From assembly GCA_903838295.1 (NCBI GenBank), contig CAILXX010000004.1:62001-126000 (forward strand): DNA of 64,000 nt, written 5' to 3'. The notes under the pieces are model-generated. The model did not search any database and had not been told where the DNA came from. It saw nothing but the letters and a program-made list of their open reading frames with translations. The stretch's first letter is position 1. Every line of letters starts with the position of its first letter. Position numbers and translations under genes: made by a program. This DNA is from an uncultured Actinomycetes bacterium (lineage in GTDB: Bacteria; Actinomycetota; Actinomycetes; Nanopelagicales; Nanopelagicaceae). This document shows positions 1 to 64,000 of the stretch, in pieces.

Positions 1-1
1 T

Positions 2-964
2 GCGGCTTCGACGATGTCACAGATTGGTTACATGATTTTAGCCACCGGGCTTGGACCAGTTGGTTATGCCTTTGCGATACTTCATCTGCTAACTCACGGA
101 TTTTTTAAGGCCGGAATGTTCTTGGGTGCCGGTTCAGTCATGCATGGCATGGATGATGAAGTAAACATGCGCAAGTACGGTGGATTGGCAAAGGTTATGC
201 CAGTCACTGCGATCACCTTTGGCCTTGGTTATCTTGCGATCTTGGGTGTCCCGCCATTTGCTGGTTTTTATTCCAAGGACAAGATCATTGAAACTGCCTT
301 TAATTCGGGCGGAAGCAAGGCAATTGTGATTGGTGGGGCTGCACTATTAGGCGCAGGAATCACTGCTTTCTATATGACTCGCGTCGTTGTCCTGACATTT
401 GCCGGTGCACGGCGCTGGAAGTCAGAAGCGCATCCACACGAAAGTTCATTCTTAATGTGGGCCCCCATGGTTGTGTTGGCAATTGGGTCAGTAGCTTCGG
501 GATTCTTACTGAGCATGGGTAGCGCCTTGGTGAATTGGTTACAGCCAGTAGTGAATGCTTCTCATGTTGCAAGCGGAAAAGAACTCATGAAACCGATGAC
601 AGTTTCGGTTTTGGCGCTTGGGGTTGTGGTGCTTGGGGCTGGTTATGCAATTATTAAATACCGTGCGGTGGCCGCAGAAGCTCCAGAAAAAGTCAGTATC
701 TTTACGCGAGCAGCTCGCATGGATCTTGGCCAAGATATCGTTAACGACAAGGTATTCGTTAAACCGGGCTTTGCATTGACAGCGGGATTGGTTGCCGTTG
801 ACTACAAAGTTATTGATGGCGCGGTTCGCCTAGTTGGTTGGTTGATCAACGAGATATCTGATGTCTTGCGAAAAATTCAGAATGGATATGTCCGTAGCTA
901 TGCGCTGATGATGCTCATCGGGGTCTTTATCTGCGTCTTGATTCTGTGGATGGTGACTGCATGA
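2..964 (+). CDS. nuoL: NADH-quinone oxidoreductase subunit L (5' truncated by window)
   Basis: C-terminal part of the large antiporter-like membrane subunit of complex I, which couples NADH oxidation to proton pumping. The reading frame is open from base 2, and the first residues (AASTMSQIGYM) match the conserved mid-protein NuoL helix, so the true start lies before the window. HLLTHGFFKAGMFLGAGSV and the FAGFYSKDKIIE loop are typical of NuoL. Several hydrophobic segments follow, including the C-terminal anchor. The stop overlaps the nuoM start by 4 bases (ATGA), so this is the end of a nuo operon. The family call is secure. Confidence 0.97.
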   Translation, partial: AASTMSQIGYMILATGLGPVGYAFAILHLLTHGFFKAGMFLGAGSVMHGMDDEVNMRKYGGLAKVMPVTAITFGLGYLAILGVPPFAGFYSKDKIIETAFNSGGSKAIVIGGAALLGAGITAFYMTRVVVLTFAGARRWKSEAHPHESSFLMWAPMVVLAIGSVASGFLLSMGSALVNWLQPVVNASHVASGKELMKPMTVSVLALGVVVLGAGYAIIKYRAVAAEAPEKVSIFTRAARMDLGQDIVNDKVFVKPGFALTAGLVAVDYKVIDGAVRLVGWLINEISDVLRKIQNGYVRSYALMMLIGVFICVLILWMVTA

Positions 965-2466
965 ATATTTTAACAGCAACGATTCTTCTTCCACTTCTAG
1001 GAACTTTGGTTCTGGCCGTTACCCCTAAGGGAAATTCACAACTCGCAAAGATTATTGCCCTTATTAGTTCAGTTGTTACTACAGCCGTATCTGTTCTTAT
1101 GGCCCTTAGATACCATTCATCACAGAGCGGCTTTCAATTTGTTGAGTCGCATTCATGGTTTAAAGCATTCAATATTAATTATGCGGTAGGAATCGATGGT
1201 TTGGCTCTAGTCCTGATCTTGCTTACAACGGTTCTAGTCCCGGTCGTCATTGTCGGCGGATGGAACGAATCAGAGAATGGTCGTTGGAGCGTTAAGACTT
1301 TCTATATGCTGATTCTGGCACTAGAGACGTCAATGATCGCTGTCTTTGCGGCAACCGATGTATTCCTGTTCTATGTGATATTCGAAGCTATGTTGATCCC
1401 GGTCTACTTCTTAATCGGTGGATTTGGCCGAGGAGAACGTGCTGCAGCAGCGCTCAAATTCTTGCTTTATAGCCTCTTTGGTGGCTTGCTCATGTTAGCC
1501 GCTGTAATTGGCATCTTTATAATCTCTTCGAAGCAGGGAACAGGTACTTTTGACGTGACCGCCTTGTCGCATATGAAGATTAGCCACTCAACCCAAAACT
1601 GGCTCTTCCTCGGTTTTTTCATCGCCTTTGCAATTAAAGCGCCGTTGTTCCCATTTCATACTTGGTTACCAGGCGCGGCCGCATCTGCAACTCCCGGGAC
1701 CTCGATCTTGGTTCTTGGCGTTCTGGATAAAGTCGGTACTTACGGGATGATTCGCTTCTGTTTGGTTCTGTTCCCGCAAGCCACAAAGACTTTTGCACCA
1801 TACATTATTGTCCTCTCGCTGATCTCGATAATTTATGGTGCCTTCTTGGCTATTGGACAGAAAAACCTCAATTCACTGATTGCATTTACCTCAATTTCGC
1901 ACTTCGGATTTATCGTCTTGGGTATTTTCTCACTCACTACGCAAGGAATTTCAGGCGCAACTCTTTATATGGTCAACCATGGTGTCTCTACAGCCGCTCT
2001 CTTCCTTGCTGGTGGCTGGATGATTGCTCGTCGCCAATCAACTCAAGTAGATGATTTTGGTGGACTGCAACGAGTCACGCCGGTGATGGCTTGGTGCTTC
2101 TTTATCGCGGGATTGTCGGCACTCGCACTTCCTGGATTATCTAGCTTCGTCAGTGAATTTTTGGTATTGCTCGGAACTTTCACACGTTATCCACTAGCAG
2201 CAATAATTGGCACATTAGGTATCGTTTTAGCGGCACTGTATGTCTTGATTCTCGTTCAGCGCGCATTACATGGTCCCGTGAAATCTGGAAATGAAGGTTT
2301 GTCAGATTTGAATGTGAGAGAAAAGATTGCAATTGCTCCGGTGATTGCGGCCTTGGTGTTTCTAGGCTTCTATCCAAAACCTGCCCTGACGGTCATTAAT
2401 CCGATGACTAGCACCGTGATGGCGCAGGCTTCGGTCACAGACCCAACTCCATTGGCAGGTAAATAA
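961..2466 (+). CDS. nuoM: NADH-quinone oxidoreductase subunit M
   Basis: Antiporter-like proton-pumping membrane subunit of complex I, 501 residues, the usual length. About 14 hydrophobic helices are visible. The conserved glutamate in FEAMLIPVYFLIGGFG and the LFPFHTWLPGAAA motif are present. I chose the ATG at 961, which overlaps the nuoL stop (ATGA) and starts with a hydrophobic helix. An in-frame GTG at 946 would add five polar residues inside nuoL and is less likely. The stop TAA overlaps the nuoN ATG by one base. Co-translated with nuoL and nuoN. Confidence 0.97.
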   Translation: MNILTATILLPLLGTLVLAVTPKGNSQLAKIIALISSVVTTAVSVLMALRYHSSQSGFQFVESHSWFKAFNINYAVGIDGLALVLILLTTVLVPVVIVGGWNESENGRWSVKTFYMLILALETSMIAVFAATDVFLFYVIFEAMLIPVYFLIGGFGRGERAAAALKFLLYSLFGGLLMLAAVIGIFIISSKQGTGTFDVTALSHMKISHSTQNWLFLGFFIAFAIKAPLFPFHTWLPGAAASATPGTSILVLGVLDKVGTYGMIRFCLVLFPQATKTFAPYIIVLSLISIIYGAFLAIGQKNLNSLIAFTSISHFGFIVLGIFSLTTQGISGATLYMVNHGVSTAALFLAGGWMIARRQSTQVDDFGGLQRVTPVMAWCFFIAGLSALALPGLSSFVSEFLVLLGTFTRYPLAAIIGTLGIVLAALYVLILVQRALHGPVKSGNEGLSDLNVREKIAIAPVIAALVFLGFYPKPALTVINPMTSTVMAQASVTDPTPLAGK

Positions 2467-3980
2467 TGTTTAATACACCGATTATTGATTACAACCTGTT
2501 GGCTCCGATTTTGATCGTTCTCGGCGGTGCTCTGCTTGGAGTATTGGTCGAGGCCTTCATTGGCAAGACCTACAGAGCCCGGATTCAAATCACTATCGCA
2601 ATGATCACAGTGGTCATTGCTTTTGCCTGGGTCATCAAGATTCACAAGGCTCTTTCACCTGTTGCTGCTGTAGCTTCGGTTTCGATCGATGGAATGGGTC
2701 TTGTCTTACAGGGCACTGTCTTGGCGTTGGCCTTTGTGGCGCTGATGTTTATCGCACAAGATAATCATTTTGCGCCCGTCGCTGCTGCTTTACCAGGATC
2801 AGAAGAAGAAGCAGAAGCAACAGTTTCTGGAACCCAAATGACCGAGGTCTATCCCTTGGTGCTTTTTGCGATTTCGGGAATGATGCTCTTTCCCATTGCG
2901 CATGACTTAATCACGCTCTTTGTGGGACTCGAAGTTCTCTCGTTGCCGCTTTACATTATTACGGGTTTAGCAAGGCGTCGCCGGATCTTGTCTCAAGAAG
3001 CTGCTCTTAAATACTTCTTATTGGGTGCCTATTCTTCAGCATTCTTCGTCTTTGGCGGGGCCTTCCTATATGGATATTCAGGCAGTCTCTCCTTAGCAAC
3101 AATTCGCCAGACAACGATCACTCCTGGGTCGAATCATATCTTCTTGTTTATTGGGATGATTTTTGTAACTGTTGGCCTACTCTTTAAAGTTGGGGCTGTT
3201 CCATTCCACGCATGGACTCCAGATGTATATCAAGGTGCACCAACTGCAATAACAGGTTTCATGGCTGCCTGCACAAAAGTTGCTGCATTCGGAGCCTTGT
3301 TAAGGATTTACTTCGTAGGATTTTCTGGAGTAGCCAATGACTGGAAACCGATTTTAACGACCATTGCGATCATCACCATGGTTGGTGGATCGATTGCAGC
3401 TATTGCCCAAAAAGATGTTAAAAGGACCCTTGCGTATTCTTCTATTACACATGCTGGATTCTTACTCGTGGGAATAGTTGCGTTAAATCGTGCTGGACTC
3501 ACCGCCATGTTGTTTTATCTTGTGGCTTATGGCTTTGCAACGCTTGGCGCATTTGGGGTTGTCACTCTGGTCCAGGATTCTTCTGGCGAAGTTTCTGATC
3601 TCAATCGTTGGGCTGGCTTGGCCAAGAAATCGCCTTGGGTTGCCACGGCTTTCTCCTTGTTCTTATTGAGTTTTGGTGGAATCCCACTAACGGCCGGCTT
3701 TATTGCAAAATTTTCGATCTTCACTGCGGCATATGCATCAGGCAACATTGGGATTGTGGTTGTCGGTGTTATTTCCAGTGCCATCGCGCTCTTCTTCTAT
3801 CTGCGCGTGGTCTTGACCCTCTTCTTCAAGGAACCAACGGCTGAATCTGCAACGGTAGCGGTGCCATCTTTAATGATGAAGATTGGAATTGGTATTGCCT
3901 TTGCTATCACTTTAGTGCTTGGTGTGTATCCAAACTTGCTCTTCAATCTAGTTCAATCTTTATCTAATCTTCTGGTGTAG
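2466..3980 (+). CDS. nuoN: NADH-quinone oxidoreductase subunit N
   Basis: Third antiporter-like proton-pumping subunit of complex I, 504 residues, polytopic. Family motifs include the VPFHAWTPDVYQGAPTAITG block and the YSSITHAGFLLVG helix. It has an acidic linker rich in Glu around residues 114-120. The start ATG overlaps the nuoM stop (TAATG). It is the last gene of the nuo operon here. It abuts the convergent hydrolase with no spacer and no visible terminator hairpin. Confidence 0.97.
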   Translation: MFNTPIIDYNLLAPILIVLGGALLGVLVEAFIGKTYRARIQITIAMITVVIAFAWVIKIHKALSPVAAVASVSIDGMGLVLQGTVLALAFVALMFIAQDNHFAPVAAALPGSEEEAEATVSGTQMTEVYPLVLFAISGMMLFPIAHDLITLFVGLEVLSLPLYIITGLARRRRILSQEAALKYFLLGAYSSAFFVFGGAFLYGYSGSLSLATIRQTTITPGSNHIFLFIGMIFVTVGLLFKVGAVPFHAWTPDVYQGAPTAITGFMAACTKVAAFGALLRIYFVGFSGVANDWKPILTTIAIITMVGGSIAAIAQKDVKRTLAYSSITHAGFLLVGIVALNRAGLTAMLFYLVAYGFATLGAFGVVTLVQDSSGEVSDLNRWAGLAKKSPWVATAFSLFLLSFGGIPLTAGFIAKFSIFTAAYASGNIGIVVVGVISSAIALFFYLRVVLTLFFKEPTAESATVAVPSLMMKIGIGIAFAITLVLGVYPNLLFNLVQSLSNLLV

Positions 3981-4748
3981 TTATTCGCTGACGCCTTCGT
4001 CAAATGGACTTGATGGCCCTCTTTGTTCTGGATGATCATAAAAGTCTTTGATAATCGGGTAGAGCAAATGTGGTTTTATCTTATGGGTTGCGTGTGGTGA
4101 GCCAGGAATAATTGCAAGGCGGCCATTGGGTAAGGCTTGATAAAGATCTACCCCATGATGAGGATTAAATGGCTCGTCATCGCCATTCACCACTAACGTG
4201 GGACAGGTTATTGTTGATAGTTCGGCGATCGAAATATTAGGTTCATGCGCCCAAACTTCATGAGCTTTTCTGATGATGATCTCTAAATTCTCTAATGAAT
4301 CTGGGGAGCGTTCGGTGTATTCCTGAATATTCTCTTCACTTATTGTGATTTGGGAGTCTAAGCGAAGATCGGCATCCCACGAGTAATTTGCACCTTTAGC
4401 AATAATGGATAGAACGAGATCTGGTCGCTTAATTGCAACCATCAGCGCAATGATTCCGCCGTCACTATGACCGAGCAGATGCGCAGGTTTGGCTATGACA
4501 TCTTCTAGATAAGCGATGGCTTCGTCACGCTGAAAATCAAAGTGATAAAAACCTTCGCGGATTCCAGTACGTCCATGTGCCGTTCTGTCATAACCATAAA
4601 CATGAAATCGATCTTCTAACGCCGGCAGGATATGTGGTTCAAAATTTTCGGTGGCGCTTAACCCGCCGTGCAATAAGAGTAGGGGTTCGCCATTATTCGC
4701 GTGTTCGATGCTCCACGTTTGGTGGCCACGGAGATTTATGTAGGCCAT
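3981..4748 (-). CDS. alpha/beta hydrolase
   Basis: Soluble alpha/beta-hydrolase fold enzyme of 255 residues with unknown substrate. Visible elements are the oxyanion segment LLLHGGLSATENF (around residue 24), the nucleophile elbow GHSDGG with Ser95, a candidate acid in VVNGDDEP and a candidate His in GSPHATHK. There is no signal peptide. It lies 9 bases downstream of the type II NADH dehydrogenase on the same strand and is probably co-transcribed with it. Esterase, epoxide hydrolase-like or C-C hydrolase activity cannot be told apart from sequence alone. Confidence 0.85.
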   Translation of the reverse strand: MAYINLRGHQTWSIEHANNGEPLLLLHGGLSATENFEPHILPALEDRFHVYGYDRTAHGRTGIREGFYHFDFQRDEAIAYLEDVIAKPAHLLGHSDGGIIALMVAIKRPDLVLSIIAKGANYSWDADLRLDSQITISEENIQEYTERSPDSLENLEIIIRKAHEVWAHEPNISIAELSTITCPTLVVNGDDEPFNPHHGVDLYQALPNGRLAIIPGSPHATHKIKPHLLYPIIKDFYDHPEQRGPSSPFDEGVSE

Positions 4749-4757
4749 CGGCTTTGG

Positions 4758-5981
4758 TTATACCGAGTCCATGATGTGGCGATTGCCACGATCAAATGTC
4801 AGGTAGTTCCAGGTCCAATCCGCGATGGTACCAATCCGGTTGCGCCCACCCATTAAATAAAAGAGATGCAGAAAGAGCCAACCGAACCATGCAATCGGTC
4901 CACTTATCTTTATTTTTTTGACTTGAATAATCGCTTTATGGCGGCCAATTGTTGCCATTGCACCTTTATCAACATACTTAAATTCTTGAAGTGGTTTATT
5001 TTTTATGATCCGCTTAATTTGTTCGGCGACAAAGCGACCTTGCTGCAACGCTACTGGCGCAACCTGCGGTAAAAATCGACCATTTTCACCCAGCGCTCCC
5101 GAGCAATCGCCTACTGCCCAGATATATGGATAGTGAGTTACTTGCAAAGTGGGATCTGTTTTCAGTCGAGAACCCTCGGTAGGCACGCTGAGTTGGTAAA
5201 TTCCATCGGCAGAGGTGACTCCTGCAGCCCAGATCATTAAGTGTGCACGCATCGAGGTGCCATCAACAAAGTTGATTTGACCAAATTCTAACGATTTAAC
5301 CGCGGTCTTGACCATGACATTGACGCCCAACTTTCTTAGTTCATCCTCTGCCTTCTTGGTCAAAGATTCGTCGAACATCGGTAAAACTCGTGGTCCAGCT
5401 TCAACAAGGTATACATCAATCTTTGCAGCTGCTTCGGCCTGGTCGTGATGTAACGGACCCTTAACGAGTTCGGCTATTGCGCCTGCCATTTCGACGCCTG
5501 TAGGTCCACCACCAATAATAAAGATCTTTAACCGAGTGTCATCTTGGAAGCGACAGAGATCTTCGTATCTACGCATTATCTCTGATCGGATCATTAAAGA
5601 TTCATGAACAGATTTCATTCCTAATCCGAACTCATGAACCCCTGGGATTCCAAAATCAGCGGTTGCAGAACCCATGGCAACAACTAAATGATCAAATGGA
5701 ATTACTTCACTACTATCTAATTTGATCGTCTTGTTTTTATGGTCGATAGAAATTGGTGACCCCATATGGAATTTGCCACCAGACTGACGTAGTGCGCCAC
5801 GGATGGGGTAAGCGATATGGTCCGCGGCAATTCCTGCGGTAGCAACCTGATACAGCAATGGAAGAAATGTTTGATAATTATTGCGATCCACGACAGTGAC
5901 ATCTGCATCGGAGCCCAAGGCTTGCGCAGTTGCCAGCCCGCCAAAGCCGCCACCAAGAATGACAACACGTGGTTTCGACAT
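4758..5981 (-). CDS. ndh: NAD(P)/FAD-dependent oxidoreductase, type II NADH dehydrogenase
   Basis: Single-subunit, non-proton-pumping NADH:quinone oxidoreductase on the inner face of the membrane; 407 residues. Two dinucleotide-binding folds are visible: VVILGGGFGGLATAQALG at the N-terminus for FAD and FIIGGGPTGVEMAGAIAEL near residue 155 for NADH. The conserved AVGDC segment that contacts FAD occurs near residue 290. The C-terminus carries hydrophobic segments (WFGWLFLHLFYLMGG) suited to membrane attachment. The start ATG follows an AGGTAGGA ribosome site. It stands tail to tail with the complex I operon, so the cell has both pumping and non-pumping NADH entry routes. Confidence 0.92.
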   Translation of the reverse strand: MSKPRVVILGGGFGGLATAQALGSDADVTVVDRNNYQTFLPLLYQVATAGIAADHIAYPIRGALRQSGGKFHMGSPISIDHKNKTIKLDSSEVIPFDHLVVAMGSATADFGIPGVHEFGLGMKSVHESLMIRSEIMRRYEDLCRFQDDTRLKIFIIGGGPTGVEMAGAIAELVKGPLHHDQAEAAAKIDVYLVEAGPRVLPMFDESLTKKAEDELRKLGVNVMVKTAVKSLEFGQINFVDGTSMRAHLMIWAAGVTSADGIYQLSVPTEGSRLKTDPTLQVTHYPYIWAVGDCSGALGENGRFLPQVAPVALQQGRFVAEQIKRIIKNKPLQEFKYVDKGAMATIGRHKAIIQVKKIKISGPIAWFGWLFLHLFYLMGGRNRIGTIADWTWNYLTFDRGNRHIMDSV

Positions 5982-6137
5982 ACGTCCTACCTCTTTTTAA
6001 TTGATCGATCACTTAACTATCGAGGAACCGACGTTGGCTTCGACTTCATGATTACCCAAGAAGTCTACAGTTTTCTTTTATGACACGATTTCCCGAAATT
6101 AAGTGTGGAATAACGAGAAATTGTCGGTGCATTCACT

Positions 6138-6143
6138 TAGAAT
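6138..6143 (+). promoter_or_regulatory. -10 element, predicted leaderless promoter of DUF3263 gene
   Basis: TAGAAT followed by exactly 6 bases and the ATG at 6150. No Shine-Dalgarno sequence precedes the ATG. Same layout as many other starts in this window. Confidence 0.65.
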
Positions 6144-6149
6144 CTGCAG

Positions 6150-6437
6150 ATGGATACACAAGGAACGTCGGCCGAAGCCATACATCACCAGGCCGAAGGA
6201 CTCTCGGAGCTAGAAATTCGTATCCTGGATTTTGAACGTCAGTGGTGGCGGTTTGCAGGCGCCAAGGAGTCCTCAATCAAGGAGCTCTTTGATATGGCCC
6301 CACCCGCCTATTACCAACTGCTCAACAACCTCATTGACCGGCAGGACGCCCTTTTGGCTCAGCCGATGCTCATAAAGCGCCTACGCCGCCTCCGGGAAGC
6401 TCGTAATTCGAGCCGCGCCGCTGGCTTCAAGCTCTAG
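6150..6437 (+). CDS. DUF3263 domain protein
   Basis: Small soluble protein of 95 residues matching the actinobacterial DUF3263 family. The core LSELEIRILDFERQWWRF, then a helical segment with PAYYQLLNNLIDR and a basic RRLRRLREAR tail, is characteristic. The predominantly helical, basic character resembles small DNA-binding proteins, but the function is unknown. It precedes groES by 126 bases. It is divergent from ndh across a 168-base spacer that holds a TGATCGATCA palindrome (6002-6011). Confidence 0.88.
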   Translation: MDTQGTSAEAIHHQAEGLSELEIRILDFERQWWRFAGAKESSIKELFDMAPPAYYQLLNNLIDRQDALLAQPMLIKRLRRLREARNSSRAAGFKL

Positions 6438-6484
6438 ACCGACCGCAGAAGTGGAAGGCTTTCCCGCCTTTCGCTAGAGTTTGG

Positions 6485-6511
6485 TTAGCACTCTCGCCCC
6501 TACTCTGCTAA
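6485..6511 (+). promoter_or_regulatory. CIRCE-like operator upstream of groES
   Basis: TTAGCACTC, nine bases, then CTCTGCTAA. The left arm and the 9-base spacer match the HrcA-binding CIRCE element exactly. The right arm keeps TGCTAA, but its first three bases are CTC instead of GAG. It lies 53 bases upstream of the groES start, where CIRCE is expected. HrcA itself is not in the window. Confidence 0.7.
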
Positions 6512-6563
6512 TTCTGTGGGGCTGGCGAGCGAGGTGGAAATTCGAGAAAAAGAGGAGCACATC

Positions 6564-8500
<1,937 letters not shown>

Positions 8501-8532
8501 CAGAATCCATTAATACCCAGCTCTGCGGTAAC

Positions 8533-8566
8533 AAAAAAACCCGACTCATGTGAGTCGGGTTTTTTT
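8533..8566. terminator. bidirectional intrinsic terminator between groEL1 and whiB3
   Basis: A7-CCCGACTCA-TG-TGAGTCGGG-T7. The arms are perfectly complementary around a 2-base centre, with an A-run on the left and a T-run on the right, so it can end transcription from both converging genes. Confidence 0.93.
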
Positions 8567-8580
8567 ACTTGTTTTACTTT

Positions 8581-8898
8581 TTATGAAGCAGAATTCAGTT
8601 CAACCTGGCGAAGGGCGCCGCGCTCTTCGGATTCAAGAATTGCTAAGCGATCATCTTCAGAGAGTCCGCCCCAAATTCCATAAGGTTCTTGTACGGATAA
8701 GGCATGTGCCCGACAAGCCTCGATTACTGGGCAAGTGGCACAAATGGCTTTTGCCGTTTTTTCGCGATTGACGCGACGTGGCCCACGTTCACCATCAGGA
8801 TGGAAGAACATCTCCGATGGGAGTGTCTGGCATGCACCTTGGTACTGCCATTCCCATGCAGAAGCTACGGGGCGCGGTAGTCGTGAAATTTCAGCCAT
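8581..8898 (-). CDS. whiB3: WhiB-family [4Fe-4S] regulator, WhiB3/WhiD type
   Basis: Small iron-sulfur transcription factor of 105 residues. The four cluster cysteines are C23, C53, C56 and C62, followed by the GIWGG turn (74-78) and an acidic/basic C-terminus. FFHPDGERG and CPVIEACRAHAL, together with its place beside groES-groEL1, identify the WhiB3 (mycobacteria) / WhiD (Streptomyces) branch. Family members act as redox or NO-sensitive partners of the primary sigma factor. The ATG follows an AGGAAGGAC ribosome site. It is expressed from a good promoter at 8927-8955 that carries an inverted repeat. Confidence 0.93.
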   Translation of the reverse strand: MAEISRLPRPVASAWEWQYQGACQTLPSEMFFHPDGERGPRRVNREKTAKAICATCPVIEACRAHALSVQEPYGIWGGLSEDDRLAILESEERGALRQVELNSAS

Positions 8899-8926
8899 GT
8901 TTGTCCTTCCTAAACTCTGTAAAGCG

Positions 8927-8955
8927 ACTATACAATCGTTTCATAGATTGTTCAA
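8927..8955 (-). promoter_or_regulatory. promoter of whiB3 (TTGAAC, 17 bp, TATAGT)
   Basis: On the minus strand, TTGAAC (8955-8950) and TATAGT (8932-8927) are separated by exactly 17 bases. The predicted start is near 8920, giving a leader of about 22 bases with an AGGAAGGAC ribosome site. One of only two clear two-box promoters I see in the window. Confidence 0.75.
8932..8951. promoter_or_regulatory. inverted repeat in whiB3 promoter spacer, candidate operator
   Basis: ACAATC, eight bases, GATTGT: perfect 6-base arms spanning the space between the -35 and -10 boxes of whiB3. This is the position bound by MerR-family regulators, and a MerR-type gene is divergently encoded next door. Assignment to that protein is inference. 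Confidence 0.5.
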
Positions 8956-9010
8956 CTATCTACTGTTCGAGTCATAAACGCTTCATATGGCAGAAATACC
9001 CCCTCTCCTA

Positions 9011-9016
9011 GATACT
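9011..9016 (+). promoter_or_regulatory. -10-like element, possible leaderless promoter of MerR/B12 gene
   Basis: GATACT followed by 6 bases and the ATG at 9023. It deviates from TAnnnT at the first base but has the same spacing as the other leaderless starts here. Confidence 0.4.
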
Positions 9017-9022
9017 TCGTCC

Positions 9023-9901
9023 ATGGCTTCCACTCCCAAATTTACGGTCGCGGCCGTTGCCAGGCGGCTGGGAGTCGCGCCATCAACCTTAAGGACCTGG
9101 GATAGGCGTTATGGCCTAGGGCCTTCCGACCATACAGATGGTCAGCATCGCAAGTACTCGCAAACAGATTTGGCACGACTCATCTATATGCATCGGTTGG
9201 TCATTAGCGGTGTCTCCCCAGCGGAGGCCGCGAGGGAAGCCCTCGAGTTCGCGGGAGAGCCGGCCTTAGACCCTCGTCTAGATACCACCGAGGTTGATAA
9301 AGGGACGGTGCAGATGCTGCACCGAGCGGCACATGCTTTAGACAGAGAGCTGGTGGATGGACGAGTGCGAGCCGAAATGGCTCGAAGCGGAGTAACTCAA
9401 ACGTGGCGGACCTTGTTGGTGCCATTGTTGATCATGATTGGCGATGATTGGGCTCGGACTGGCGATGGTATTGAAGTAGAACATATGGTCTCTCAAATTA
9501 TTCATTCAATTTTGTCAGAACGTGCCGTTATCAAGAACCCTGTCAATTCTACGCCGGTACTACTCGCTTGCATCGGTGAAGAAACCCACTCCTTAGCTCT
9601 CACCGCCCTGGCAGCATCCCTTGCAGAGCGAAATATTCAAGTCCATTTTCTGGGTTCCAGAACTCCCGTCAAAGCGATTTATGAAGTTGCTAGACGAACA
9701 GCGCCACCAGCGATCTTTTTATGGGCACAACTAGAGCGGCACGCTGATGCAACAATCTGTAGCTCACTACCAGTTGTCCGACCTGCACCTCGCTTGATTC
9801 TAGGTGGTCCTGGATGGTGCGAGAAGGATTATCCGGGAGCCTATGTGGTGACGGACTTGGTGGCTGCTCAACGTGAAATCGAGAACGCGATCGGTTTTTA
9901 G
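9023..9901 (+). CDS. MerR-family regulator with cobalamin-binding domain (CarH/LitR-like)
   Basis: Transcription factor of 292 residues. The N-terminal MerR winged helix spans about residues 6-75 (FTVAAVARRLGV, TLRTWDRRYGLG). A helical segment then carries W143-x9-E153-H154, the motif that caps adenosylcobalamin in CarH/LitR photoreceptors. A Rossmann-like domain follows with GEETHSLAL, where His189 would be the lower cobalt ligand; the usual ExHxxG is ExHxxA here. Known relatives repress carotenoid or light-response genes in the dark and release DNA on illumination. The start at 9023 follows a -10-like hexamer by 6 bases; an upstream ATG at 8987 would add 12 residues. Divergent from whiB3. 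B12 binding and light sensing are inferred from motifs. Confidence 0.82.
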   Translation: MASTPKFTVAAVARRLGVAPSTLRTWDRRYGLGPSDHTDGQHRKYSQTDLARLIYMHRLVISGVSPAEAAREALEFAGEPALDPRLDTTEVDKGTVQMLHRAAHALDRELVDGRVRAEMARSGVTQTWRTLLVPLLIMIGDDWARTGDGIEVEHMVSQIIHSILSERAVIKNPVNSTPVLLACIGEETHSLALTALAASLAERNIQVHFLGSRTPVKAIYEVARRTAPPAIFLWAQLERHADATICSSLPVVRPAPRLILGGPGWCEKDYPGAYVVTDLVAAQREIENAIGF

Positions 9902-9916
9902 CCATTTCTCTGCCCC

Positions 9917-11047
<1,131 letters not shown>

Positions 11048-11059
11048 ACAGGTATACAT

Positions 11060-12172
11060 ATGAACGAAATCGAAATCGGCCCGGGTAAGCGCGCTCGCAC
11101 TGCATATTCTTTTGATGACATCGCGATTGTTCCTAGCCGTCGCACTCGCGACCCGGAAGAAGTCTCTATCCAATGGCAGATTGATGCTTATAAGTTCGAT
11201 CTACCTATGTTGGCAGCACCAATGGACTCTGTGGTTTCACCAGAGACTGCAATTGAAATCGGTAAATTAGGTGGGGTTGGAGTCCTTAATTTAGAAGGGT
11301 TGTGGACCCGTCACGAAGATCCTCGTATTCAGTTGGGTGAAATTGCCTCCCTACCGCAAGAGCAAGCAATTAGGCGCATGCAGGAGCTTTATTCGGCTCC
11401 GATTCAGCCAGAGCTCATTAAGTCTCGGATCGCAGAGATTCGTGCGGCGGGCGTAACTGTTGCTGCTGCGCTCTCTCCACAACGTACCGCCGAACTTCAT
11501 AAAGTTGTCGTAGCCGCTGGTGTCGATTTATTTGTGATTCGCGGAACCACTGTTAGTGCCGAACATGTAGCGACCAAGAACGAACCGCTTAATTTGAAGA
11601 AATTCATTTATGAATTAGATGTTCCAGTAATTGTTGGTGGTTGTGCCACGGCAACGGGTGCGCTGCATCTTATGCGTGCTGGCGCAGCTGGAGTCTTGGT
11701 GGGCTTTGGTGGAGGTTCGGCGCATACGACTCGTACAGTTTTGGGTATTGCGGTTCCGATGGCATCTGCGGTTGCAGAAGTTGCATCAGCTCGTCGTGAT
11801 TACATGGACGAATCAGGTGGCCGTTATGTTCATGTTATTGCCGACGGTTCAGTAGGTCGCAGTGGCGACATTGCAAAGGCAATCGCCTGCGGAGCAGATG
11901 CGGTAATGATGGGTTCTCCGTTAGCACGCGCTGTCCAAGCGCCAGGTAAAGGTTGGCATTGGGGATCAGAAGCTCATCACTTAGAACTACCTCGTGGTGA
12001 CAGAGTCCATGTTGGCACAGTTGGAACTTTGCAAGAGATCTTGACCGGCCCTTCCCACACTGCCGATGGATCCATGAATCTCTTCGGTGCCCTTCGCCGC
12101 GGAATGGCTACCTCTGGATATTCCGACCTGAAAGAATTCCAGCGGGTAGAAGTCGTTATTCATCGTGCCTGA
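11060..12172 (+). CDS. guaB3: GuaB3-family IMP dehydrogenase-related protein
   Basis: Second barrel protein of the IMPDH/GMP reductase superfamily, 370 residues, always found beside guaB in actinobacteria. [41 protein letters not shown] and [14 protein letters not shown] are GuaB3 hallmarks. Where IMPDH has GSICTTR, this protein has GSAHTTR, placing His222 at the catalytic Cys position. Canonical Cys-dependent IMPDH chemistry is therefore unlikely, and the physiological reaction is uncertain. There is no CBS domain, as usual for this family. It overlaps the guaA start by 8 bases, so the two are probably translationally coupled. Confidence 0.92.
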
Positions 12173-13721
12173 AAAGAGTGATGATTTAGTTCTGGTTGTT
12201 GACTTTGGTGCACAATATGCACAATTGATTGCTCGCCGTGTGCGCCAGGCTCATGTGTACTCCGAAATCGTTCCTTCGACGATGTCGGTCGCAGAGATGG
12301 TTGCCAAGAATCCTAAGGCGATTATTTTGAGTGGCGGCCCATCTAGTGTTTATGAAGCTGGGGCACCGACTTTAGATCCGGCAATTTTCGATCACAAGAT
12401 TCCAACCTTTGGGATCTGTTATGGGTTTCAGGCAATGGCCGCAGCCTTAGGTGGAGTTGTTACCCAAACGGGTAAATCCGAATTTGGTAGAACCAGTATG
12501 ACTCATAGCAATAATTCCAAATTGCTATCTGGACTCGACAAAGAATTGCGCGTATGGATGAGTCATGGGGATAGTGTCACGCAAGTACCTCTTGGCTTTA
12601 TTGGTACTGCAGCAACATCAGATACTCCAATCGTCGCTTACGAGAACGCCGATGCCACTCTGGCAGGGGTTCAGTTCCATCCAGAGGTAATGCATTCGGA
12701 AAGTGGTCAAGAAATATTGCGACGCTGGCTAATTGATATTGTCGGATGCAAACCTACGTGGACTAGTGAAAATATAGTTGCTACAGAAATCGCCAAAGTC
12801 CGTTCACTTGTTGGTGATAAGCATGTCATCTGTGGACTTTCTGGCGGAGTTGATTCTGCGGTCGCTGCAGCAATTGTTCAAAAGGCGATTGGTTCACAAC
12901 TTACGTGTGTTTTTGTTGACCATGGCTTGCTGCGCGAAGGTGAAGCAGAGCAAGTTGAAAGAGATTTTGTAGCAGCAACAGGTGTTGAACTGAAAGTTGT
13001 TGATGCAAAGCAAATTTTCTTAGATGCCCTTGCAGGCGTGAGCGATCCCGAATCAAAGCGAAAAATAATTGGCGCTGAATTTATTCGGGCCTTTGAAGCT
13101 GCGGCTCGTGAAATCACCCAAGTAGGAACTGTAGAATTCTTGGTACAAGGAACTCTTTACCCTGACGTCGTTGAATCTGGTGGTGGCACCGGAACCGCAA
13201 ATATTAAATCCCATCACAATGTGGGCGGGCTGCCAGATGACCTTCAATTTAAATTGATAGAACCATTGCGGACTCTATTCAAAGATGAAGTTCGAGAAGT
13301 TGGTTTGGAATTAGGACTACCAGGAGAGATCGTTTGGCGTCAGCCATTCCCAGGTCCGGGCCTCGGAATTCGAATCATCGGTGAAGTTACTGAGAATAGA
13401 CTTAATATCCTAAGAAAAGCGGACTTTATCGCTCGAGAGGAATTAAAGTTAGCGGGTCTAGATCGCGAGATCTGGCAATGCCCAGTTGTTCTTCTAGCAG
13501 ATGTTCGAAGCGTTGGAGTACAAGGGGATGGAAGAACGTATGGCCATCCAATTGTTTTACGCCCGGTGTCTAGCGAAGATGCAATGACTGCGGATTGGAG
13601 CCGATTACCGTATGACGTGTTAGAAAAGATTTCTACACGAATTACAAATGAGGTTCGTGATGTAAACAGAGTGGTGCTCGACATAACGAGTAAACCACCC
13701 GGGACCATTGAATGGGAGTAA
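12165..13721 (+). CDS. guaA: GMP synthase (glutamine-hydrolysing)
   Basis: Aminates XMP to GMP using glutamine and ATP; 518 residues, full length. The N-terminal class I glutamine amidotransferase has the nucleophile C85 in [10 protein letters not shown] and the His/Glu pair in [11 protein letters not shown]. The ATP pyrophosphatase P-loop is [11 protein letters not shown], and the C-terminal dimerisation domain ends in the conserved [10 protein letters not shown]. The start is a GTG inside the end of guaB3. The order IMPDH, GuaB3, GMP synthase places the whole guanine branch in one cluster. Confidence 0.96.
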
Positions 13722-13723
13722 GA

Positions 13724-14422
13724 GTGAAGTTGCGCAGCAAGGTAGTTGTTGGCTTGGTAATAGGTGCTCTCTCTGTCATGGGCACTTCTTCCGCATTTGC
13801 TGGCAAAAATAATGGACATGGAAATTCAAAAGATGCTAATAAAAATGCTGCGATGGCATCACAAGCAGTTACCTGTTCTCCCACCAATGCTAAAGGTCAT
13901 GCTGCCAAGGCAGTTCAGCCGCCTGTAGTGAAACGACCATTCGTGAATCGCATCTTCACCCTTAATACCAATTGTGGACAGATTGTTATTGCCGCTGATG
14001 GCAAGAGCGCCCCACTCACCGTCTTGGCAATGACCGCGCTTGCGAAGGGTGGATTCTTCGATCAATCTTTATGCCATCGCCTCACCACATCTGGACTTTA
14101 TGTACTGCAATGTGGCGATCCAACTGCTACTGGTTCTGGTGGACCAGCATTCAGTTATCCCGATGAAAACTTGCCACAGTATGCTCAGAATGATTACCCT
14201 GCAGGAATCGTCGCAATGGCCAATTCTGGAGCGAATACGAATGGAAGTCAGTTCTTTCTGGTCTATCAAGACACAACTCTTCCGCCCAGTTATACCCGTT
14301 GGGGCGTCATCACTAAGGGCTTAAATATTCTTAAAACAATTGCTGCTGCTGGCGTAGTTGGAGGCGGTACAGATGGAACACCAAATCAAGCAATTGCGAT
14401 TAATAGCATCTCTGTCAGGTAA
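13724..14422 (+). CDS. secreted cyclophilin-type peptidyl-prolyl isomerase
   Basis: Exported proline isomerase of about 232 residues. The N-terminus is a signal peptide (short basic start, hydrophobic VVVGLVIGALSVMG, cleavage likely after SSAFA), with no lipobox. A low-complexity Lys/Asn/Gly linker follows, then a cyclophilin domain. Motifs are FFDQSLCHRL (catalytic Arg region), LQCGDP, GIVAMANSGANTNGSQFFLV and TRWGVITKG. I prefer the GTG at 13724, five bases after GGGAG; an ATG at 13712 overlapping the guaA stop is possible. It converges on the PIG-L gene with only 3 bases between them. Confidence 0.88.
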   Translation: MKLRSKVVVGLVIGALSVMGTSSAFAGKNNGHGNSKDANKNAAMASQAVTCSPTNAKGHAAKAVQPPVVKRPFVNRIFTLNTNCGQIVIAADGKSAPLTVLAMTALAKGGFFDQSLCHRLTTSGLYVLQCGDPTATGSGGPAFSYPDENLPQYAQNDYPAGIVAMANSGANTNGSQFFLVYQDTTLPPSYTRWGVITKGLNILKTIAAAGVVGGGTDGTPNQAIAINSISVR

Positions 14423-14425
14423 GAA

Positions 14426-15151
14426 TTATTGACGGGCAACGATCTTAAAGGTCTCCGCTAGTCGACCATCGGTGAGGCCCACCGCTTCTCCATTGGCAGT
14501 TCCCCAACTTCTGATGCGTTCTTCGAATCCTTCAACATGCAATGTTTGGCTGGCATGTGCGTGCAATGCAGCCATCTTCTTCTCAAAGGTATCGGTGATA
14601 TCCACGTGATGGTCATAGTGTTCAGACATCATTACCCAGGCCTCTTTAATCTCCCAGGGCTGTAGGCCTTCGACTCGCAATAGGTCTTCAAATGCAAATG
14701 GATTACCTGCATCTGGATAGATAGCCTGAATCGCCGCCTCACCTGCCGCTAAATGATCGGGGTGACTTGCGCCTAGGCGATTCCAATTGCGTTCTGGACT
14801 TTGTATCAACATGCGATCTGGGCGGACTTTTCGAATAACTCGGACTATATCTTTGCGTAGCTCGACAGTCGGGACTAGCCATCCATCTCGGTAATCCAAG
14901 AAATGAATATCACTCACACCAAAAATCTTTCCGGCATCGGTTTGTTCGCGGCGGCGAATCGCTTTCATCTCGTCTCGGGTTATCGATGGATCAACGCCAC
15001 CTTGATCTCCGTTCGTGCAAATGCAATAGGAAACTTTGATGCCCTTGGCGGTCCATTGCGCGATTGTTCCACCGGCTGCAAAATCAAGATCATCGGGGTG
15101 GGCGGTGACAACCAGGATGCGTTCAATTTCGGTATCAAGTATCGGATTCAT
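14426..15151 (-). CDS. PIG-L/LmbE family deacetylase
   Basis: Zinc-dependent N-acetylglucosaminyl-type deacetylase of 241 residues with unknown substrate. Metal motifs are AHPDDLDFAAGG near the N-terminus and SHPDHLAAGEA near residue 129. No signal peptide. Relatives include MshB, Mca and BshB. A separate, clearer MshB lies at 52.4 kb, so this copy is probably not that enzyme; mycothiol-conjugate amidase or another GlcNAc-containing substrate are alternatives. Its start is 6 bases downstream of a TAGGAT -10 box, back to back with the pcrA promoter. Confidence 0.86.
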   Translation of the reverse strand: MNPILDTEIERILVVTAHPDDLDFAAGGTIAQWTAKGIKVSYCICTNGDQGGVDPSITRDEMKAIRRREQTDAGKIFGVSDIHFLDYRDGWLVPTVELRKDIVRVIRKVRPDRMLIQSPERNWNRLGASHPDHLAAGEAAIQAIYPDAGNPFAFEDLLRVEGLQPWEIKEAWVMMSEHYDHHVDITDTFEKKMAALHAHASQTLHVEGFEERIRSWGTANGEAVGLTDGRLAETFKIVARQ

Positions 15152-15157
15152 GGCTCA

Positions 15158-15163
15158 ATCCTA
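15158..15163 (-). promoter_or_regulatory. -10 element, predicted leaderless promoter of PIG-L gene
   Basis: TAGGAT on the minus strand, then exactly 6 bases to the ATG at 15151. Faces away from the pcrA -10 box at 15183-15188. Confidence 0.65.
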
Positions 15164-15182
15164 TCGAGTCTCCGTACATAGA

Positions 15183-15188
15183 TAGACT
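15183..15188 (+). promoter_or_regulatory. -10 element, predicted leaderless promoter of pcrA
   Basis: TAGACT followed by 7 bases and the pcrA ATG at 15196; no ribosome site. Confidence 0.6.
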
Positions 15189-15195
15189 CTCTCTT

Positions 15196-17409
15196 ATGTC
15201 ACTTTTGGATGGCCTAAATCCGCAGCAGCGCGAAGCGGTGATCCATCAAGGTTCTCCATTATTAGTAGTAGCGGGAGCGGGCTCGGGCAAGACGCGAGTC
15301 TTGACTCGGCGAATCGCATATTTATTGGCAGAGCGAGGAGTGGCCCCGTACGAAGTTTTGGCCATCACATTCACGAACAAGGCAGCAGCAGAGATGAAGG
15401 AACGAGTAGCCGACTTGGTGGGTGATCGGGCGAAGGCAATGTGGGTCTCTACATTTCACTCTGCATGTGTACGAATCTTGCGGCAGGAAGCATCCAGACT
15501 TGGGTATTCCAACTCTTTCACGATTTATGATTCCAGCGATAGCGTCCGATTGCTCACAGTCATCATCAAGGGTCTCAATCTTGACGCTAAGCAATACGCC
15601 GCTCGAGCAGTTCATGCGATGATCTCTGCTGCAAAGAATGAACTCATCGGCCCCGCAGATTATGCAAATAAAACTACCAATCATTTCGAAGAGACTATTG
15701 CAGAGATCTTCGCGCTCTATCAAAAGCGGCTAGCTTCATCTAACGCCATGGATTTTGATGACTTGATTGGCAAGACCGTTGATTTGCTACAAAGATTTCC
15801 AGAAGCACGTTTACGATATCGCTCGCGGTTCAAACATATTTTGGTCGATGAATATCAAGATACGAACCATGCACAGTATGTTCTAATCCGTCAGATTGTA
15901 GGAACTGCTGAAGAAGGACTACCCGTCGCAGAACTTTGTGTCGTAGGCGATGCCGACCAATCAATTTATGCCTTTCGTGGTGCAAATATCCGCAATATTC
16001 TGCAATTCGAAGAGGATTACCAGAATGCGCGCACAATCTTGCTCGAACAGAATTATCGATCGACCCAAAATATTTTGACCGCTGCCAATGCTGTTATTTC
16101 AAATAATGAGGGTCGTAAAGATAAGAACTTGTGGTCAGAGGAAGGCACTGGTGACCTGGTGACTGGCTATGTGGCTGAATCAGAGCATGATGAAGCCGAA
16201 TTCGTTATCGGAGAGATTCGTCGCTTGCGCGATGAAGGACTGTCTAACCCCGGAGATACGGCTATTTTTTACCGTACAAATGCGCAGTCCCGTATCTTCG
16301 AAGAGACATTCTTGCGAGTAGCGATTCCATACAAAGTGATAGGCGGAGTCAGGTTCTACGAGCGCAAAGAGGTTAAAGATTTTCTAGGGTATTTACGGAT
16401 CTTGGTGAACCCAGAAGATGAAGTTTCGTTACGTCGAATTATAAATACCCCTAAACGAGGTATCGGCGACAGAGCGCTAGATGTCATAGAACTGCATGCT
16501 GCCACTGTGGGCATTTCATTCTGGCGCGCGATGTGTGATGCTAAAAATGCCGAAGGAATCCCGTCCCGTTCGCTGATCGCGATTAATGATTTTATTCATT
16601 TGATTGACTCACTCCGGACTTTGGTTGAAGCCAATACAAAACCATCAATTATTGCTCAGGCCGTCCTCGAACAGACCGGACTACTTTCAGAACTCACCAA
16701 TAGCAGCGATCCGCAAGACGAGGGTCGGATCGAAAACCTGCAAGAACTAGTTTCAGTTGCCACAGAATATGAGGAATCTGAAGTTGATGATGGTGAAGAA
16801 ATTTCACTAGTTGGATTCCTAGAAGATGTCTCACTTGTTGCGGACTCTGATCAGATCCCTGATGGTGAAGATCATGGTGGTGTTGTCACGATGATGACCC
16901 TGCACACCGCAAAGGGATTGGAATTCCCCACCGTTTTCCTATCCGGAATGGAAGAAGGAATATTTCCTCACTCTCGAACTCTTGGTGAACGTTCTGAGAT
17001 TGAAGAGGAACGTCGATTGGCATATGTAGGACTTACTCGTGCGCGCAAGCGACTTTATGTAAGTCGAGCCGAATATCGATCATCTTGGGGTGCGCCAACA
17101 TACAACGCACCATCTCGTTTTCTTGCAGAAATTCCAGAGGGTGTTATCTCTTGGAATGAGAGCACGCCTTCGTTAAAACCTCGCTCCGCTACGCCACGGA
17201 GTTTTGGTCCGCCACCAAAGGCAACGGGTAAACGTGCCGAAAGTACGATGGTCCTTTCAGTGGGAGATCGTGTGTCACATGACACATTTGGCCTGGGCAA
17301 GGTGGTTTCAGTTGCCGGAGATGGTGATCGGGCTGAAGCGACCATTGATTTTGGCAGTACAGGAGAGAAGCGCCTGCTCTTGCGTTATGCGCCGGTCGAG
17401 AAGCTATAG
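15196..17409 (+). CDS. pcrA: ATP-dependent DNA helicase PcrA/UvrD1
   Basis: Superfamily 1A 3'-to-5' helicase for repair and replication-fork maintenance, 737 residues. Helicase motifs in order: LNPQQREAV (Q motif), AGAGSGKTRVLTRR (Walker A), VDEYQDTNHAQ (motif II), VGDADQSIYAFRGA (motif III), QNYRSTQNIL (motif IV), TLHTAKGLEFPTVFL (motif V) and EEERRLAYVGLTRARKRL (motif VI). The C-terminal tail (VGDRVSHDTFGLGKV) is the PcrA/UvrD Tudor-like domain that contacts RNA polymerase or UvrB. It precedes sucCD, as uvrD1 does in mycobacteria. Confidence 0.96.
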   Translation: MSLLDGLNPQQREAVIHQGSPLLVVAGAGSGKTRVLTRRIAYLLAERGVAPYEVLAITFTNKAAAEMKERVADLVGDRAKAMWVSTFHSACVRILRQEASRLGYSNSFTIYDSSDSVRLLTVIIKGLNLDAKQYAARAVHAMISAAKNELIGPADYANKTTNHFEETIAEIFALYQKRLASSNAMDFDDLIGKTVDLLQRFPEARLRYRSRFKHILVDEYQDTNHAQYVLIRQIVGTAEEGLPVAELCVVGDADQSIYAFRGANIRNILQFEEDYQNARTILLEQNYRSTQNILTAANAVISNNEGRKDKNLWSEEGTGDLVTGYVAESEHDEAEFVIGEIRRLRDEGLSNPGDTAIFYRTNAQSRIFEETFLRVAIPYKVIGGVRFYERKEVKDFLGYLRILVNPEDEVSLRRIINTPKRGIGDRALDVIELHAATVGISFWRAMCDAKNAEGIPSRSLIAINDFIHLIDSLRTLVEANTKPSIIAQAVLEQTGLLSELTNSSDPQDEGRIENLQELVSVATEYEESEVDDGEEISLVGFLEDVSLVADSDQIPDGEDHGGVVTMMTLHTAKGLEFPTVFLSGMEEGIFPHSRTLGERSEIEEERRLAYVGLTRARKRLYVSRAEYRSSWGAPTYNAPSRFLAEIPEGVISWNESTPSLKPRSATPRSFGPPPKATGKRAESTMVLSVGDRVSHDTFGLGKVVSVAGDGDRAEATIDFGSTGEKRLLLRYAPVEKL

Positions 17410-17467
17410 CGGAGCAAAGTAAGATTCGGGAAGTTCTTAAGAAATCAATTAATGATCGGGGTAACGC

Positions 17468-18628
17468 GTGGATCTCTTTGAGTATCAAGCCAGAGATCTC
17501 TTTGAAGCACATAACATTCCAGTACTTGCCGGCGCCGTAGCTTCAACCGCTCACGATGCCGAGAGAGCGGCTGCTGTTATGGGCGGAAAAGTTGTCGTCA
17601 AAGCACAAGTAAAAGTTGGCGGCCGCGGAAAAGCTGGTGGCGTAAAACTTGCTGAAAATGCTGCTGATGCAAAGGTAAAAGCAGAAGCAATTCTTGGAAT
17701 GGATATTAAGGGACATATCGTCCACCAGGTGATGATTGCGCAAGCGGCACCAATTGCAGAAGAGTATTACATGGCAATTTTGCTAGACCGTGCCAATCGT
17801 AATTTTTTGGTTATGGCTTCAGTTGCGGGCGGCATGGAGATCGAAGAAGTTGCGCACACACAACCTGAAAAATTAGCACGTGTTGGAATTGATCCCAATA
17901 GTGGTATTTCACGTGAACAAGCCCTTGCCATAGTTAAGGCTGGACAATTCCCGGACCTCGTTGTGAATGATGTAGCAGATGTACTCCTCTCATTGTGGGC
18001 AGCATTTGTGGCAGAAGATGCGACATTGATGGAGATTAATCCATTGGTCAAAACCGAAGATGGGCGCATTATTGCTCTTGATGGAAAAGTCACACTAGAT
18101 GACAATGCAGAGTTCCGCCACCCTTCACACGAACTTTTAGTTGATCATGCTTCTGCGAATCCGCTTGAAGCAGCTGCGAAAGAAAAAGGTCTTAATTACG
18201 TGAAGCTTGATGGCGAAGTCGGGATTATCGGTAATGGTGCCGGTCTGGTTATGAGTACGTTAGATGTTGTTGCATACGCTGGCGAAAAATATGGTGTGAA
18301 GCCAGCAAACTTCTTGGACATCGGGGGCGGAGCATCTGCGCAAGTTATGGCCGATGGCCTCTCAATTATTTTGGGTGATACAGATGTGCGTAGCGTATTT
18401 GTTAATGTTTTTGGTGGAATAACCGCCTGCGATGCGGTTGCGAATGGAATCGTACAGGCGCTGGCTATGCTTGGTGACAAGGCCACTAAGCCGATTGTTG
18501 TTCGCCTAGATGGAAATAATGTATTGGAAGGTCGACGAATTTTGAATGAAGCGGCGCACCCATTGGTCCAACAGCTCGACACTATGGATGGTGCGGCTGC
18601 AAAGGCAGCAGAATTGGCGGCGAAGTAA
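17468..18628 (+). CDS. sucC: succinyl-CoA synthetase beta subunit (ADP-forming)
   Basis: Converts succinyl-CoA to succinate with substrate-level ATP formation in the TCA cycle; 386 residues, normal length. It opens with [20 protein letters not shown], and has the ATP-grasp fold with [18 protein letters not shown], plus EINPLV and [12 protein letters not shown] in the C-terminal half. The GTG start follows GGGG at 7 bases. sucD follows directly with no gap, so the two subunits are co-translated. Confidence 0.97.
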
Positions 18629-19510
18629 ATGGCAATTTTCATCAATAAAAATTCTAAAGTTTTAGTCCAAGGCATGACTGGTTCCGAAGGAACCAAGCAC
18701 ACAGGTCGAATGCTCAAATATGGGACCAATATTGTCGGCGGCGTTACGCCCGGCAAAGGTGGGCAATCTGTAGAGATAGAAGGAAAGTCTCTTCCTGTAT
18801 TTAATACTGTTGCAGAGGCGATAGCTGCGACTGGTGCAAATGCGTCAGTGGTTTTCGTACCACCAAAATTTGCGAAGGCAGCTGTTATGGATGCCATCGA
18901 TGCGGCCCTACCTTTGGTTGTTGTTATAACCGAAGGCATTCCAGTTCATGATGCTGCGGCGTTTTATGCTCACGCGGTTTCAAAAGGAAGTACGCGCTTG
19001 ATCGGTCCAAACTGTCCGGGTTTAATAAGTCCGGGGCAATCTAATATTGGAATTATTCCTGGCGATATCACTGGTCCAGGACGAATTGGATTGGTTTCAA
19101 AATCTGGAACCCTTACCTATCAGATGATGTTCGAACTTCGAGATTTTGGGTTTAGTACAGCAGTAGGTATCGGTGGTGATCCGATCATTGGTACTACGCA
19201 CATCGATTGTTTGCGCGCTTTCCAAGATGACCCAGATACAGATGCGATTGTCATGATCGGTGAAATCGGTGGCGATGCCGAAGAACGTGCTGCAGCATTC
19301 ATCTCCGAATATGTCACCAAACCCGTTGTTGGTTATGTTGCAGGCTTTACTGCTCCAGAAGGAAAGACCATGGGACACGCTGGCGCGATCGTTTCTGGTT
19401 CTTCCGGAACCGCAGAAGCAAAGAAGGTTGCGTTAGAAGCAGCTGGAGTAAAAGTAGGAAAAACTCCTAGCGAAACCGCATCATTGATGCGGGCCATTCT
19501 CAACGGCTAA
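18629..19510 (+). CDS. sucD: succinyl-CoA synthetase alpha subunit
   Basis: CoA-binding and phospho-histidine subunit of succinyl-CoA synthetase, 293 residues. It has the N-terminal Rossmann CoA site ([19 protein letters not shown]), the Cys-containing [11 protein letters not shown] loop, SKSGTLTYQ, and the phosphohistidine in [16 protein letters not shown]. The ATG starts immediately after the sucC stop codon. Confidence 0.97.
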
Positions 19511-19513
19511 AAG

Positions 19514-20587
19514 ATGATTGGACGCGCTCTGGGGGTTTCACTTCGACAAGCCCTTCGAAGCGCAGCTTTAACCTTTTTTCCGTTGACCTTTATCTCACTC
19601 TTTGCTTGGGCGACTGCAGGTAGTACTTCTGGCAATACAACAGACCCGATACGAGCAAGTGCATGGCTTTGGCTTGGCGCACATCTAATTCCTTTCTCTT
19701 TAAGTACCGGCAAATTATCAATCTTGCCGTTGCTTGCTGTTCTTCTCCCGATTTTTGCGCTGCGACGAAGTTTTCCTAAAGTTGAAGAAGGCTTCGCAAA
19801 ACTTAATGGGGCAAGGTTATTTTTTGCTCTGTGGTATTCATTAATCGCTTTGGCAATGGCGCTTGCGTCCAGTAATCACAATGTAAAAGCTAATATTTAT
19901 CTAGCACCAGTATTCGCATTTGTTATTGCTATTGCTTCAACGCTTAAGTTTCGGGTACAGAAGTTTCGGCATTTTTCTTTCGCTGTGTATTGCTTCTGCA
20001 TATTAATGGGAGTAGGTGCCTTGGTATTTGCTCTCTCACTTGCGGCTCACTGGAGCGTTCTTAAGAGCATTGGAATAGTTATAGCCCCAGGCTTATTAGG
20101 GGGCTTTCTCTTCCTAGCTATTCAATTGCTCTACCTCCCTAATATTGCCGTAATGACGGTTAGCTATTTGATGGGTTCTGGTTTCTCATTTGGAGCTCAC
20201 TCTAAGATCACTGCAGATACATTCACTCTCAATCAAATACCTGCGATTCCAATTGTGAGTGGATTACCAACAGGTCGACATCCAATCCTTTCCTACGGAA
20301 TTATTGCGATGGTAATTGTCTTTATCCTCTATTTCATTGAAGTGATCCGCAGCGAATCTGGATTTAGGGCCCGTCAGGTACGTGGCATAGGGGATGCCTT
20401 TCGATTCCTACTCTTCTTAGCCTTGCTCTCCTATCTTTCAGGTGGGGAACTCTTAACTCCAGCCCTTAACCCAGTGGGTGTACCTCTCTTAAAATTCATT
20501 TCCTATATAGGCTCGGCTCTAGCTGCAAGCGCTCTTGTAGTTCTTTATCTACCCGACCTGATCAAGAGAGTGGCAAAACGTGGCTAA
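19514..20587 (+). CDS. DUF6350 (PerM-like) multi-pass membrane protein
   Basis: Integral membrane protein of 357 residues with about nine to ten hydrophobic helices and almost no soluble domain. The motifs MGSGFSFGAHSKITADTFTLNQIPAIPIVSGLPTG (shown by position, about 217-251) match the actinobacterial DUF6350/PerM family encoded between sucD and purN. The mycobacterial member is linked to cell division and persistence. It starts 3 bases after sucD and overlaps the purN start by 8 bases, so it is co-expressed with both. The exact molecular role is unknown. Confidence 0.85.
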   Translation: MIGRALGVSLRQALRSAALTFFPLTFISLFAWATAGSTSGNTTDPIRASAWLWLGAHLIPFSLSTGKLSILPLLAVLLPIFALRRSFPKVEEGFAKLNGARLFFALWYSLIALAMALASSNHNVKANIYLAPVFAFVIAIASTLKFRVQKFRHFSFAVYCFCILMGVGALVFALSLAAHWSVLKSIGIVIAPGLLGGFLFLAIQLLYLPNIAVMTVSYLMGSGFSFGAHSKITADTFTLNQIPAIPIVSGLPTGRHPILSYGIIAMVIVFILYFIEVIRSESGFRARQVRGIGDAFRFLLFLALLSYLSGGELLTPALNPVGVPLLKFISYIGSALAASALVVLYLPDLIKRVAKRG

Positions 20588-21143
20588 GAGAATTCTTTTA
20601 TTGGCATCAGGCAGAGGAACCCTTGCGAATGCAATATTGGAAGCTCAAAAATTGGGGCTGATAGAAGTCGATATCGTTGGTTTGATATCTGACAAAGATG
20701 CAAAAGTTTTGGATATTGCACGGTCATTTGGAGTACCAGAATTTTTGATTGAAGTCACGAGTGACCGCAAGGCGTGGGATCAAGAGATATTTGATCAATC
20801 GTTATTGCTCAAGCCCGACTTGGTTGTCAGCGTAGGTTTTATGCGAATTCTTGCGCCAGCATATGTCGAAGCATTCACAGTAATTAATACCCATCCATCT
20901 CTGTTGCCGTTATTCCCTGGTGCTCATGCGGTGCGAGATGCATTGGCTGCAGGTCAGACCCAGACTGGTTCAACGGTCCATAGGGTCGATGCGGGATTGG
21001 ATACTGGTCCTGTAATTGCGCAGGTAGTAGTCCCAATAGAACCAACAGATGACGAGCCCAAGCTGCACGAACGCATTAAGATTGTCGAGCGTGCCCTTAT
21101 TGTTGAAACTTTGGTTAAGTACGGACGAACAGGACTTTTGTGA
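20580..21143 (+). CDS. purN: phosphoribosylglycinamide formyltransferase
   Basis: Third step of purine synthesis: formylates GAR with 10-formyl-THF. It has 187 residues, typical for Pur[18 protein letters not shown] is the N-terminal phosphate loop, with [10 protein letters not shown], and the catalytic Asn/His/Asp set in [23 protein letters not shown] and [16 protein letters not shown]. The GTG start lies within the end of the DUF6350 gene, and the stop overlaps the purH GTG (GTGA), giving tight translational coupling. Confidence 0.96.
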
Positions 21144-22687
21144 CTACTCGTAAACCCATTCGACGGGCTCTAATAAGTGTCTATGACAAGACTGGCTTAG
21201 TTGACCTTGGAAAGAATTTGAGCGCTGCTGGTGTCGAAATCCTTTCCACCGGATCCACGGCAAAAACGTTGGCTGCTGCAGGGGTTCCGGTAATTGCCGT
21301 AGAGGATTACACCGGATTTCCGGAGATGATGGGTGGACGTGTAAAGACTTTGCATCCACGAATTCATGGTGGGATCTTGGCTGATCAAAATAACTCAGAG
21401 CACTTGGCGGCAATTGCTGCCCACGACATCGCTCCATTTGATTTGATCGTGATCAATTTGTATCCATTCACTCAAACTATTGCGAGTACTGAAGACTTTG
21501 CCGAATGTATTGAACAGATCGACATTGGTGGACCTTCAATGCTTCGGGGAGCAGCCAAGAACCATGGTTCTGTTGCGGTGATATCAAGCCCTGGTCAGTA
21601 CGAATTGCTTGGCGCTGCTATCAAGGCGGGCGGTTTTACGCTCGAAGAACGTACTCGACTTGCAATGGAAACCTTTAGAACCACTGCAGAGTACGACATG
21701 GCTATTGCAACCTGGCTTGGTGATCGTCTGAATGTTGCGGATGAATGGAAGGCCGCAGTCTGGCATCGCATCGCTTCACTTCGATACGGTGAAAATCCAC
21801 ATCAAAGCGCCACCGCCTACAGTGTTGCGGGTATTACAACACCAGGTATTGCGCAATCTGTGCAGTTGCATGGCAAAGAGATGTCTTTCAACAATTACAC
21901 AGATGCTGATGCCGCAATAAGAAGTGCATATGATCATGCAGAACCATGCGTAGCGATCATCAAACACTCCAATCCATGCGGGATTGCAACGGCGTCCACG
22001 ATAGAAGCTGCATATAATTTGGCACACGCATGTGACCCGGTCTCTGCATTTGGCGGGGTAGTTGCCACAAATCGTCCAGTCTCGCTGACTATGGCGACAG
22101 CGCTATCAGAAGTCTTTACCGAAGTCGTTGTGGCACCCAGTTATGAAGATGGCGCTGTAGAGGTTCTTTCCAAGAAGCCGTCGATCCGAATTCTTACCTT
22201 GGCACATTATTCAAATCCAACGAGAGAGATTCGTCCAATTTCTGGTGGATTACTTGTGCAAGATAGCGATCTTGTTAGCGTTGCCGGTGATGTAGCTACC
22301 GATTGGAAGCAAGTATCAGGCGGACCGGTATCTGCTGATGTTTTGAATGATCTTCAGTTTGCTTGGCGCGCAGTTCGCGCAGTAAAGAGCAATGCAATTC
22401 TCTTGGCTCACAACGGCGCATCTGTTGGCGTAGGAATGGGTCAGGTCAATCGCGTCGATTCTGCAAAGCTTGCTGTTGCTCGTGCGGGTCAACGGTCTAT
22501 TGGATCAGTAGCATCTAGCGATGCCTTCTTCCCATTCGCAGATGGTCTCCAGATTCTCATTGATGCTGGGGTTGTAGCTGTCGTACAGCCTGGTGGAAGT
22601 GTTCGTGACGAAGAAGTTATTGCCGCAGCAAAAGCTGCAGGAATCGCCATGTTTTTCACAGGCGTACGTCATTTCTCACACGCATAA
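21140..22687 (+). CDS. purH: bifunctional AICAR transformylase / IMP cyclohydrolase
   Basis: Last two steps of IMP synthesis; 515 residues. The N-terminal cyclohydrolase domain has [34 protein letters not shown] and [17 protein letters not shown]. The C-terminal transformylase domain has [10 protein letters not shown], the catalytic Lys-His pair in [12 protein letters not shown] and [10 protein letters not shown]. The start GTG overlaps the purN stop. Together with purN, folD (formyl-THF supply), purK/purE and the gua genes, this window covers much of purine metabolism. Confidence 0.97.
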
Positions 22688-22710
22688 TTCTTACTTCTGC
22701 TAAATCGAGT

Positions 22711-22716
22711 TAGACT
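22711..22716 (+). promoter_or_regulatory. -10 element, predicted leaderless promoter of folD
   Basis: TAGACT, 6 bases, then the folD ATG at 22723. No ribosome site between purH and folD. Confidence 0.7.
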
Positions 22717-22722
22717 TCACAT

Positions 22723-23571
22723 ATGAGCGCACAGATCCTGGATGGTAAAGAGACTGCAAGAATAATAAAAGCAGAGTTAGCTGCTCGAGTCTTACCCATG
22801 AGAATCAAGCCAGGATTGGGTACCGTCCTTGTCGGTGATGACCCAGGATCGCATTCCTATGTTGGCGGTAAACACAAGGATTGCGCAGAAGTCGGTATTG
22901 CCTCCATCCGTGTCGATTTGCCTGCCACCGCAACTCAAGCCGATGTTTTAGCTGCGATCAAAGATCTTAATAATTCGAAGGAGTGCACTGGATATATCGT
23001 GCAGTTGCCATTACCAAAAGGAGTATCCGCTAATCTTATTTTAGAGAGCATTGATCCAGATAAGGATGCGGATGGACTGCATCCACTCAACCTTGGAAAA
23101 CTTGTGATTGGCGAACCAGCTCCATTGCCATGTACGCCTCGTGGCATTATCGAACTCTTACACCGTTACAACATCACTACCAAGGGTGCAGAGATTGTGA
23201 TTATGGGACGCGGGCTCACAGTTGGCCGTCCACTTTCTTTGTTGCTGACTCGCAAAGGTGATGATGCTACGGTGACAATCACGCACACCGCTACTAAGGA
23301 TGTTGCATTTCATACTAAGCGCGCAGATATCATCATCGCGGCGGTCGGCAGCGCTCATTTGTTAAAACCAGATATGGTCAAACCTGGCGCAACTGTTATG
23401 GATGTTGGCATCACGCGAACTGATGCAGGGCTCTTGGGAGATATTCACCCCGGAGTAGCAGAGGTTGCCGCATATATAGCTCCGATGCCTGGTGGAGTAG
23501 GACCAATGACGCGCGCGATGCTCATCTCTAATGTTGTAGAAATGGCGGAACGTGCTAACAACGCTCGGTAG
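22723..23571 (+). CDS. folD: methylenetetrahydrofolate dehydrogenase / cyclohydrolase
   Basis: Interconverts 5,10-methylene-THF, methenyl-THF and 10-formyl-THF, the cofactor used by PurN and PurH just upstream; 282 residues. Motifs are [15 protein letters not shown] with the catalytic Lys, [28 protein letters not shown], the NADP loop [16 protein letters not shown] and [12 protein letters not shown]. It overlaps the following DUF3017 gene by 20 bases. Confidence 0.97.
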
Positions 23572-23824
23572 TAAATTGCCGCGACTCAAAGGTTCACAGA
23601 TCCTTTGGCGCCGGCTCTCACTTGTACTCGTTGTAATCGGCGTCACACTTGGAACTTTTAGCGCGGTAAGAACATCTTCACTTTTTATATCGGTGGGAGG
23701 CGCTATTTACGCGTATTCGACCTATACCCACTCGGAAAAGAAGAGGAATATGGAATTGATCGTCCCTATGGGTCTATGCATCCTCCTATTTGTCGTGTCT
23801 TTGACCCTGCCTCACGCAAAGTAG
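23552..23824 (+). CDS. DUF3017 small membrane protein
   Basis: Ninety-residue protein with three hydrophobic segments (around residues 22-38, 44-55 and 68-86) separated by a charged SEKKRN loop. Size, topology and position directly after folD match the actinobacterial DUF3017 family, whose function is unknown. The GTG start lies inside the 3' end of folD. No catalytic residues can be recognised. Confidence 0.8.
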
Positions 23825-23854
23825 GATTGGGCTAGTTCACTTCCAGGGGGTTTT

Positions 23855-24811
23855 ATGAGCAGGTCTGGCAAAGTCACGGTCGTAGGTAGCGGTTTTTATG
23901 GTTCGACAACTGCGCTTCGTTTAGCAGAATATGACATTTTCGACACAGTAGTACTTACAGATATCGTTGAAGGAAAGCCAGAAGGTTTGGCATTAGATAT
24001 GAATCAATCCCGCTCTATCGAAGGCTTTGAAACCAAAATAATCGGTGCAACAACTACGCCAGAAGGCGGCGGATACGAAGCCACAGCTAACTCTGATGTC
24101 GTAGTTATAACCGCTGGATTACCTCGTAAGCCAGGAATGTCTCGCATGGATCTCATCGGAGTCAATGCCGGAATTGTTCGCGGAGTTGCCGAAAATATTG
24201 CGAAGCATTCACCTAAGGCTGTCATTATCGTGGTCTCTAATCCGCTCGATGAGATGACAGCGCTCGCTCAACTTGCCACAGGATTTCCACATCACCAGGT
24301 AATGGGTCAAGCCGGAATGCTTGATACGGCTCGCTTTACAAACTTTGTTGCTGAAAAATTAGCAGTACCCGTCAACTCCGTTAAAACTCTTACTCTTGGT
24401 TCTCATGGTGACACCATGGTTCCAGTCCCAAGCCATTGCACGGTCAATGGCCAGCCTTTGACATCGCTCCTTTCGCAATCAGATATTGACGATCTTGTCG
24501 ATCGCACTCGCAATGGTGGCGCAGAAGTAGTCGCACTTTTGAAAACAGGTTCTGCTTATTATGCGCCATCTGCAGCAGCGGCCCGCATGGCAAAAGCGGT
24601 AATAGAAGATTCTGGCGCGATCATGCCGGTATGCGCGTGGGTTGATGGCCAATACGGGATCAACGGGGTTTATCTTGGAGTTGAAGCCAAGATTGGACGC
24701 ACTGGCGTGAAAGAAGTTGTCGAAACCAAGCTGACAGAGAATGAGGTTACGGCCTTGAAGGCTGCCGCAGATGCTGTTCGCGCCAAGCAGAGCGATGTAA
24801 AGGACCTGTAA
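23855..24811 (+). CDS. mdh: malate dehydrogenase, LDH-like type
   Basis: NAD-dependent oxidation of malate to oxaloacetate; 318 residues. The Rossmann motif is [28 protein letters not shown] carries the arginine in the substrate-specificity loop that marks malate rather than lactate dehydrogenase, and the catalytic His lies in [10 protein letters not shown]. It belongs to the compact LDH-like MDH group, not the larger cytosolic type of many actinobacteria. A GGGGG ribosome site precedes the ATG. The stop overlaps the icd start by one base, forming a TCA-cycle mdh-icd pair. Confidence 0.93.
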
Positions 24812-26025
24812 TGAATAAGATTAAAGTCGAAGGTACCGTTGTCGAATTAGATGGCGATGAGATGACTCGGATTATTTGGCAGTTCATCAAGGACAAATTG
24901 ATCCTTCCTTATTTAGATGTAAATCTTGAGTATTACGACCTAAGCATCGAAAATCGCGATGCTACTGATGATCAGGTCACCATCGATTCCGCACATGCCA
25001 TTCAAAAGCATGGCGTTGGGGTTAAGTGCGCAACGATTACACCTGACGAAGCACGGGTTAAAGAATTTGGTCTTAAGAAGATGTGGAAGTCTCCAAACGG
25101 AACCGTCAGAAATATCTTGGGTGGAGTTATTTTCCGTGAACCAATCATCATTTCTAATGTTCCGCGCTTAGTCCCACATTGGACCAAGCCGATAGTTATT
25201 GGTCGTCACGCATTTGGGGATCAATATCGTGCCACAGATTTTCGAGTACCTGGTAAAGGGACGTTAACAATCAGCTTTGTCCCAGAGGGTGGCGGCGAAA
25301 AGATCGAACACGAAGTCTTTAACTTTCCTGGTTCGGGCATAGCGATGGCCATGTACAACTTGGACGATTCAATTCGTGACTTTGCACGCGCCAGCCTTAA
25401 TTACGGTTTGCTTCGCAAATTCCCGGTTTATCTTTCTACCAAGAACACTATCTTGAAGGCTTACGATGGACGTTTTAAAGATATCTTCGAAGAGATTTTT
25501 GAAGCCGAGTTTAAAGAGAAGTTTGCCGAAGCTGGAATTTGGTATGAACACCGTTTGATTGATGACATGGTAGCAATGTCACTTCGTATGGATGGCGGAT
25601 ATGTATGGGCCTGCAAAAACTATGATGGCGATGTTCAGTCAGATACCGTCGCACAAGGCTACGGATCACTTGGACTTATGACTTCGGTCTTGATGACTCC
25701 AGATGGAAAGACTGTTGAATCAGAAGCTGCTCACGGCACTGTGACTCGCCACTATCGTGATCACCAAGCCGGCAAGCAGACTTCTACTAACCCAATTGCT
25801 TCTATCTTTGCTTGGACACAAGGACTTTCCCATCGCGCCAAACTAGATAACAATCCGGCGCTAGCCCAGTTCTCCAAGACGTTAGAAGAAGTGTGTGTGA
25901 AGACAGTTGAATCTGGAAAAATGACTAAGGATTTGGCTCTTCTGATCTCAAAGGATGCTCCGTGGCTTAATACCCAAGATTTCTTAGCTGCTATTGACCT
26001 GAACCTGCAGAAAGCGCTTGCATAG
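24811..26025 (+). CDS. icd: NADP-dependent isocitrate dehydrogenase (eukaryote-like homodimeric type)
   Basis: Oxidative decarboxylation of isocitrate to 2-oxoglutarate; 404 residues. The opening [14 protein letters not shown] and [23 protein letters not shown] are typical of the homodimeric enzyme group shared with eukaryotes. Metal-binding aspartates lie in RLIDDMVA and [10 protein letters not shown], and the cofactor region has [13 protein letters not shown]. It is co-translated with mdh through a TAATG overlap. Transcription ends at the hairpin at 26042-26075. Confidence 0.96.
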
Positions 26026-26041
26026 TAGGTATTTCTTTAAT

Positions 26042-26075
26042 AAAAAAACCCCGGTCAATTATGACCGGGGTTTTT
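26042..26075. terminator. bidirectional intrinsic terminator between icd and ABC ATPase gene
   Basis: A7, CCCCGGTCA, loop ATTA, TGACCGGGG, T5. A perfect 9-bp stem with A- and T-tracts on both flanks serves the two converging genes. Confidence 0.94.
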
Positions 26076-26084
26076 AATTTCTCT

Positions 26085-27170
26085 TTACTTCTTTATGCGC
26101 TCTCCGCTGACTGAATCAAAGAGGTGGATAGCAGCTGGATTTGCCTGGACCGTGACGGTTTGTCCCGCCTTCGGTGGATTCTTTGGATCCCAGCGAACAA
26201 TTACTTGTGCACCTTCGTCTGTTGCGTTAGCAAACTTCACCGAAGAATCAACTGGACGTCCATAAACGAACGCGTCAGAACCGAGCTCTTCCACGACTTC
26301 TACAAGCACATCAAAACCGGTTGAAGCTGGTGTAAAGCCTTCTGGGCGTACACCTACGGTTACTGACGAACCTACAGAAGCAGGAACATCAATCTTGTAG
26401 TTTCCAAGATTTGCCTTGCCACCAGATACTGGTGCGGTCAAGAGGTTCATGGCTGGTGAGCCAATGAAGCCAGCAACGAATGCGTTGACAGGTGAGTCAT
26501 AAAGATTACGAGGAGTATCGACTTGTTGTAGCAGGCCATCTTTCAGAACTGCCACGCGATCACCCATGGTCATAGCTTCAACCTGATCGTGTGTTACATA
26601 AACAGTCGTGATCCCCAAACGACGTTGTAGCGCTGCGATTTGGGTACGAGTTGCTACGCGCAACTTTGCATCAAGGTTTGATAGTGGCTCATCCATCAAG
26701 AAGACCTGAGGTTCACGAACAATCGCGCGACCCATTGCCACACGCTGACGTTGTCCGCCAGAGAGCGCCTTTGGTTTGCGGTCTAAATATGGCTCGAGGT
26801 CCAAGAGTTTTGCGGCTTCAAGAACGCGACGATCGCGCTCTGACTTATCTACGCCAGCAATCTTGAGCGCGAAGCCCATATTTTCTGCAACCGACATGTG
26901 CGGATAAAGAGCGTAAGACTGGAATACCATCGCGATATCGCGATCCTTTGGTGCAACGTCAGTGACATCACGATCACCAATTCGAATCGAACCGTTATCG
27001 ACTTCTTCAAGTCCGGCGAGCATGCGAAGTGATGTTGACTTACCGCAACCAGATGGTCCAACCAAGACGAGGAATTCGCCATCGTTGACGGTGAGATTTA
27101 ATTTATCTACTGCCGGCTTAGTTGTGCCGGGATAAATACGTGATGCGTTTTCGAATACTACGGATGCCAT
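26085..27170 (-). CDS. sugar ABC transporter ATP-binding protein (UgpC/MsiK-type)
   Basis: ATPase of a carbohydrate ABC importer, 361 residues. Walker A is GPSGCGKST, the Q-loop is MVFQSYALYPHMSV, the signature is LSGGQRQRVAMGRA, Walker B is VFLMDEPLSNLDAKLR, and the switch His is in VTHDQVEAMTMGD. The C-terminal 120 residues form the OB-fold (TOBE) regulatory region typical of the MalK/UgpC/MsiK group. There is no permease or binding protein beside it, which fits a MsiK-like shared ATPase serving several sugar importers. The leader carries a GGAG ribosome site and a palindrome at 27189-27206. Confidence 0.92.
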   Translation of the reverse strand: MASVVFENASRIYPGTTKPAVDKLNLTVNDGEFLVLVGPSGCGKSTSLRMLAGLEEVDNGSIRIGDRDVTDVAPKDRDIAMVFQSYALYPHMSVAENMGFALKIAGVDKSERDRRVLEAAKLLDLEPYLDRKPKALSGGQRQRVAMGRAIVREPQVFLMDEPLSNLDAKLRVATRTQIAALQRRLGITTVYVTHDQVEAMTMGDRVAVLKDGLLQQVDTPRNLYDSPVNAFVAGFIGSPAMNLLTAPVSGGKANLGNYKIDVPASVGSSVTVGVRPEGFTPASTGFDVLVEVVEELGSDAFVYGRPVDSSVKFANATDEGAQVIVRWDPKNPPKAGQTVTVQANPAAIHLFDSVSGERIKK

Positions 27171-27188
27171 TATGGGTGACTCCTTCTC

Positions 27189-27206
27189 CGGGCAGGTACG
27201 TGCCCG
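27189..27206. promoter_or_regulatory. 18-bp near-palindrome in leader of ABC ATPase gene
   Basis: CGGGCAGGTACGTGCCCG matches its own reverse complement at 16 of 18 positions. It lies 18 bases upstream of the ATPase start, just before the ribosome site, so it could be an operator or an RNA hairpin. A second small palindrome, ATCCTAAGGAT, sits at 27210-27220. Confidence 0.45.
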
Positions 27207-27334
27207 ACGATCCTAAGGATGAAGGTAAAGCGCCTGCCGACGGGAGCCTGCAGGTGGGTAAAGGTTATAGGTGGTGGGCAAAAAGGGAAACTAGTAGCGC
27301 CTAAGAATTTTGGGCTCAGGTGTTGCCTTGGCGA

Positions 27335-27340
27335 TACCCT
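27335..27340 (+). promoter_or_regulatory. -10 element, predicted leaderless promoter of CorC-like gene
   Basis: TACCCT followed by 7 bases and the ATG at 27348; no ribosome site. Confidence 0.5.
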
Positions 27341-27347
27341 TACGACC

Positions 27348-28697
27348 ATGGAGCCCAACCCCCCGATCGGCAGTACTGGCCAGCTGATCCTCGATCTCTT
27401 CTTGGTCCTCCTTTTTATCATCGTGGCCGGCCTCTTTGTAGCAGCAGAAATCGCCCTTATCTCCCTTCGCGAGTCCCAACTCCGCCAGATGGAGGCGAGC
27501 GGGGGGAAGGTCCGCCGAACCGAACGTCTTGCTCGTCTGGCTCGTCTGACTAAGAACCCCAATCGGTTTCTGGCTGCGGCGCAGGTGGGAGTCACTTTCT
27601 GCGGTTTTCTATCCGCGGCCGTTGGATCCGAACGGCTTGGTACAGGATTCGTTATTCCAATCCTTGAACGTTGGGGAGCTTCACATTCTCTGAGCACCGG
27701 AATTTCCCTGGTCTTTCTGACCATAGTTATTGCTTATATCTCCCTTGTCTTTGGAGAATTGGTACCGAAGCGACTTGCTCTCTACCGCACTGAAAAAATT
27801 GCGCTCGCTGCTGCACCGACGATCGATCGAATTGCACAAGTATTTCGTCCCGTAATTTGGTTGCTCTCTAAATCAACCGATACGATCGTTAAAATATTTG
27901 GAGTACGTCCCCAAGAAGTGCGCAGTGAAATATCTGAGGCAGAACTCCTCGACTTGGTCACGGGTCATGCGGCTCTATCTGATGAAGAGCGAGATATTGT
28001 CGAAGATGTCTTTAATACCGGGGACCTTTCGCTCCATGAAATTATGGTTCCTAGAACCGAAGTAGATTTTATGGATGTTGGATTGACCCTGACCGAAGCC
28101 AAGAATCTTGCAGCAAAGACGGTTCATAGTCGCTATCCAGTCACGCGTGGCTCTAGCGATGAGGTTATTGGATTCTTGCATGTGCGAGACTTATTGAACC
28201 TGCGTGAAGAAGATATGAACAAGACGCTGATGGAGATAATGCGCCCAATAATTTTCTTGCCAGGAACGAAAGGTGTCTTACCCGCGCTAACAGAGATGCG
28301 AGTGAAACGATCTCATTTGGCGATTGTTCTAGATGAATATGGTGGGACTGACGGCATTGTGACTCTTGAGGATATCGTGGAGTGTTTTATTGGAGACATT
28401 CACGACGAATATGACACAGCGGAGCAAGAAGTCATGGCGCAAGCACGCTCTGGTGATTTTGAGGTTGATTCCCTTATCTCCCTTGAAGACCTTAAAGAGC
28501 AGACGGGGATCAATATTCCTAGCGGACCCTACGAGACTGTAGGCGGATTTGTTATGCACTCGCTGGGCCGCCTGGCGGAACCACACGATGTCATTAATAC
28601 CCCAACTGCTCGGATAACCGTCTTAAATCTGGAAGGAAAACGCGCCGGTCAATTATTGATCTCGCGGTTGGAATGGGAAGATAGCTCCCATGAATAA
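27348..28697 (+). CDS. CNNM/CorC (hemolysin C) family membrane protein with CBS pair
   Basis: Predicted divalent-cation transporter or regulator, about 449 residues. The N-terminal CNNM domain (residues 1-190) has three to four hydrophobic helices ([37 protein letters not shown]...). Two CBS motifs follow ([32 protein letters not shown]), then a C-terminal CorC_HlyC domain ([22 protein letters not shown]). I start at the ATG at 27348, giving a normal N-terminus; an earlier in-frame start would add 43 unlikely residues. Family members have been linked to Mg2+/Co2+ export. It overlaps trpS by 8 bases. Confidence 0.88.
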
Positions 28698-29694
28698 GCC
28701 ACGGGTACTTTCGGGAATTCAGCCCACGAATGGCTCTTTTCATCTGGGTAACTACCTTGGTGCAGTCAAGCAATGGGTAGAACTTCAAGAAAGTCATGAT
28801 GCTTTCTATTGTGTCGTTGATTTGCATGCGCTTACCTCTTCGCCAGATCCCAAGGAGCTTCGTAAGAACACTTTGACTTCTGTTGCACAATTATTGGCAT
28901 TGGGATTGAATCCAGACCATTGCACTCTCTTTGTTCAGTCACATGTACCTGCACATAATCAATTGGCTTGGGTAATGGAATGTATGACAGGCATGGGTGA
29001 GGCAAGTCGCATGACCCAATTTAAAGATAAGTCACAGAAGACTGGCACCGACCGAATTGGGGTTGGTGTATTTACCTATCCGATGTTGATGGCTGCCGAC
29101 ATCTTGCTATATCAGGCGGATCAAGTTCCGGTGGGAGAGGACCAACGTCAACATATCGAACTGACTCGTGATTTGGCCGAACGGTTTAATACAACCTATG
29201 GGAAAGCTTTGACTATTCCAGAGGGCTATATTCTCAAATCGGGTGCGAAAATTTATGACTTGCAGGATCCATCGTCGAAGATGAGTAAATCAACTGAATC
29301 CTTATCTGGATTAATCGAAATTCTTGATACGCCAGAGGTCAATACCAAGAAGATAAAGAGCGCCATAACTGATACCGGTCGTGAAATTAAATTTCATACC
29401 CAAGAAAAACCTGGTATCTCCAACCTGCTTACTATTTTCTCTGCTCTCTCAGGGAAGTCAGTTACCGATATTGAGAAAGATTTTGAAGGAAAAGGCTATG
29501 GCGACTTCAAGGGCGCTGTTGCAGAAGTAGTCGTCGAATATTTGCGCCCGGTGCGAGCCAAGGCACTTGAATTGCTTGATGACCCCACCCACTTATCTAA
29601 GATTCTTCACGCCGGCGCAGAAAAGGCCGCTGTAGTCGCAGATAAGACAGTTGCTGATGTTTATGAACGAATTGGTCTTATTCCACGTGCGTAA
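28690..29694 (+). CDS. trpS: tryptophanyl-tRNA synthetase
   Basis: Class I aminoacyl-tRNA synthetase charging tRNA-Trp, 334 residues. The opening [18 protein letters not shown] contains the HIGH-equivalent, then [33 protein letters not shown] for tryptophan binding, and KMSKS in [12 protein letters not shown]. The ATG lies inside the end of the CorC-like gene. The 3' end overlaps the start of the following binding-protein gene by 8 bases, so the three genes form an operon. Confidence 0.96.
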
Positions 29695-30676
29695 ATTAGG
29701 TGTGTGCCTTTTAGCACTTGCCTTGATCGTCCCTGCGACTTCGGTCCAAGCGACTAACCCAATACGAATCGCTATTGCCTATGACCTTGGCGGACGTGGT
29801 GATCATGGAATTAATGATGCTGTGGCGGTTGGGGTAGACGCCATTAAAAAGAAATTTGGACTTACATCACTAGATGTTCGAGAGATGGTTACAAATGGAT
29901 CCGAATCTGATCGTGAGAAGCGGTTACAGTTTTTAGCGGATGCAAATTACGCATTGGTGATTGCAGTTGGTAGCGCATATGCCAAAGCTGTAAATGTGGT
30001 CTGCTTGGCGAATCCAAATACGCAGTTTGCCATCATTAACGATTCATCTGTCGCAAACCTCAATGTCAGTAATATGACATTCCAGAATTCTGATGGAGCG
30101 TATTTAGCCGGGGTCTTAGCGGGTGCTGCCACCAAGAGTAACAAAGTTGGATTCGTTGGACCAGTCGCGTTGGCCAATGTATATGCAGACTTTCAATTGG
30201 GAGTCGCTTCCGTTAAGCCAAAGGCAATCACGTATAGTCAGATTTCGGATTATGTTTCTGCCAGAGATGTTCAAAGTCTTAGTACCCGAGGAGTGGATGT
30301 AATTTTCTCGGAGTGGTCTACAACTAGCGACGTCCAGGATTCGTTCACAACGCTCTCCACGAAGCAGCACCCCCTTTATTTAATCGGAGTATCGCCTGAT
30401 CAATATTTTCTCTTGAACAAAAATGGCCAGAAGTATTTGCTTGGCGCGGTGACTAGGAGATTGGATTTGGCAACGCAAGATGTCATGCTTGCTGCGCTCC
30501 ACTCAGTAACAATTGAGGATGTGCTGGATCCAAATCTTGGAATCTTTGGGCAGCTCTATAGTGTTAAGTCAGGGGGCGAATCAATGGCATTAACGAATTT
30601 GGGTTCGGCCTATTCCAAACCGGTGGCAATTGCCATAAAAGCGCTAAAAGCGGGGAAGATAAAACTTAGTAATTAA
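29687..30676 (+). CDS. BMP-family periplasmic-type binding protein
   Basis: Exported substrate-binding protein of the BMP/Med family (type I periplasmic fold), about 329 residues. The GTG at 29687 gives a signal peptide: RKLG, hydrophobic [12 protein letters not shown], likely cut after SVQA. It has no lipobox Cys near the cleavage site. The mature protein begins [20 protein letters not shown], like BMP proteins that bind purine nucleosides, followed by [15 protein letters not shown]-like ([12 protein letters not shown]) and GFVGP segments. No ABC permease or ATPase lies beside it. Its function after trpS is unclear; nucleoside capture is a family-based guess. It converges with the carboxylase gene, overlapping by 4 bases. 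Confidence 0.82.
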
Positions 30677-32412
30677 TCATCAATAACGCAGAGCATTTGG
30701 CCGCTTGAAACGGTCTGCCCAACACCAATACCCAATTGAGCAATTATGCCTGCCTTGGGTGCGATTAGTGCCTGTTCCATCTTCATCGCTTCTAATACAA
30801 CGATCAGATCTCCTGCTTGAACCCTGTCCCCATTTGCCTTGAGAATCTTTACAACGGTGCCTTGCATCGGGCTATTAATTGAATTTCCAGAATTTTTTGC
30901 AACACTATTGCTCTTAATTTTATGGCGCTTTTCGGCAGGCGCTTGTGAATGGAGGACAACTTCAAAGCGATGTCCGTTTACTTCTGCGATGACTTTTTGA
31001 GATGCAACTTTTGATGCTGCTACTTCTTCCTTATACGAGAAAGCGGGAATCTGGTTATCAAATTCGTTTTCGATATAACTTGTATAAACCTTGAAATCTT
31101 CGGTGTAATTTGGATCTTCGACAATTGCCCGATGGAATGGCAGAGCGGTTGCCAAACCACCGATCTCAAATTCTCGTAGCGCACGGCGGGCTCGTTCGAT
31201 AGCTTCTTTACGTGTCGCACCAGTGATGATCAACTTTGCAAGTAATGAGTCAAAGTGAGATCCGATCGTGTGTCCATGATCAAAGCCGGCATCGATTCGG
31301 ATACCTGGGCCTGAAGGAACTTCCCATTTGGTGATGGTTCCTAGAGAAGGAAGGAAACCATTTCCTGGGTCTTCACCGTTTATCCGAAATTCGATACTGT
31401 GACCACGAATAACTGGGTCAACCGGACTTATTGCTTCACCAGATGCAATCTTGAGTTGTTCGCGTACTAGATCTAGACCCGTAACTTCCTCACTGACGGT
31501 GTGCTCTACCTGCAAGCGGGTATTTACTTCTAGAAACGAAATAGTTCCATCTTTACCGACCAAGAATTCGCAGGTTCCGGCTCCTACATACCCGACTTCG
31601 AGCATGATGGCCTTTGAAGAGTCATAAAGTTGTTTGGTCTGAGCTTGCGTCAAAAATGGGGCAGGAGCTTCTTCGACTAGCTTTTGGTGGCGACGTTGTA
31701 ACGAGCAGTCGCGTGTGCTGACCACAATAGCGTTTCCGTGCATATCAACGAGACACTGGGTTTCTACATGCCGAGGCTTGTCTAAGTAGCGCTCGACAAA
31801 GCATTCCCCGCGACCAAAGCCAGTAATGGCCTCACGAACCGCAGATGCAAATAATTCTGGAATCTCTTCGATAGTGAAAGCCACTTTCAGGCCACGGCCA
31901 CCACCACCATGTGCCGCCTTGATAGCAACGGGTAGCCCATGTTCCTTGGCAAATGCAATAACTTCATCCGGGGAATCGACGGGATCTGCAGTTCCTGCAA
32001 CCAGTGGGGCTCCAACTTTTGCGGCAATTTTTCTCGCAGAAACCTTGTCTCCTAGTTCGCGAATAGCTGCTGGTGGCGGTCCGATCCAAATAAGTCCCGC
32101 ATCAATGACTCGTTGCGCAAATTCTGCATTCTCTGAAAGGAAACCATAACCTGGGTGTACAGCATCGGCACCAGATTCCGTTGCGATCGCCAAAATCTTG
32201 GCTTGATCTAAATATGTTTCTGCTGCAGATAATCCATTGAGCGCAAATGCTTCATCAGCGGTTGCTACATGTAACGAATTACGGTCTTCATCCGAATATA
32301 AAGCGATGCTTTTGACACCATGGTCGCGACAAGCGCGAGCAACACGAACCGCGATTTCACCTCGGTTGGCGATCAAAACAGAGGAAATCTTCTTAGCAGG
32401 TGTCTGAGTCAT
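30673..32412 (-). CDS. accA3: acyl-CoA carboxylase alpha subunit (biotin carboxylase + BCCP)
   Basis: Carboxylates its own biotin for acetyl-/propionyl-CoA carboxylation, feeding fatty-acid synthesis; 579 residues. The biotin carboxylase domain (1-450) has [17 protein letters not shown], the ATP loop [12 protein letters not shown], and [14 protein letters not shown]. The biotinyl domain at the C-terminus has EAMKMEQAL with the biotin Lys. Last gene of accD-accE-maf-accA, starting right after the maf stop. It is the actinobacterial AccA3-type fused subunit and needs BirA, encoded divergently upstream of the operon. Confidence 0.95.
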
Positions 32413-33033
32413 TTAGATGGATGCCTTTACTGGTGCGATGTCGGACCATTCGAGTCCTAAGTTGATCGTGATCTTTCGTAACGTTGGAAGTGAAAGTCCG
32501 ATAATCCCGCTCGGGTCGCCTTCGATATGAGTAATAAATGGTGCGCTCTTGCCGTCAAGAGTAAATCCACCTGCAACTTCCAGCGGCTCACCGCTATCTA
32601 CGTAATCTTGGATCTCTTGGTCAGTCATTTTTGCAAAGGTAACTTTTGAGGTAGAAATATCAGAAACTTCGATACCTTGGTCGGTGTCTATAACGCTGTG
32701 GCCCGTGTGCAAATAGCCACTGTTTCCACTCAATAGATGAGCGCGCGCGATCGCATTTTCGCGCGTACCGGGCTTGCCCAGCGATTCTCCGTTGAACTCG
32801 AAAGTGGAGTCACATCCAATAATTAGGGAATTGGTTAGTTCTGGCGAATTCTTATGGACCGTGTGCGCCTTAAGTATTGCTAATGCGATCACCAAATCTG
32901 CGGGAGAGAGCGCAAGTAGTTCTGGAGTTTCTTCATCGACCCCGCTCACACGAATTATTGGCTGTATTCCGATCGATTCGAGCAGGCGTTTGCGCGATGG
33001 TGAGGCGGAGGCAAGAACAATCTCTTTGCTCAT
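32413..33033 (-). CDS. maf: Maf-family nucleotide pyrophosphatase
   Basis: House-cleaning pyrophosphatase that hydrolyses non-canonical or dTTP/UTP-type nucleotides; 206 residues. Motifs are LASASPSRKRLLESIG at the N-terminus, GVDEETPE, IIGCDSTFEFNGESLGKP, the S-x-S-x-V pair in DISTSKVTF, and PLEVAGGFTLDG. It is embedded in the carboxylase operon: its ATG overlaps the accE stop (ATGA), and its stop abuts the accA3 ATG. The same placement is known in mycobacteria. Which Maf subtype (dTTP/UTP or m7GTP) is not certain. Confidence 0.93.
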   Translation of the reverse strand: MSKEIVLASASPSRKRLLESIGIQPIIRVSGVDEETPELLALSPADLVIALAILKAHTVHKNSPELTNSLIIGCDSTFEFNGESLGKPGTRENAIARAHLLSGNSGYLHTGHSVIDTDQGIEVSDISTSKVTFAKMTDQEIQDYVDSGEPLEVAGGFTLDGKSAPFITHIEGDPSGIIGLSLPTLRKITINLGLEWSDIAPVKASI

Positions 33034-33239
33034 GAGGGAGTAGTCCCAAATTTACGGGGAAGTGAATTGGCGATCTTTAATCGAGCCCAAGCGCTGCGAT
33101 ATTTAGCGGGAGGGTTAGAACTTCTTTCGATTTCATCGATCGCGCGTGACAAAGCGAGGAGTTCGCCCGGAGTTGGAGTACCTGCAAGGATTGTAAATCC
33201 AAGTTTGTGGAACTCTCGAGGGAAATCGTTTTGTGGCAT
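33030..33239 (-). CDS. accE: acyl-CoA carboxylase epsilon subunit
   Basis: Small non-catalytic subunit (69 residues) that stabilises actinobacterial acyl-CoA carboxylase complexes. TILAGTPTPGELLALSRAIDEIE is the family core, and the SAWARLKIANSLPR tail follows. The start overlaps the accD stop by one base and the stop overlaps the maf start by four. Too short and too diverged to recognise without its context, but core motif and position agree. Confidence 0.88.
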   Translation of the reverse strand: MPQNDFPREFHKLGFTILAGTPTPGELLALSRAIDEIERSSNPPAKYRSAWARLKIANSLPRKFGTTPS

Positions 33240-34801
33240 TACAGCGGGATATTTCCGTGCTTGCGAGTCGGTAGATCTACTCTCTTATTTGCCAATGCTC
33301 GAAGCGCCTTGGTGATCTGTTGGCGGGTTGTATGAGGTTCGATAACTCCATCAATAAATCCTCGATCGGCAGCGATATAAGGATTGAGAAGCGCATCTTC
33401 GTATTCGGCAATCAGTTCTGGAGCACGCTCTGGTTTTTCGGCAATATCTTTCCGATGCAGAATATTTACGGCGCCTTGTGCACCCATTACTGCGATTTGG
33501 GCGGTGGGCCAGGCCAAGTTTATATCTGCACCTAAGTGCTTAGATCCCATAACAATATAAGCGCCACCATAGGCTTTACGGGTAATTACGGTGACTAAGG
33601 GAACCGAAGCTTCACCATAGGCATAAAGTAATTTGGCGCCACGACGAATGATGCCGTTCCACTCTTGCTCGGTGCCGGGAAGGAATCCAGGAACATCCAC
33701 CAACGTGACTACCGGGATACCAAATGCATCACAGGTACGCACAAAGCGTGCAGCTTTTTCAGATGCATCAATATCTAAAGTGCCGGCGAAGTTCTGCGGC
33801 TGGTTGGCGATGATCCCCACCGAATGTCCTTCGATACGACCGAAGCCGACCAAAATATTTGGGGCAAAGAGCGCATGAACTTCTAGGAAATCTGCTTCAT
33901 CCAAGATTGCTTCCACCAAGATGCGCATGTCATATGGCTTGTTGGGATTATCTGGGATCAATGAATCAAGAGCGCGATCTGATGGACCAATGTCACCTGA
34001 CTCTGTTGCTCGAAGTACCGGTGCATTATCCAAATTATTGCTCGGTAAGAACGATAAGAGCGCCTTCACATATTTGAGCGCATCATCTTCAGTATCTGCA
34101 AGATAATGAGAGTTACCGGTCTTGGAATTATGAGTTAAGGCGCCACCAAGATCTTCCATACCCACTTCTTCACCGGTGACAGCCTTGATGACATCAGGTC
34201 CCGTAATAAACATATGAGATGTTTCGTTCACCATGATCGTAAAATCGGTAATCGCAGGTGAATACACGGCGCCGCCTGCGCAGGGCCCAAGGATGACCGA
34301 AATCTGAGGGATGACTCCCGATGAACGCACATTGCGCCTAAAGATCTCGCCATATTGGCTGAGTGAAGCAACACCTTCTTGAATACGAGCGCCACCTGAA
34401 TCGTTGAGTCCGATCATTGGAATCCCGCTCTTAAGAGCAAAATCCATAACCTTCACAATCTTTTTACCCATCGTCTCGCCGAGCGATCCGCCAAATATCA
34501 TGAAATCTTGTGATGAAATCGCAACGGTACGACCATCGATGGTGCCATAACCGGTAATTACTCCGTCGCCATCTGGATGTGACTTATCCATTCCAAAATT
34601 ATCAGAATGATGCGTAGAGAAAGCATCGAACTCTACAAATGATCCGTCGTCGAGTAACTTCATTACTCGTTCGCGCGCAGTGTATTTACCAGCAGCATGG
34701 CGCTTGTCTATCGCGGCAGGCGATCCACTTTGGGCTGCGCTTTCAAGGCGCGCCTTTAATTCATTGATCTTTCCGGCAGTAGTATTTCTCGCATCAGTCA
34801 C
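33239..34801 (-). CDS. accD: acyl-CoA carboxylase beta (carboxyltransferase) subunit
   Basis: Transfers the carboxyl group from biotin to acetyl- or propionyl-CoA; about 520 residues, AccD5/PccB type. Motifs are [19 protein letters not shown], the oxyanion GGs in [11 protein letters not shown] and [25 protein letters not shown], and [13 protein letters not shown]. Two GTG starts are possible, 34807 and 34801. I prefer 34801, because TAAAGT lies exactly 6 bases before it, as in the other leaderless genes here. First gene of the carboxylase operon; only 9-15 bases separate it from the divergent birA. Confidence 0.95.
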
Positions 34802-34807
34802 ATCCAC

Positions 34808-34813
34808 ACTTTA
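34808..34813 (-). promoter_or_regulatory. -10 element, predicted leaderless promoter of accD operon
   Basis: TAAAGT on the minus strand, 6 bases, then GTG at 34801. It lies directly in the tiny gap before birA. Confidence 0.55.
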
Positions 34814-34816
34814 CTA

Positions 34817-35575
34817 GTGAAGCGGGTATCTGTGATACGGGCAGTCCTTAATGAGGCGAAGATTTCTGATGCGTTGACTTCGGATTACTGGCGGGTACGC
34901 GTAATTAATCAGACCACTTCCACACAAGATGAGTTGAAAAACGAACTCGTCAGTAACGGGGATTGTGTTGTTACCGAATTTCAAAGTGCGGGTCGTGGAC
35001 GATTGGACCGCAGCTTTGATTCTGTGGCGAGCGTTGCATTGCTATTTAGTTTTTACGTTAAGCCAAATCGCAGATCGCAACTTGGCTGGCTTCCACTTAT
35101 CTCCGGTATGAGCGTTGCACGAACTATCAACGAAGTTACGGCTTCACACGATTACCTCACCAAGTGGCCCAATGATGTAATAACCGAATCCGGGAAAGTC
35201 GCTGGAATTTTATGCGAATATTATGGTGAAGGTATCATTGTCGGGATCGGTATTAATGTAAGTACTACTCCCGAAGAACTACCTGTAGCTACGGCTTCGT
35301 CGATTTACATCACATCAGGCATTGAAATTGATAGAAACGTATTGATCGCTTTGCTACTAAAGAATTTTCAGGACCTTTTTACCGAGTGGAATAATGGCAG
35401 GGATTTTCGAGGCGCATACCGCGCGCTTTCAAAGACCATTGGCACCGAAGTATCTGTGATTCTTCCAGCGGATCAGGTGATTCAAGGAATGGCGATAGAT
35501 GTAGGTGCTGATGGGGAATTACTGCTCGAATCGGGGGACCGGATCAGCGTCGGGGACGTTGTACATCTTCGCTAA
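34817..35575 (+). CDS. birA: biotin--[acetyl-CoA carboxylase] ligase
   Basis: Attaches biotin to the BCCP lysine of the carboxylase encoded next door; 252 residues. It has the ligase core with INQTTSTQDEL, the biotinyl-AMP loop SAGRGRLDRSF, KWPNDVI, KVAGILCEY and GIGINVS, and a C-terminal SH3-like domain. The N-terminal HTH of bifunctional BirA repressors is absent, so it is a group I enzyme that cannot act as the biotin repressor. The start could be GTG 34817 or GTG 34832. A GTATC-TGT-GATAC inverted repeat lies at 34826-34838. Confidence 0.93.
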   Translation: MKRVSVIRAVLNEAKISDALTSDYWRVRVINQTTSTQDELKNELVSNGDCVVTEFQSAGRGRLDRSFDSVASVALLFSFYVKPNRRSQLGWLPLISGMSVARTINEVTASHDYLTKWPNDVITESGKVAGILCEYYGEGIIVGIGINVSTTPEELPVATASSIYITSGIEIDRNVLIALLLKNFQDLFTEWNNGRDFRGAYRALSKTIGTEVSVILPADQVIQGMAIDVGADGELLLESGDRISVGDVVHLR

Positions 35576-35578
35576 ACT
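35573..35578 (+). promoter_or_regulatory. -10 element, predicted leaderless promoter of purK
   Basis: TAAACT, 6 bases, then the purK GTG at 35585. The hexamer overlaps the birA stop codon. Confidence 0.6.
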
Positions 35579-35584
35579 TGGGCG

Positions 35585-36709
35585 GTGACTTTCCCTATTG
35601 TTGGCGTTATCGGTGCGGGGCAATTGGCGCGCATGATGGTGCCACCCGCGATTGATTTGGGAATTTACCTCACACTTTTTGCATCAGATTCAAAGGATAG
35701 TGCTGCACAAATCGCTCAACATGTTGTTGGCAATCTCAATGAAACCGATTCGGTATTGAAGTGGGCGCGCACCTGTGATGTTGTGACTTTTGAGCACGAA
35801 CAGATTCCCCAGGAGCTAATACTTGCCATGCAAGCAGAAGGCATAAAAGTTTTCCCGAGCGCTTCGGCTTTTTCTTATAGTCAGAATAAATTGCTCATGC
35901 GAGCAAAGATGGCTGATTTAAATCTTCCCAATCCACGTTGGGAAAAATACGAGGGTGGAGAAGTATCAATCGAATTTCCATTGATCGCTAAGAGCGTCAC
36001 TGGTGGATATGACGGACGTGGAGTTTTCCTGATCTCCTCAGCGGAAGAATTGGTAGCGCTTTATAGGCAGATAAATTCTCCCTTGCTGATCGAAGAGAAA
36101 TTAAATTTCGATTATGAAATTGCTGTAATGGTTGCCCGCTCTTCGCATGGGCAGGCTGCTACATGGGCGCCAACTCTGACCGTGCAAGGCGATGGAATCT
36201 GTACTCAAACCGTTACCCCGATTCCTGATATCTCTGAAGAGTTATCTAGCCGGGCCAGCCACATTGCACTAACTATTGCCCAAGGTATTGATCTGGTAGG
36301 AGTTATGGCGGTAGAGATTTTTGTGGTCGGCGACCAATTGATCATCAACGAACTTGCGCTCCGTCCACATAATTCTGGTCACTGGAGTATCGAAGGATCT
36401 GTCACGAGTCAGTTCGAACAACATTTGCGGGCTGTACTAGATTTGCCGCTTGGTGACACAAGTATGGTTGCGCCATATGCAGTCATGGGGAACGTGATTG
36501 GAATCGAAACCGATAAGAGCGGTGACTTGTATCGCCCATACCTTCACCTGATGGCCCGTAATCCACGCCTGCGAATTCATCAATATATGAAGCAGTTGCG
36601 TCCAGGTCGCAAGGTTGGCCACGTAACATTGTTGGGTGATGATCTTCTACACTTAAGGTCTGAAGTAAGGCATGCAGTTGACTACCTGAGCGGAGCGATT
36701 GATGAGTGA
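35585..36709 (+). CDS. purK: N5-carboxyaminoimidazole ribonucleotide synthase
   Basis: ATP-grasp enzyme carboxylating AIR to N5-CAIR; 374 residues. It has the N-terminal loop [30 protein letters not shown], the ATP-binding [12 protein letters not shown] and [16 protein letters not shown]. The GTG start is placed 6 bases after a -10-like hexamer. purE overlaps its end, so PurK and PurE are co-made, as expected for sequential steps passing an unstable intermediate. Confidence 0.96.
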
Positions 36710-37208
36710 TGTAGCAATTGTTATGGGATCAGATTCGGATTGGCCGGTTATGCAAGAGGCCGCGACTGCTTTAGATGAATGTGGAATTTCGTATGACGTT
36801 GATGTTGTCAGTGCGCACCGAACTCCGACAGAGATGCTGGCCTTCGCACAAGGCGCGGCAAAGGCGGGGTACAAAGTAATAATTGCTGGCGCTGGTGGAG
36901 CAGCACACTTGCCCGGAATGATTGCCGCCGCAACAACACTTCCTGTTATTGGTGTTCCAGTACCTCTCAAGGTATTAGATGGGATGGATTCGTTGCTCTC
37001 TATCGTTCAGATGCCCGCTGGTGTTCCAGTAGCAACTGTCGGGATCGGAAATTCTAAGAATGCTGGTCTCTTGGCAGCTCGTATTTTGGGTGCTAGCGAT
37101 CCGAAGGTCAGCGCAAAAGTTGCCGAACTTATGGAGAAGGCTCGCCAAGGATCTCTCGAAAAAGGAAAGTCTCTCAAAGCAAAGCGGAACCAGAAGACCG
37201 GTTTTTAA
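36702..37208 (+). CDS. purE: N5-carboxyaminoimidazole ribonucleotide mutase
   Basis: Class I PurE that rearranges N5-CAIR to CAIR; 168 residues. It opens with [19 protein letters not shown] and continues with [28 protein letters not shown] and [17 protein letters not shown], all family signatures. The ATG at 36702 lies inside the end of purK (TTG 36699 would add one residue). It converges on the UDP-glucose dehydrogenase gene with a 4-base overlap. Confidence 0.96.
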
Positions 37209-38518
37209 ATATCGCTTCGTCCGAGTGCTTTAAATTTCCAACCTGCGCTTCGCCATTTATCTCTATCTAAAGCATTGCGACCATCAATCATGATGGGGTT
37301 CTTTACCTTCTTGATAAGGAGTGTAGGATCGATCTCACGGTAAATTTTCCATTCGGTCAGATGTAATACTAATTCTGCCCCAGCTACGCATTCATCAATC
37401 GTCTCCTCAAAATTGAGCACCGGGAAACGCTTTTGGGCATTACTGGACGCTTTGGGATCATGAATCGTTACGTGGGCACCAGCAGCTTGAATTTGAACAG
37501 AGATATCCAAGGCCGGGGAATCGCGCACATCATCACTATCTGGCTTAAAAGCAGCGCCTAATACGGCGATCTTCTTTCCAGATAAATCTTCGCCAAGCTC
37601 GCCGCGAACTAAATCAATGACTCGAGTGCGTGCCCGTAGATTAATAGAGTCAATTTCTCGTAGGAATTCAAGGGCCTGCTTAGCGCCAAGTTCTTCAGCT
37701 CGTGCCATGAAAGCACGGATATCCTTCGGCAGACAACCACCGCCAAATCCGATTCCGGCTTGTAAGAAACGACTTCCGATACGTGGGTCATATCCAATTG
37801 CTTTTGCTAAAACCGTCACATCCCCACCCGCGGCCTCGCAAATTTCTGCCATTGCGTTGATGAACGAAATCTTTGTTGCCAAGAATGAATTAGCTGCAAC
37901 TTTTACGAGTTCAGATGTAGGCAAGTCTGCGACAACCCATGGCGTATCTGCCGCAAGATTCTTTGCATAAACTTCTCTGAGAATTTCTTCGGCACGGCTA
38001 TTTGTCACACCCACCACGAGGCGATTGGGATTAAGCGTGTCATCAACCGCGAATCCTTCTCGCAGGAATTCTGGGTTCCAGGCTAGATCAGAGTTTGGGT
38101 TAATAGCTAGTAATCGTTCTCGTAATCGCGCAGCTGTACCGACAGGAACTGTGGATTTTCCGACGACCAGTGAACCAGTTTTGATCACCGGAGCCAAGGC
38201 ATCTAATGCGGCGTTAACGTAAGTCATATCCGCGGCTAGACCATCTTTAACTTGCGGAGTGCCTACGCAAATAAAGTGGACATCGCAATCTGCCGAAGCA
38301 GAAAAATCAGTAGTAAAGGTCAGGCGTCCGCTCTTTAGCTCTTTCTGCAAGAGTTCTTCGAGTCCAGGCTCATAAAAAGGAATTCGTCCGGCGGCCAAAG
38401 ATGCGACTTTTTCCGGGTCAACATCTATGCCGATGACCTCGAATCCAAGGGTCGACATGCAGGCTGCATGAGTGGCTCCGAGATATCCGGTGCCAATCAC
38501 AGAAATTTTCAGTGCCAT
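37205..38518 (-). CDS. ugd: UDP-glucose 6-dehydrogenase
   Basis: Oxidises UDP-glucose to UDP-glucuronate, a precursor of envelope polysaccharides; about 437 residues. It has the NAD fold [41 protein letters not shown], the catalytic Cys in [14 protein letters not shown], and [17 protein letters not shown]. The start is the ATG at 38518; the frame stays open upstream, but those 54 residues are unlike the family. TAGTAT sits 7 bases before the ATG. It is divergent from the glycosyltransferase gene. GDP-mannose dehydrogenase is a less likely alternative. Confidence 0.92.
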
Positions 38519-38525
38519 TGAACCG

Positions 38526-38531
38526 ATACTA
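38526..38531 (-). promoter_or_regulatory. -10 element, predicted leaderless promoter of ugd
   Basis: TAGTAT on the minus strand, 7 bases, then the ATG at 38518. Confidence 0.5.
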
Positions 38532-38560
38532 GTGGCGAGAAACGGTACCTTGTGCAATGT

Positions 38561-39559
38561 ATGAGCGACCTTACGGAAAATTCCTCCCGAACGGGGCAGC
38601 GCCCTGGCGTCTCGGTCATTTTGCCGATCCTCAACGAAGAGCGATTTCTGGCAGATGCCATTAATGCAATATTGGCCCAAAAATATCTAGGACCGCTAGA
38701 AATCATTTTGGCGTTGGGACCTTCGAAAGATAAGACCAACGAGATCGCTGCGGACATAGCTAGATCTAATTCACAAGTAGTTTTTCTCCAAAACCCTAGT
38801 GGCCGTACCGCCGCCGCTTTGAATGCGGCAATTGCAAAGGCTCGTTACGACATTATTTGTCGGATTGATGGGCATGCCGAGATTTCTCCGACATATATAG
38901 ATCATGCCGTAGATGTCTTGCAGAAAACTGGCGCCGTCAATGTTGGTGGTGTCATGGCCGCAGTAGGTCAAAATGCATTTGAACGCGCAGTTGCGACAGC
39001 GATGCGTTCGCCATTGGGCGTTGGCGCAGCGCGTTTTCATACCGGTGGTGATGCTGGCCCAGCGGACACTGTTTACCTTGGTGTGTTTAAGAAAGATAAA
39101 TTAGAGGCGGTCGGTGGATTCGATGAAAGGTTTACTCGAGCACAGGACTGGGAGCTAAATTTTCGTCTGCGAGCAGCTGGTGGAATTATTTGGTTTGATC
39201 CAGAACTAGTTGTCACATATCGACCAAGGCCCAATCTCCGTGCGCTTGCTAAGCAATATTTTGAATATGGACGTTGGCGCAGAGCCGTGAGCCGAAGTCA
39301 CAAAGGCACAATCAGTTTTCGCTACCTTGCACCACCCGTCACGGTCTCGATATCAGTACTTTCAATTATTTTAGGTGCGAGCTTGAATCCGGTTTGCTAC
39401 TTACCGTTCGGCCTCTACATCCTTGGCAACTTGGTGGGTTCGTTGGTTATAGGTAAAAATGTGAAAGAGAAAATTACATTGCCAGCAGTTTTAGCAACCA
39501 TGCATTTTGCTTGGGGGTGGGGGTTTTTAACTTCTCCCAAGAACTTAGTGTCCGAATGA
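38561..39559 (+). CDS. glycosyltransferase family 2, membrane-anchored (ExoA-like)
   Basis: Inverting GT-A glycosyltransferase of about 332 residues for an envelope or exported glycan. It has VSVILPILNEERFLADAI, the nucleotide-binding aspartates in CRIDGHAEISP, GGFDERFTRAQDWELNFRL (acceptor/catalytic ED region) and RPRPNLRALAKQYFEYGRWRR (Q/RxxRW-like). Two or three C-terminal hydrophobic helices anchor it in the membrane. The start could be GTG 38552 or ATG 38561. The stop overlaps the SpoIID gene start (ATGA). It is next to ugd, so UDP-sugar use is plausible. Confidence 0.88.
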   Translation: MSDLTENSSRTGQRPGVSVILPILNEERFLADAINAILAQKYLGPLEIILALGPSKDKTNEIAADIARSNSQVVFLQNPSGRTAAALNAAIAKARYDIICRIDGHAEISPTYIDHAVDVLQKTGAVNVGGVMAAVGQNAFERAVATAMRSPLGVGAARFHTGGDAGPADTVYLGVFKKDKLEAVGGFDERFTRAQDWELNFRLRAAGGIIWFDPELVVTYRPRPNLRALAKQYFEYGRWRRAVSRSHKGTISFRYLAPPVTVSISVLSIILGASLNPVCYLPFGLYILGNLVGSLVIGKNVKEKITLPAVLATMHFAWGWGFLTSPKNLVSE

Positions 39560-40749
39560 TTAGTATCCGAAAGAAGGGTTTTCTGCTTGCTCTCTTTTTA
39601 GTACTGCTGACTCCTAACATCGCCAGCGCAGACGTGCTGCCTCCACACTTCGTTCTTACTGGTTCTGGCTTTGGTCATGGGGTTGGTATGAGCCAAATCG
39701 GTGCTAAGGGTCAGGCGCTAGAGGGCAAAAGCGCGTCTGACATCCTGTCGTACTGGTTTCCCGGAACCCAATTGACAGCGGTACCAATCGATCAAAATAT
39801 TAAAGTCAACGTGGCGCACGCTGTCACCTTTGCAAAATTTACATTTAAACCTTTGGACTCGAGCGCGGCCTGGAATCTTGGCGCCCAATCCATTCCTCCT
39901 AATTCCACGGTGCGATTTTCCCTGGTCGGCAAAGTCATATCTGCTGTGATCGCTACTCCCAAGCAAGTGAATCAAGTTCTTGCGGCCACTAATATCTGGA
40001 ATATCAGTTTTTCTGGGTTGCTCGCCATGAATACATCAAATGCTTCGATGAATTTACATTATGGATCGATATCTTTACGAGTAGTCGGGTCGAAGATCGA
40101 AGTCACGGACACAATGCTTATCGATCAATATGTGCTTGGCGTTAGCGAAATATCCTCAAGCTGGCCATCGGCAGCCCTGCAGGCCCAAGCAATTGCTTCT
40201 CGCACTTATGGCCTCGCGCACCTAACTCTGCGGCCAGAATGTGATTGCAATGTCTACAGCAGTAAGTACGACCAGGTCTATGTTGGTTATGCGAAAGAAT
40301 CAGAACTTGGCTTCGGCCAGCTCTGGAGTTCTGCGGTCGCTGCGACCGAATCGGATCCAAACACTGCATATGCCATTACGTATCAAGGCAAACCCATCGC
40401 TGTGTATTTCTTCTCCTCCGATGGTGGAATGACACAAACAAGTCAGGATGTTTGGGGGACGGCGCAGCCTTATCTGACAAATGTCGCAGACCCTTGGAGT
40501 CTGGATATCTTCCTTAATCCTAATTATGCGCATTGGCAGCGGGTATTAATACAGAAGGATGTCGCCACAGCTTTTAAGCTTCCAGATGTTCTCACTTTAA
40601 CTATTGCAACCAGATCTGCAAGCAATGCAGCCACATCAATTACTGCTGCTTCAAGTACTGGCATGATATCCACCTTGCAAGTTGGGGATTTCAAGACGAA
40701 GTTAAAGATTCCATCATCGTGGTTTGAAATTGCTCCACCCGGAATTTAG
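39556..40749 (+). CDS. secreted SpoIID/LytB-domain protein
   Basis: Exported protein of about 397 residues. The start at 39556 gives a clear signal peptide (ISIRKKG, hydrophobic LLALFLVLLTP, cleavage after NIASA); an earlier GTG would add 15 residues inside the previous gene. The mature part has FVLTGSGFGHGVGMSQIGA and GVSEISSSWPSAALQAQAIASRTYGLAH, both signatures of the SpoIID domain. In spores SpoIID is a peptidoglycan lytic transglycosylase; actinobacterial homologues are presumed wall-remodelling proteins. It is translationally coupled to the glycosyltransferase. Confidence 0.9.
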   Translation: MISIRKKGFLLALFLVLLTPNIASADVLPPHFVLTGSGFGHGVGMSQIGAKGQALEGKSASDILSYWFPGTQLTAVPIDQNIKVNVAHAVTFAKFTFKPLDSSAAWNLGAQSIPPNSTVRFSLVGKVISAVIATPKQVNQVLAATNIWNISFSGLLAMNTSNASMNLHYGSISLRVVGSKIEVTDTMLIDQYVLGVSEISSSWPSAALQAQAIASRTYGLAHLTLRPECDCNVYSSKYDQVYVGYAKESELGFGQLWSSAVAATESDPNTAYAITYQGKPIAVYFFSSDGGMTQTSQDVWGTAQPYLTNVADPWSLDIFLNPNYAHWQRVLIQKDVATAFKLPDVLTLTIATRSASNAATSITAASSTGMISTLQVGDFKTKLKIPSSWFEIAPPGI

Positions 40750-40766
40750 TAACTGGAATTTAGTAA
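40741..40766 (+). repeat. short tandem duplication at the end of the SpoIID gene
   Basis: GGAATTTAGTAA occurs at 40741-40752 and again at 40755-40766 (period 14). The first copy contains the stop codon. An A7 run follows. No hairpin is formed. Confidence 0.8.
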
Positions 40767-40781
40767 AAAAACTAGCTTGTC

Positions 40782-41195
40782 TTACTTCTCTTCCAAGATT
40801 AATGAGACCGAATTAATGCACCAACGTTCATCAGTGGGAACGTCATACCCTTCGCCCTTAAATACATGCCCTAGGTGGGAGTCACATTTGGCACATCGGA
40901 CTTCTGTTCGGATTCGTGGTGCAAGTGAACGGTCCTCAATCAACACAACGGCATCATCAGCTGTTGGCGCGTAAAAAGAAGGCCAACCGCAGCCAGAATG
41001 GAACTTGGTCTCACTTTTAAAAAGTTCATTGCCACAAGCTTTACATCGGTAACTTCCAACAGTGTCGGTATCGTTGTATTCACCGGTAAACGGACGTTCG
41101 GTGGCACCATTTCGAAGCACCTCATAAGAAAGTGGATCCAGCTTCGACTTAAGAGCGGCTTCATCGATGGTTATTCGAACATTGTTATCAGTCAT
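40782..41195 (-). CDS. msrB: peptide methionine (R)-S-oxide reductase
   Basis: Repairs oxidised methionine in proteins using thioredoxin-type reductant; 137 residues. Zinc is held by C51/C54 (CKAC) and C101/C104 (CAKC). The catalytic Cys is C126 in RWCINSVSL, and C69 in GCGWPSF may act as resolving Cys. The substrate motif SHLGHVF is present. A GGAAAG ribosome site lies 9 bases before the ATG. Complete and apparently functional. Confidence 0.96.
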
Positions 41196-41234
41196 GTATT
41201 CACGCTTTCCTAACGATCGCCGGTCTGTTATTTC

Positions 41235-42188
41235 TTAGTTGGCGTGCAGAATCGAATTGAGGCCATCCCAGCCACCTACTTTAGGCACAACTTCCAAATT
41301 TCCGGATTGCGAATTACGACGGAAGATCAGATTGCTAGCCCCAGATAATTCACGCGCTTTAACTACTGCGCCATCAGGAAGAGTGATTTTGGAACCGGCA
41401 GTAATGTAGGTACCTGATTCGATCACGCAATCATTGCCAAGGGAGATTCCTAATCCCGAATTGGCACCAAGCAAGCATCGCTCACCGATTGAAATAACTT
41501 CCTTCCCGCCACCACTCAAAGTTCCCATGATCGAAGCACCGCCACCAACATCGCTGCCATCGCCAACGACAACACCAGAACTAATGCGACCTTCAACCAT
41601 TGATTTGCCTAATGTGCCCGCGTTAAAGTTAACGAAGCCTTCGTGCATGATTGTTGTACCTGGCGCAAGATAAGCACCAAGGCGCACGCGATCGGCATCG
41701 GCAATACGTACGCCATCTGGAATCACATAATCAACCATTCGTGGGAATTTATCCACGCTAAAAATTGTGAGATGTCCATATGCTGCCCGCAGACGCGCTC
41801 TTGTTTCTTCAAAATTATTGAGCGAACAAGGCCCAGCAGAAGTCCACACGACATTTGTAAGTAATCCGAAAACGCCATCGAGATTTAGACCATGTGGTTT
41901 TACCAATCGATGCGACAGAAGGTGAAGTCGTAAATAAGCATCCACTGCAGAAGTTGGAGCGACATCAAGGTCGATTTCCAGATCCACGGCCTCCTTCTTA
42001 ACCTCACGGATCCGGTCAGGCGCAAGAAATGCAGATCGATCTGCCAGATTCTTCAGGGGTTCGATCCCGAGCCCTACGAACCAGCAATCCAGAACATCCC
42101 CATTGCTAGCGATAGTTGCGATCCCGCTTCCAAAGGCTTTTCTCATGCGACGAACGCTATCAAACCAAGCAGATCCAGGTATGAGCAC
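41235..42188 (-). CDS. dapD: tetrahydrodipicolinate N-succinyltransferase
   Basis: Succinylates tetrahydrodipicolinate in lysine and diaminopimelate synthesis; 317 residues, actinobacterial DapD type. DAYLRLHLLSHRLVKPHGLN, LTNVVWTSAGPC, the left-handed helix repeats around HEGFVNFNAGTLGKSMVEGR and SGVVVGDGSDVGGGASIMGT, and the HAN C-terminus are characteristic. Its partner transaminase DapC is at 55.4 kb. The GTG start at 42188 is uncertain; an internal ATG 14 codons later also gives a plausible N-terminus. Confidence 0.94.
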   Translation of the reverse strand: MLIPGSAWFDSVRRMRKAFGSGIATIASNGDVLDCWFVGLGIEPLKNLADRSAFLAPDRIREVKKEAVDLEIDLDVAPTSAVDAYLRLHLLSHRLVKPHGLNLDGVFGLLTNVVWTSAGPCSLNNFEETRARLRAAYGHLTIFSVDKFPRMVDYVIPDGVRIADADRVRLGAYLAPGTTIMHEGFVNFNAGTLGKSMVEGRISSGVVVGDGSDVGGGASIMGTLSGGGKEVISIGERCLLGANSGLGISLGNDCVIESGTYITAGSKITLPDGAVVKARELSGASNLIFRRNSQSGNLEVVPKVGGWDGLNSILHAN

Positions 42189-42206
42189 CTTTTAAGGCAG
42201 GACTAG

Positions 42207-42212
42207 TAATCT
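42207..42212 (+). promoter_or_regulatory. -10 element, predicted leaderless promoter of sigma-like gene
   Basis: TAATCT, 7 bases, then the GTG at 42220; no ribosome site. Confidence 0.5.
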
Positions 42213-42219
42213 GCTATCC

Positions 42220-42423
42220 GTGGAACAGCCCCCGACTATCGCGGAAGTGATCGCTGGCCTGCCCGAAGAAGAGAGATTTATTCTCACCCTGCATTATTTG
42301 AAGGGAATGTCAGCGCAAGAGATCGCAGAAGCCCTTGGAGTGCCTTCGCGAGCGGTTATGGCGGTCATTGAAGGCGGTAAGCGTCGATTGCTGGTCGTGC
42401 TGGATTTCCCACCCCACGCATGA
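42220..42423 (+). CDS. sigma-70 region 4-like helix-turn-helix protein
   Basis: Sixty-seven-residue protein consisting almost only of a sigma region 4-like HTH: LPEEERFILTLHYLKGMSAQEIAEALGVPSRAVMAVIEGGKRRL, given as the span of residues 14-57. There is no region 2, so it cannot be a complete sigma factor. It could be an accessory DNA- or RNA polymerase-binding protein. It is divergent from dapD, with a 31-base spacer. The GTG start follows a TAATCT hexamer. Function unknown. Confidence 0.7.
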   Translation: MEQPPTIAEVIAGLPEEERFILTLHYLKGMSAQEIAEALGVPSRAVMAVIEGGKRRLLVVLDFPPHA

Positions 42424-42510
42424 TGCGAGATACTTATCCCCTTGTAAGAGACATAAGAGGCCTAGAGGTTTTGAATTCTCTGGCCATCTAGGAAGTAAGG
42501 GAGTTTCACC

Positions 42511-42690
42511 ATGGCAGCCATGAAACCACGTACTGGCGATGGTCCCATGGAGGTCACCAAAGAGGCTCGTAGCTTGGTGATGCGTATCCCGCTCGAAGGC
42601 GGCGGACGACTTGTCGTCGAACTCAACGTTGAAGAAGCAACTAACCTTGGTAACGCTCTTCAAGCTGCAGTAGCCCTCGTCAAAAAATAG
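42511..42690 (+). CDS. DUF3117 small protein
   Basis: Fifty-nine-residue cytosolic protein beginning MAAMKPRTGDGPMEVTKEAR and continuing with VMRIPLEGGGRLVVELNVEEA, the highly conserved signature of the actinobacterial DUF3117 family (function unknown). An AAGGGAG ribosome site sits 7 bases before the ATG. The 87-base upstream spacer holds an imperfect hairpin with GGCC/AGAG arms at about 42459-42486. pepA starts 9 bases downstream and may be co-transcribed. Confidence 0.9.
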   Translation: MAAMKPRTGDGPMEVTKEARSLVMRIPLEGGGRLVVELNVEEATNLGNALQAAVALVKK

Positions 42691-42699
42691 AGTTAAGCA

Positions 42700-44217
42700 A
42701 TGCGACTTCCACAACCCACATTTCACAAAGTGGGCTCGCTGAAGGATCGTGAGTTCGAAGAATTTAATGTAATCGCCATTCCAGCAACTTTTGGAACTAG
42801 CGCTCCAGAAATTTCTAAATCTCCATTGATCGATCAAGTTCTGGAGTATTGCGGCATCACGCGCGAAGAATTTAAGAAATTATTCCCTGAGTTTCAAGGC
42901 AAACCTTCAGAAGTCGTACGAATTCCCGTTGCGGGCCACAAGACATTAGTTCGAATCCTGGTTGTAGGCCATGGGGATGCGGGTCGCGAGGCGTCACGTA
43001 AAGCAGGAGCAGCCTTAGGCCGTGCCATTAAAGGAACTGGTTACCGCGTTCTGGACACTTTTACATTTGCCGCCAAAGAGGATGCGCTCGCTCACATAAT
43101 GGCAGTTTCACTTTCTCAGTATGGGTGGAATTTAAAGAGCCAAGATCTATCAGATAAGAAAGTCCGCGCAAAAGGCGCAACTCAGATTTCATTTCCTTCA
43201 CAATATGCCAACGAAATTACACGTGCATCGATTCATGTAAATGCGGTCTGGCATACTCGTGATCTAATCCACACGCCAGCCAATATCAAGACCCCGGCAT
43301 GGCTGGGAGAACAGGCCAAAAAATTAGTTCGCCAGAGAAAGTCCAGCGCTCTTACTGTCACTATAAAGAGCGGTAGAGCATTGGCAAAGTTTGGCGGCCT
43401 GCGGGCAGTTGGTAATTCATCACCAACGGCCAGTCCGCGATTAATCGAAGTTAGTTATGCCCCGATCGGATCAAAGAATTGGCCGCATGTTGTGCTCGTG
43501 GGCAAGGGAATCACCTTTGATACTGGTGGCCTCTCGCTGAAGCGTCCCTATGACCTCATGATCCCTATGAAGAGCGATATGGCTGGAGCAGCCGCGATCT
43601 TAACCGCGACAGTGGCAATGGCCGAGATTAAGCCTCAAGTACGAGTTACAGCGCTATTGATGTGCGCAGAAAATATGATTTCGGGAACCGCCCAACGTCC
43701 ATCCGACGTCATTACCCAATACGGCGGGACGACCGTAGAAATAATTAACACAGATGCTGAAGGCCGCCTAGTGCTTGCAGATGGCTTGGCATATGCCGAT
43801 TTAGAACTCAATCCAGATTATCTACTCGACGTAGCAACACTCACAGGTTCTGCTTCCTTGGGTTTAGGAAAGCAATACGGCGCTATGTTTTCCAGAAACA
43901 CTTCGTTGTCGGCCAGGCTTCACCAGATTGGTGAAAGCATTGGCGATCGAGTCTGGCCAATGCCTCTGGTTGACGATTACACCTCGGCTTTGGCCAGCAA
44001 AGTCGCAGATCTCAACCACGATGCTTCTGCCCAAGATTTCAGTGCTGGCTCGGTCACAGCTGCTCTCTTCTTGGAGAAATTTGTTGGGGAGCGCACGTGG
44101 GTCCACCTCGATATTGCCGGACCCGCGCGTTCGGATTCCGACTCGGGAGAAGTTATTAAGGGCGGAACCGGTTTTGGGCCTCGTTTGCTCATTGAATGGC
44201 TAGCATCTCTGTCATGA
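42700..44217 (+). CDS. pepA: leucyl aminopeptidase (M17)
   Basis: Zinc/manganese aminopeptidase that trims N-terminal residues from cytosolic peptides; 505 residues. Catalytic and metal motifs are VGKGITFDTGGLSLK, MKSDMAGAAA and NTDAEGRLVLADGLAYA. The N-terminal 160 residues form the variable non-catalytic domain. The stop overlaps the methyltransferase ATG by 4 bases. Confidence 0.95.
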   Translation: MRLPQPTFHKVGSLKDREFEEFNVIAIPATFGTSAPEISKSPLIDQVLEYCGITREEFKKLFPEFQGKPSEVVRIPVAGHKTLVRILVVGHGDAGREASRKAGAALGRAIKGTGYRVLDTFTFAAKEDALAHIMAVSLSQYGWNLKSQDLSDKKVRAKGATQISFPSQYANEITRASIHVNAVWHTRDLIHTPANIKTPAWLGEQAKKLVRQRKSSALTVTIKSGRALAKFGGLRAVGNSSPTASPRLIEVSYAPIGSKNWPHVVLVGKGITFDTGGLSLKRPYDLMIPMKSDMAGAAAILTATVAMAEIKPQVRVTALLMCAENMISGTAQRPSDVITQYGGTTVEIINTDAEGRLVLADGLAYADLELNPDYLLDVATLTGSASLGLGKQYGAMFSRNTSLSARLHQIGESIGDRVWPMPLVDDYTSALASKVADLNHDASAQDFSAGSVTAALFLEKFVGERTWVHLDIAGPARSDSDSGEVIKGGTGFGPRLLIEWLASLS

Positions 44218-44843
44218 TCGGAAATCGCGGCGACATGTCCGCCTTCGCGGAAAGTTTTGTTCGCGAGGATATTTTCATGCAACAGGCCCGCAATACCGCG
44301 GAAGAGCTAGGAACCCTTGATCCATCACCAGCTGTTGGTGGGCTGCAGAAATTTCTTGTAGAAACCTTGCGTGCCAAATCTATTGTAGAAATTGGCACTG
44401 GCTCTGGTGTCAGCGGTTTGTGGCTATTTGCGGGGGCTTCACCAGAGACAGTACTTACCTCGATAGATATAGAGCGCGAACATGCAGCCTCGGCACGAGC
44501 TGTCTTTGAAGAGGCAGGTATTTCATCCCAGCGTTTCAGATTAATCACAGGAACTATTCTGGAAGTTGTAGGAAAACTTGCCGATAAAAATTATGACCTG
44601 GTAGTACTTCGCCCAGCAGCAGATCTTATGGAGCTTATTCACGAGGCATATCGACTCCTACGGCCAGGTGGTATTTTGCTTATTGATCATGCATTAAGCG
44701 GCGGGAAAGTCGCTGACCCCACGCAACGCGATTTTGACAGTATTTCGCGGCGCGATGGAGTGCGTGCGGTCCGAGAAGATTCACGGTGGAGTTGCACGGT
44801 TCTCCCAGTGGGAAGTGGCGTCCTGCTCGCGACAAAGCTTTAA
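44214..44843 (+). CDS. SAM-dependent O-methyltransferase family protein
   Basis: Class I methyltransferase of about 209 residues with an unknown acceptor. SIVEIGTGSGVSGLWL is the SAM-binding motif I, SIDIE is the acidic loop, and LRPGGILLIDHALSGGKV is the motif IV-VI region. It resembles the caffeoyl-CoA-type O-methyltransferases encoded beside htrA in mycobacteria. I chose ATG 44214, overlapping the pepA stop; ATG 44235 is also possible. Usual metal-binding Asp-Asp pair positions are not obvious (VLRPAADL), so catalysis may differ. Confidence 0.83.
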   Translation: MIGNRGDMSAFAESFVREDIFMQQARNTAEELGTLDPSPAVGGLQKFLVETLRAKSIVEIGTGSGVSGLWLFAGASPETVLTSIDIEREHAASARAVFEEAGISSQRFRLITGTILEVVGKLADKNYDLVVLRPAADLMELIHEAYRLLRPGGILLIDHALSGGKVADPTQRDFDSISRRDGVRAVREDSRWSCTVLPVGSGVLLATKL

Positions 44844-44852
44844 AAGATTCCC

Positions 44853-44858
44853 TAAGAT
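44853..44858 (+). promoter_or_regulatory. -10 element, predicted leaderless promoter of htrA
   Basis: TAAGAT, 6 bases, then the ATG at 44865. Confidence 0.6.
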
Positions 44859-44864
44859 GTGAAC

Positions 44865-46031
44865 ATGTCTGACGAATCAATACTCCCAAACTCTCAATCC
44901 ACAACACCTACCCAGACTCCGTGGTGGATTTCTGACAGTCAGCCGCTCCCTGCACCAATTCCTGTTCGTCGGATTGCGACAGTCACGTGGTACATGGCGG
45001 TAGCAATGTCACTCCTTGCCGGAGTAGTAGGAGCCCTCATCGGAAGATCTTCTTTTGTGGGTTCTAACCAACTAGTTTCTGTACATAATTCTGTTGAACG
45101 TGCGCCAAATTCTATTGCTGGAATCGCCGCCCGAGTCTCACCGTCTGTAGTTGAAATTGATTGTGAATCAAGCGCGGGTTCAGATACTGGTTCTGGATTC
45201 TTTATTAATAACAATGGTTATGTAATGACTAACAATCACGTAGTTGAAGGCGCCGTGTTATCTGGTGGCAAGATCACGGTGAAGTTATTTGATAACCATT
45301 TTTATACAGCAAAACTTATTGGCCGTGACACGTCGTACGATTTAGCGGTACTCAAAATTGACCTAACAAACACCGCAGCGCTACAACTGGGTGATAGTGA
45401 CAAAGTAGAAGTCGGAGATGCTGTCATCGCAATCGGTTCCCCACTCGGACTTCAAGGCACCGTAACTTCTGGAATTATTTCTGCGAAGAACCGCCCCGTG
45501 ACAACAAGTTCGGATACATCTGCAGGTGAAAGTTCGTATATAGATGCGCTACAAACTGATGCGGCTATTAATCCAGGTAATTCGGGCGGTCCACTTGTGG
45601 ATGCAAGCGGAGCAGTAGTTGGTGTGAATTCGGCAATTGCTTCATTAGGGCAAAATACTTCGGGTCAACCAGGTTCGATTGGCCTTGGATTTGCAATTCC
45701 CATTAACCAAGCGAAGAAGACTGCTGAACAATTGATCAAGAGTGGACACTCCACATATCCGATAGTTGGACTTTCTTTGGACAGTGCCTTCACTGGGCCC
45801 GGTGCCAAAATCGCAAATATCCCAACAGCTATCAAGGCTGGCGGGCCTGCAGAAAAGGCCGGATTGCATGCAGGAGACATCATCCTGGAGATCGATGGTC
45901 AACCAATCGCTACCGCCAGTGACATGGTGGTCGCAATTAGATCCCACTCTGTTGGAGACACCATTAACTTGAAATATCAGCGTGGAACTGTGACTAAGTC
46001 GGTCTCGGTCACTCTCGTTGCCTCTCAATAG
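44865..46031 (+). CDS. htrA: membrane-anchored HtrA/DegP-type serine protease
   Basis: Envelope quality-control protease of 388 residues. A Pro-rich cytosolic N-terminus is followed by one transmembrane helix (about 43-60), a trypsin-like domain with the triad H125 (TNNHVV), D159 (YDLAVLKI) and S240 (GNSGGPL), and a C-terminal PDZ domain (about 285-385; AGGPAEKAGLHAGDIILEIDG). I start at ATG 44865 after TAAGAT; the in-frame GTG at 44859 would add two residues. No sigE or anti-sigma gene lies beside it, unlike in mycobacteria. Confidence 0.94.
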   Translation: MSDESILPNSQSTTPTQTPWWISDSQPLPAPIPVRRIATVTWYMAVAMSLLAGVVGALIGRSSFVGSNQLVSVHNSVERAPNSIAGIAARVSPSVVEIDCESSAGSDTGSGFFINNNGYVMTNNHVVEGAVLSGGKITVKLFDNHFYTAKLIGRDTSYDLAVLKIDLTNTAALQLGDSDKVEVGDAVIAIGSPLGLQGTVTSGIISAKNRPVTTSSDTSAGESSYIDALQTDAAINPGNSGGPLVDASGAVVGVNSAIASLGQNTSGQPGSIGLGFAIPINQAKKTAEQLIKSGHSTYPIVGLSLDSAFTGPGAKIANIPTAIKAGGPAEKAGLHAGDIILEIDGQPIATASDMVVAIRSHSVGDTINLKYQRGTVTKSVSVTLVASQ

Positions 46032-46047
46032 CATCTATGAAAAGTTC

Positions 46048-46053
46048 TAGGAT
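46048..46053 (+). promoter_or_regulatory. -10 element, predicted leaderless promoter of mrp
   Basis: TAGGAT, 6 bases, then the mrp ATG at 46060; no ribosome site. Confidence 0.65.
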
Positions 46054-46059
46054 GCGTCT

Positions 46060-47187
46060 ATGACTCAACTCCTTGTAGATGCGATTCACCTTGCTCTTGC
46101 AAAGGTTAATGACCCAGAGATTCATAGGCCCTTAACAGAACTCGGGATGATCGAATCGGTTTCGGTTGCTAATGGTCGCGCTGACCTCAAGGTAAAGCTG
46201 ACTATTTCTGGCTGCCCAATGCGCGATCGACTGCAGAGTGATATCAAGGCGGCGGTATCTGTTATTGACGGAATTAACGAGGTCTTCATCGAATTCGGAG
46301 TCATGAACGATGAAGAGCGCGATGCGATGAAAAAACTATTACGTGGTGGGCGAGAAAAATTTAATCCATTTGCACAACCTGATTCACTTACACGTGTAAT
46401 TGGAATTGCATCTGGAAAAGGTGGAGTTGGAAAATCATCTGTCACCGTCAATATGGCGGTCGCCGCAGCTGCCGCCGGACTGACTGTTGGAATTTTGGAT
46501 GCTGATGTCTACGGACATTCTGTTCCACGTTTGATGGGAATTTTGGATCAGCGCCCCACTGCAATAGACCAGACCTTTATCCCAGTAGAGAAATATGGCG
46601 TCAAAGTAGTATCGATGGAGATGTTTAAACCAAATCGAGAAGATCCGATTGCATACCGCGGTCCGTTATTGCACCGGGTTTTAGAACAACTACTTAGCGA
46701 TGCATATTGGGGTTCATTAGATCTGTTATTTCTAGACCTCCCACCTGGTACGGGTGATATTGCAATTTCCTTAGCCCAACTGGTACCAGGTTCAGAAATA
46801 TTGGTTGTGACTACTCCGCAAGTCGCTGCCGCAGAAGTCGCAGAACGTGCTGGCAGAATTGCACACCAACTAAAGCAGCGCATCATTGGTGTAATTGAAA
46901 ATATGTCAGAAAGCCCATGCCCACACTGTGGCGAGCCAATTGCGCTATTTGGCAGTGGTGGGGGGTTAGAGACTGCACGCAGACTCTCCGAACTCGTGGG
47001 AGCAGATGTTCCCCTCTTAGGGAAAATTCCCTTCGATCCGCAGGTTCGAGATGGGGGAGATACGGGCCATCCGGCATATCTGAGTCCCACGGATACAGCG
47101 GCGAAGAAAACGTTTGATGAATTATTGGGCGCATTAATGATTCGTCCTCGCTCTTTAGTGGGCGTCCCGCTTTCACTTCACACTTAA
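46060..47187 (+). CDS. mrp: Mrp/NBP35-family Fe-S cluster carrier ATPase
   Basis: P-loop protein that binds and transfers iron-sulfur clusters; 375 residues. The N-terminal MIP18/DUF59 domain (1-95) has ISGCPMRDRLQSDI. The deviant Walker A is ASGKGGVGKSSVTVNMA, with DADVYGHSVPRLMG and LDLPPGTGDIAI. The cluster-binding CxxC is in SPCPHCGEPIALFG. It would support Fe-S proteins such as WhiB, ferredoxin and complex I encoded in this window. Monocistronic, followed by another leaderless gene. Confidence 0.94.
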   Translation: MTQLLVDAIHLALAKVNDPEIHRPLTELGMIESVSVANGRADLKVKLTISGCPMRDRLQSDIKAAVSVIDGINEVFIEFGVMNDEERDAMKKLLRGGREKFNPFAQPDSLTRVIGIASGKGGVGKSSVTVNMAVAAAAAGLTVGILDADVYGHSVPRLMGILDQRPTAIDQTFIPVEKYGVKVVSMEMFKPNREDPIAYRGPLLHRVLEQLLSDAYWGSLDLLFLDLPPGTGDIAISLAQLVPGSEILVVTTPQVAAAEVAERAGRIAHQLKQRIIGVIENMSESPCPHCGEPIALFGSGGGLETARRLSELVGADVPLLGKIPFDPQVRDGGDTGHPAYLSPTDTAAKKTFDELLGALMIRPRSLVGVPLSLHT

Positions 47188-47204
47188 TCCAGTACTCGCC
47201 CCGT

Positions 47205-47210
47205 TAGACT
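47205..47210 (+). promoter_or_regulatory. -10 element, predicted leaderless promoter of mgtE-like gene
   Basis: TAGACT, 6 bases, then the ATG at 47217. The 29-base spacer leaves no room for a magnesium riboswitch. Confidence 0.7.
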
Positions 47211-47216
47211 TGAGGC

Positions 47217-48551
47217 ATGAAACGCCCACCAGTCACCTCAATTAACACGGTCGCCAAGCGGCTTGTGGGGCGCACAGACCTCTTAATTTCCCGTAAGAGT
47301 GTACGAGATTCCTTGGTTTCACTAGCAGGTTTAATTGGCCGACCAGTCTTGGATCTAACTGGAAAAGAAATTGGTCGCTTGGTCGATGTAGTCGTGCGAC
47401 ATGGCGAAGAAACGTATCCACCAGTAACTGGTTTAATTGTAAAAGTTGCCAACCGCAAATCATTTATCAATGGCGCAAGAATTTCGAAGTTGACCCCTGA
47501 CTCAATAGTTCTCTCCTCACTCACCATTAACCTCGTAGAGTTTGAACGACGTCCCGGTGAATCCCTTCTAGACGCCGATGTACTAGATCATCAGATCGTC
47601 GATGTTGATGGGCTACGGGTTGTCCGAACTTCAGACCTTTACTTGGCGCCCTTTGATAAAGAAATTCGTGTCGTCGGCGTAGACATTTCTTTTGTCTCCT
47701 TCTTGCGCAGACTCTTTCCGGGTTCATTATCAAGGCGTGCAACGCCTGAGCACGTGCTTGACTGGGCCTCTGTGGCTTCTCTGACGGATTCGACCGGAGT
47801 TGTGCGGACTTCAGGAACGCGTTCGGCGCTGAGCCAACTTCGTCCGGCAGACCTTGCCGATCTCATCGAAGATCTTGCCGGGCGCGAACAAGGCGCCTTG
47901 ATCGAAATGTTGGATCCAGATCTTGCAGCAGATGCTCTTGAAGAGATGGAAGATGACGAACTCGAAGGATTGCTTCGCGGCTTGAGCGCAGAACGGGCTG
48001 CCCAATTATTGGCCCTGATGGAACCCGATGAATCTGCAGAAGTTCTCCGTGACCTTGATGACGAACATCGCGAAAGTATTTTGAGTTCTATGGAGAAGGC
48101 AACCGCAAAGCAATTGCGGCAGTTGGTCTCTTTCGATGAAGAGCTAGCGGGCGGAATCATGACGACCCACTTATTGATCGTTAAAGAGAGCGATACCGTG
48201 GCTGCAGCGCTGAAACTGCTGGTAGAAAACCGAGAGCGAGATAGCTCTGACGGGGTAGTTGTTGTCGACAGTAAAGGAAAATTGCTCGACCATATTCAGA
48301 CCGTTGAGCTGATCGCTGCAAAAAATACTAGCCTGGTCTCCGATTTGATCGCAAAGCCTTTCCCAACTGCCGTAGCAATTAGTACGCCAATTGCTGATGT
48401 GGTTGAAGAATTCTCAAATAACCGTGGCTCTTCGATCATCGTTATAGATGACAAGAACAAGCCGATCGGCCGAATTCTGGCTGATGACTTGGTCGATGCC
48501 CTATCTAATAAGACTCAACGAGGATCGCAAAGCAACGGTGTTCGTTCATGA
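47217..48551 (+). CDS. soluble MgtE-like Mg2+-sensor protein (PRC-barrel + MgtE N + CBS, no channel)
   Basis: Protein of 444 residues with the cytosolic half of the MgtE magnesium channel but no transmembrane helices. The N-terminal PRC-barrel-like region (about 38-110; IGRPVLDLTGKEIGRLVDV) is followed by the MgtE_N superhelix (about 205-325; LRPADLADLIEDLAG, LLALMEPDESAEVLRDLDDE) and a CBS pair (about 330-435; GGIMTTHLLIV, NRGSSIIVIDDKNKPIGRIL). In MgtE these domains close the pore when Mg2+ is high. It overlaps the NRAMP-related transporter by 4 bases, so the two are translationally coupled and probably act together. Confidence 0.88.
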   Translation: MKRPPVTSINTVAKRLVGRTDLLISRKSVRDSLVSLAGLIGRPVLDLTGKEIGRLVDVVVRHGEETYPPVTGLIVKVANRKSFINGARISKLTPDSIVLSSLTINLVEFERRPGESLLDADVLDHQIVDVDGLRVVRTSDLYLAPFDKEIRVVGVDISFVSFLRRLFPGSLSRRATPEHVLDWASVASLTDSTGVVRTSGTRSALSQLRPADLADLIEDLAGREQGALIEMLDPDLAADALEEMEDDELEGLLRGLSAERAAQLLALMEPDESAEVLRDLDDEHRESILSSMEKATAKQLRQLVSFDEELAGGIMTTHLLIVKESDTVAAALKLLVENRERDSSDGVVVVDSKGKLLDHIQTVELIAAKNTSLVSDLIAKPFPTAVAISTPIADVVEEFSNNRGSSIIVIDDKNKPIGRILADDLVDALSNKTQRGSQSNGVRS

Positions 48552-49798
48552 CAACACTAAAAATTCCAAGTGGTCGAAAGCTGCGACTAGCCGCTTTTTT
48601 AGCGGTTATGGGTCCAGGAATTATTGCTGGTCTTTCAGATGATGATCCAGCGGGTATTACAACTTATTCTCAACTCGGAGCACAATATGGATATCGCTTA
48701 CTTTGGGTACTGGTTATTTCTACCCTGGCGTTGATTGTCTTTCAGGATCTTGGAGCGCGTATCGGTGTCGTTACGCGTCAAGGTCTGATCGGCTTGGTGC
48801 GCCAGAAATATGGTGCACGTGCGGGAAGTTTTAGCGCAGTCGCCTTGATCCTGGCCAACTTAGGAACCATGACCGCCGAATTCGCTGGTGTTGCTGCAGC
48901 AGGACAATTATTCGGAGTATCGCGGTTTGTGACGGTTCCGATTACAGGTCTTTTAATTTCATTCTTAGTTCTTCGGGGAACGTTTAAGAAAGCCGAGCGA
49001 GTCTTCTTCGTGCTTTCTGCGGTCTTTATCTCATACGTCATTGCTGGATTTATGTCCCATCCCAATTGGGGTAGTGCATTCCATGGGATGATCGTGCCTT
49101 CGATGCCATTTAATAAATCGGCGATCAATATTGCAACGGCAACCCTAGGAACAACTCTTGCACCTTGGGGTCTAGCCTTCATTCAGTCGTACGCTGTTGA
49201 TAAGCGTCTGACCCGCGCCGACCTTCGCTTATTACGTGCAGATGTATGGGTTGGATCTTTACTGACGGGTGTTATTGGTTTCTTCGTAATCATCACTTGC
49301 GCCGCAACATTAAATCACGAGCATATTTTCACGATTACTGATGCATCGCAGGCAGCTGTTGCACTGAAACCCCTTGCCGGGACTCTGGCAAAAGATCTCT
49401 TTGCAATTGGAATCATTGGAGCTGCACTCTTAGCAGCATCGATTCTCCCGCTGTCCACTGCTTATTCGGTAAGCGATCTGACTGGATCACCAGCGGCACT
49501 AGATGACAAATTTGATGAAGCCCCGCTGTTCTACATGACATTTGCTGCGATCACCATTGTTGCTGGCGGGTTGATCATGATTCCAGGAATTTCTTTGATC
49601 TGGATTTTGATCTCTTCACAGGTGCTAAACGCCATTCTGCTCTTGCCGCTTCTTGCATATATGTATGGAATTTCTAAGGATAAGAAGTTAATGGGCGAAT
49701 TTGTAGCAGGTAAAAAGGCGTTGACTTTGTACGGAGCCATAACCGTTTTGGTTGGGGTATGTGTTCTTTCTCAATTCTGGTTCATGTTCCATCTCTGA
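48548..49798 (+). CDS. NRAMP-family transporter, NRMT-like (probable Mg2+)
   Basis: Polytopic membrane protein of 416 residues with the NRAMP/SLC11 fold and about 11 helices. The first-helix motif, DPGN in Mn/Fe transporters, is DPAG here (D33-P34-A35-G36, in GLSDDDPAGITTYSQLGA). The metal-binding Met of helix 6 (MPH) is Ala (A205-P206-W207). Loss of that soft ligand and of the Asn marks the NRAMP-related Mg2+ transporters rather than Mn2+ importers. Coupling to an MgtE-type Mg2+ sensor supports Mg2+ as substrate. Specificity is inferred. Confidence 0.87.
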   Translation: MTTLKIPSGRKLRLAAFLAVMGPGIIAGLSDDDPAGITTYSQLGAQYGYRLLWVLVISTLALIVFQDLGARIGVVTRQGLIGLVRQKYGARAGSFSAVALILANLGTMTAEFAGVAAAGQLFGVSRFVTVPITGLLISFLVLRGTFKKAERVFFVLSAVFISYVIAGFMSHPNWGSAFHGMIVPSMPFNKSAINIATATLGTTLAPWGLAFIQSYAVDKRLTRADLRLLRADVWVGSLLTGVIGFFVIITCAATLNHEHIFTITDASQAAVALKPLAGTLAKDLFAIGIIGAALLAASILPLSTAYSVSDLTGSPAALDDKFDEAPLFYMTFAAITIVAGGLIMIPGISLIWILISSQVLNAILLLPLLAYMYGISKDKKLMGEFVAGKKALTLYGAITVLVGVCVLSQFWFMFHL

Positions 49799-49799
49799 T

Positions 49800-50681
49800 A
49801 TGAAATCACAACACCACACAACTCTGCCAAAAGGACGGGACATCCCCTTTTTACTCTTAGGGATTATGGGTATCGGATCATCTGGTCCACTTATTGCTAA
49901 GAGCATCATGCCAATCCCTACTCTTATTTTCTGGCGTAATCTGGGTGGTGCCTTGATTATGGCGCCATTTGCGATTGCTAATGGTGAGTGGAAAGTTCGC
50001 TCAAACCGAGGAGCCATCAAACTTTCGGCTCTTGCTGGTTTTCTATTGGCCCTACACTTCATAGGTTTTTTCGGAGCAATGCGCTTTACATCTGTTGCCG
50101 CAGGAACCGCGTTGGCATCAATTCAACCAATTTTCGCCGCTCTTTATATGAGAATCAAGGGCGCTCATATATCGACTCAGTCTTTCGGCGGAATGTTTTT
50201 GGCATTTCTCTCACTCTTCTTGATCACCGGGGTTGATTTTGCGATTTCTACCCGAGCATTTTTGGGAGATCTCTTTGGCATCGCTTGCGGCGCTTTATCC
50301 GCCGCCTACGTCATAATCGGCTCAAAAGTTCAAAAATCACTTTCTACTTCTACCTATACGACTATATGTTATGGAACGTGCGCAGTAACCAGCCTGGTGA
50401 TTTCGGTGGTGACCAGAACTTCATTATTTCATTTTCCATTAGTTCAGTGGATCTACTTAGTTGGATTGATACTTGGTGCTCAGATCTTGGGTCATACATT
50501 GTTTAACCTGACTCTCAAAAGAGTTTCGCCAGTGGTCGTGTCACTCATCGTCTTCTTCGAAGTACCCGTATCTGCCGTTATCGCATGGTTCTGGCTCCAC
50601 CAGAAGCCTCCGGTTGGTACCTGGCCTGGCATTGTCGGCTTGCTTATAGGTTGCGCCATATTTGTATTAAGAAACGACTAA
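49800..50681 (+). CDS. EamA/DMT-superfamily transporter
   Basis: Ten-helix drug/metabolite transporter of about 293 residues, two EamA repeats (about 15-145 and 160-290). Motifs are GIMGIGSSGPLIAKSI, FWRNLGGALIMAPFA, LHFIGFFGAMRFTSVAAGTAL and the second-repeat SPVVVSLIVFFEVPVSAVIAW. It starts one base after the NRAMP-related gene's stop; the ATG at 49800 is preferred over an upstream GTG that would add 16 residues inside that gene. Substrate unknown; family members usually export amino acids or metabolites. Confidence 0.9.
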   Translation: MKSQHHTTLPKGRDIPFLLLGIMGIGSSGPLIAKSIMPIPTLIFWRNLGGALIMAPFAIANGEWKVRSNRGAIKLSALAGFLLALHFIGFFGAMRFTSVAAGTALASIQPIFAALYMRIKGAHISTQSFGGMFLAFLSLFLITGVDFAISTRAFLGDLFGIACGALSAAYVIIGSKVQKSLSTSTYTTICYGTCAVTSLVISVVTRTSLFHFPLVQWIYLVGLILGAQILGHTLFNLTLKRVSPVVVSLIVFFEVPVSAVIAWFWLHQKPPVGTWPGIVGLLIGCAIFVLRND

Positions 50682-50698
50682 GGGGAAGATGCTAGAAA

Positions 50699-51544
50699 AT
50701 GATTGATCTCCACACGCATTCTAACTTTAGTGACGGCACCGATACCCCGACCCAACTCTTGAATAAGGCCATGGCCAATGGGATTACGACTCTTGCGATG
50801 ACTGACCATGACACTGTCGCTGGTTGGGAAGAAGCCACTTTGCATCTGCGGCCTGGTTTATCTTTAGTTTTAGGATCAGAAATTTCTTGCCAGACCCACG
50901 ATGGAATCAGCGTTCATATGCTTGGAATGCTCTTTGATCCCACAAACGTTGATTTGATGGCCATGATGGCAGAGACCCGCGATAATCGAATTGGAAGAAT
51001 GGCAAAGATAATCACGCGTTTGAACGCCGCTAATTTTTTGGTGACGATGGAAGATGTTGAGGCACAGTTATCTGATGGTGCAACACTGGGGCGCCCACAC
51101 TTAGCAGATGCTCTAGTTGCTAAGGGGTATATGAAGAGTCGTGATCAAGTATTTGCAGAAGTCTTACACAACGATTCTCCTTATTATGTTGCCCATCACT
51201 CTCCAACGCCTGAAGAGGCGATCGCCTTGATAAAAGGCGCTGGGGGAGTCGCAGTGATCGCGCACCCCATGTCATCGCTGCGAAGTCGTACCGTTTCGCC
51301 AGAGACTTTTGACGCCTACGTCGCAGCCGGATTGGATGGGATCGAAGTTTTTCATCGTGATCACACACAGGAGAATCGGGACCTTCTTACCGGCATAGCT
51401 CGTGGATTTGATTTAATTATGACGGGATCTAGTGATTATCACGGCAACGGGAAACTCAATCAATTAGGCGAATGCACAACGTCCCCTGAAGAGTTTGAGA
51501 AGTTAGAGAGTCGGGCAAATCAACGCCGAGTTATAAAGCGGTAA
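50699..51544 (+). CDS. PHP-domain phosphoesterase
   Basis: Metal-dependent phosphoesterase of 281 residues, probably a nucleoside or nucleotide phosphatase. The PHP motifs are all present: MIDLHTHSNFSDGTDTP (H-x-H), AMTDHDTVAGWEEA, GSEISC, GRPHLADALV, VIAHPMSS and SSDYHGNG. A GGGG-containing ribosome site precedes the ATG by about 11 bases. Its 3' end overlaps the convergent DUF3107 gene by 14 bases. The natural substrate is unknown; 3',5'-bisphosphate nucleotides are a family-based possibility. Confidence 0.9.
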   Translation: MIDLHTHSNFSDGTDTPTQLLNKAMANGITTLAMTDHDTVAGWEEATLHLRPGLSLVLGSEISCQTHDGISVHMLGMLFDPTNVDLMAMMAETRDNRIGRMAKIITRLNAANFLVTMEDVEAQLSDGATLGRPHLADALVAKGYMKSRDQVFAEVLHNDSPYYVAHHSPTPEEAIALIKGAGGVAVIAHPMSSLRSRTVSPETFDAYVAAGLDGIEVFHRDHTQENRDLLTGIARGFDLIMTGSSDYHGNGKLNQLGECTTSPEEFEKLESRANQRRVIKR

Positions 51545-51785
51545 ATCCGACTTTCAGTTCTGATCCATCACCAATTTGGATATACGAAATCTTGGTGGCA
51601 GGAATCAAAATTGTGCGCTCTTTAAGATCGGTCAATTGAAGAATTGTCTGATCGCTCAATGATGCTTTTGCCAAAGCTAAGACTTTATCTGCCTCTAGTT
51701 CTGTCTCGAAATGTAGTTCTTGAGAGGAATCAGAAATTCCAATGTGAACAGAGGTCTTTGAATCAGAGTTCTTTTTAGATGACAT
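51531..51785 (-). CDS. DUF3107 family protein
   Basis: Small soluble protein of 84 residues matching the actinobacterial DUF3107 family. The N-terminus is a Ser/Lys-rich tail; the core VHIGISDSSQELHFETELEADKV and the ending ILIPATKISYIQIGDGSE and VGFTAL are family-like. It follows a TetR gene, the same pairing known in other actinobacteria, so co-transcription with the regulator is likely. Function unknown. Confidence 0.85.
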   Translation of the reverse strand: MSSKKNSDSKTSVHIGISDSSQELHFETELEADKVLALAKASLSDQTILQLTDLKERTILIPATKISYIQIGDGSELKVGFTAL

Positions 51786-51804
51786 ATTCGTAGTTTAGTG
51801 GCCT

Positions 51805-52404
51805 TTAGATCTTGGGGAAACCTGAAATTCCACGCCATTGCAAACTAGCCACTAGCTTTATTGCCAGATCACGGTCAATTTTTCCATCGCGGGCTAGCCA
51901 ATGCCGTGCTGTCGTTTGTGCTGTGCCGATCAATCCGACCGCGACCAGCATGGCAGATTCCTGCGGCATTCCGGTATCTGCGGTGATTGCATCACTAAAT
52001 GCCGCGGCGCAGTCATATGACATCTTATTGAGTCGTTCGCGCACCTGTGGTTCTACGGCCATATCACTTTCGAAGAGCAGTCTAAAGGCTTCACCTTCAC
52101 GATTAATGAAATCAAAGTATGCATTGACTGTAGCCAGAACTCGACCCGCATTTTCTTTGGTCGAAGCGACTGCAGCTTGAATATCGCCGACCAGATACTC
52201 ACAATGGATATCTAGGACCGCTAAATATAAATCGAGTTTCGAAGGGAAGTGCTGATACAGGACGGGTTTGCTGACATTTGCCTGATCGGCGATTTCGTCC
52301 ATCGCGGCGGCATGGTAACCAGCCGCAGTAAAGACTTCTAAAGCCGCGGTCAGAAGCGTTGCGCGGCGTTCATCGCGGGGTAGACGTATCTTCTCTTCGC
52401 TCAT
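51805..52404 (-). CDS. TetR-family transcriptional regulator
   Basis: Repressor-type regulator of 199 residues. The N-terminal HTH (about 12-58) has RRATLLTAALEVFTAAGYHA, MDEIADQANVSKPVLYQHFPSKLDLYL. The C-terminal ligand domain is helical, with no recognisable ligand. Its ATG is 35 bases from the divergent mshB ATG, and both -10 boxes are inside that gap, so it may control itself and mshB. DUF3107 follows 19 bases downstream. Confidence 0.92.
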   Translation of the reverse strand: MSEEKIRLPRDERRATLLTAALEVFTAAGYHAAAMDEIADQANVSKPVLYQHFPSKLDLYLAVLDIHCEYLVGDIQAAVASTKENAGRVLATVNAYFDFINREGEAFRLLFESDMAVEPQVRERLNKMSYDCAAAFSDAITADTGMPQESAMLVAVGLIGTAQTTARHWLARDGKIDRDLAIKLVASLQWRGISGFPKI

Positions 52405-52411
52405 TAGCGCG

Positions 52412-52417
52412 ATCGTA
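52412..52417 (-). promoter_or_regulatory. -10 element, predicted leaderless promoter of TetR gene
   Basis: TACGAT on the minus strand, 7 bases, then the ATG at 52404. Confidence 0.5.
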
Positions 52418-52427
52418 GCCCATCGGA

Positions 52428-52433
52428 GATAAT
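52428..52433 (+). promoter_or_regulatory. -10 element, predicted leaderless promoter of mshB
   Basis: GATAAT, 6 bases, then the ATG at 52440. It lies 10 bases from the opposing TetR -10 box. Confidence 0.5.
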
Positions 52434-52439
52434 GAGTGT

Positions 52440-53345
52440 ATGAAAGAGCTTGCAGATCGCAGGATGTTATTGGTTCATGCTCATCCAGATGACGAGACCA
52501 TCAATAACGGTGCCACCATGGCTGGATATGTCGCCGATGGCGTAACCGTCACACTTGTCACATGTACTCGCGGAGAACACGGGGAAGTCCTTGTGCCTGC
52601 CCTAGAACATCATCTAGCGAACCGCGATAACACCCTTGGGGATTATCGGGTCGGGGAACTCAAGGCCGCCATGGAAAAGCTTGGCGTGAAGGATCACCTC
52701 TTTCTAGGAGATCCAGACCGCAGGTATTGCGACAGCGGCATGATGGGAACTCCACCAAACGAAGACCCAAGATCTTTTTGGAAGTCAGATTTAATGGAAG
52801 CAGCTGCGCGCTTGGTAGAAATAATTCGTGATCGCAAACCACAAGTCCTTATCACCTACGATGAATTTGGTGGTTATGGGCATCCAGACCACATCAAGGC
52901 TCACCAAATTGCCATGAAGGCGGCAGAGCTGGCCGCCGATCCTGGTTTTGGCTCTGGCGAGCCATGGGAGATTCAAAAGATCTATTGGAGTGCGATTCCT
53001 CGTTCGGCGTTACAAGGGAGTCTGACAAGTAGCAATCCGTTTATTCAAGTACTTATAAAGTTATTTAACTATGCGCCGTCAAAATGGCTTGCAATGCCCT
53101 TTGTTAAAGCCGATCACCTCGTAACGTCAAAGTATGAGGGCGATGCATTTACTGATCATAAATTGGCTGCTTTGCGAGCACACGCAACCCAATTAATACT
53201 TGACGGAGATAATTTTACATTCTCGAAACGACTGGGGATAAAAATTTCTGGAACCGAGTATTACATTCGAGTTAAGGGTGATTCTGCGGCCCCATTTGAT
53301 AAAGATGGTCGAGAAACAGATCTATTTTCTGCGATTACTAAATAA
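52440..53345 (+). CDS. mshB: N-acetyl-GlcN-inositol deacetylase, mycothiol biosynthesis
   Basis: Zinc deacetylase of the PIG-L fold making GlcN-inositol for mycothiol, the actinobacterial redox thiol; 301 residues. Zinc ligands are in VHAHPDDETINNGATMA (H15, D18 region) and GGYGHPDHIKAH. The long conserved stretch with LVTCTRGEHGEV and RYCDSGMMGTPPNEDP is typical of MshB rather than of the general LmbE group. Mycothiol-conjugate amidase (Mca) is the closest alternative. It converges on the CysRS gene with an 8-base overlap. Confidence 0.87.
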   Translation: MKELADRRMLLVHAHPDDETINNGATMAGYVADGVTVTLVTCTRGEHGEVLVPALEHHLANRDNTLGDYRVGELKAAMEKLGVKDHLFLGDPDRRYCDSGMMGTPPNEDPRSFWKSDLMEAAARLVEIIRDRKPQVLITYDEFGGYGHPDHIKAHQIAMKAAELAADPGFGSGEPWEIQKIYWSAIPRSALQGSLTSSNPFIQVLIKLFNYAPSKWLAMPFVKADHLVTSKYEGDAFTDHKLAALRAHATQLILDGDNFTFSKRLGIKISGTEYYIRVKGDSAAPFDKDGRETDLFSAITK

Positions 53346-54753
53346 CTTCCCAGGTCTGACTCGTAGGGGTATCAATTACCTTGATTTTTCTGGCAAGGAG
53401 CGCCTCTCGTAGCTCATCACTTTTAGCAAAATCTCTCTGCGCTCTTGCGATTTCCCTTTCATTGAGCAGTTTTTCTTCTTCTGCACCTAGAACTCGAATC
53501 GATCTATTGTCGGTAATACCTAGTCCAAAGAACTGATCAACGATTTCGAAGAGGTTTGCTCTAGTCGTTCGGCTAATGGATTCATCTCGCTCGATCTCTC
53601 GCAATTTAATAATTGCCTTTGGGGTATCCAGGTCTGTAGATAGGTCAGAGATTATTCCGCGGAGAAGTGACTGCAAAGCTTCTGGATCTACATGTGAAAC
53701 ATCTTGACGCCACTCTTGATATTTATTGCGCCAACGCTTGATCGTGGCATCGGCCGCTTCAATTGCTTTCCATGTGAGATCCATCTGGCTGCGATATTTG
53801 GTCTCCATAAAACATAGACGAAGTGCAAGTGGATCAAATCCACGCTCGATCAGATCTGCAAGCAAGACTACGTTGCCCGCACTTTTCGACATTTTGCGAC
53901 CTTCGAACAGAAGGTGTTCACCGTGAAGCCATACATCGACCGCTTCCGTGGCTGTCACGCCGTTGCTTTGAGCGCGCTCATTTTCGTGGTGCGGAAAGCG
54001 TAAATCGATACCCCCGATGTGAAGGTCAACATGGCCATCAAGGTAGTGAAGAGCCATGGCCGAACATTCGACATGCCATCCGGGAAATCCTTCGCCCCAC
54101 GGTGATTCCCAAATCATCGACGTACGACTTCCGGCAGCCTTCCAGAGCGCCCAATCTGCATGGAATAATTTCTTACCGTCATCGACGTAGTCGTACCTGT
54201 GCCCAGGCTTTAGGGCATCTAGGCGATTTCCGCTGATTGCTCCGTAGGAGGCAAAACTCTGTGAATCAAAGTAGACGCTTTTATCCTTACCAATGTACGC
54301 ATGGTTTTTCGACAGTAATTCGCTGATTAGATTTTGCATGAGAAGTATTGATTCGCTGGCTCGTGGGTATACGGCTGCTGGAGTGAATCGCAAATGTGCT
54401 AAATCTTGATGAAACTTTTCCTCATATTTTCTAGCAATATCAAATGGGTTTAACTTTTCTTGCTTAGCCTGAGCAATTACCTTGTCTTCAGATTCGCTAT
54501 CATCTTCAAAATCATTACCCATGTGTCCAACGTCGGTAATATTTTGAATAAGACGCGAATCAAAGCCTTTGAGTTTTGCTAGTCGAAGAACTAGGTCTGC
54601 CAATAGAAATGTGCGTAGGTTGCCGACATGTGCATCCCGATAGACCGTGGGGCCACAACAGTAGATACGCAGTGCGCTTCCATCAGAAATAATTAACTCT
54701 TTTTGCGTACGTGATTGAGTATCAAAGAGAAAGATGCCGGTCGGGGTGCTCAC
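53338..54753 (-). CDS. cysS: cysteinyl-tRNA synthetase, divergent type
   Basis: Class I synthetase for tRNA-Cys, 471 residues. HIGH-like HVGNLRTF, KMSKS in RKMSKSAGN, and the zinc set C33 (CGPTVY), Cys of GWHVECSAM, and His/Glu of FPHHENE are present. The connecting region is atypical: NITDVGHMGNDFEDDSESED replaces the shorter ITDVDDKI-type loop of ordinary actinobacterial enzymes, suggesting another CysRS lineage and possible transfer. The paralogue MshC (mycothiol ligase) is shorter and lacks this GPTVYRDAHVG layout. GTG start overlaps the upstream small gene (GTGA). Confidence 0.88.
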   Translation of the reverse strand: MSTPTGIFLFDTQSRTQKELIISDGSALRIYCCGPTVYRDAHVGNLRTFLLADLVLRLAKLKGFDSRLIQNITDVGHMGNDFEDDSESEDKVIAQAKQEKLNPFDIARKYEEKFHQDLAHLRFTPAAVYPRASESILLMQNLISELLSKNHAYIGKDKSVYFDSQSFASYGAISGNRLDALKPGHRYDYVDDGKKLFHADWALWKAAGSRTSMIWESPWGEGFPGWHVECSAMALHYLDGHVDLHIGGIDLRFPHHENERAQSNGVTATEAVDVWLHGEHLLFEGRKMSKSAGNVVLLADLIERGFDPLALRLCFMETKYRSQMDLTWKAIEAADATIKRWRNKYQEWRQDVSHVDPEALQSLLRGIISDLSTDLDTPKAIIKLREIERDESISRTTRANLFEIVDQFFGLGITDNRSIRVLGAEEEKLLNEREIARAQRDFAKSDELREALLARKIKVIDTPTSQTWEVI

Positions 54754-54935
54754 TCAGGTACGACTTTCCATAATGCTATGAGATCTGGATTGAAGGTCAC
54801 TAGCGAACCATCCTTTTTGCGTACTTGGGTGATGGATTCCAGCCGACCCAACAAATCGCGGTAGCCACCCTCGGGATCATGGAGTCGGATACTCACCCGT
54901 AGGCCGATTTCTGAGTTGGAAGGAGCTGCTTTCAT
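54750..54935 (-). CDS. small hypothetical protein upstream of cysS
   Basis: Sixty-one-residue protein starting at the ATG at 54935, which follows AGGGGG by about 7 bases; an upstream GTG at 54965 would add 10 residues. The sequence GLRVSIRLHDPEGGYRDLLGRLESI followed by a charged VRKKDG turn and IALWKVVPE looks like a small beta-barrel, similar to the N-terminal module of some actinobacterial GNAT acetyltransferases. That resemblance is recalled and tentative. It is translationally coupled to cysS by a 4-base overlap. Function unknown. Confidence 0.65.
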   Translation of the reverse strand: MKAAPSNSEIGLRVSIRLHDPEGGYRDLLGRLESITQVRKKDGSLVTFNPDLIALWKVVPE

Positions 54936-55049
54936 TCCCAAGCCCCCTCTGATCGATGTATCCACTATTCTCTACCCATGGAATAGCATTTGTTGCGGAT
55001 CTGCCAATTCTTCCGCAGTTGATGGGAATCGCTACTCGAAAGGAACGAA

Positions 55050-55370
55050 ATGACATACGTAATCGCCGAACCTTGTGTCGACGTTAAGGACAAGTCCTGC
55101 ATCGAGGAGTGCCCTGTTGACTGTATTTATGAGGGTGGCCGGATGCTCTATATCCAGCCTGACGAATGCGTGGACTGTGGTGCCTGCGAACCCGTATGTC
55201 CGGTCGAAGCGATTTATTACGAGGACGATGTTCCTGCACCGTGGAAGCAATATGCCGAAGTAAATTCTGGATTCTTTCAGACCATTGGATCTCCTGGCGG
55301 AGCAAGCAAGGTTGGAGCTAAAGATTCCGACCACCCAGTGGTTATTGCTCTTCCTAAAGCAGGCGAGTAA
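55050..55370 (+). CDS. fdxA: 7Fe-8S ferredoxin
   Basis: Low-potential electron carrier with one 3Fe-4S and one 4Fe-4S cluster, 106 residues, the FdxA type of actinobacteria. The cysteine pattern CVDVKDKSCIEECPVDC and CVDCGACEPVCPVEAI is complete, with the first half arranged for the 3Fe-4S cluster. An AAAGGA ribosome site is 6 bases before the ATG. dapC follows with no ordinary start codon nearby, in the same reading frame. Confidence 0.96.
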   Translation: MTYVIAEPCVDVKDKSCIEECPVDCIYEGGRMLYIQPDECVDCGACEPVCPVEAIYYEDDVPAPWKQYAEVNSGFFQTIGSPGGASKVGAKDSDHPVVIALPKAGE

Positions 55371-55373
55371 CCA

Positions 55374-56441
55374 ATTAAGCTCCCGGACTTTCCCTGGGAC
55401 GTTTTAGCCCCGTACGGAGCGCGTGCGCGTGAATATCGTGATGGTGCCATTGATTTATCTGTGGGGACTCCCGTTGATGCTACGCCCGATTTTATCCAAG
55501 CAGCACTTGTGGCCACATCCAACGCCCCTGGCTATCCGCAAACAATTGGCACACCTGCATTGCGTGAATTGATGCGCAACTGGGCGCAAAGTATTCTGGG
55601 GGTCACCGGAGACTTTGACGTCCTCCCGAGTATTGGCTCGAAAGAGGTAGTTTCAAACCTTCCATCAATTCTGGAAGCCAGAACCTTGCTCTATCCAAAG
55701 ATTGCATATCCCACATATCTTGTCGGGGGTATTTTGGCTCGCGCTGAAAATACAGCGGTGGACTTTGATCCGGCCACCTGGCCAACCGCAGATTTAGCCT
55801 GGATTAATTCACCATCTAATCCGACGGGACGTATATCTCCCGTCTCGGAACTAAAAGCGGTCATTGAGTATTCCCGCAAGACCGGCGCTGTCATTGCTAG
55901 TGATGAATGTTATTTCAATTTCCCTGCAAAGCAGGATGGCCCACAGCCGAAGTCGATCTTGCATGTAGCTCAAGGAGATAACAAGAATCTGCTCTCATTG
56001 CACTCACTTTCGAAACGATCTAATTTAGCTGGATATCGCGCTGGCATGATTATTGGTGACCCACTATTGATCGCAAAGATTCGAGAATTCCGTAAGCATT
56101 CTGGGCTTTTGGTTGCCGCGCCAGTCCAAGCCGCAATGGTCGCCGCGTTGAGTGATGAACGGCATGTACACGAACAAGCTGCGCGTTATGCGAAGAGACG
56201 TGACATCATGATTCCAGCTCTCGAATCATTAGGATTTAGGATTGAAGATACAGAAGCTGGACTTTACATCTGGTGCACGAGGGGAGAGCGTGATCTGGAC
56301 TCTGTTCAATTCTTGGCAGAGCTGGGCATACTTGTTACACCTGGACATTTTTATGGTGACGACGGCGCACGGCATATCAGGGTTGCCTTGACGGCCACTG
56401 ATGCTCAGATATCCCAAGCCGCAGCGCGAATATTGGGTTAG
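55374..56441 (+). CDS. dapC: succinyldiaminopimelate transaminase (start codon uncertain, possibly ATT)
   Basis: PLP enzyme converting N-succinyl-2-amino-6-ketopimelate to succinyl-DAP in lysine/DAP synthesis. The family N-terminus (LPDFPWDVLAPYGARA, then DGAIDLSVGTPVD) is encoded from 55380, directly after the fdxA stop, but the first ATG/GTG/TTG is the GTG at 55461, inside that block. ATT at 55374 is the only plausible start upstream, 9 bases after AGGCGAG. Other motifs are SPSNPTGR, DECYFNF and the PLP Lys in LHSLSKRSNLAGYR. From ATT the protein has 355 residues, close to the family length; from GTG only 326. The start is inferred. Confidence 0.85.
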   Translation: MKLPDFPWDVLAPYGARAREYRDGAIDLSVGTPVDATPDFIQAALVATSNAPGYPQTIGTPALRELMRNWAQSILGVTGDFDVLPSIGSKEVVSNLPSILEARTLLYPKIAYPTYLVGGILARAENTAVDFDPATWPTADLAWINSPSNPTGRISPVSELKAVIEYSRKTGAVIASDECYFNFPAKQDGPQPKSILHVAQGDNKNLLSLHSLSKRSNLAGYRAGMIIGDPLLIAKIREFRKHSGLLVAAPVQAAMVAALSDERHVHEQAARYAKRRDIMIPALESLGFRIEDTEAGLYIWCTRGERDLDSVQFLAELGILVTPGHFYGDDGARHIRVALTATDAQISQAAARILG

Positions 56442-56447
56442 GCAGTT

Positions 56448-57479
56448 ATGAGTTCTCAGCCAATCACTTCTGCAATCCTTTTAGTAGGTGGTTTTGGTAC
56501 TCGTCTGCAACCACTCACATTTTCAACTCCTAAACCGATGTTATCTGTAGGTGGGATCCCATTTACTGAACATCAAATTATCAAAGCCAGAGAAGCAGGA
56601 ATAACCGAGATTGTCCTCGCGACATCGTTCCTGGCCGAAGTCTTTGAACCGTATTTTGGAGATGGCGAAAGCTTTGGCATCAAGATTTCTTATGCCGTTG
56701 AAAAAGTGGCGTTGGGTACTGGTGGAGCGATAGCTCATGCTGCAACGCGGTTAAAAAACAGCGGCCCAGTTGTCGTATTTAATGGCGATGTCCTCAGCGG
56801 ACATGACTTGCAAAGGCAAATGCACCTGCATCTTTCCAAGAATTCTGATGTCACCTTATATCTCACCGAAGTACCGGATGCACGAGCATATGGAGTTGTA
56901 GAAATGGATGGCTCCAAGATTCGAACATTCAACGAGAAGATGGAAAATCCGCCATCAAAAATTATTAATGCTGGTTGTTATATCTTTAATCGAGATATTA
57001 TTGAATCAATCCCCAGCGGCAAAGTCGTTAGCGTCGAACGCGAAACCTTCCCAGACTTGTTAGTCCAGGGGAAATCTTTGAACGGCTACATCGATAATTC
57101 CTATTGGCTAGATATCGGAACGCCGTCGGCGCTTCTACAAGCGACGAGAGATTTAATATCCGGTGAGGTGCAATCAGCTGCATTTGATGCATTAATAGCG
57201 ACTGGCGATTTTGAGCACCGTGATGATTCGCTGATTTCTAAGTCGGCCACAGTCTCTCCGGATGTTGAACTAGGAGGAGGCACCTTTGTCGGCCATGGGG
57301 CAGTCATCGAGCCAGGTGTGAAGCTCTTTGGAACGTTCATTGGGATGCAGGCCGCGGTCGGTTCACAAGCAGAACTGATGGATACATTCGTTGCAGATGG
57401 ATCGAAAATTCCAGGTGGATTTGTGGCCAGTAAACAATTTTTTGGCTACACCAGTTCTATCAGTCCTATAACTCCCTAA
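56448..57479 (+). CDS. sugar-1-phosphate nucleotidyltransferase (GDP-mannose pyrophosphorylase-like, ManB/ManC)
   Basis: Makes a nucleotide sugar, probably GDP-mannose, for envelope glycans; 343 residues. The signature ILLVGGFGTRLQPLTFSTPKPML binds NTP (given as residues 10-33), with VVFNGDVLSGHDL, NAGCYIFNRDII and DIGTPSALLQATRDL. The C-terminal third has left-handed beta-helix repeats (SATVSPDVELGGGTFVGHG). It resembles mycobacterial ManB (Rv3264c) by position near whiB2. UTP/dTTP specificity cannot be excluded. Confidence 0.87.
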   Translation: MSSQPITSAILLVGGFGTRLQPLTFSTPKPMLSVGGIPFTEHQIIKAREAGITEIVLATSFLAEVFEPYFGDGESFGIKISYAVEKVALGTGGAIAHAATRLKNSGPVVVFNGDVLSGHDLQRQMHLHLSKNSDVTLYLTEVPDARAYGVVEMDGSKIRTFNEKMENPPSKIINAGCYIFNRDIIESIPSGKVVSVERETFPDLLVQGKSLNGYIDNSYWLDIGTPSALLQATRDLISGEVQSAAFDALIATGDFEHRDDSLISKSATVSPDVELGGGTFVGHGAVIEPGVKLFGTFIGMQAAVGSQAELMDTFVADGSKIPGGFVASKQFFGYTSSISPITP

Positions 57480-57545
57480 ATCGCTCGATTTAACTCAAAA
57501 TTCACGAAAAAGGGAAAATAGCGGTCGTTTCTGACCCTAGCCGAC

Positions 57546-57574
57546 TTGACGAATCGGCATTACACGCGTGTAAT
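57546..57574 (+). promoter_or_regulatory. promoter of whiB2 (TTGACG, 17 bp, TGTAAT)
   Basis: TTGACG at 57546-57551 and TGTAAT at 57569-57574 are 17 bases apart. The predicted start near 57581 gives a leader of about 46 bases ending in an AGGAG ribosome site. Confidence 0.7.
57559..57574. promoter_or_regulatory. 16-bp perfect palindrome overlapping the whiB2 -10 box
   Basis: ATTACACGCGTGTAAT is identical to its reverse complement. It covers the -10 hexamer of the whiB2 promoter, as expected of a repressor operator. The binding protein is unknown. Confidence 0.65.
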
Positions 57575-57626
57575 TCACCTAGGTACCGCGGCTGTTGACG
57601 GCCGTGCCAGAGTTTTAGGAGAACGT

Positions 57627-57911
57627 ATGACTGAAAGTTCAGCCTCGAATAGAGCAGATTTCAGTACTTCCACTAACCCCATAGGCACCCCAGATTTATC
57701 TTGGCAAGAGCGTGCCTTATGCGCTCAGACCGACCCAGAAGCCTTTTTTCCTGAGAAAGGTGGATCTACACGCGAAGCAAAGCGGGTCTGTCTTTCGTGC
57801 GATGTGCGCAGCGAATGCTTGGAATACGCTCTCGGGCATGATGAGCGTTTTGGAATTTGGGGCGGTCTCTCAGAGCGCGAACGTCGTCGGCTCAAGCGCC
57901 GTTCGGCCTAA
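57627..57911 (+). CDS. whiB2: WhiB-family [4Fe-4S] regulator, WhiB2/WhmD type
   Basis: Iron-sulfur transcription factor of 94 residues linked to septation and cell division in actinobacteria. Cluster cysteines are C32, C55, C58 and C64; GIWGG is at 76-80, and the basic tail RERRRLKRRSA could contact DNA. The ATG at 57627 follows AGGAG at 6 bases; the longer upstream open frame is not used. The unusually long leader and upstream palindrome point to strong regulation. Gene order with manB-like and DUF3499 genes matches the mycobacterial whiB2 region. Confidence 0.93.
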   Translation: MTESSASNRADFSTSTNPIGTPDLSWQERALCAQTDPEAFFPEKGGSTREAKRVCLSCDVRSECLEYALGHDERFGIWGGLSERERRRLKRRSA

Positions 57912-57953
57912 CTTCAACTCTCAATATTTTCGGAATATTCGGAGTGCCAGTTA

Positions 57954-60900
57954 ATGGCGACTCAGATTAAGCGAGTTCAAAATTCCTCAGCAGTAGAGGC
58001 TTCGCAAATATTTGTTACTGCGATTCTGGTTACCCATAACGGTGCATCGTGGTTACCCGAAGTAATTGCCGCACTCTCTTCCCAGAGTCGCCGTGTAGAT
58101 CGAATTATTGCAGTGGATACCGGCTCGGTGGATTCTTCCGCAAAACTTTTGCGGGCGGCTGGAATAACTTTTATCCAAGCAGAGCGCGACATTGGGTATG
58201 GAGATGCAATTGAGTTAGCTCTTAGTCAAACCCCCGCGATTGAAAAAAGTATCGATAATGAATGGATCTGGTTGATTCACGATGATTGTGCGCCAGCTAC
58301 GGATGCCTTACAACTTTTGTTAGACGCAGTAGTGCAGCGACCTCAAATTGTTATCGCAGGTCCCAAACTCATTGGTTGGTATGACCGGGACAATTTACTT
58401 GAAGCTGGAATATCAATTGCAGGAAATGGAGCACGTTGGACCGGATTGGAACATCGAGAGCAGAATCAAGGTCAACATGATGCAACGATCGATGTTTTAT
58501 CGGTAAGTACTGCGGCTATGTTGGTGCGCCGTACTGCCTTTGAAGAGTTGGGAGGCCTGGACCCAAACCTTGCCCTCTTTAGAGATGATGTCGATTTGGG
58601 CTGGCGTGCTCACGTCGCTGGCCTTGGTGCAATCTGCGTCGGCGCAGCTACGGCCTTTCACGCCGAAGCATCAGCTACCGAACGTCGCGCGGTCGATGTA
58701 TCCGAAGCATTCTTGCATCGACCACTTCTCTTGGATCGCAGAAATGCCGCTTATGTAATGCTGGTCAATACGTCATGGTGGTTACTGCCATGGGTTGGTA
58801 TTCAAGTAATTGGTACAAGTTTGATTCGAGCCGTATTTGACCTGTTGGCAAAGTTGCCAGGATACGCCGCTGATGAAATTGCCGCAGTGGGCCTTTTGAT
58901 TCTGCATCCCGCTGACCTGATCAAGGCTCGACGGCTTCGCAAAAAAACACGATTACTTTCGCCCACAATTATTAAGAAGTTCGTACCTGGCAGGGCAACA
59001 CAGATTCGTGCTGGATTGGATCGGTTAGCTGCTGCCTTTACTAAGAAGATTCAAAAAGAAGATGAAGTCGAGCCTATAACTGGCCAAACATATTCTGCGC
59101 TGGGGATTGTTCCAGAAGACTTCGATGAGATTGATTACGCACCTACGAACCATCCATCTATCTTTAAACGACTGGCTAAACGACCCGATTTATTGATCTC
59201 GATTCTTATTCTGGTTCTTTCTGTTGTTGCCGGAAGGAGTCGTTTCGGTTCTCTTTCGGGAGGCGCACTGGGAGCTATTCCTCCGAGTGGCGCAGAACTC
59301 TTGCGTAGCTATGCAGATTCTTGGCACCTGGTGGGGATGGGTTCGTCGATGGCAACGCCACCCTGGGTTGCGGTATTGGGCCTGGCCTCCATTGTCACAC
59401 TGGGGCACTTGTCACTTCTTCTTACGACCATCTTTTTCTTAGCGCCTTCAATAGCATTTCTGACCTTTGCCTGGGCGCTACGCAAAATAGGCATTAAGCA
59501 ATATTTGGCCTCGATAGGTGGGCTTGTATATGTATTAACACCTCTATTGTGGACGGCGCTAAATCAGGGGCGGATTGATGTATTGGTGCTTTACCTCATC
59601 GCTCCTATTTTTCTCTTTGTCAATCCATTGTTGTCGAAGATCTCTGAAATTTCATGGCGTAAGTTTTTTTCAGTGGCTCTACTGGTGGGAATTGTTGCTT
59701 CTTTCTCCCCTTTAATTTTTGGTATCTGGTTAGTAATTCAATTTATTATGCTCATAAATAATTTGGTAAGAACTCGTGCCACATCAGTAGCGGGAGGTTG
59801 GATTGATTTTCTAGAAGGCGAAGCCTTCAAGCCAGCTCTTCGCCGAATTGTTCTGATTATCACTGTCCTATTTTTAGAACTTCCCTGGTCGCTCGGACTC
59901 ATTTTGCACCCAACTCAATTTTTGTTTGCACCGGGTGTGCCTACGGCAAATGGCGGAGTCCTTCACGTGGCCCTAAATAACCCTGGCGGAGTTGGATCAC
60001 CACCCGTTTGGATCGTTGCACCAGTAGTTATTTTTGGGTTGGCAAGCTGGGCGGTAAGCGCTCTCAGGGCGATAGCGGGCTGGATATCAGTTGTTTTGGG
60101 TGGAGCGATACTGCTTACCGTTTTTCATGTAGATGGCCATGGAGCCATAGAACCCGTATGGGTTGGGGTTTCATTCTTAATAATTTCAATTATTTTGATT
60201 CCCCCTGTACTAAAGCAGGCAGAGCAGATCATTCCAACTATGCAAGGTAGCCGACTTGGACTTACACATATCGCCATGGCAGTAGCTTCGGTGATGACTG
60301 TTTTAACCATGATCATGATGGTTGTGTGGATTGGTATTGGTACTTCGCAAACTCAAGCCCAATCCGATCAAGGCAATATTGTTCCTGCTTTTGTTTCTTC
60401 TCTAGACACGACTCCAGCAAGACCCAAAACACTTGTCTTAGCGGTCAGGGGTGCCACATCAACTTTCTTTATTTCGCGAGGTGCCCCACTTTCCTTGGGG
60501 GATGCTGATGTTGCAACTGCAATCCCTGGAGAAATCAAAGGAGCAGTCGAACAGATTGTTACTGGTTCTGGAGTTACTTCTGGAAAAATTCTTGGAACGT
60601 ATGGAATCCAATATGTCTTTGTAAAATCTCCGGTACCAGTCGCCCTTGCTCGAACAATTGATGGAATCGGTGGATTCAGTCGAATGTCCGCAACTACATC
60701 TGGAATAGTCTGGCGGGTCATGGGGGCTTATCCACGCGTCATGCTCCATATGAAAAACAACAAAAATTATCTGATTCCATCTGGTGATATCGGGGCTACA
60801 GGCAAAATTCCATCTGGCGGCGTTGTATATCTTGCCGAGAAATACGATAGTAATTGGCAGCTATTAATTAATGGATCACCAGTTCCGTTGTCGACCGCGT

Positions 60901-61076
60901 CAAATGGTATGCCAATTTTCAATATTGCGGAGGCAGGCACGGTCACATTGCTGTATGACGGCACAGCACATCGGGGCCTTATGTCCCTAGAATTATTGAC
61001 TCTTTTAATTGCGGTTGTTATGACCTTGCCTTCGGGGCGTCGCAAAAAACAGGTACCACTTGATGAGTTGGTATAA
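57954..61076 (+). CDS. large membrane-embedded family 2 glycosyltransferase
   Basis: Envelope glycosyltransferase of 1,040 residues. The N-terminal GT-A domain (about 18-270) has VTAILVTHNGASWLPEVIAAL, the DxD-like IHDDCAP, and LFRDDVDLGWRAHVAG. A basic linker follows, then a long C-terminal half with roughly 10 to 13 hydrophobic helices and an extracytoplasmic region toward the end. Homologues lie next to whiB2 in many actinobacteria. Likely role in polymerising or exporting a cell-wall polysaccharide; the acceptor is unknown. It is followed after 2 bases by the DUF5719-type gene. Confidence 0.87.
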   Translation: MATQIKRVQNSSAVEASQIFVTAILVTHNGASWLPEVIAALSSQSRRVDRIIAVDTGSVDSSAKLLRAAGITFIQAERDIGYGDAIELALSQTPAIEKSIDNEWIWLIHDDCAPATDALQLLLDAVVQRPQIVIAGPKLIGWYDRDNLLEAGISIAGNGARWTGLEHREQNQGQHDATIDVLSVSTAAMLVRRTAFEELGGLDPNLALFRDDVDLGWRAHVAGLGAICVGAATAFHAEASATERRAVDVSEAFLHRPLLLDRRNAAYVMLVNTSWWLLPWVGIQVIGTSLIRAVFDLLAKLPGYAADEIAAVGLLILHPADLIKARRLRKKTRLLSPTIIKKFVPGRATQIRAGLDRLAAAFTKKIQKEDEVEPITGQTYSALGIVPEDFDEIDYAPTNHPSIFKRLAKRPDLLISILILVLSVVAGRSRFGSLSGGALGAIPPSGAELLRSYADSWHLVGMGSSMATPPWVAVLGLASIVTLGHLSLLLTTIFFLAPSIAFLTFAWALRKIGIKQYLASIGGLVYVLTPLLWTALNQGRIDVLVLYLIAPIFLFVNPLLSKISEISWRKFFSVALLVGIVASFSPLIFGIWLVIQFIMLINNLVRTRATSVAGGWIDFLEGEAFKPALRRIVLIITVLFLELPWSLGLILHPTQFLFAPGVPTANGGVLHVALNNPGGVGSPPVWIVAPVVIFGLASWAVSALRAIAGWISVVLGGAILLTVFHVDGHGAIEPVWVGVSFLIISIILIPPVLKQAEQIIPTMQGSRLGLTHIAMAVASVMTVLTMIMMVVWIGIGTSQTQAQSDQGNIVPAFVSSLDTTPARPKTLVLAVRGATSTFFISRGAPLSLGDADVATAIPGEIKGAVEQIVTGSGVTSGKILGTYGIQYVFVKSPVPVALARTIDGIGGFSRMSATTSGIVWRVMGAYPRVMLHMKNNKNYLIPSGDIGATGKIPSGGVVYLAEKYDSNWQLLINGSPVPLSTASNGMPIFNIAEAGTVTLLYDGTAHRGLMSLELLTLLIAVVMTLPSGRRKKQVPLDELV

Positions 61077-61078
61077 GC

Positions 61079-62392
61079 ATGAAATTCATGAAGCAGTTAC
61101 AGTTTTTTCTGGCGCCAGTTGTTATTGCAGGTGCAGTGGTGCTTGCCACTGCGCTGCCTCAGGCAAAAGCGCATTTGGTCGGCAATGGCAGTTATCCGGC
61201 GGTAGTTTGTCCAGGTGTGTTGGGGGGCGGGAGCCAATTAATCTCTCTACCCACATCAGGGCTGCCCATCAGATTGGTAAATGGAAAGTCCCAAAGCTTG
61301 CGGACGTCAAAGTCGAAAGTGCTCAGCTCTAATTCTTATGGCACGGTGGTAGGCGGTAATTCGGGATCAGAAATTGTATTCAACGCTGTAACCGGTGGAA
61401 GTACCGCAGATACGGTCTGTACCGTCGGTGGATTTGATGAGTGGTTTATAGGGGGATCTGCCGGGGTTACGAGTCAAGGAATTCTAGATATCGTCAACAG
61501 CGGATTGAGTGATTCAACGGTTCAGGTATTTCCGTATACATCAAAAGTCGCACTTGCCCCGGTCACATATGTTGTCAATGCTAATTCAGATAAAAAAATA
61601 TCCCTGGCATCGTTAGCGCCTGGTGAAGAGTCAATCGCTTTACATGTTCTTACAATCTCTGGTCGAGTTACGTCTTTCATGTTAGACCACCGAAATCAGG
61701 GACTTCATGATCTGGGAGCGAGCTTTGTTCCACCAGCAAGCACACCTCAAACTCAACTCTATATAGGTGGCTTATTGACTTCGAGTAGTACGAGTTCTGC
61801 CGCTACTCTACGGTTCTTGGTTCCCGGAAATGTGGATGCAAATCTCCATGTAGCTATTTATTCAAATAATGGCTCGTTCACTCCAGTTGGCTTTGATTTG
61901 CTCAAGGTAGCTCACCAGAAAGTTATCGATGTCCCACTCCCAGTTCTGCATATTTCGGGACCTTATGGGCTGCTGATCACCGCCGACCAACCTGCCTTTG
62001 CCAGCGCATTGATGACCGGGAAAAGTGACTTCGCTTGGGCTGGAGAATTATCACCGATCTCTAAATTCCAACTTAATTTAGCGGGAACATCAGCCAGTTT
62101 CATATTTGTGGGAGCAAATATTGATCTTCGTGCGCAATGGCACGGAGCAAGCGGCAAGAGCCAGCAAGCCACAATAGTCGGCCAAGGTAGCGCGGTCTGG
62201 GCTCCAAGGGGGCCGATTTATGGCCTTCTCCTTACTCCGATCAATAAAGTGCCGGTATATGGGGGAGCAGTTGTCACAAATTCTGCTGGCGGGCTGAATT
62301 CACTTCCGTTGCTGGCCAACCAAATCATTTCTGGTTCCCAATTGCCAATTGCCGATGTGCGAACTCTGACACATAGCACCACCGGCAATTAG
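61079..62392 (+). CDS. exported DUF5719-like protein
   Basis: Secreted or anchored protein of 437 residues. It has an N-terminal signal peptide (KFMKQLQFF, hydrophobic LAPVVIAGAVVLATALP, cut near QAKA) and no lipobox. The mature part is Ser/Gly/Val-rich, beta-type, with repeating segments like TVQVFPYTSKVALAPVTYVV and HVAIYSNNGSFTPVGFDL. Size, export and place after the large glycosyltransferase match the actinobacterial DUF5719 family. Function unknown; an envelope role alongside that enzyme is inferred. Confidence 0.75.
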   Translation: MKFMKQLQFFLAPVVIAGAVVLATALPQAKAHLVGNGSYPAVVCPGVLGGGSQLISLPTSGLPIRLVNGKSQSLRTSKSKVLSSNSYGTVVGGNSGSEIVFNAVTGGSTADTVCTVGGFDEWFIGGSAGVTSQGILDIVNSGLSDSTVQVFPYTSKVALAPVTYVVNANSDKKISLASLAPGEESIALHVLTISGRVTSFMLDHRNQGLHDLGASFVPPASTPQTQLYIGGLLTSSSTSSAATLRFLVPGNVDANLHVAIYSNNGSFTPVGFDLLKVAHQKVIDVPLPVLHISGPYGLLITADQPAFASALMTGKSDFAWAGELSPISKFQLNLAGTSASFIFVGANIDLRAQWHGASGKSQQATIVGQGSAVWAPRGPIYGLLLTPINKVPVYGGAVVTNSAGGLNSLPLLANQIISGSQLPIADVRTLTHSTTGN

Positions 62393-62422
62393 GAAATCCA
62401 CGGTTTCTTGTCGTAAAAGCGA

Positions 62423-62428
62423 TAGCCT
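62423..62428 (+). promoter_or_regulatory. -10 element, predicted leaderless promoter of DUF3499 gene
   Basis: TAGCCT, 7 bases, then the ATG at 62436. Confidence 0.5.
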
Positions 62429-62435
62429 CTCAATT

Positions 62436-62801
62436 ATGCGCAGCCCCCAAAGATCTAGTCGCACGTGTTCGCGTGCCAGTTGTGGAATGCCCGCGAATAA
62501 GACGCTGACCTACATTTACTCTGATTCCACTGCAGTACTGGGCCCGCTCGCAATGTATGCCGAACCCCATTCATATGATTTATGTGCTGCCCATAGTGAA
62601 AAATTAACTGTGCCAAATGGTTGGACCGTGGTTAAGTCGGCACCAGATATGCAAGTTGGAGGCCCCAGTGATGATGACCTTATGGCGATCGCCGATGCTG
62701 TGCGAGAAGTTGGTCAGCACCAACACGAACTAGCGCCGGAACCTAGCCCATCACCGGAGATTGGCCGCCGGGGTCACCTGCGGGGACTGCCCTCGAGCTA
62801 A
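62436..62801 (+). CDS. DUF3499 family protein
   Basis: Soluble 121-residue protein with the highly conserved DUF3499 core: CSRASCGMPANKTLTYIYSDS, LGPLAMYAEPHSYDLCAAHS and PNGWTVVKSAPD. C11/C16 and the C/H of YDLCAAHS could form a small zinc site. The acidic middle and Pro/Ser-rich tail are variable. It always lies near whiB2 and phosphomannomutase in actinobacteria (mycobacterial Rv3258c). Function unknown. Confidence 0.9.
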   Translation: MRSPQRSSRTCSRASCGMPANKTLTYIYSDSTAVLGPLAMYAEPHSYDLCAAHSEKLTVPNGWTVVKSAPDMQVGGPSDDDLMAIADAVREVGQHQHELAPEPSPSPEIGRRGHLRGLPSS

Positions 62802-62811
62802 GTTCACTAAG

Positions 62812-62817
62812 TAGGAT
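62812..62817 (+). promoter_or_regulatory. -10 element, predicted leaderless promoter of phosphomannomutase gene
   Basis: TAGGAT, 6 bases, then the ATG at 62824. Confidence 0.65.
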
Positions 62818-62823
62818 AGTTAT

Positions 62824-64000
62824 ATGTTCACTCGTGAAGAACTTGACCGCGTCATTAAAGCGTATGACATCCGTGGTTTAGTGGAAGATCAGATAACGCC
62901 AGAATTTACATTTGTTCTCGGAACTGCGGTCGCTCGTTTTCTTGCAGCCGAACGAGAGCCAGGCACGATTGTTATTGGCGAAGATATGCGTCCATCGTCG
63001 GACGAACTTGCTTCGGCCTTCGCTGATGGAGTGACATCTCAAGGCATGGATGCGATCAGAATTGGCTTGGCTTCCACGGATATGCTCTATTTCGCATCTG
63101 GCTCACTTAATCTGCCTGGGGCAATGTTTACTGCAAGTCATAACCCAGCGGCCTACAACGGAATTAAATTAGCCAAAAGTGGCGCTCGCCCGATCGGTGC
63201 AGAATCAGGCTTGCTTCGCATTAAAGAGTTCATGATTAATGGCGTACCTATGTCCATTGGTGGAATCGGCAAAATTACCGAACGAAATCTATTGAATGAT
63301 TACGTGGATTTCTTGCTAGGTATTTTTGGGAAGGATGAATTTTCTAGCGGTCGTAAGCTCAAAGTAGTTGTCGATGCGGGTAATGGAATGGCTGGGTATA
63401 CAGCGCCTGCAATCATGGATCGTTTAAATGTCGAACTCATTCCCATGTACTTTGAATTGGATGGTAATTTCCCGAATCACGAAGCCAATCCAATTGAGCC
63501 AAAGAATTTAGTTGATCTTGTGCAGCGAGTGAAGAAGGAGAAAGCAGATATTGGATTAGCTTTCGATGGAGATGCCGATCGATGTTTCTTGGTCAACGAG
63601 AAGGGAGAGCTGGTTAATCCTTCTGCGCTAACGGCATTGATAGCCATTCGTGAGTTAAAGCGTAAACCCGGTTCTACTATTATTTATAATTTGATATCTT
63701 CAAAGGCGGTCCCAGAGATAATTCTTGAAAATGGTGGCAAGCCACTTCGCTCAAGAGTTGGTCACTCGTACATCAAGAAGATGATGGCAGAAAGTAACGC
63801 GATCTTTGGTGGAGAACATTCTGGTCACTTTTATTTCAATGATTTTTGGAGAGCAGACTCCGGAGCACTTGCCGCTTTATTTGCAATCGCAGAATTGGCG
63901 CATACCCTTGTGCCGCTCTCTGAATTATTAGCTCCACTGAACCGATATTTTGCAAGTGGGGAAATCAACACTGTTGTCGATGATCCACTAGAAAGCGTTC
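62824..64000 (+). CDS. phosphomannomutase/phosphoglucomutase (3' truncated by window)
   Basis: Interconverts hexose 6- and 1-phosphates, probably mannose, supplying the nucleotidyltransferase at 56.4 kb; 392 codons are visible and the frame runs off the end. KAYDIRGLVEDQITPEF is the N-terminal signature, the phosphoserine is in MFTASHNPAAYNGIK, the metal loop is AFDGDADRC, and GGEHSGHFYF is the sugar-binding loop. The missing part is the C-terminal phosphate-binding domain. Corresponds in position to mycobacterial pmmA/manB. Confidence 0.93.
   Translation, partial: MFTREELDRVIKAYDIRGLVEDQITPEFTFVLGTAVARFLAAEREPGTIVIGEDMRPSSDELASAFADGVTSQGMDAIRIGLASTDMLYFASGSLNLPGAMFTASHNPAAYNGIKLAKSGARPIGAESGLLRIKEFMINGVPMSIGGIGKITERNLLNDYVDFLLGIFGKDEFSSGRKLKVVVDAGNGMAGYTAPAIMDRLNVELIPMYFELDGNFPNHEANPIEPKNLVDLVQRVKKEKADIGLAFDGDADRCFLVNEKGELVNPSALTALIAIRELKRKPGSTIIYNLISSKAVPEIILENGGKPLRSRVGHSYIKKMMAESNAIFGGEHSGHFYFNDFWRADSGALAALFAIAELAHTLVPLSELLAPLNRYFASGEINTVVDDPLESV

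Follow-up and report, generated by a model that had tools for sequence, protein, structure and literature searches.

A CarH-like B12-type regulator divergent from whiB3 in Nanopelagicaceae, and a conserved operator-like element over the whiB3 promoter that suggests a light- or B12-responsive repressor circuit

The window, i.e. the whole stretch of 64,000 nucleotides that was analysed, contains a gene for a WhiB-type Fe-S transcription factor that lies back to back with a gene for a MerR-type regulator carrying a B12-binding domain. The DNA belongs to Nanopelagicaceae-like freshwater actinobacteria, and among the relatives with names in an alignment are Nanopelagicaceae, Nanopelagicales and Planktophila. 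The divergent arrangement claimed in the earlier note holds, with whiB3 at 8581-8898 on the minus strand and the open frame of the regulator at 8987-9901 on the plus strand. The features of the locus are:

8581..8898, minus strand: whiB3 (whiD orthologue), 105 aa, WhiB Fe-S transcription factor (open reading frame, Pfam and PDB match)
8927..8932, minus strand: whiB3 -10-like box TATAGT, 17-bp spacer (promoter scan)
8931..8956, minus strand: operator-like element, whiB-strand consensus CTTGAACAAYYTATGNNNCGRTTGTA (conservation across 75 family loci)
8932..8951, no strand: inverted repeat ACAATC-N8-GATTGT, of which only the outer ACAA/TTGT is conserved as a dyad (sequence and family alignment)
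8938..8943, minus strand: TGAAAC, a degenerate second repeat 11 bp from TGAACA (sequence; a presumed likeness to the CarH repeat)
8949..8954, minus strand: TGAACA, a CarH-type TnnACA half-site over the whiB3 -35 box (sequence; CarH repeat consensus from PMC9304148)
8950..8955, minus strand: whiB3 -35-like box TTGAAC (promoter scan)
8982..9016, plus strand: probable promoter of the regulator, with degenerate box TTCATATGGCA (TTTCAAGTGGYG in relatives) and -10-like TAGATACT at 9009-9016 (suggested by comparison with relatives)
9023..9901, plus strand: regulator with MerR helix-turn-helix (HTH), four-helix bundle and Rossmann B12-binding domain, 292 aa (open reading frame, Pfam, PDB and structural model)

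The earlier note had called the neighbour whiB3, and it is a true WhiB3 orthologue: the product has a WhiB domain (Pfam Whib, E 2.6e-24) with the Fe-S cysteines (C-x2-C-x5-C) and the GIWGG turn retained, and its top PDB match is Mtb WhiB3 (8cyf, E 3.4e-34). A second, distant whiB-like gene lies elsewhere in the window (about 57663-57893, plus strand; 36% identity to whiB3). The regulator likely starts at ATG 9023, because a -10-like TAGATACT lies six bases 5' of this codon and relatives have a similar near-leaderless spacing; ATG 8987 is also possible and would give 304 aa. The regulator's own promoter (8982-9016; relatives L098-L137) and the actinorhodopsin promoters of some relatives (L309, L320, L333, L342 and L343) have in common the box TTTCAAGTGGYG with GANNAT 17-18 bp after it, an arrangement that could be the mark of another regulator or of an alternative sigma factor. 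As a general motif the box TTTCRRGTGGC was dropped, since the window holds five against 2.5 expected, which is not significant. The gene order groEL-whiB3-regulator-guaB is kept across the genus and family and in many of the families that make up the class. The IMP dehydrogenase at 9929-11047 (372 aa) aligns unbroken to the catalytic domain, and matches in other actinobacterial families (L218 and L227 among them) fall into two pieces some 345 bases apart, as if the enzyme of the Nanopelagicaceae-like family had lost its CBS (Bateman) module.

A promoter scan of positions 8860-9060 found two overlapping promoter-like sites against 0.2 expected, the better being TTGAAC-17-TATAGT (8955..8927, minus strand), the whiB3 promoter that the earlier note had proposed. 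The inverted repeat that the note had placed between the two boxes is indeed at 8932-8951; the perfect palindrome is not the conserved unit. Pairs 4/15 and 5/14 of the repeat are complementary in 44 and 52 of the 75 family loci (i.e. they fail in 31 and 23), while the outer ACAA/TTGT is fixed. These inner pairs show no covariation, and the repeat is therefore not kept up as a palindrome. Of dinucleotide-shuffled versions of the 88-bp spacer, moreover, 15.6% contain a perfect inverted repeat of 6 bp, and we rejected the palindrome as the key conserved feature.

What is conserved is an asymmetric element of 24-26 bp that lies over the -35/-10 region of whiB3 and encloses the palindrome. Conservation among relatives, the check that the earlier note had proposed for the repeat, thus applies to the enclosing element, whose 24-bp core has at most two mismatches in all 75 family loci, and not to the inner pairs of the repeat. 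The sequence ACAAYCGNNNCATANRTTGTTCAA was matched exactly in 61 of these loci, with one mismatch in 13 and with two in one; information was near 2 bits at most element positions from -1 to +23 and near zero outside, and several spacer bases between the -35 and -10 boxes were as invariant as the boxes themselves. The element is far above chance because it is conserved across the family, where a bare promoter spacer would be free to vary. A second genome collection, whose species partly overlap the first set, gave 62 loci with no mismatch, nine with one and two with two, three further loci having been extracted from inside or beyond the site. CarH operators consist of tandem 11-bp repeats (nnnnTnnACAn), one of which lies over the -35 box in Thermus (PMC9304148); compared with this design, the window has a single TGAACA, which overlaps the -35 box, and 11 bp further on the degenerate copy TGAAAC.

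We compared the distribution of the regulator and whiB3 across 296 genomes of the family. Both genes were present in 209 genomes and neither in 64, with the regulator only in eight and whiB3 only in 15 (Fisher p 5e-41, a value that ignores relatedness, with some absences being contig breaks). The whiB3 promoter could be read in 14 of the 15 genomes with whiB3 only (L147 is cut by a contig end), and in all 14 the element was gone or decayed and whiB3 directly faced guaB. One of these loci, L141, keeps TACAATCGC at the -10 side, has lost the rest of the element and has the consensus TTGACA as its -35 box. Mapping onto a guaB tree required four changes, three of them on well-supported branches, so that the regulator was probably lost at least three to four separate times, with genus g25 as an additional loss. 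The contrasts of a phylogenetic sign test all agree, but with three well-supported independent pairs only the test cannot reach significance (p 0.25); since the regulator and the element are adjacent, one deletion could also remove both. No genome of genus g25 has the regulator and almost none has whiB3; in the three with whiB3 (G116, G118 and G125) no guaB1 adjoins it, a pattern that reads as repeated erosion of the locus.

The pairing of regulator and whiB3 with a related element recurs in many families of the class, a homologue of the regulator at E 1e-20 or better being present in 159 of 326 class genomes. We read 48 loci outside the family, of which 35 gave a usable whiB3-regulator spacer, and these class-wide spacers held 22 occurrences of TGAACAA/TTGTTCA against 0.5 expected. 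In two loci of family f11, TGCACA and TGAACA lie exactly 11 bp apart, i.e. there are two exact TnnACA repeats, which matches the CarH operator design (PMC9304148).

The regulator itself has the CarH/LitR architecture of MerR domain (Pfam MerR_1, E 1.5e-14), four-helix bundle and B12 Rossmann domain (Pfam B12-binding, E 7e-7, just below the curated cut-off). A PDB sequence search placed CarH first (E 2e-19, or 1e-33 with a profile). An AlphaFold model (pLDDT 91.6) matched CarH over its length in Foldseek (best PDB match E 2e-15), and the B12 half of the model was nearest to the photocobilins and CarH (Z 19-20). The residues that form the adenosylcobalamin (AdoCbl) pocket in CarH (W131, E141, H142 and the lower ligand H177) correspond to W143, E153, H154 and H189, so that the earlier description of a MerR HTH with W143, E153-H154 and H189 stands, with correct numbering for ATG 9023; fold and pocket together also uphold its assignment to the CarH/LitR-like B12-type regulators. 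In the family, 67-68 of 68 proteins have each of these four residues, E187 also being near-invariant there, and among 48 class proteins the glutamate and the histidine are each kept in 47, the lower-ligand histidine in 46 and the tryptophan in 39. The position of CarH His132, the upper ligand of the light state, does not hold histidine: it is alanine in 34 and glutamate in 25 of the 68 family proteins. The glycine of HxxG is replaced by alanine or proline and the serine of SxL by an invariant tryptophan; GGPGW is nearly invariant. The light-responsive signature of B12 photoreceptors comprises GxxW, EH, GxxH and GxxxP (PMC11796333), of which GDDW, EH and GSRTP are present and the GxxH position reads EETH. 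The NCBIfam CarH equivalog model NF052513 scored 93.4 bits against a cut-off of 400.

Judging from the pocket, AdoCbl is likely to be the ligand of the regulator. The missing CarH residues, the weak Pfam B12 score and the existence in Myxococcus of a B12-independent paralogue, CarA (PMC9304148), would fit a regulator of whiB3 of the CarA type, for which B12 has no role and the signal is another protein, the redox state or another ligand. We consider this unlikely, as the near-universal retention of the tryptophan, glutamate and both histidines speaks against it and as some cobalamin photoreceptors have Arg, Gln or Tyr in place of His132 (PMC11796333). Variation at that position in other B12 photoreceptors means that His132 is not strictly required, although H132A CarH largely remains tetrameric in the light (PMC10442372). 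A supply of AdoCbl is plausible because a PduO-type adenosyltransferase was found in 40 of 40 genomes tested, though also where the regulator is absent, and clade acI-B is predicted to need external B12 (PMC5574706). Two observations concern other B12 proteins: L292 (G000 C6, 1171-1884) encodes a 238-aa corrinoid-type B12-binding protein that adjoins a reductase-like gene, and no MetH-size B12 protein was among the matches listed for G000, though most searched relatives have one.

We propose, with somewhat better than even confidence in the reading as a whole, that the regulator is a CarH-like AdoCbl-dependent repressor of whiB3 that is released by light or B12 shortage. Its parts differ in strength. 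That the regulator controls whiB3 via the conserved element is highly probable from the comparisons above; that it does so as a repressor is, on the analogy with CarH, the direction towards which we lean; and that light is the signal has about an even chance. The MerR/B12 protein would bind the element, which covers the -35 box and the spacer in the promoter of the divergent whiB3, and its AdoCbl-bound form would occupy it as a repressor. Loss or photolysis of AdoCbl, through B12 shortage or light, would then release whiB3, and its Fe-S protein could act at SigA promoters.

The same pair could work with the opposite sign, i.e. the regulator could activate whiB3 by recruiting or realigning RNA polymerase at the weak -35 box TTGAAC. 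MerR proteins often bind between the -35 and -10 boxes, and the earlier note had expected a MerR-type site there; a conserved operator-like element does occupy that place. Activation would also agree with the absence of whiB3 from 64 of the 79 regulator-less genomes and with the L141 promoter, which without the regulator keeps its -10 side and has a consensus -35 box. The promoters of MerR activators, however, have spacers of 19-20 bp, whereas that of whiB3 is 17 bp and already optimal; together with the position of the element over the -35 box and spacer, this suits a CarH-type roadblock repressor better than an activator that untwists DNA. The CarH proteins described are likewise repressors with repeats overlapping promoter elements (PMC9304148), and activation seems to us an improbable reading. 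Least probable is that the element is the mere whiB3 promoter, or is read by WhiB3, another regulator or a special sigma factor, with the neighbouring regulator as a bystander: the element spans the -35 to -10 region, so that its conservation is partly promoter conservation, and it is physically linked to the regulator, but many bases of the spacer vary no more than those of the boxes, distant families have the half-sites in their spacers too, and the element is lost where whiB3 and RNA polymerase are kept and the regulator is gone, which argues against WhiB3 or a sigma factor as its reader.

We also looked for further targets of the proposed repressor. Sites resembling TGAACAATCTACGAAACGATT occur 57-61 bp upstream of the actinorhodopsin start, in the whiB3 orientation, in five relatives, four of the same genus (G007, G019, G010 and G002) and one of another genus (G068). 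Four of these sites outscored every shuffle of their own upstream region and that of G002 outscored 95%. Such a site was found at the actinorhodopsin promoter in none of nine regulator-less genomes and was also absent from most regulator-bearing genomes, including the window's own, in which no convincing second operator-like site was found. A second match in the window's genome (C16, three mismatches) lies inside an open reading frame and was taken as chance, and a three-mismatch match recurring in two genomes (L223) falls within coding sequence. Further leads are an amino-acid permease gene in g19 (G068 and G070) and, in f5, one gene for a fasciclin-domain protein and one for an MFS protein; they are tentative because the looser pattern behind some of them matches about once or twice per genome as background. 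Operator-like sites also lie beside genes for fasciclin-domain proteins in two distant families (L377 in G359 and L378 in G370), in differing orientations. The most far-reaching version of the proposal is an ancient actinobacterial light/B12 circuit in which whiB3, and in some freshwater lineages also the actinorhodopsin gene, is repressed in the dark by a CarH-like AdoCbl photoreceptor that lacks His132; this we regard as a speculative possibility.

Each component of the system belongs to a known kind. The literature searched, which leaves most subscription journals outside its coverage, had no description of the subfamily, of whiB3 as its target or of an operator co-evolving with it; no paper in it mentions CarH together with whiB, and WhiB goes unnamed in those retrieved on LitR, on MerR proteins and on B12-binding domains. 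WhiB3/WhiD holds a central place in the redox and developmental regulation of Actinobacteria. With a dedicated conserved regulator whose operator follows it in evolution, an upstream input to whiB3 can be tested in laboratory reporters as well as in Planktophila strains in culture. If the proposal is true, abundant freshwater Actinobacteria would have a defined light/B12 input to redox control, extending to rhodopsin in some lineages, i.e. Fe-S redox control and phototrophy would be tied to light and B12 status in bacteria that rank among the most abundant in lakes.

The nearest solved structure is that of CarH from Thermus thermophilus, which shares with the regulator, as does LitR, the MerR HTH, four-helix bundle and Rossmann B12 domain and the motifs W-x9-EH, ExH and GxxxP, and which also has a TnnACA operator half-site over a -35 box. 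The two proteins are only about 26% identical; the regulator lacks His132, has the GxxH and HxxG glycines replaced and carries tryptophan for the SxL serine, and its presumed target is whiB3 and not an adjacent carotenoid operon. The photocobilins from Saccharothrix (8j2w/8j2x) and an Acidimicrobiaceae bacterium (8j2y) share the B12-domain fold, are the top structural matches and come from actinobacterial sources. Unlike the regulator they have no MerR domain, and they combine B12 with bilin photochemistry. CarA of Myxococcus xanthus is a repressor of the MerR/B12-domain type that sits over a promoter at an operator with inverted repeats (PMC9304148), but it is B12-independent, is controlled by an antirepressor and has a carotenoid target. 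CtMerR of Chloracidobacterium thermophilum (8jbs/8jbt; Z 18.5) is a MerR protein whose AdoCbl photoreceptor domain likewise lacks His132; it differs from the regulator in the sequence of its DNA-binding domain and belongs to another phylum, and it has arginine at position 132 yet is light-responsive (PMC11796333).
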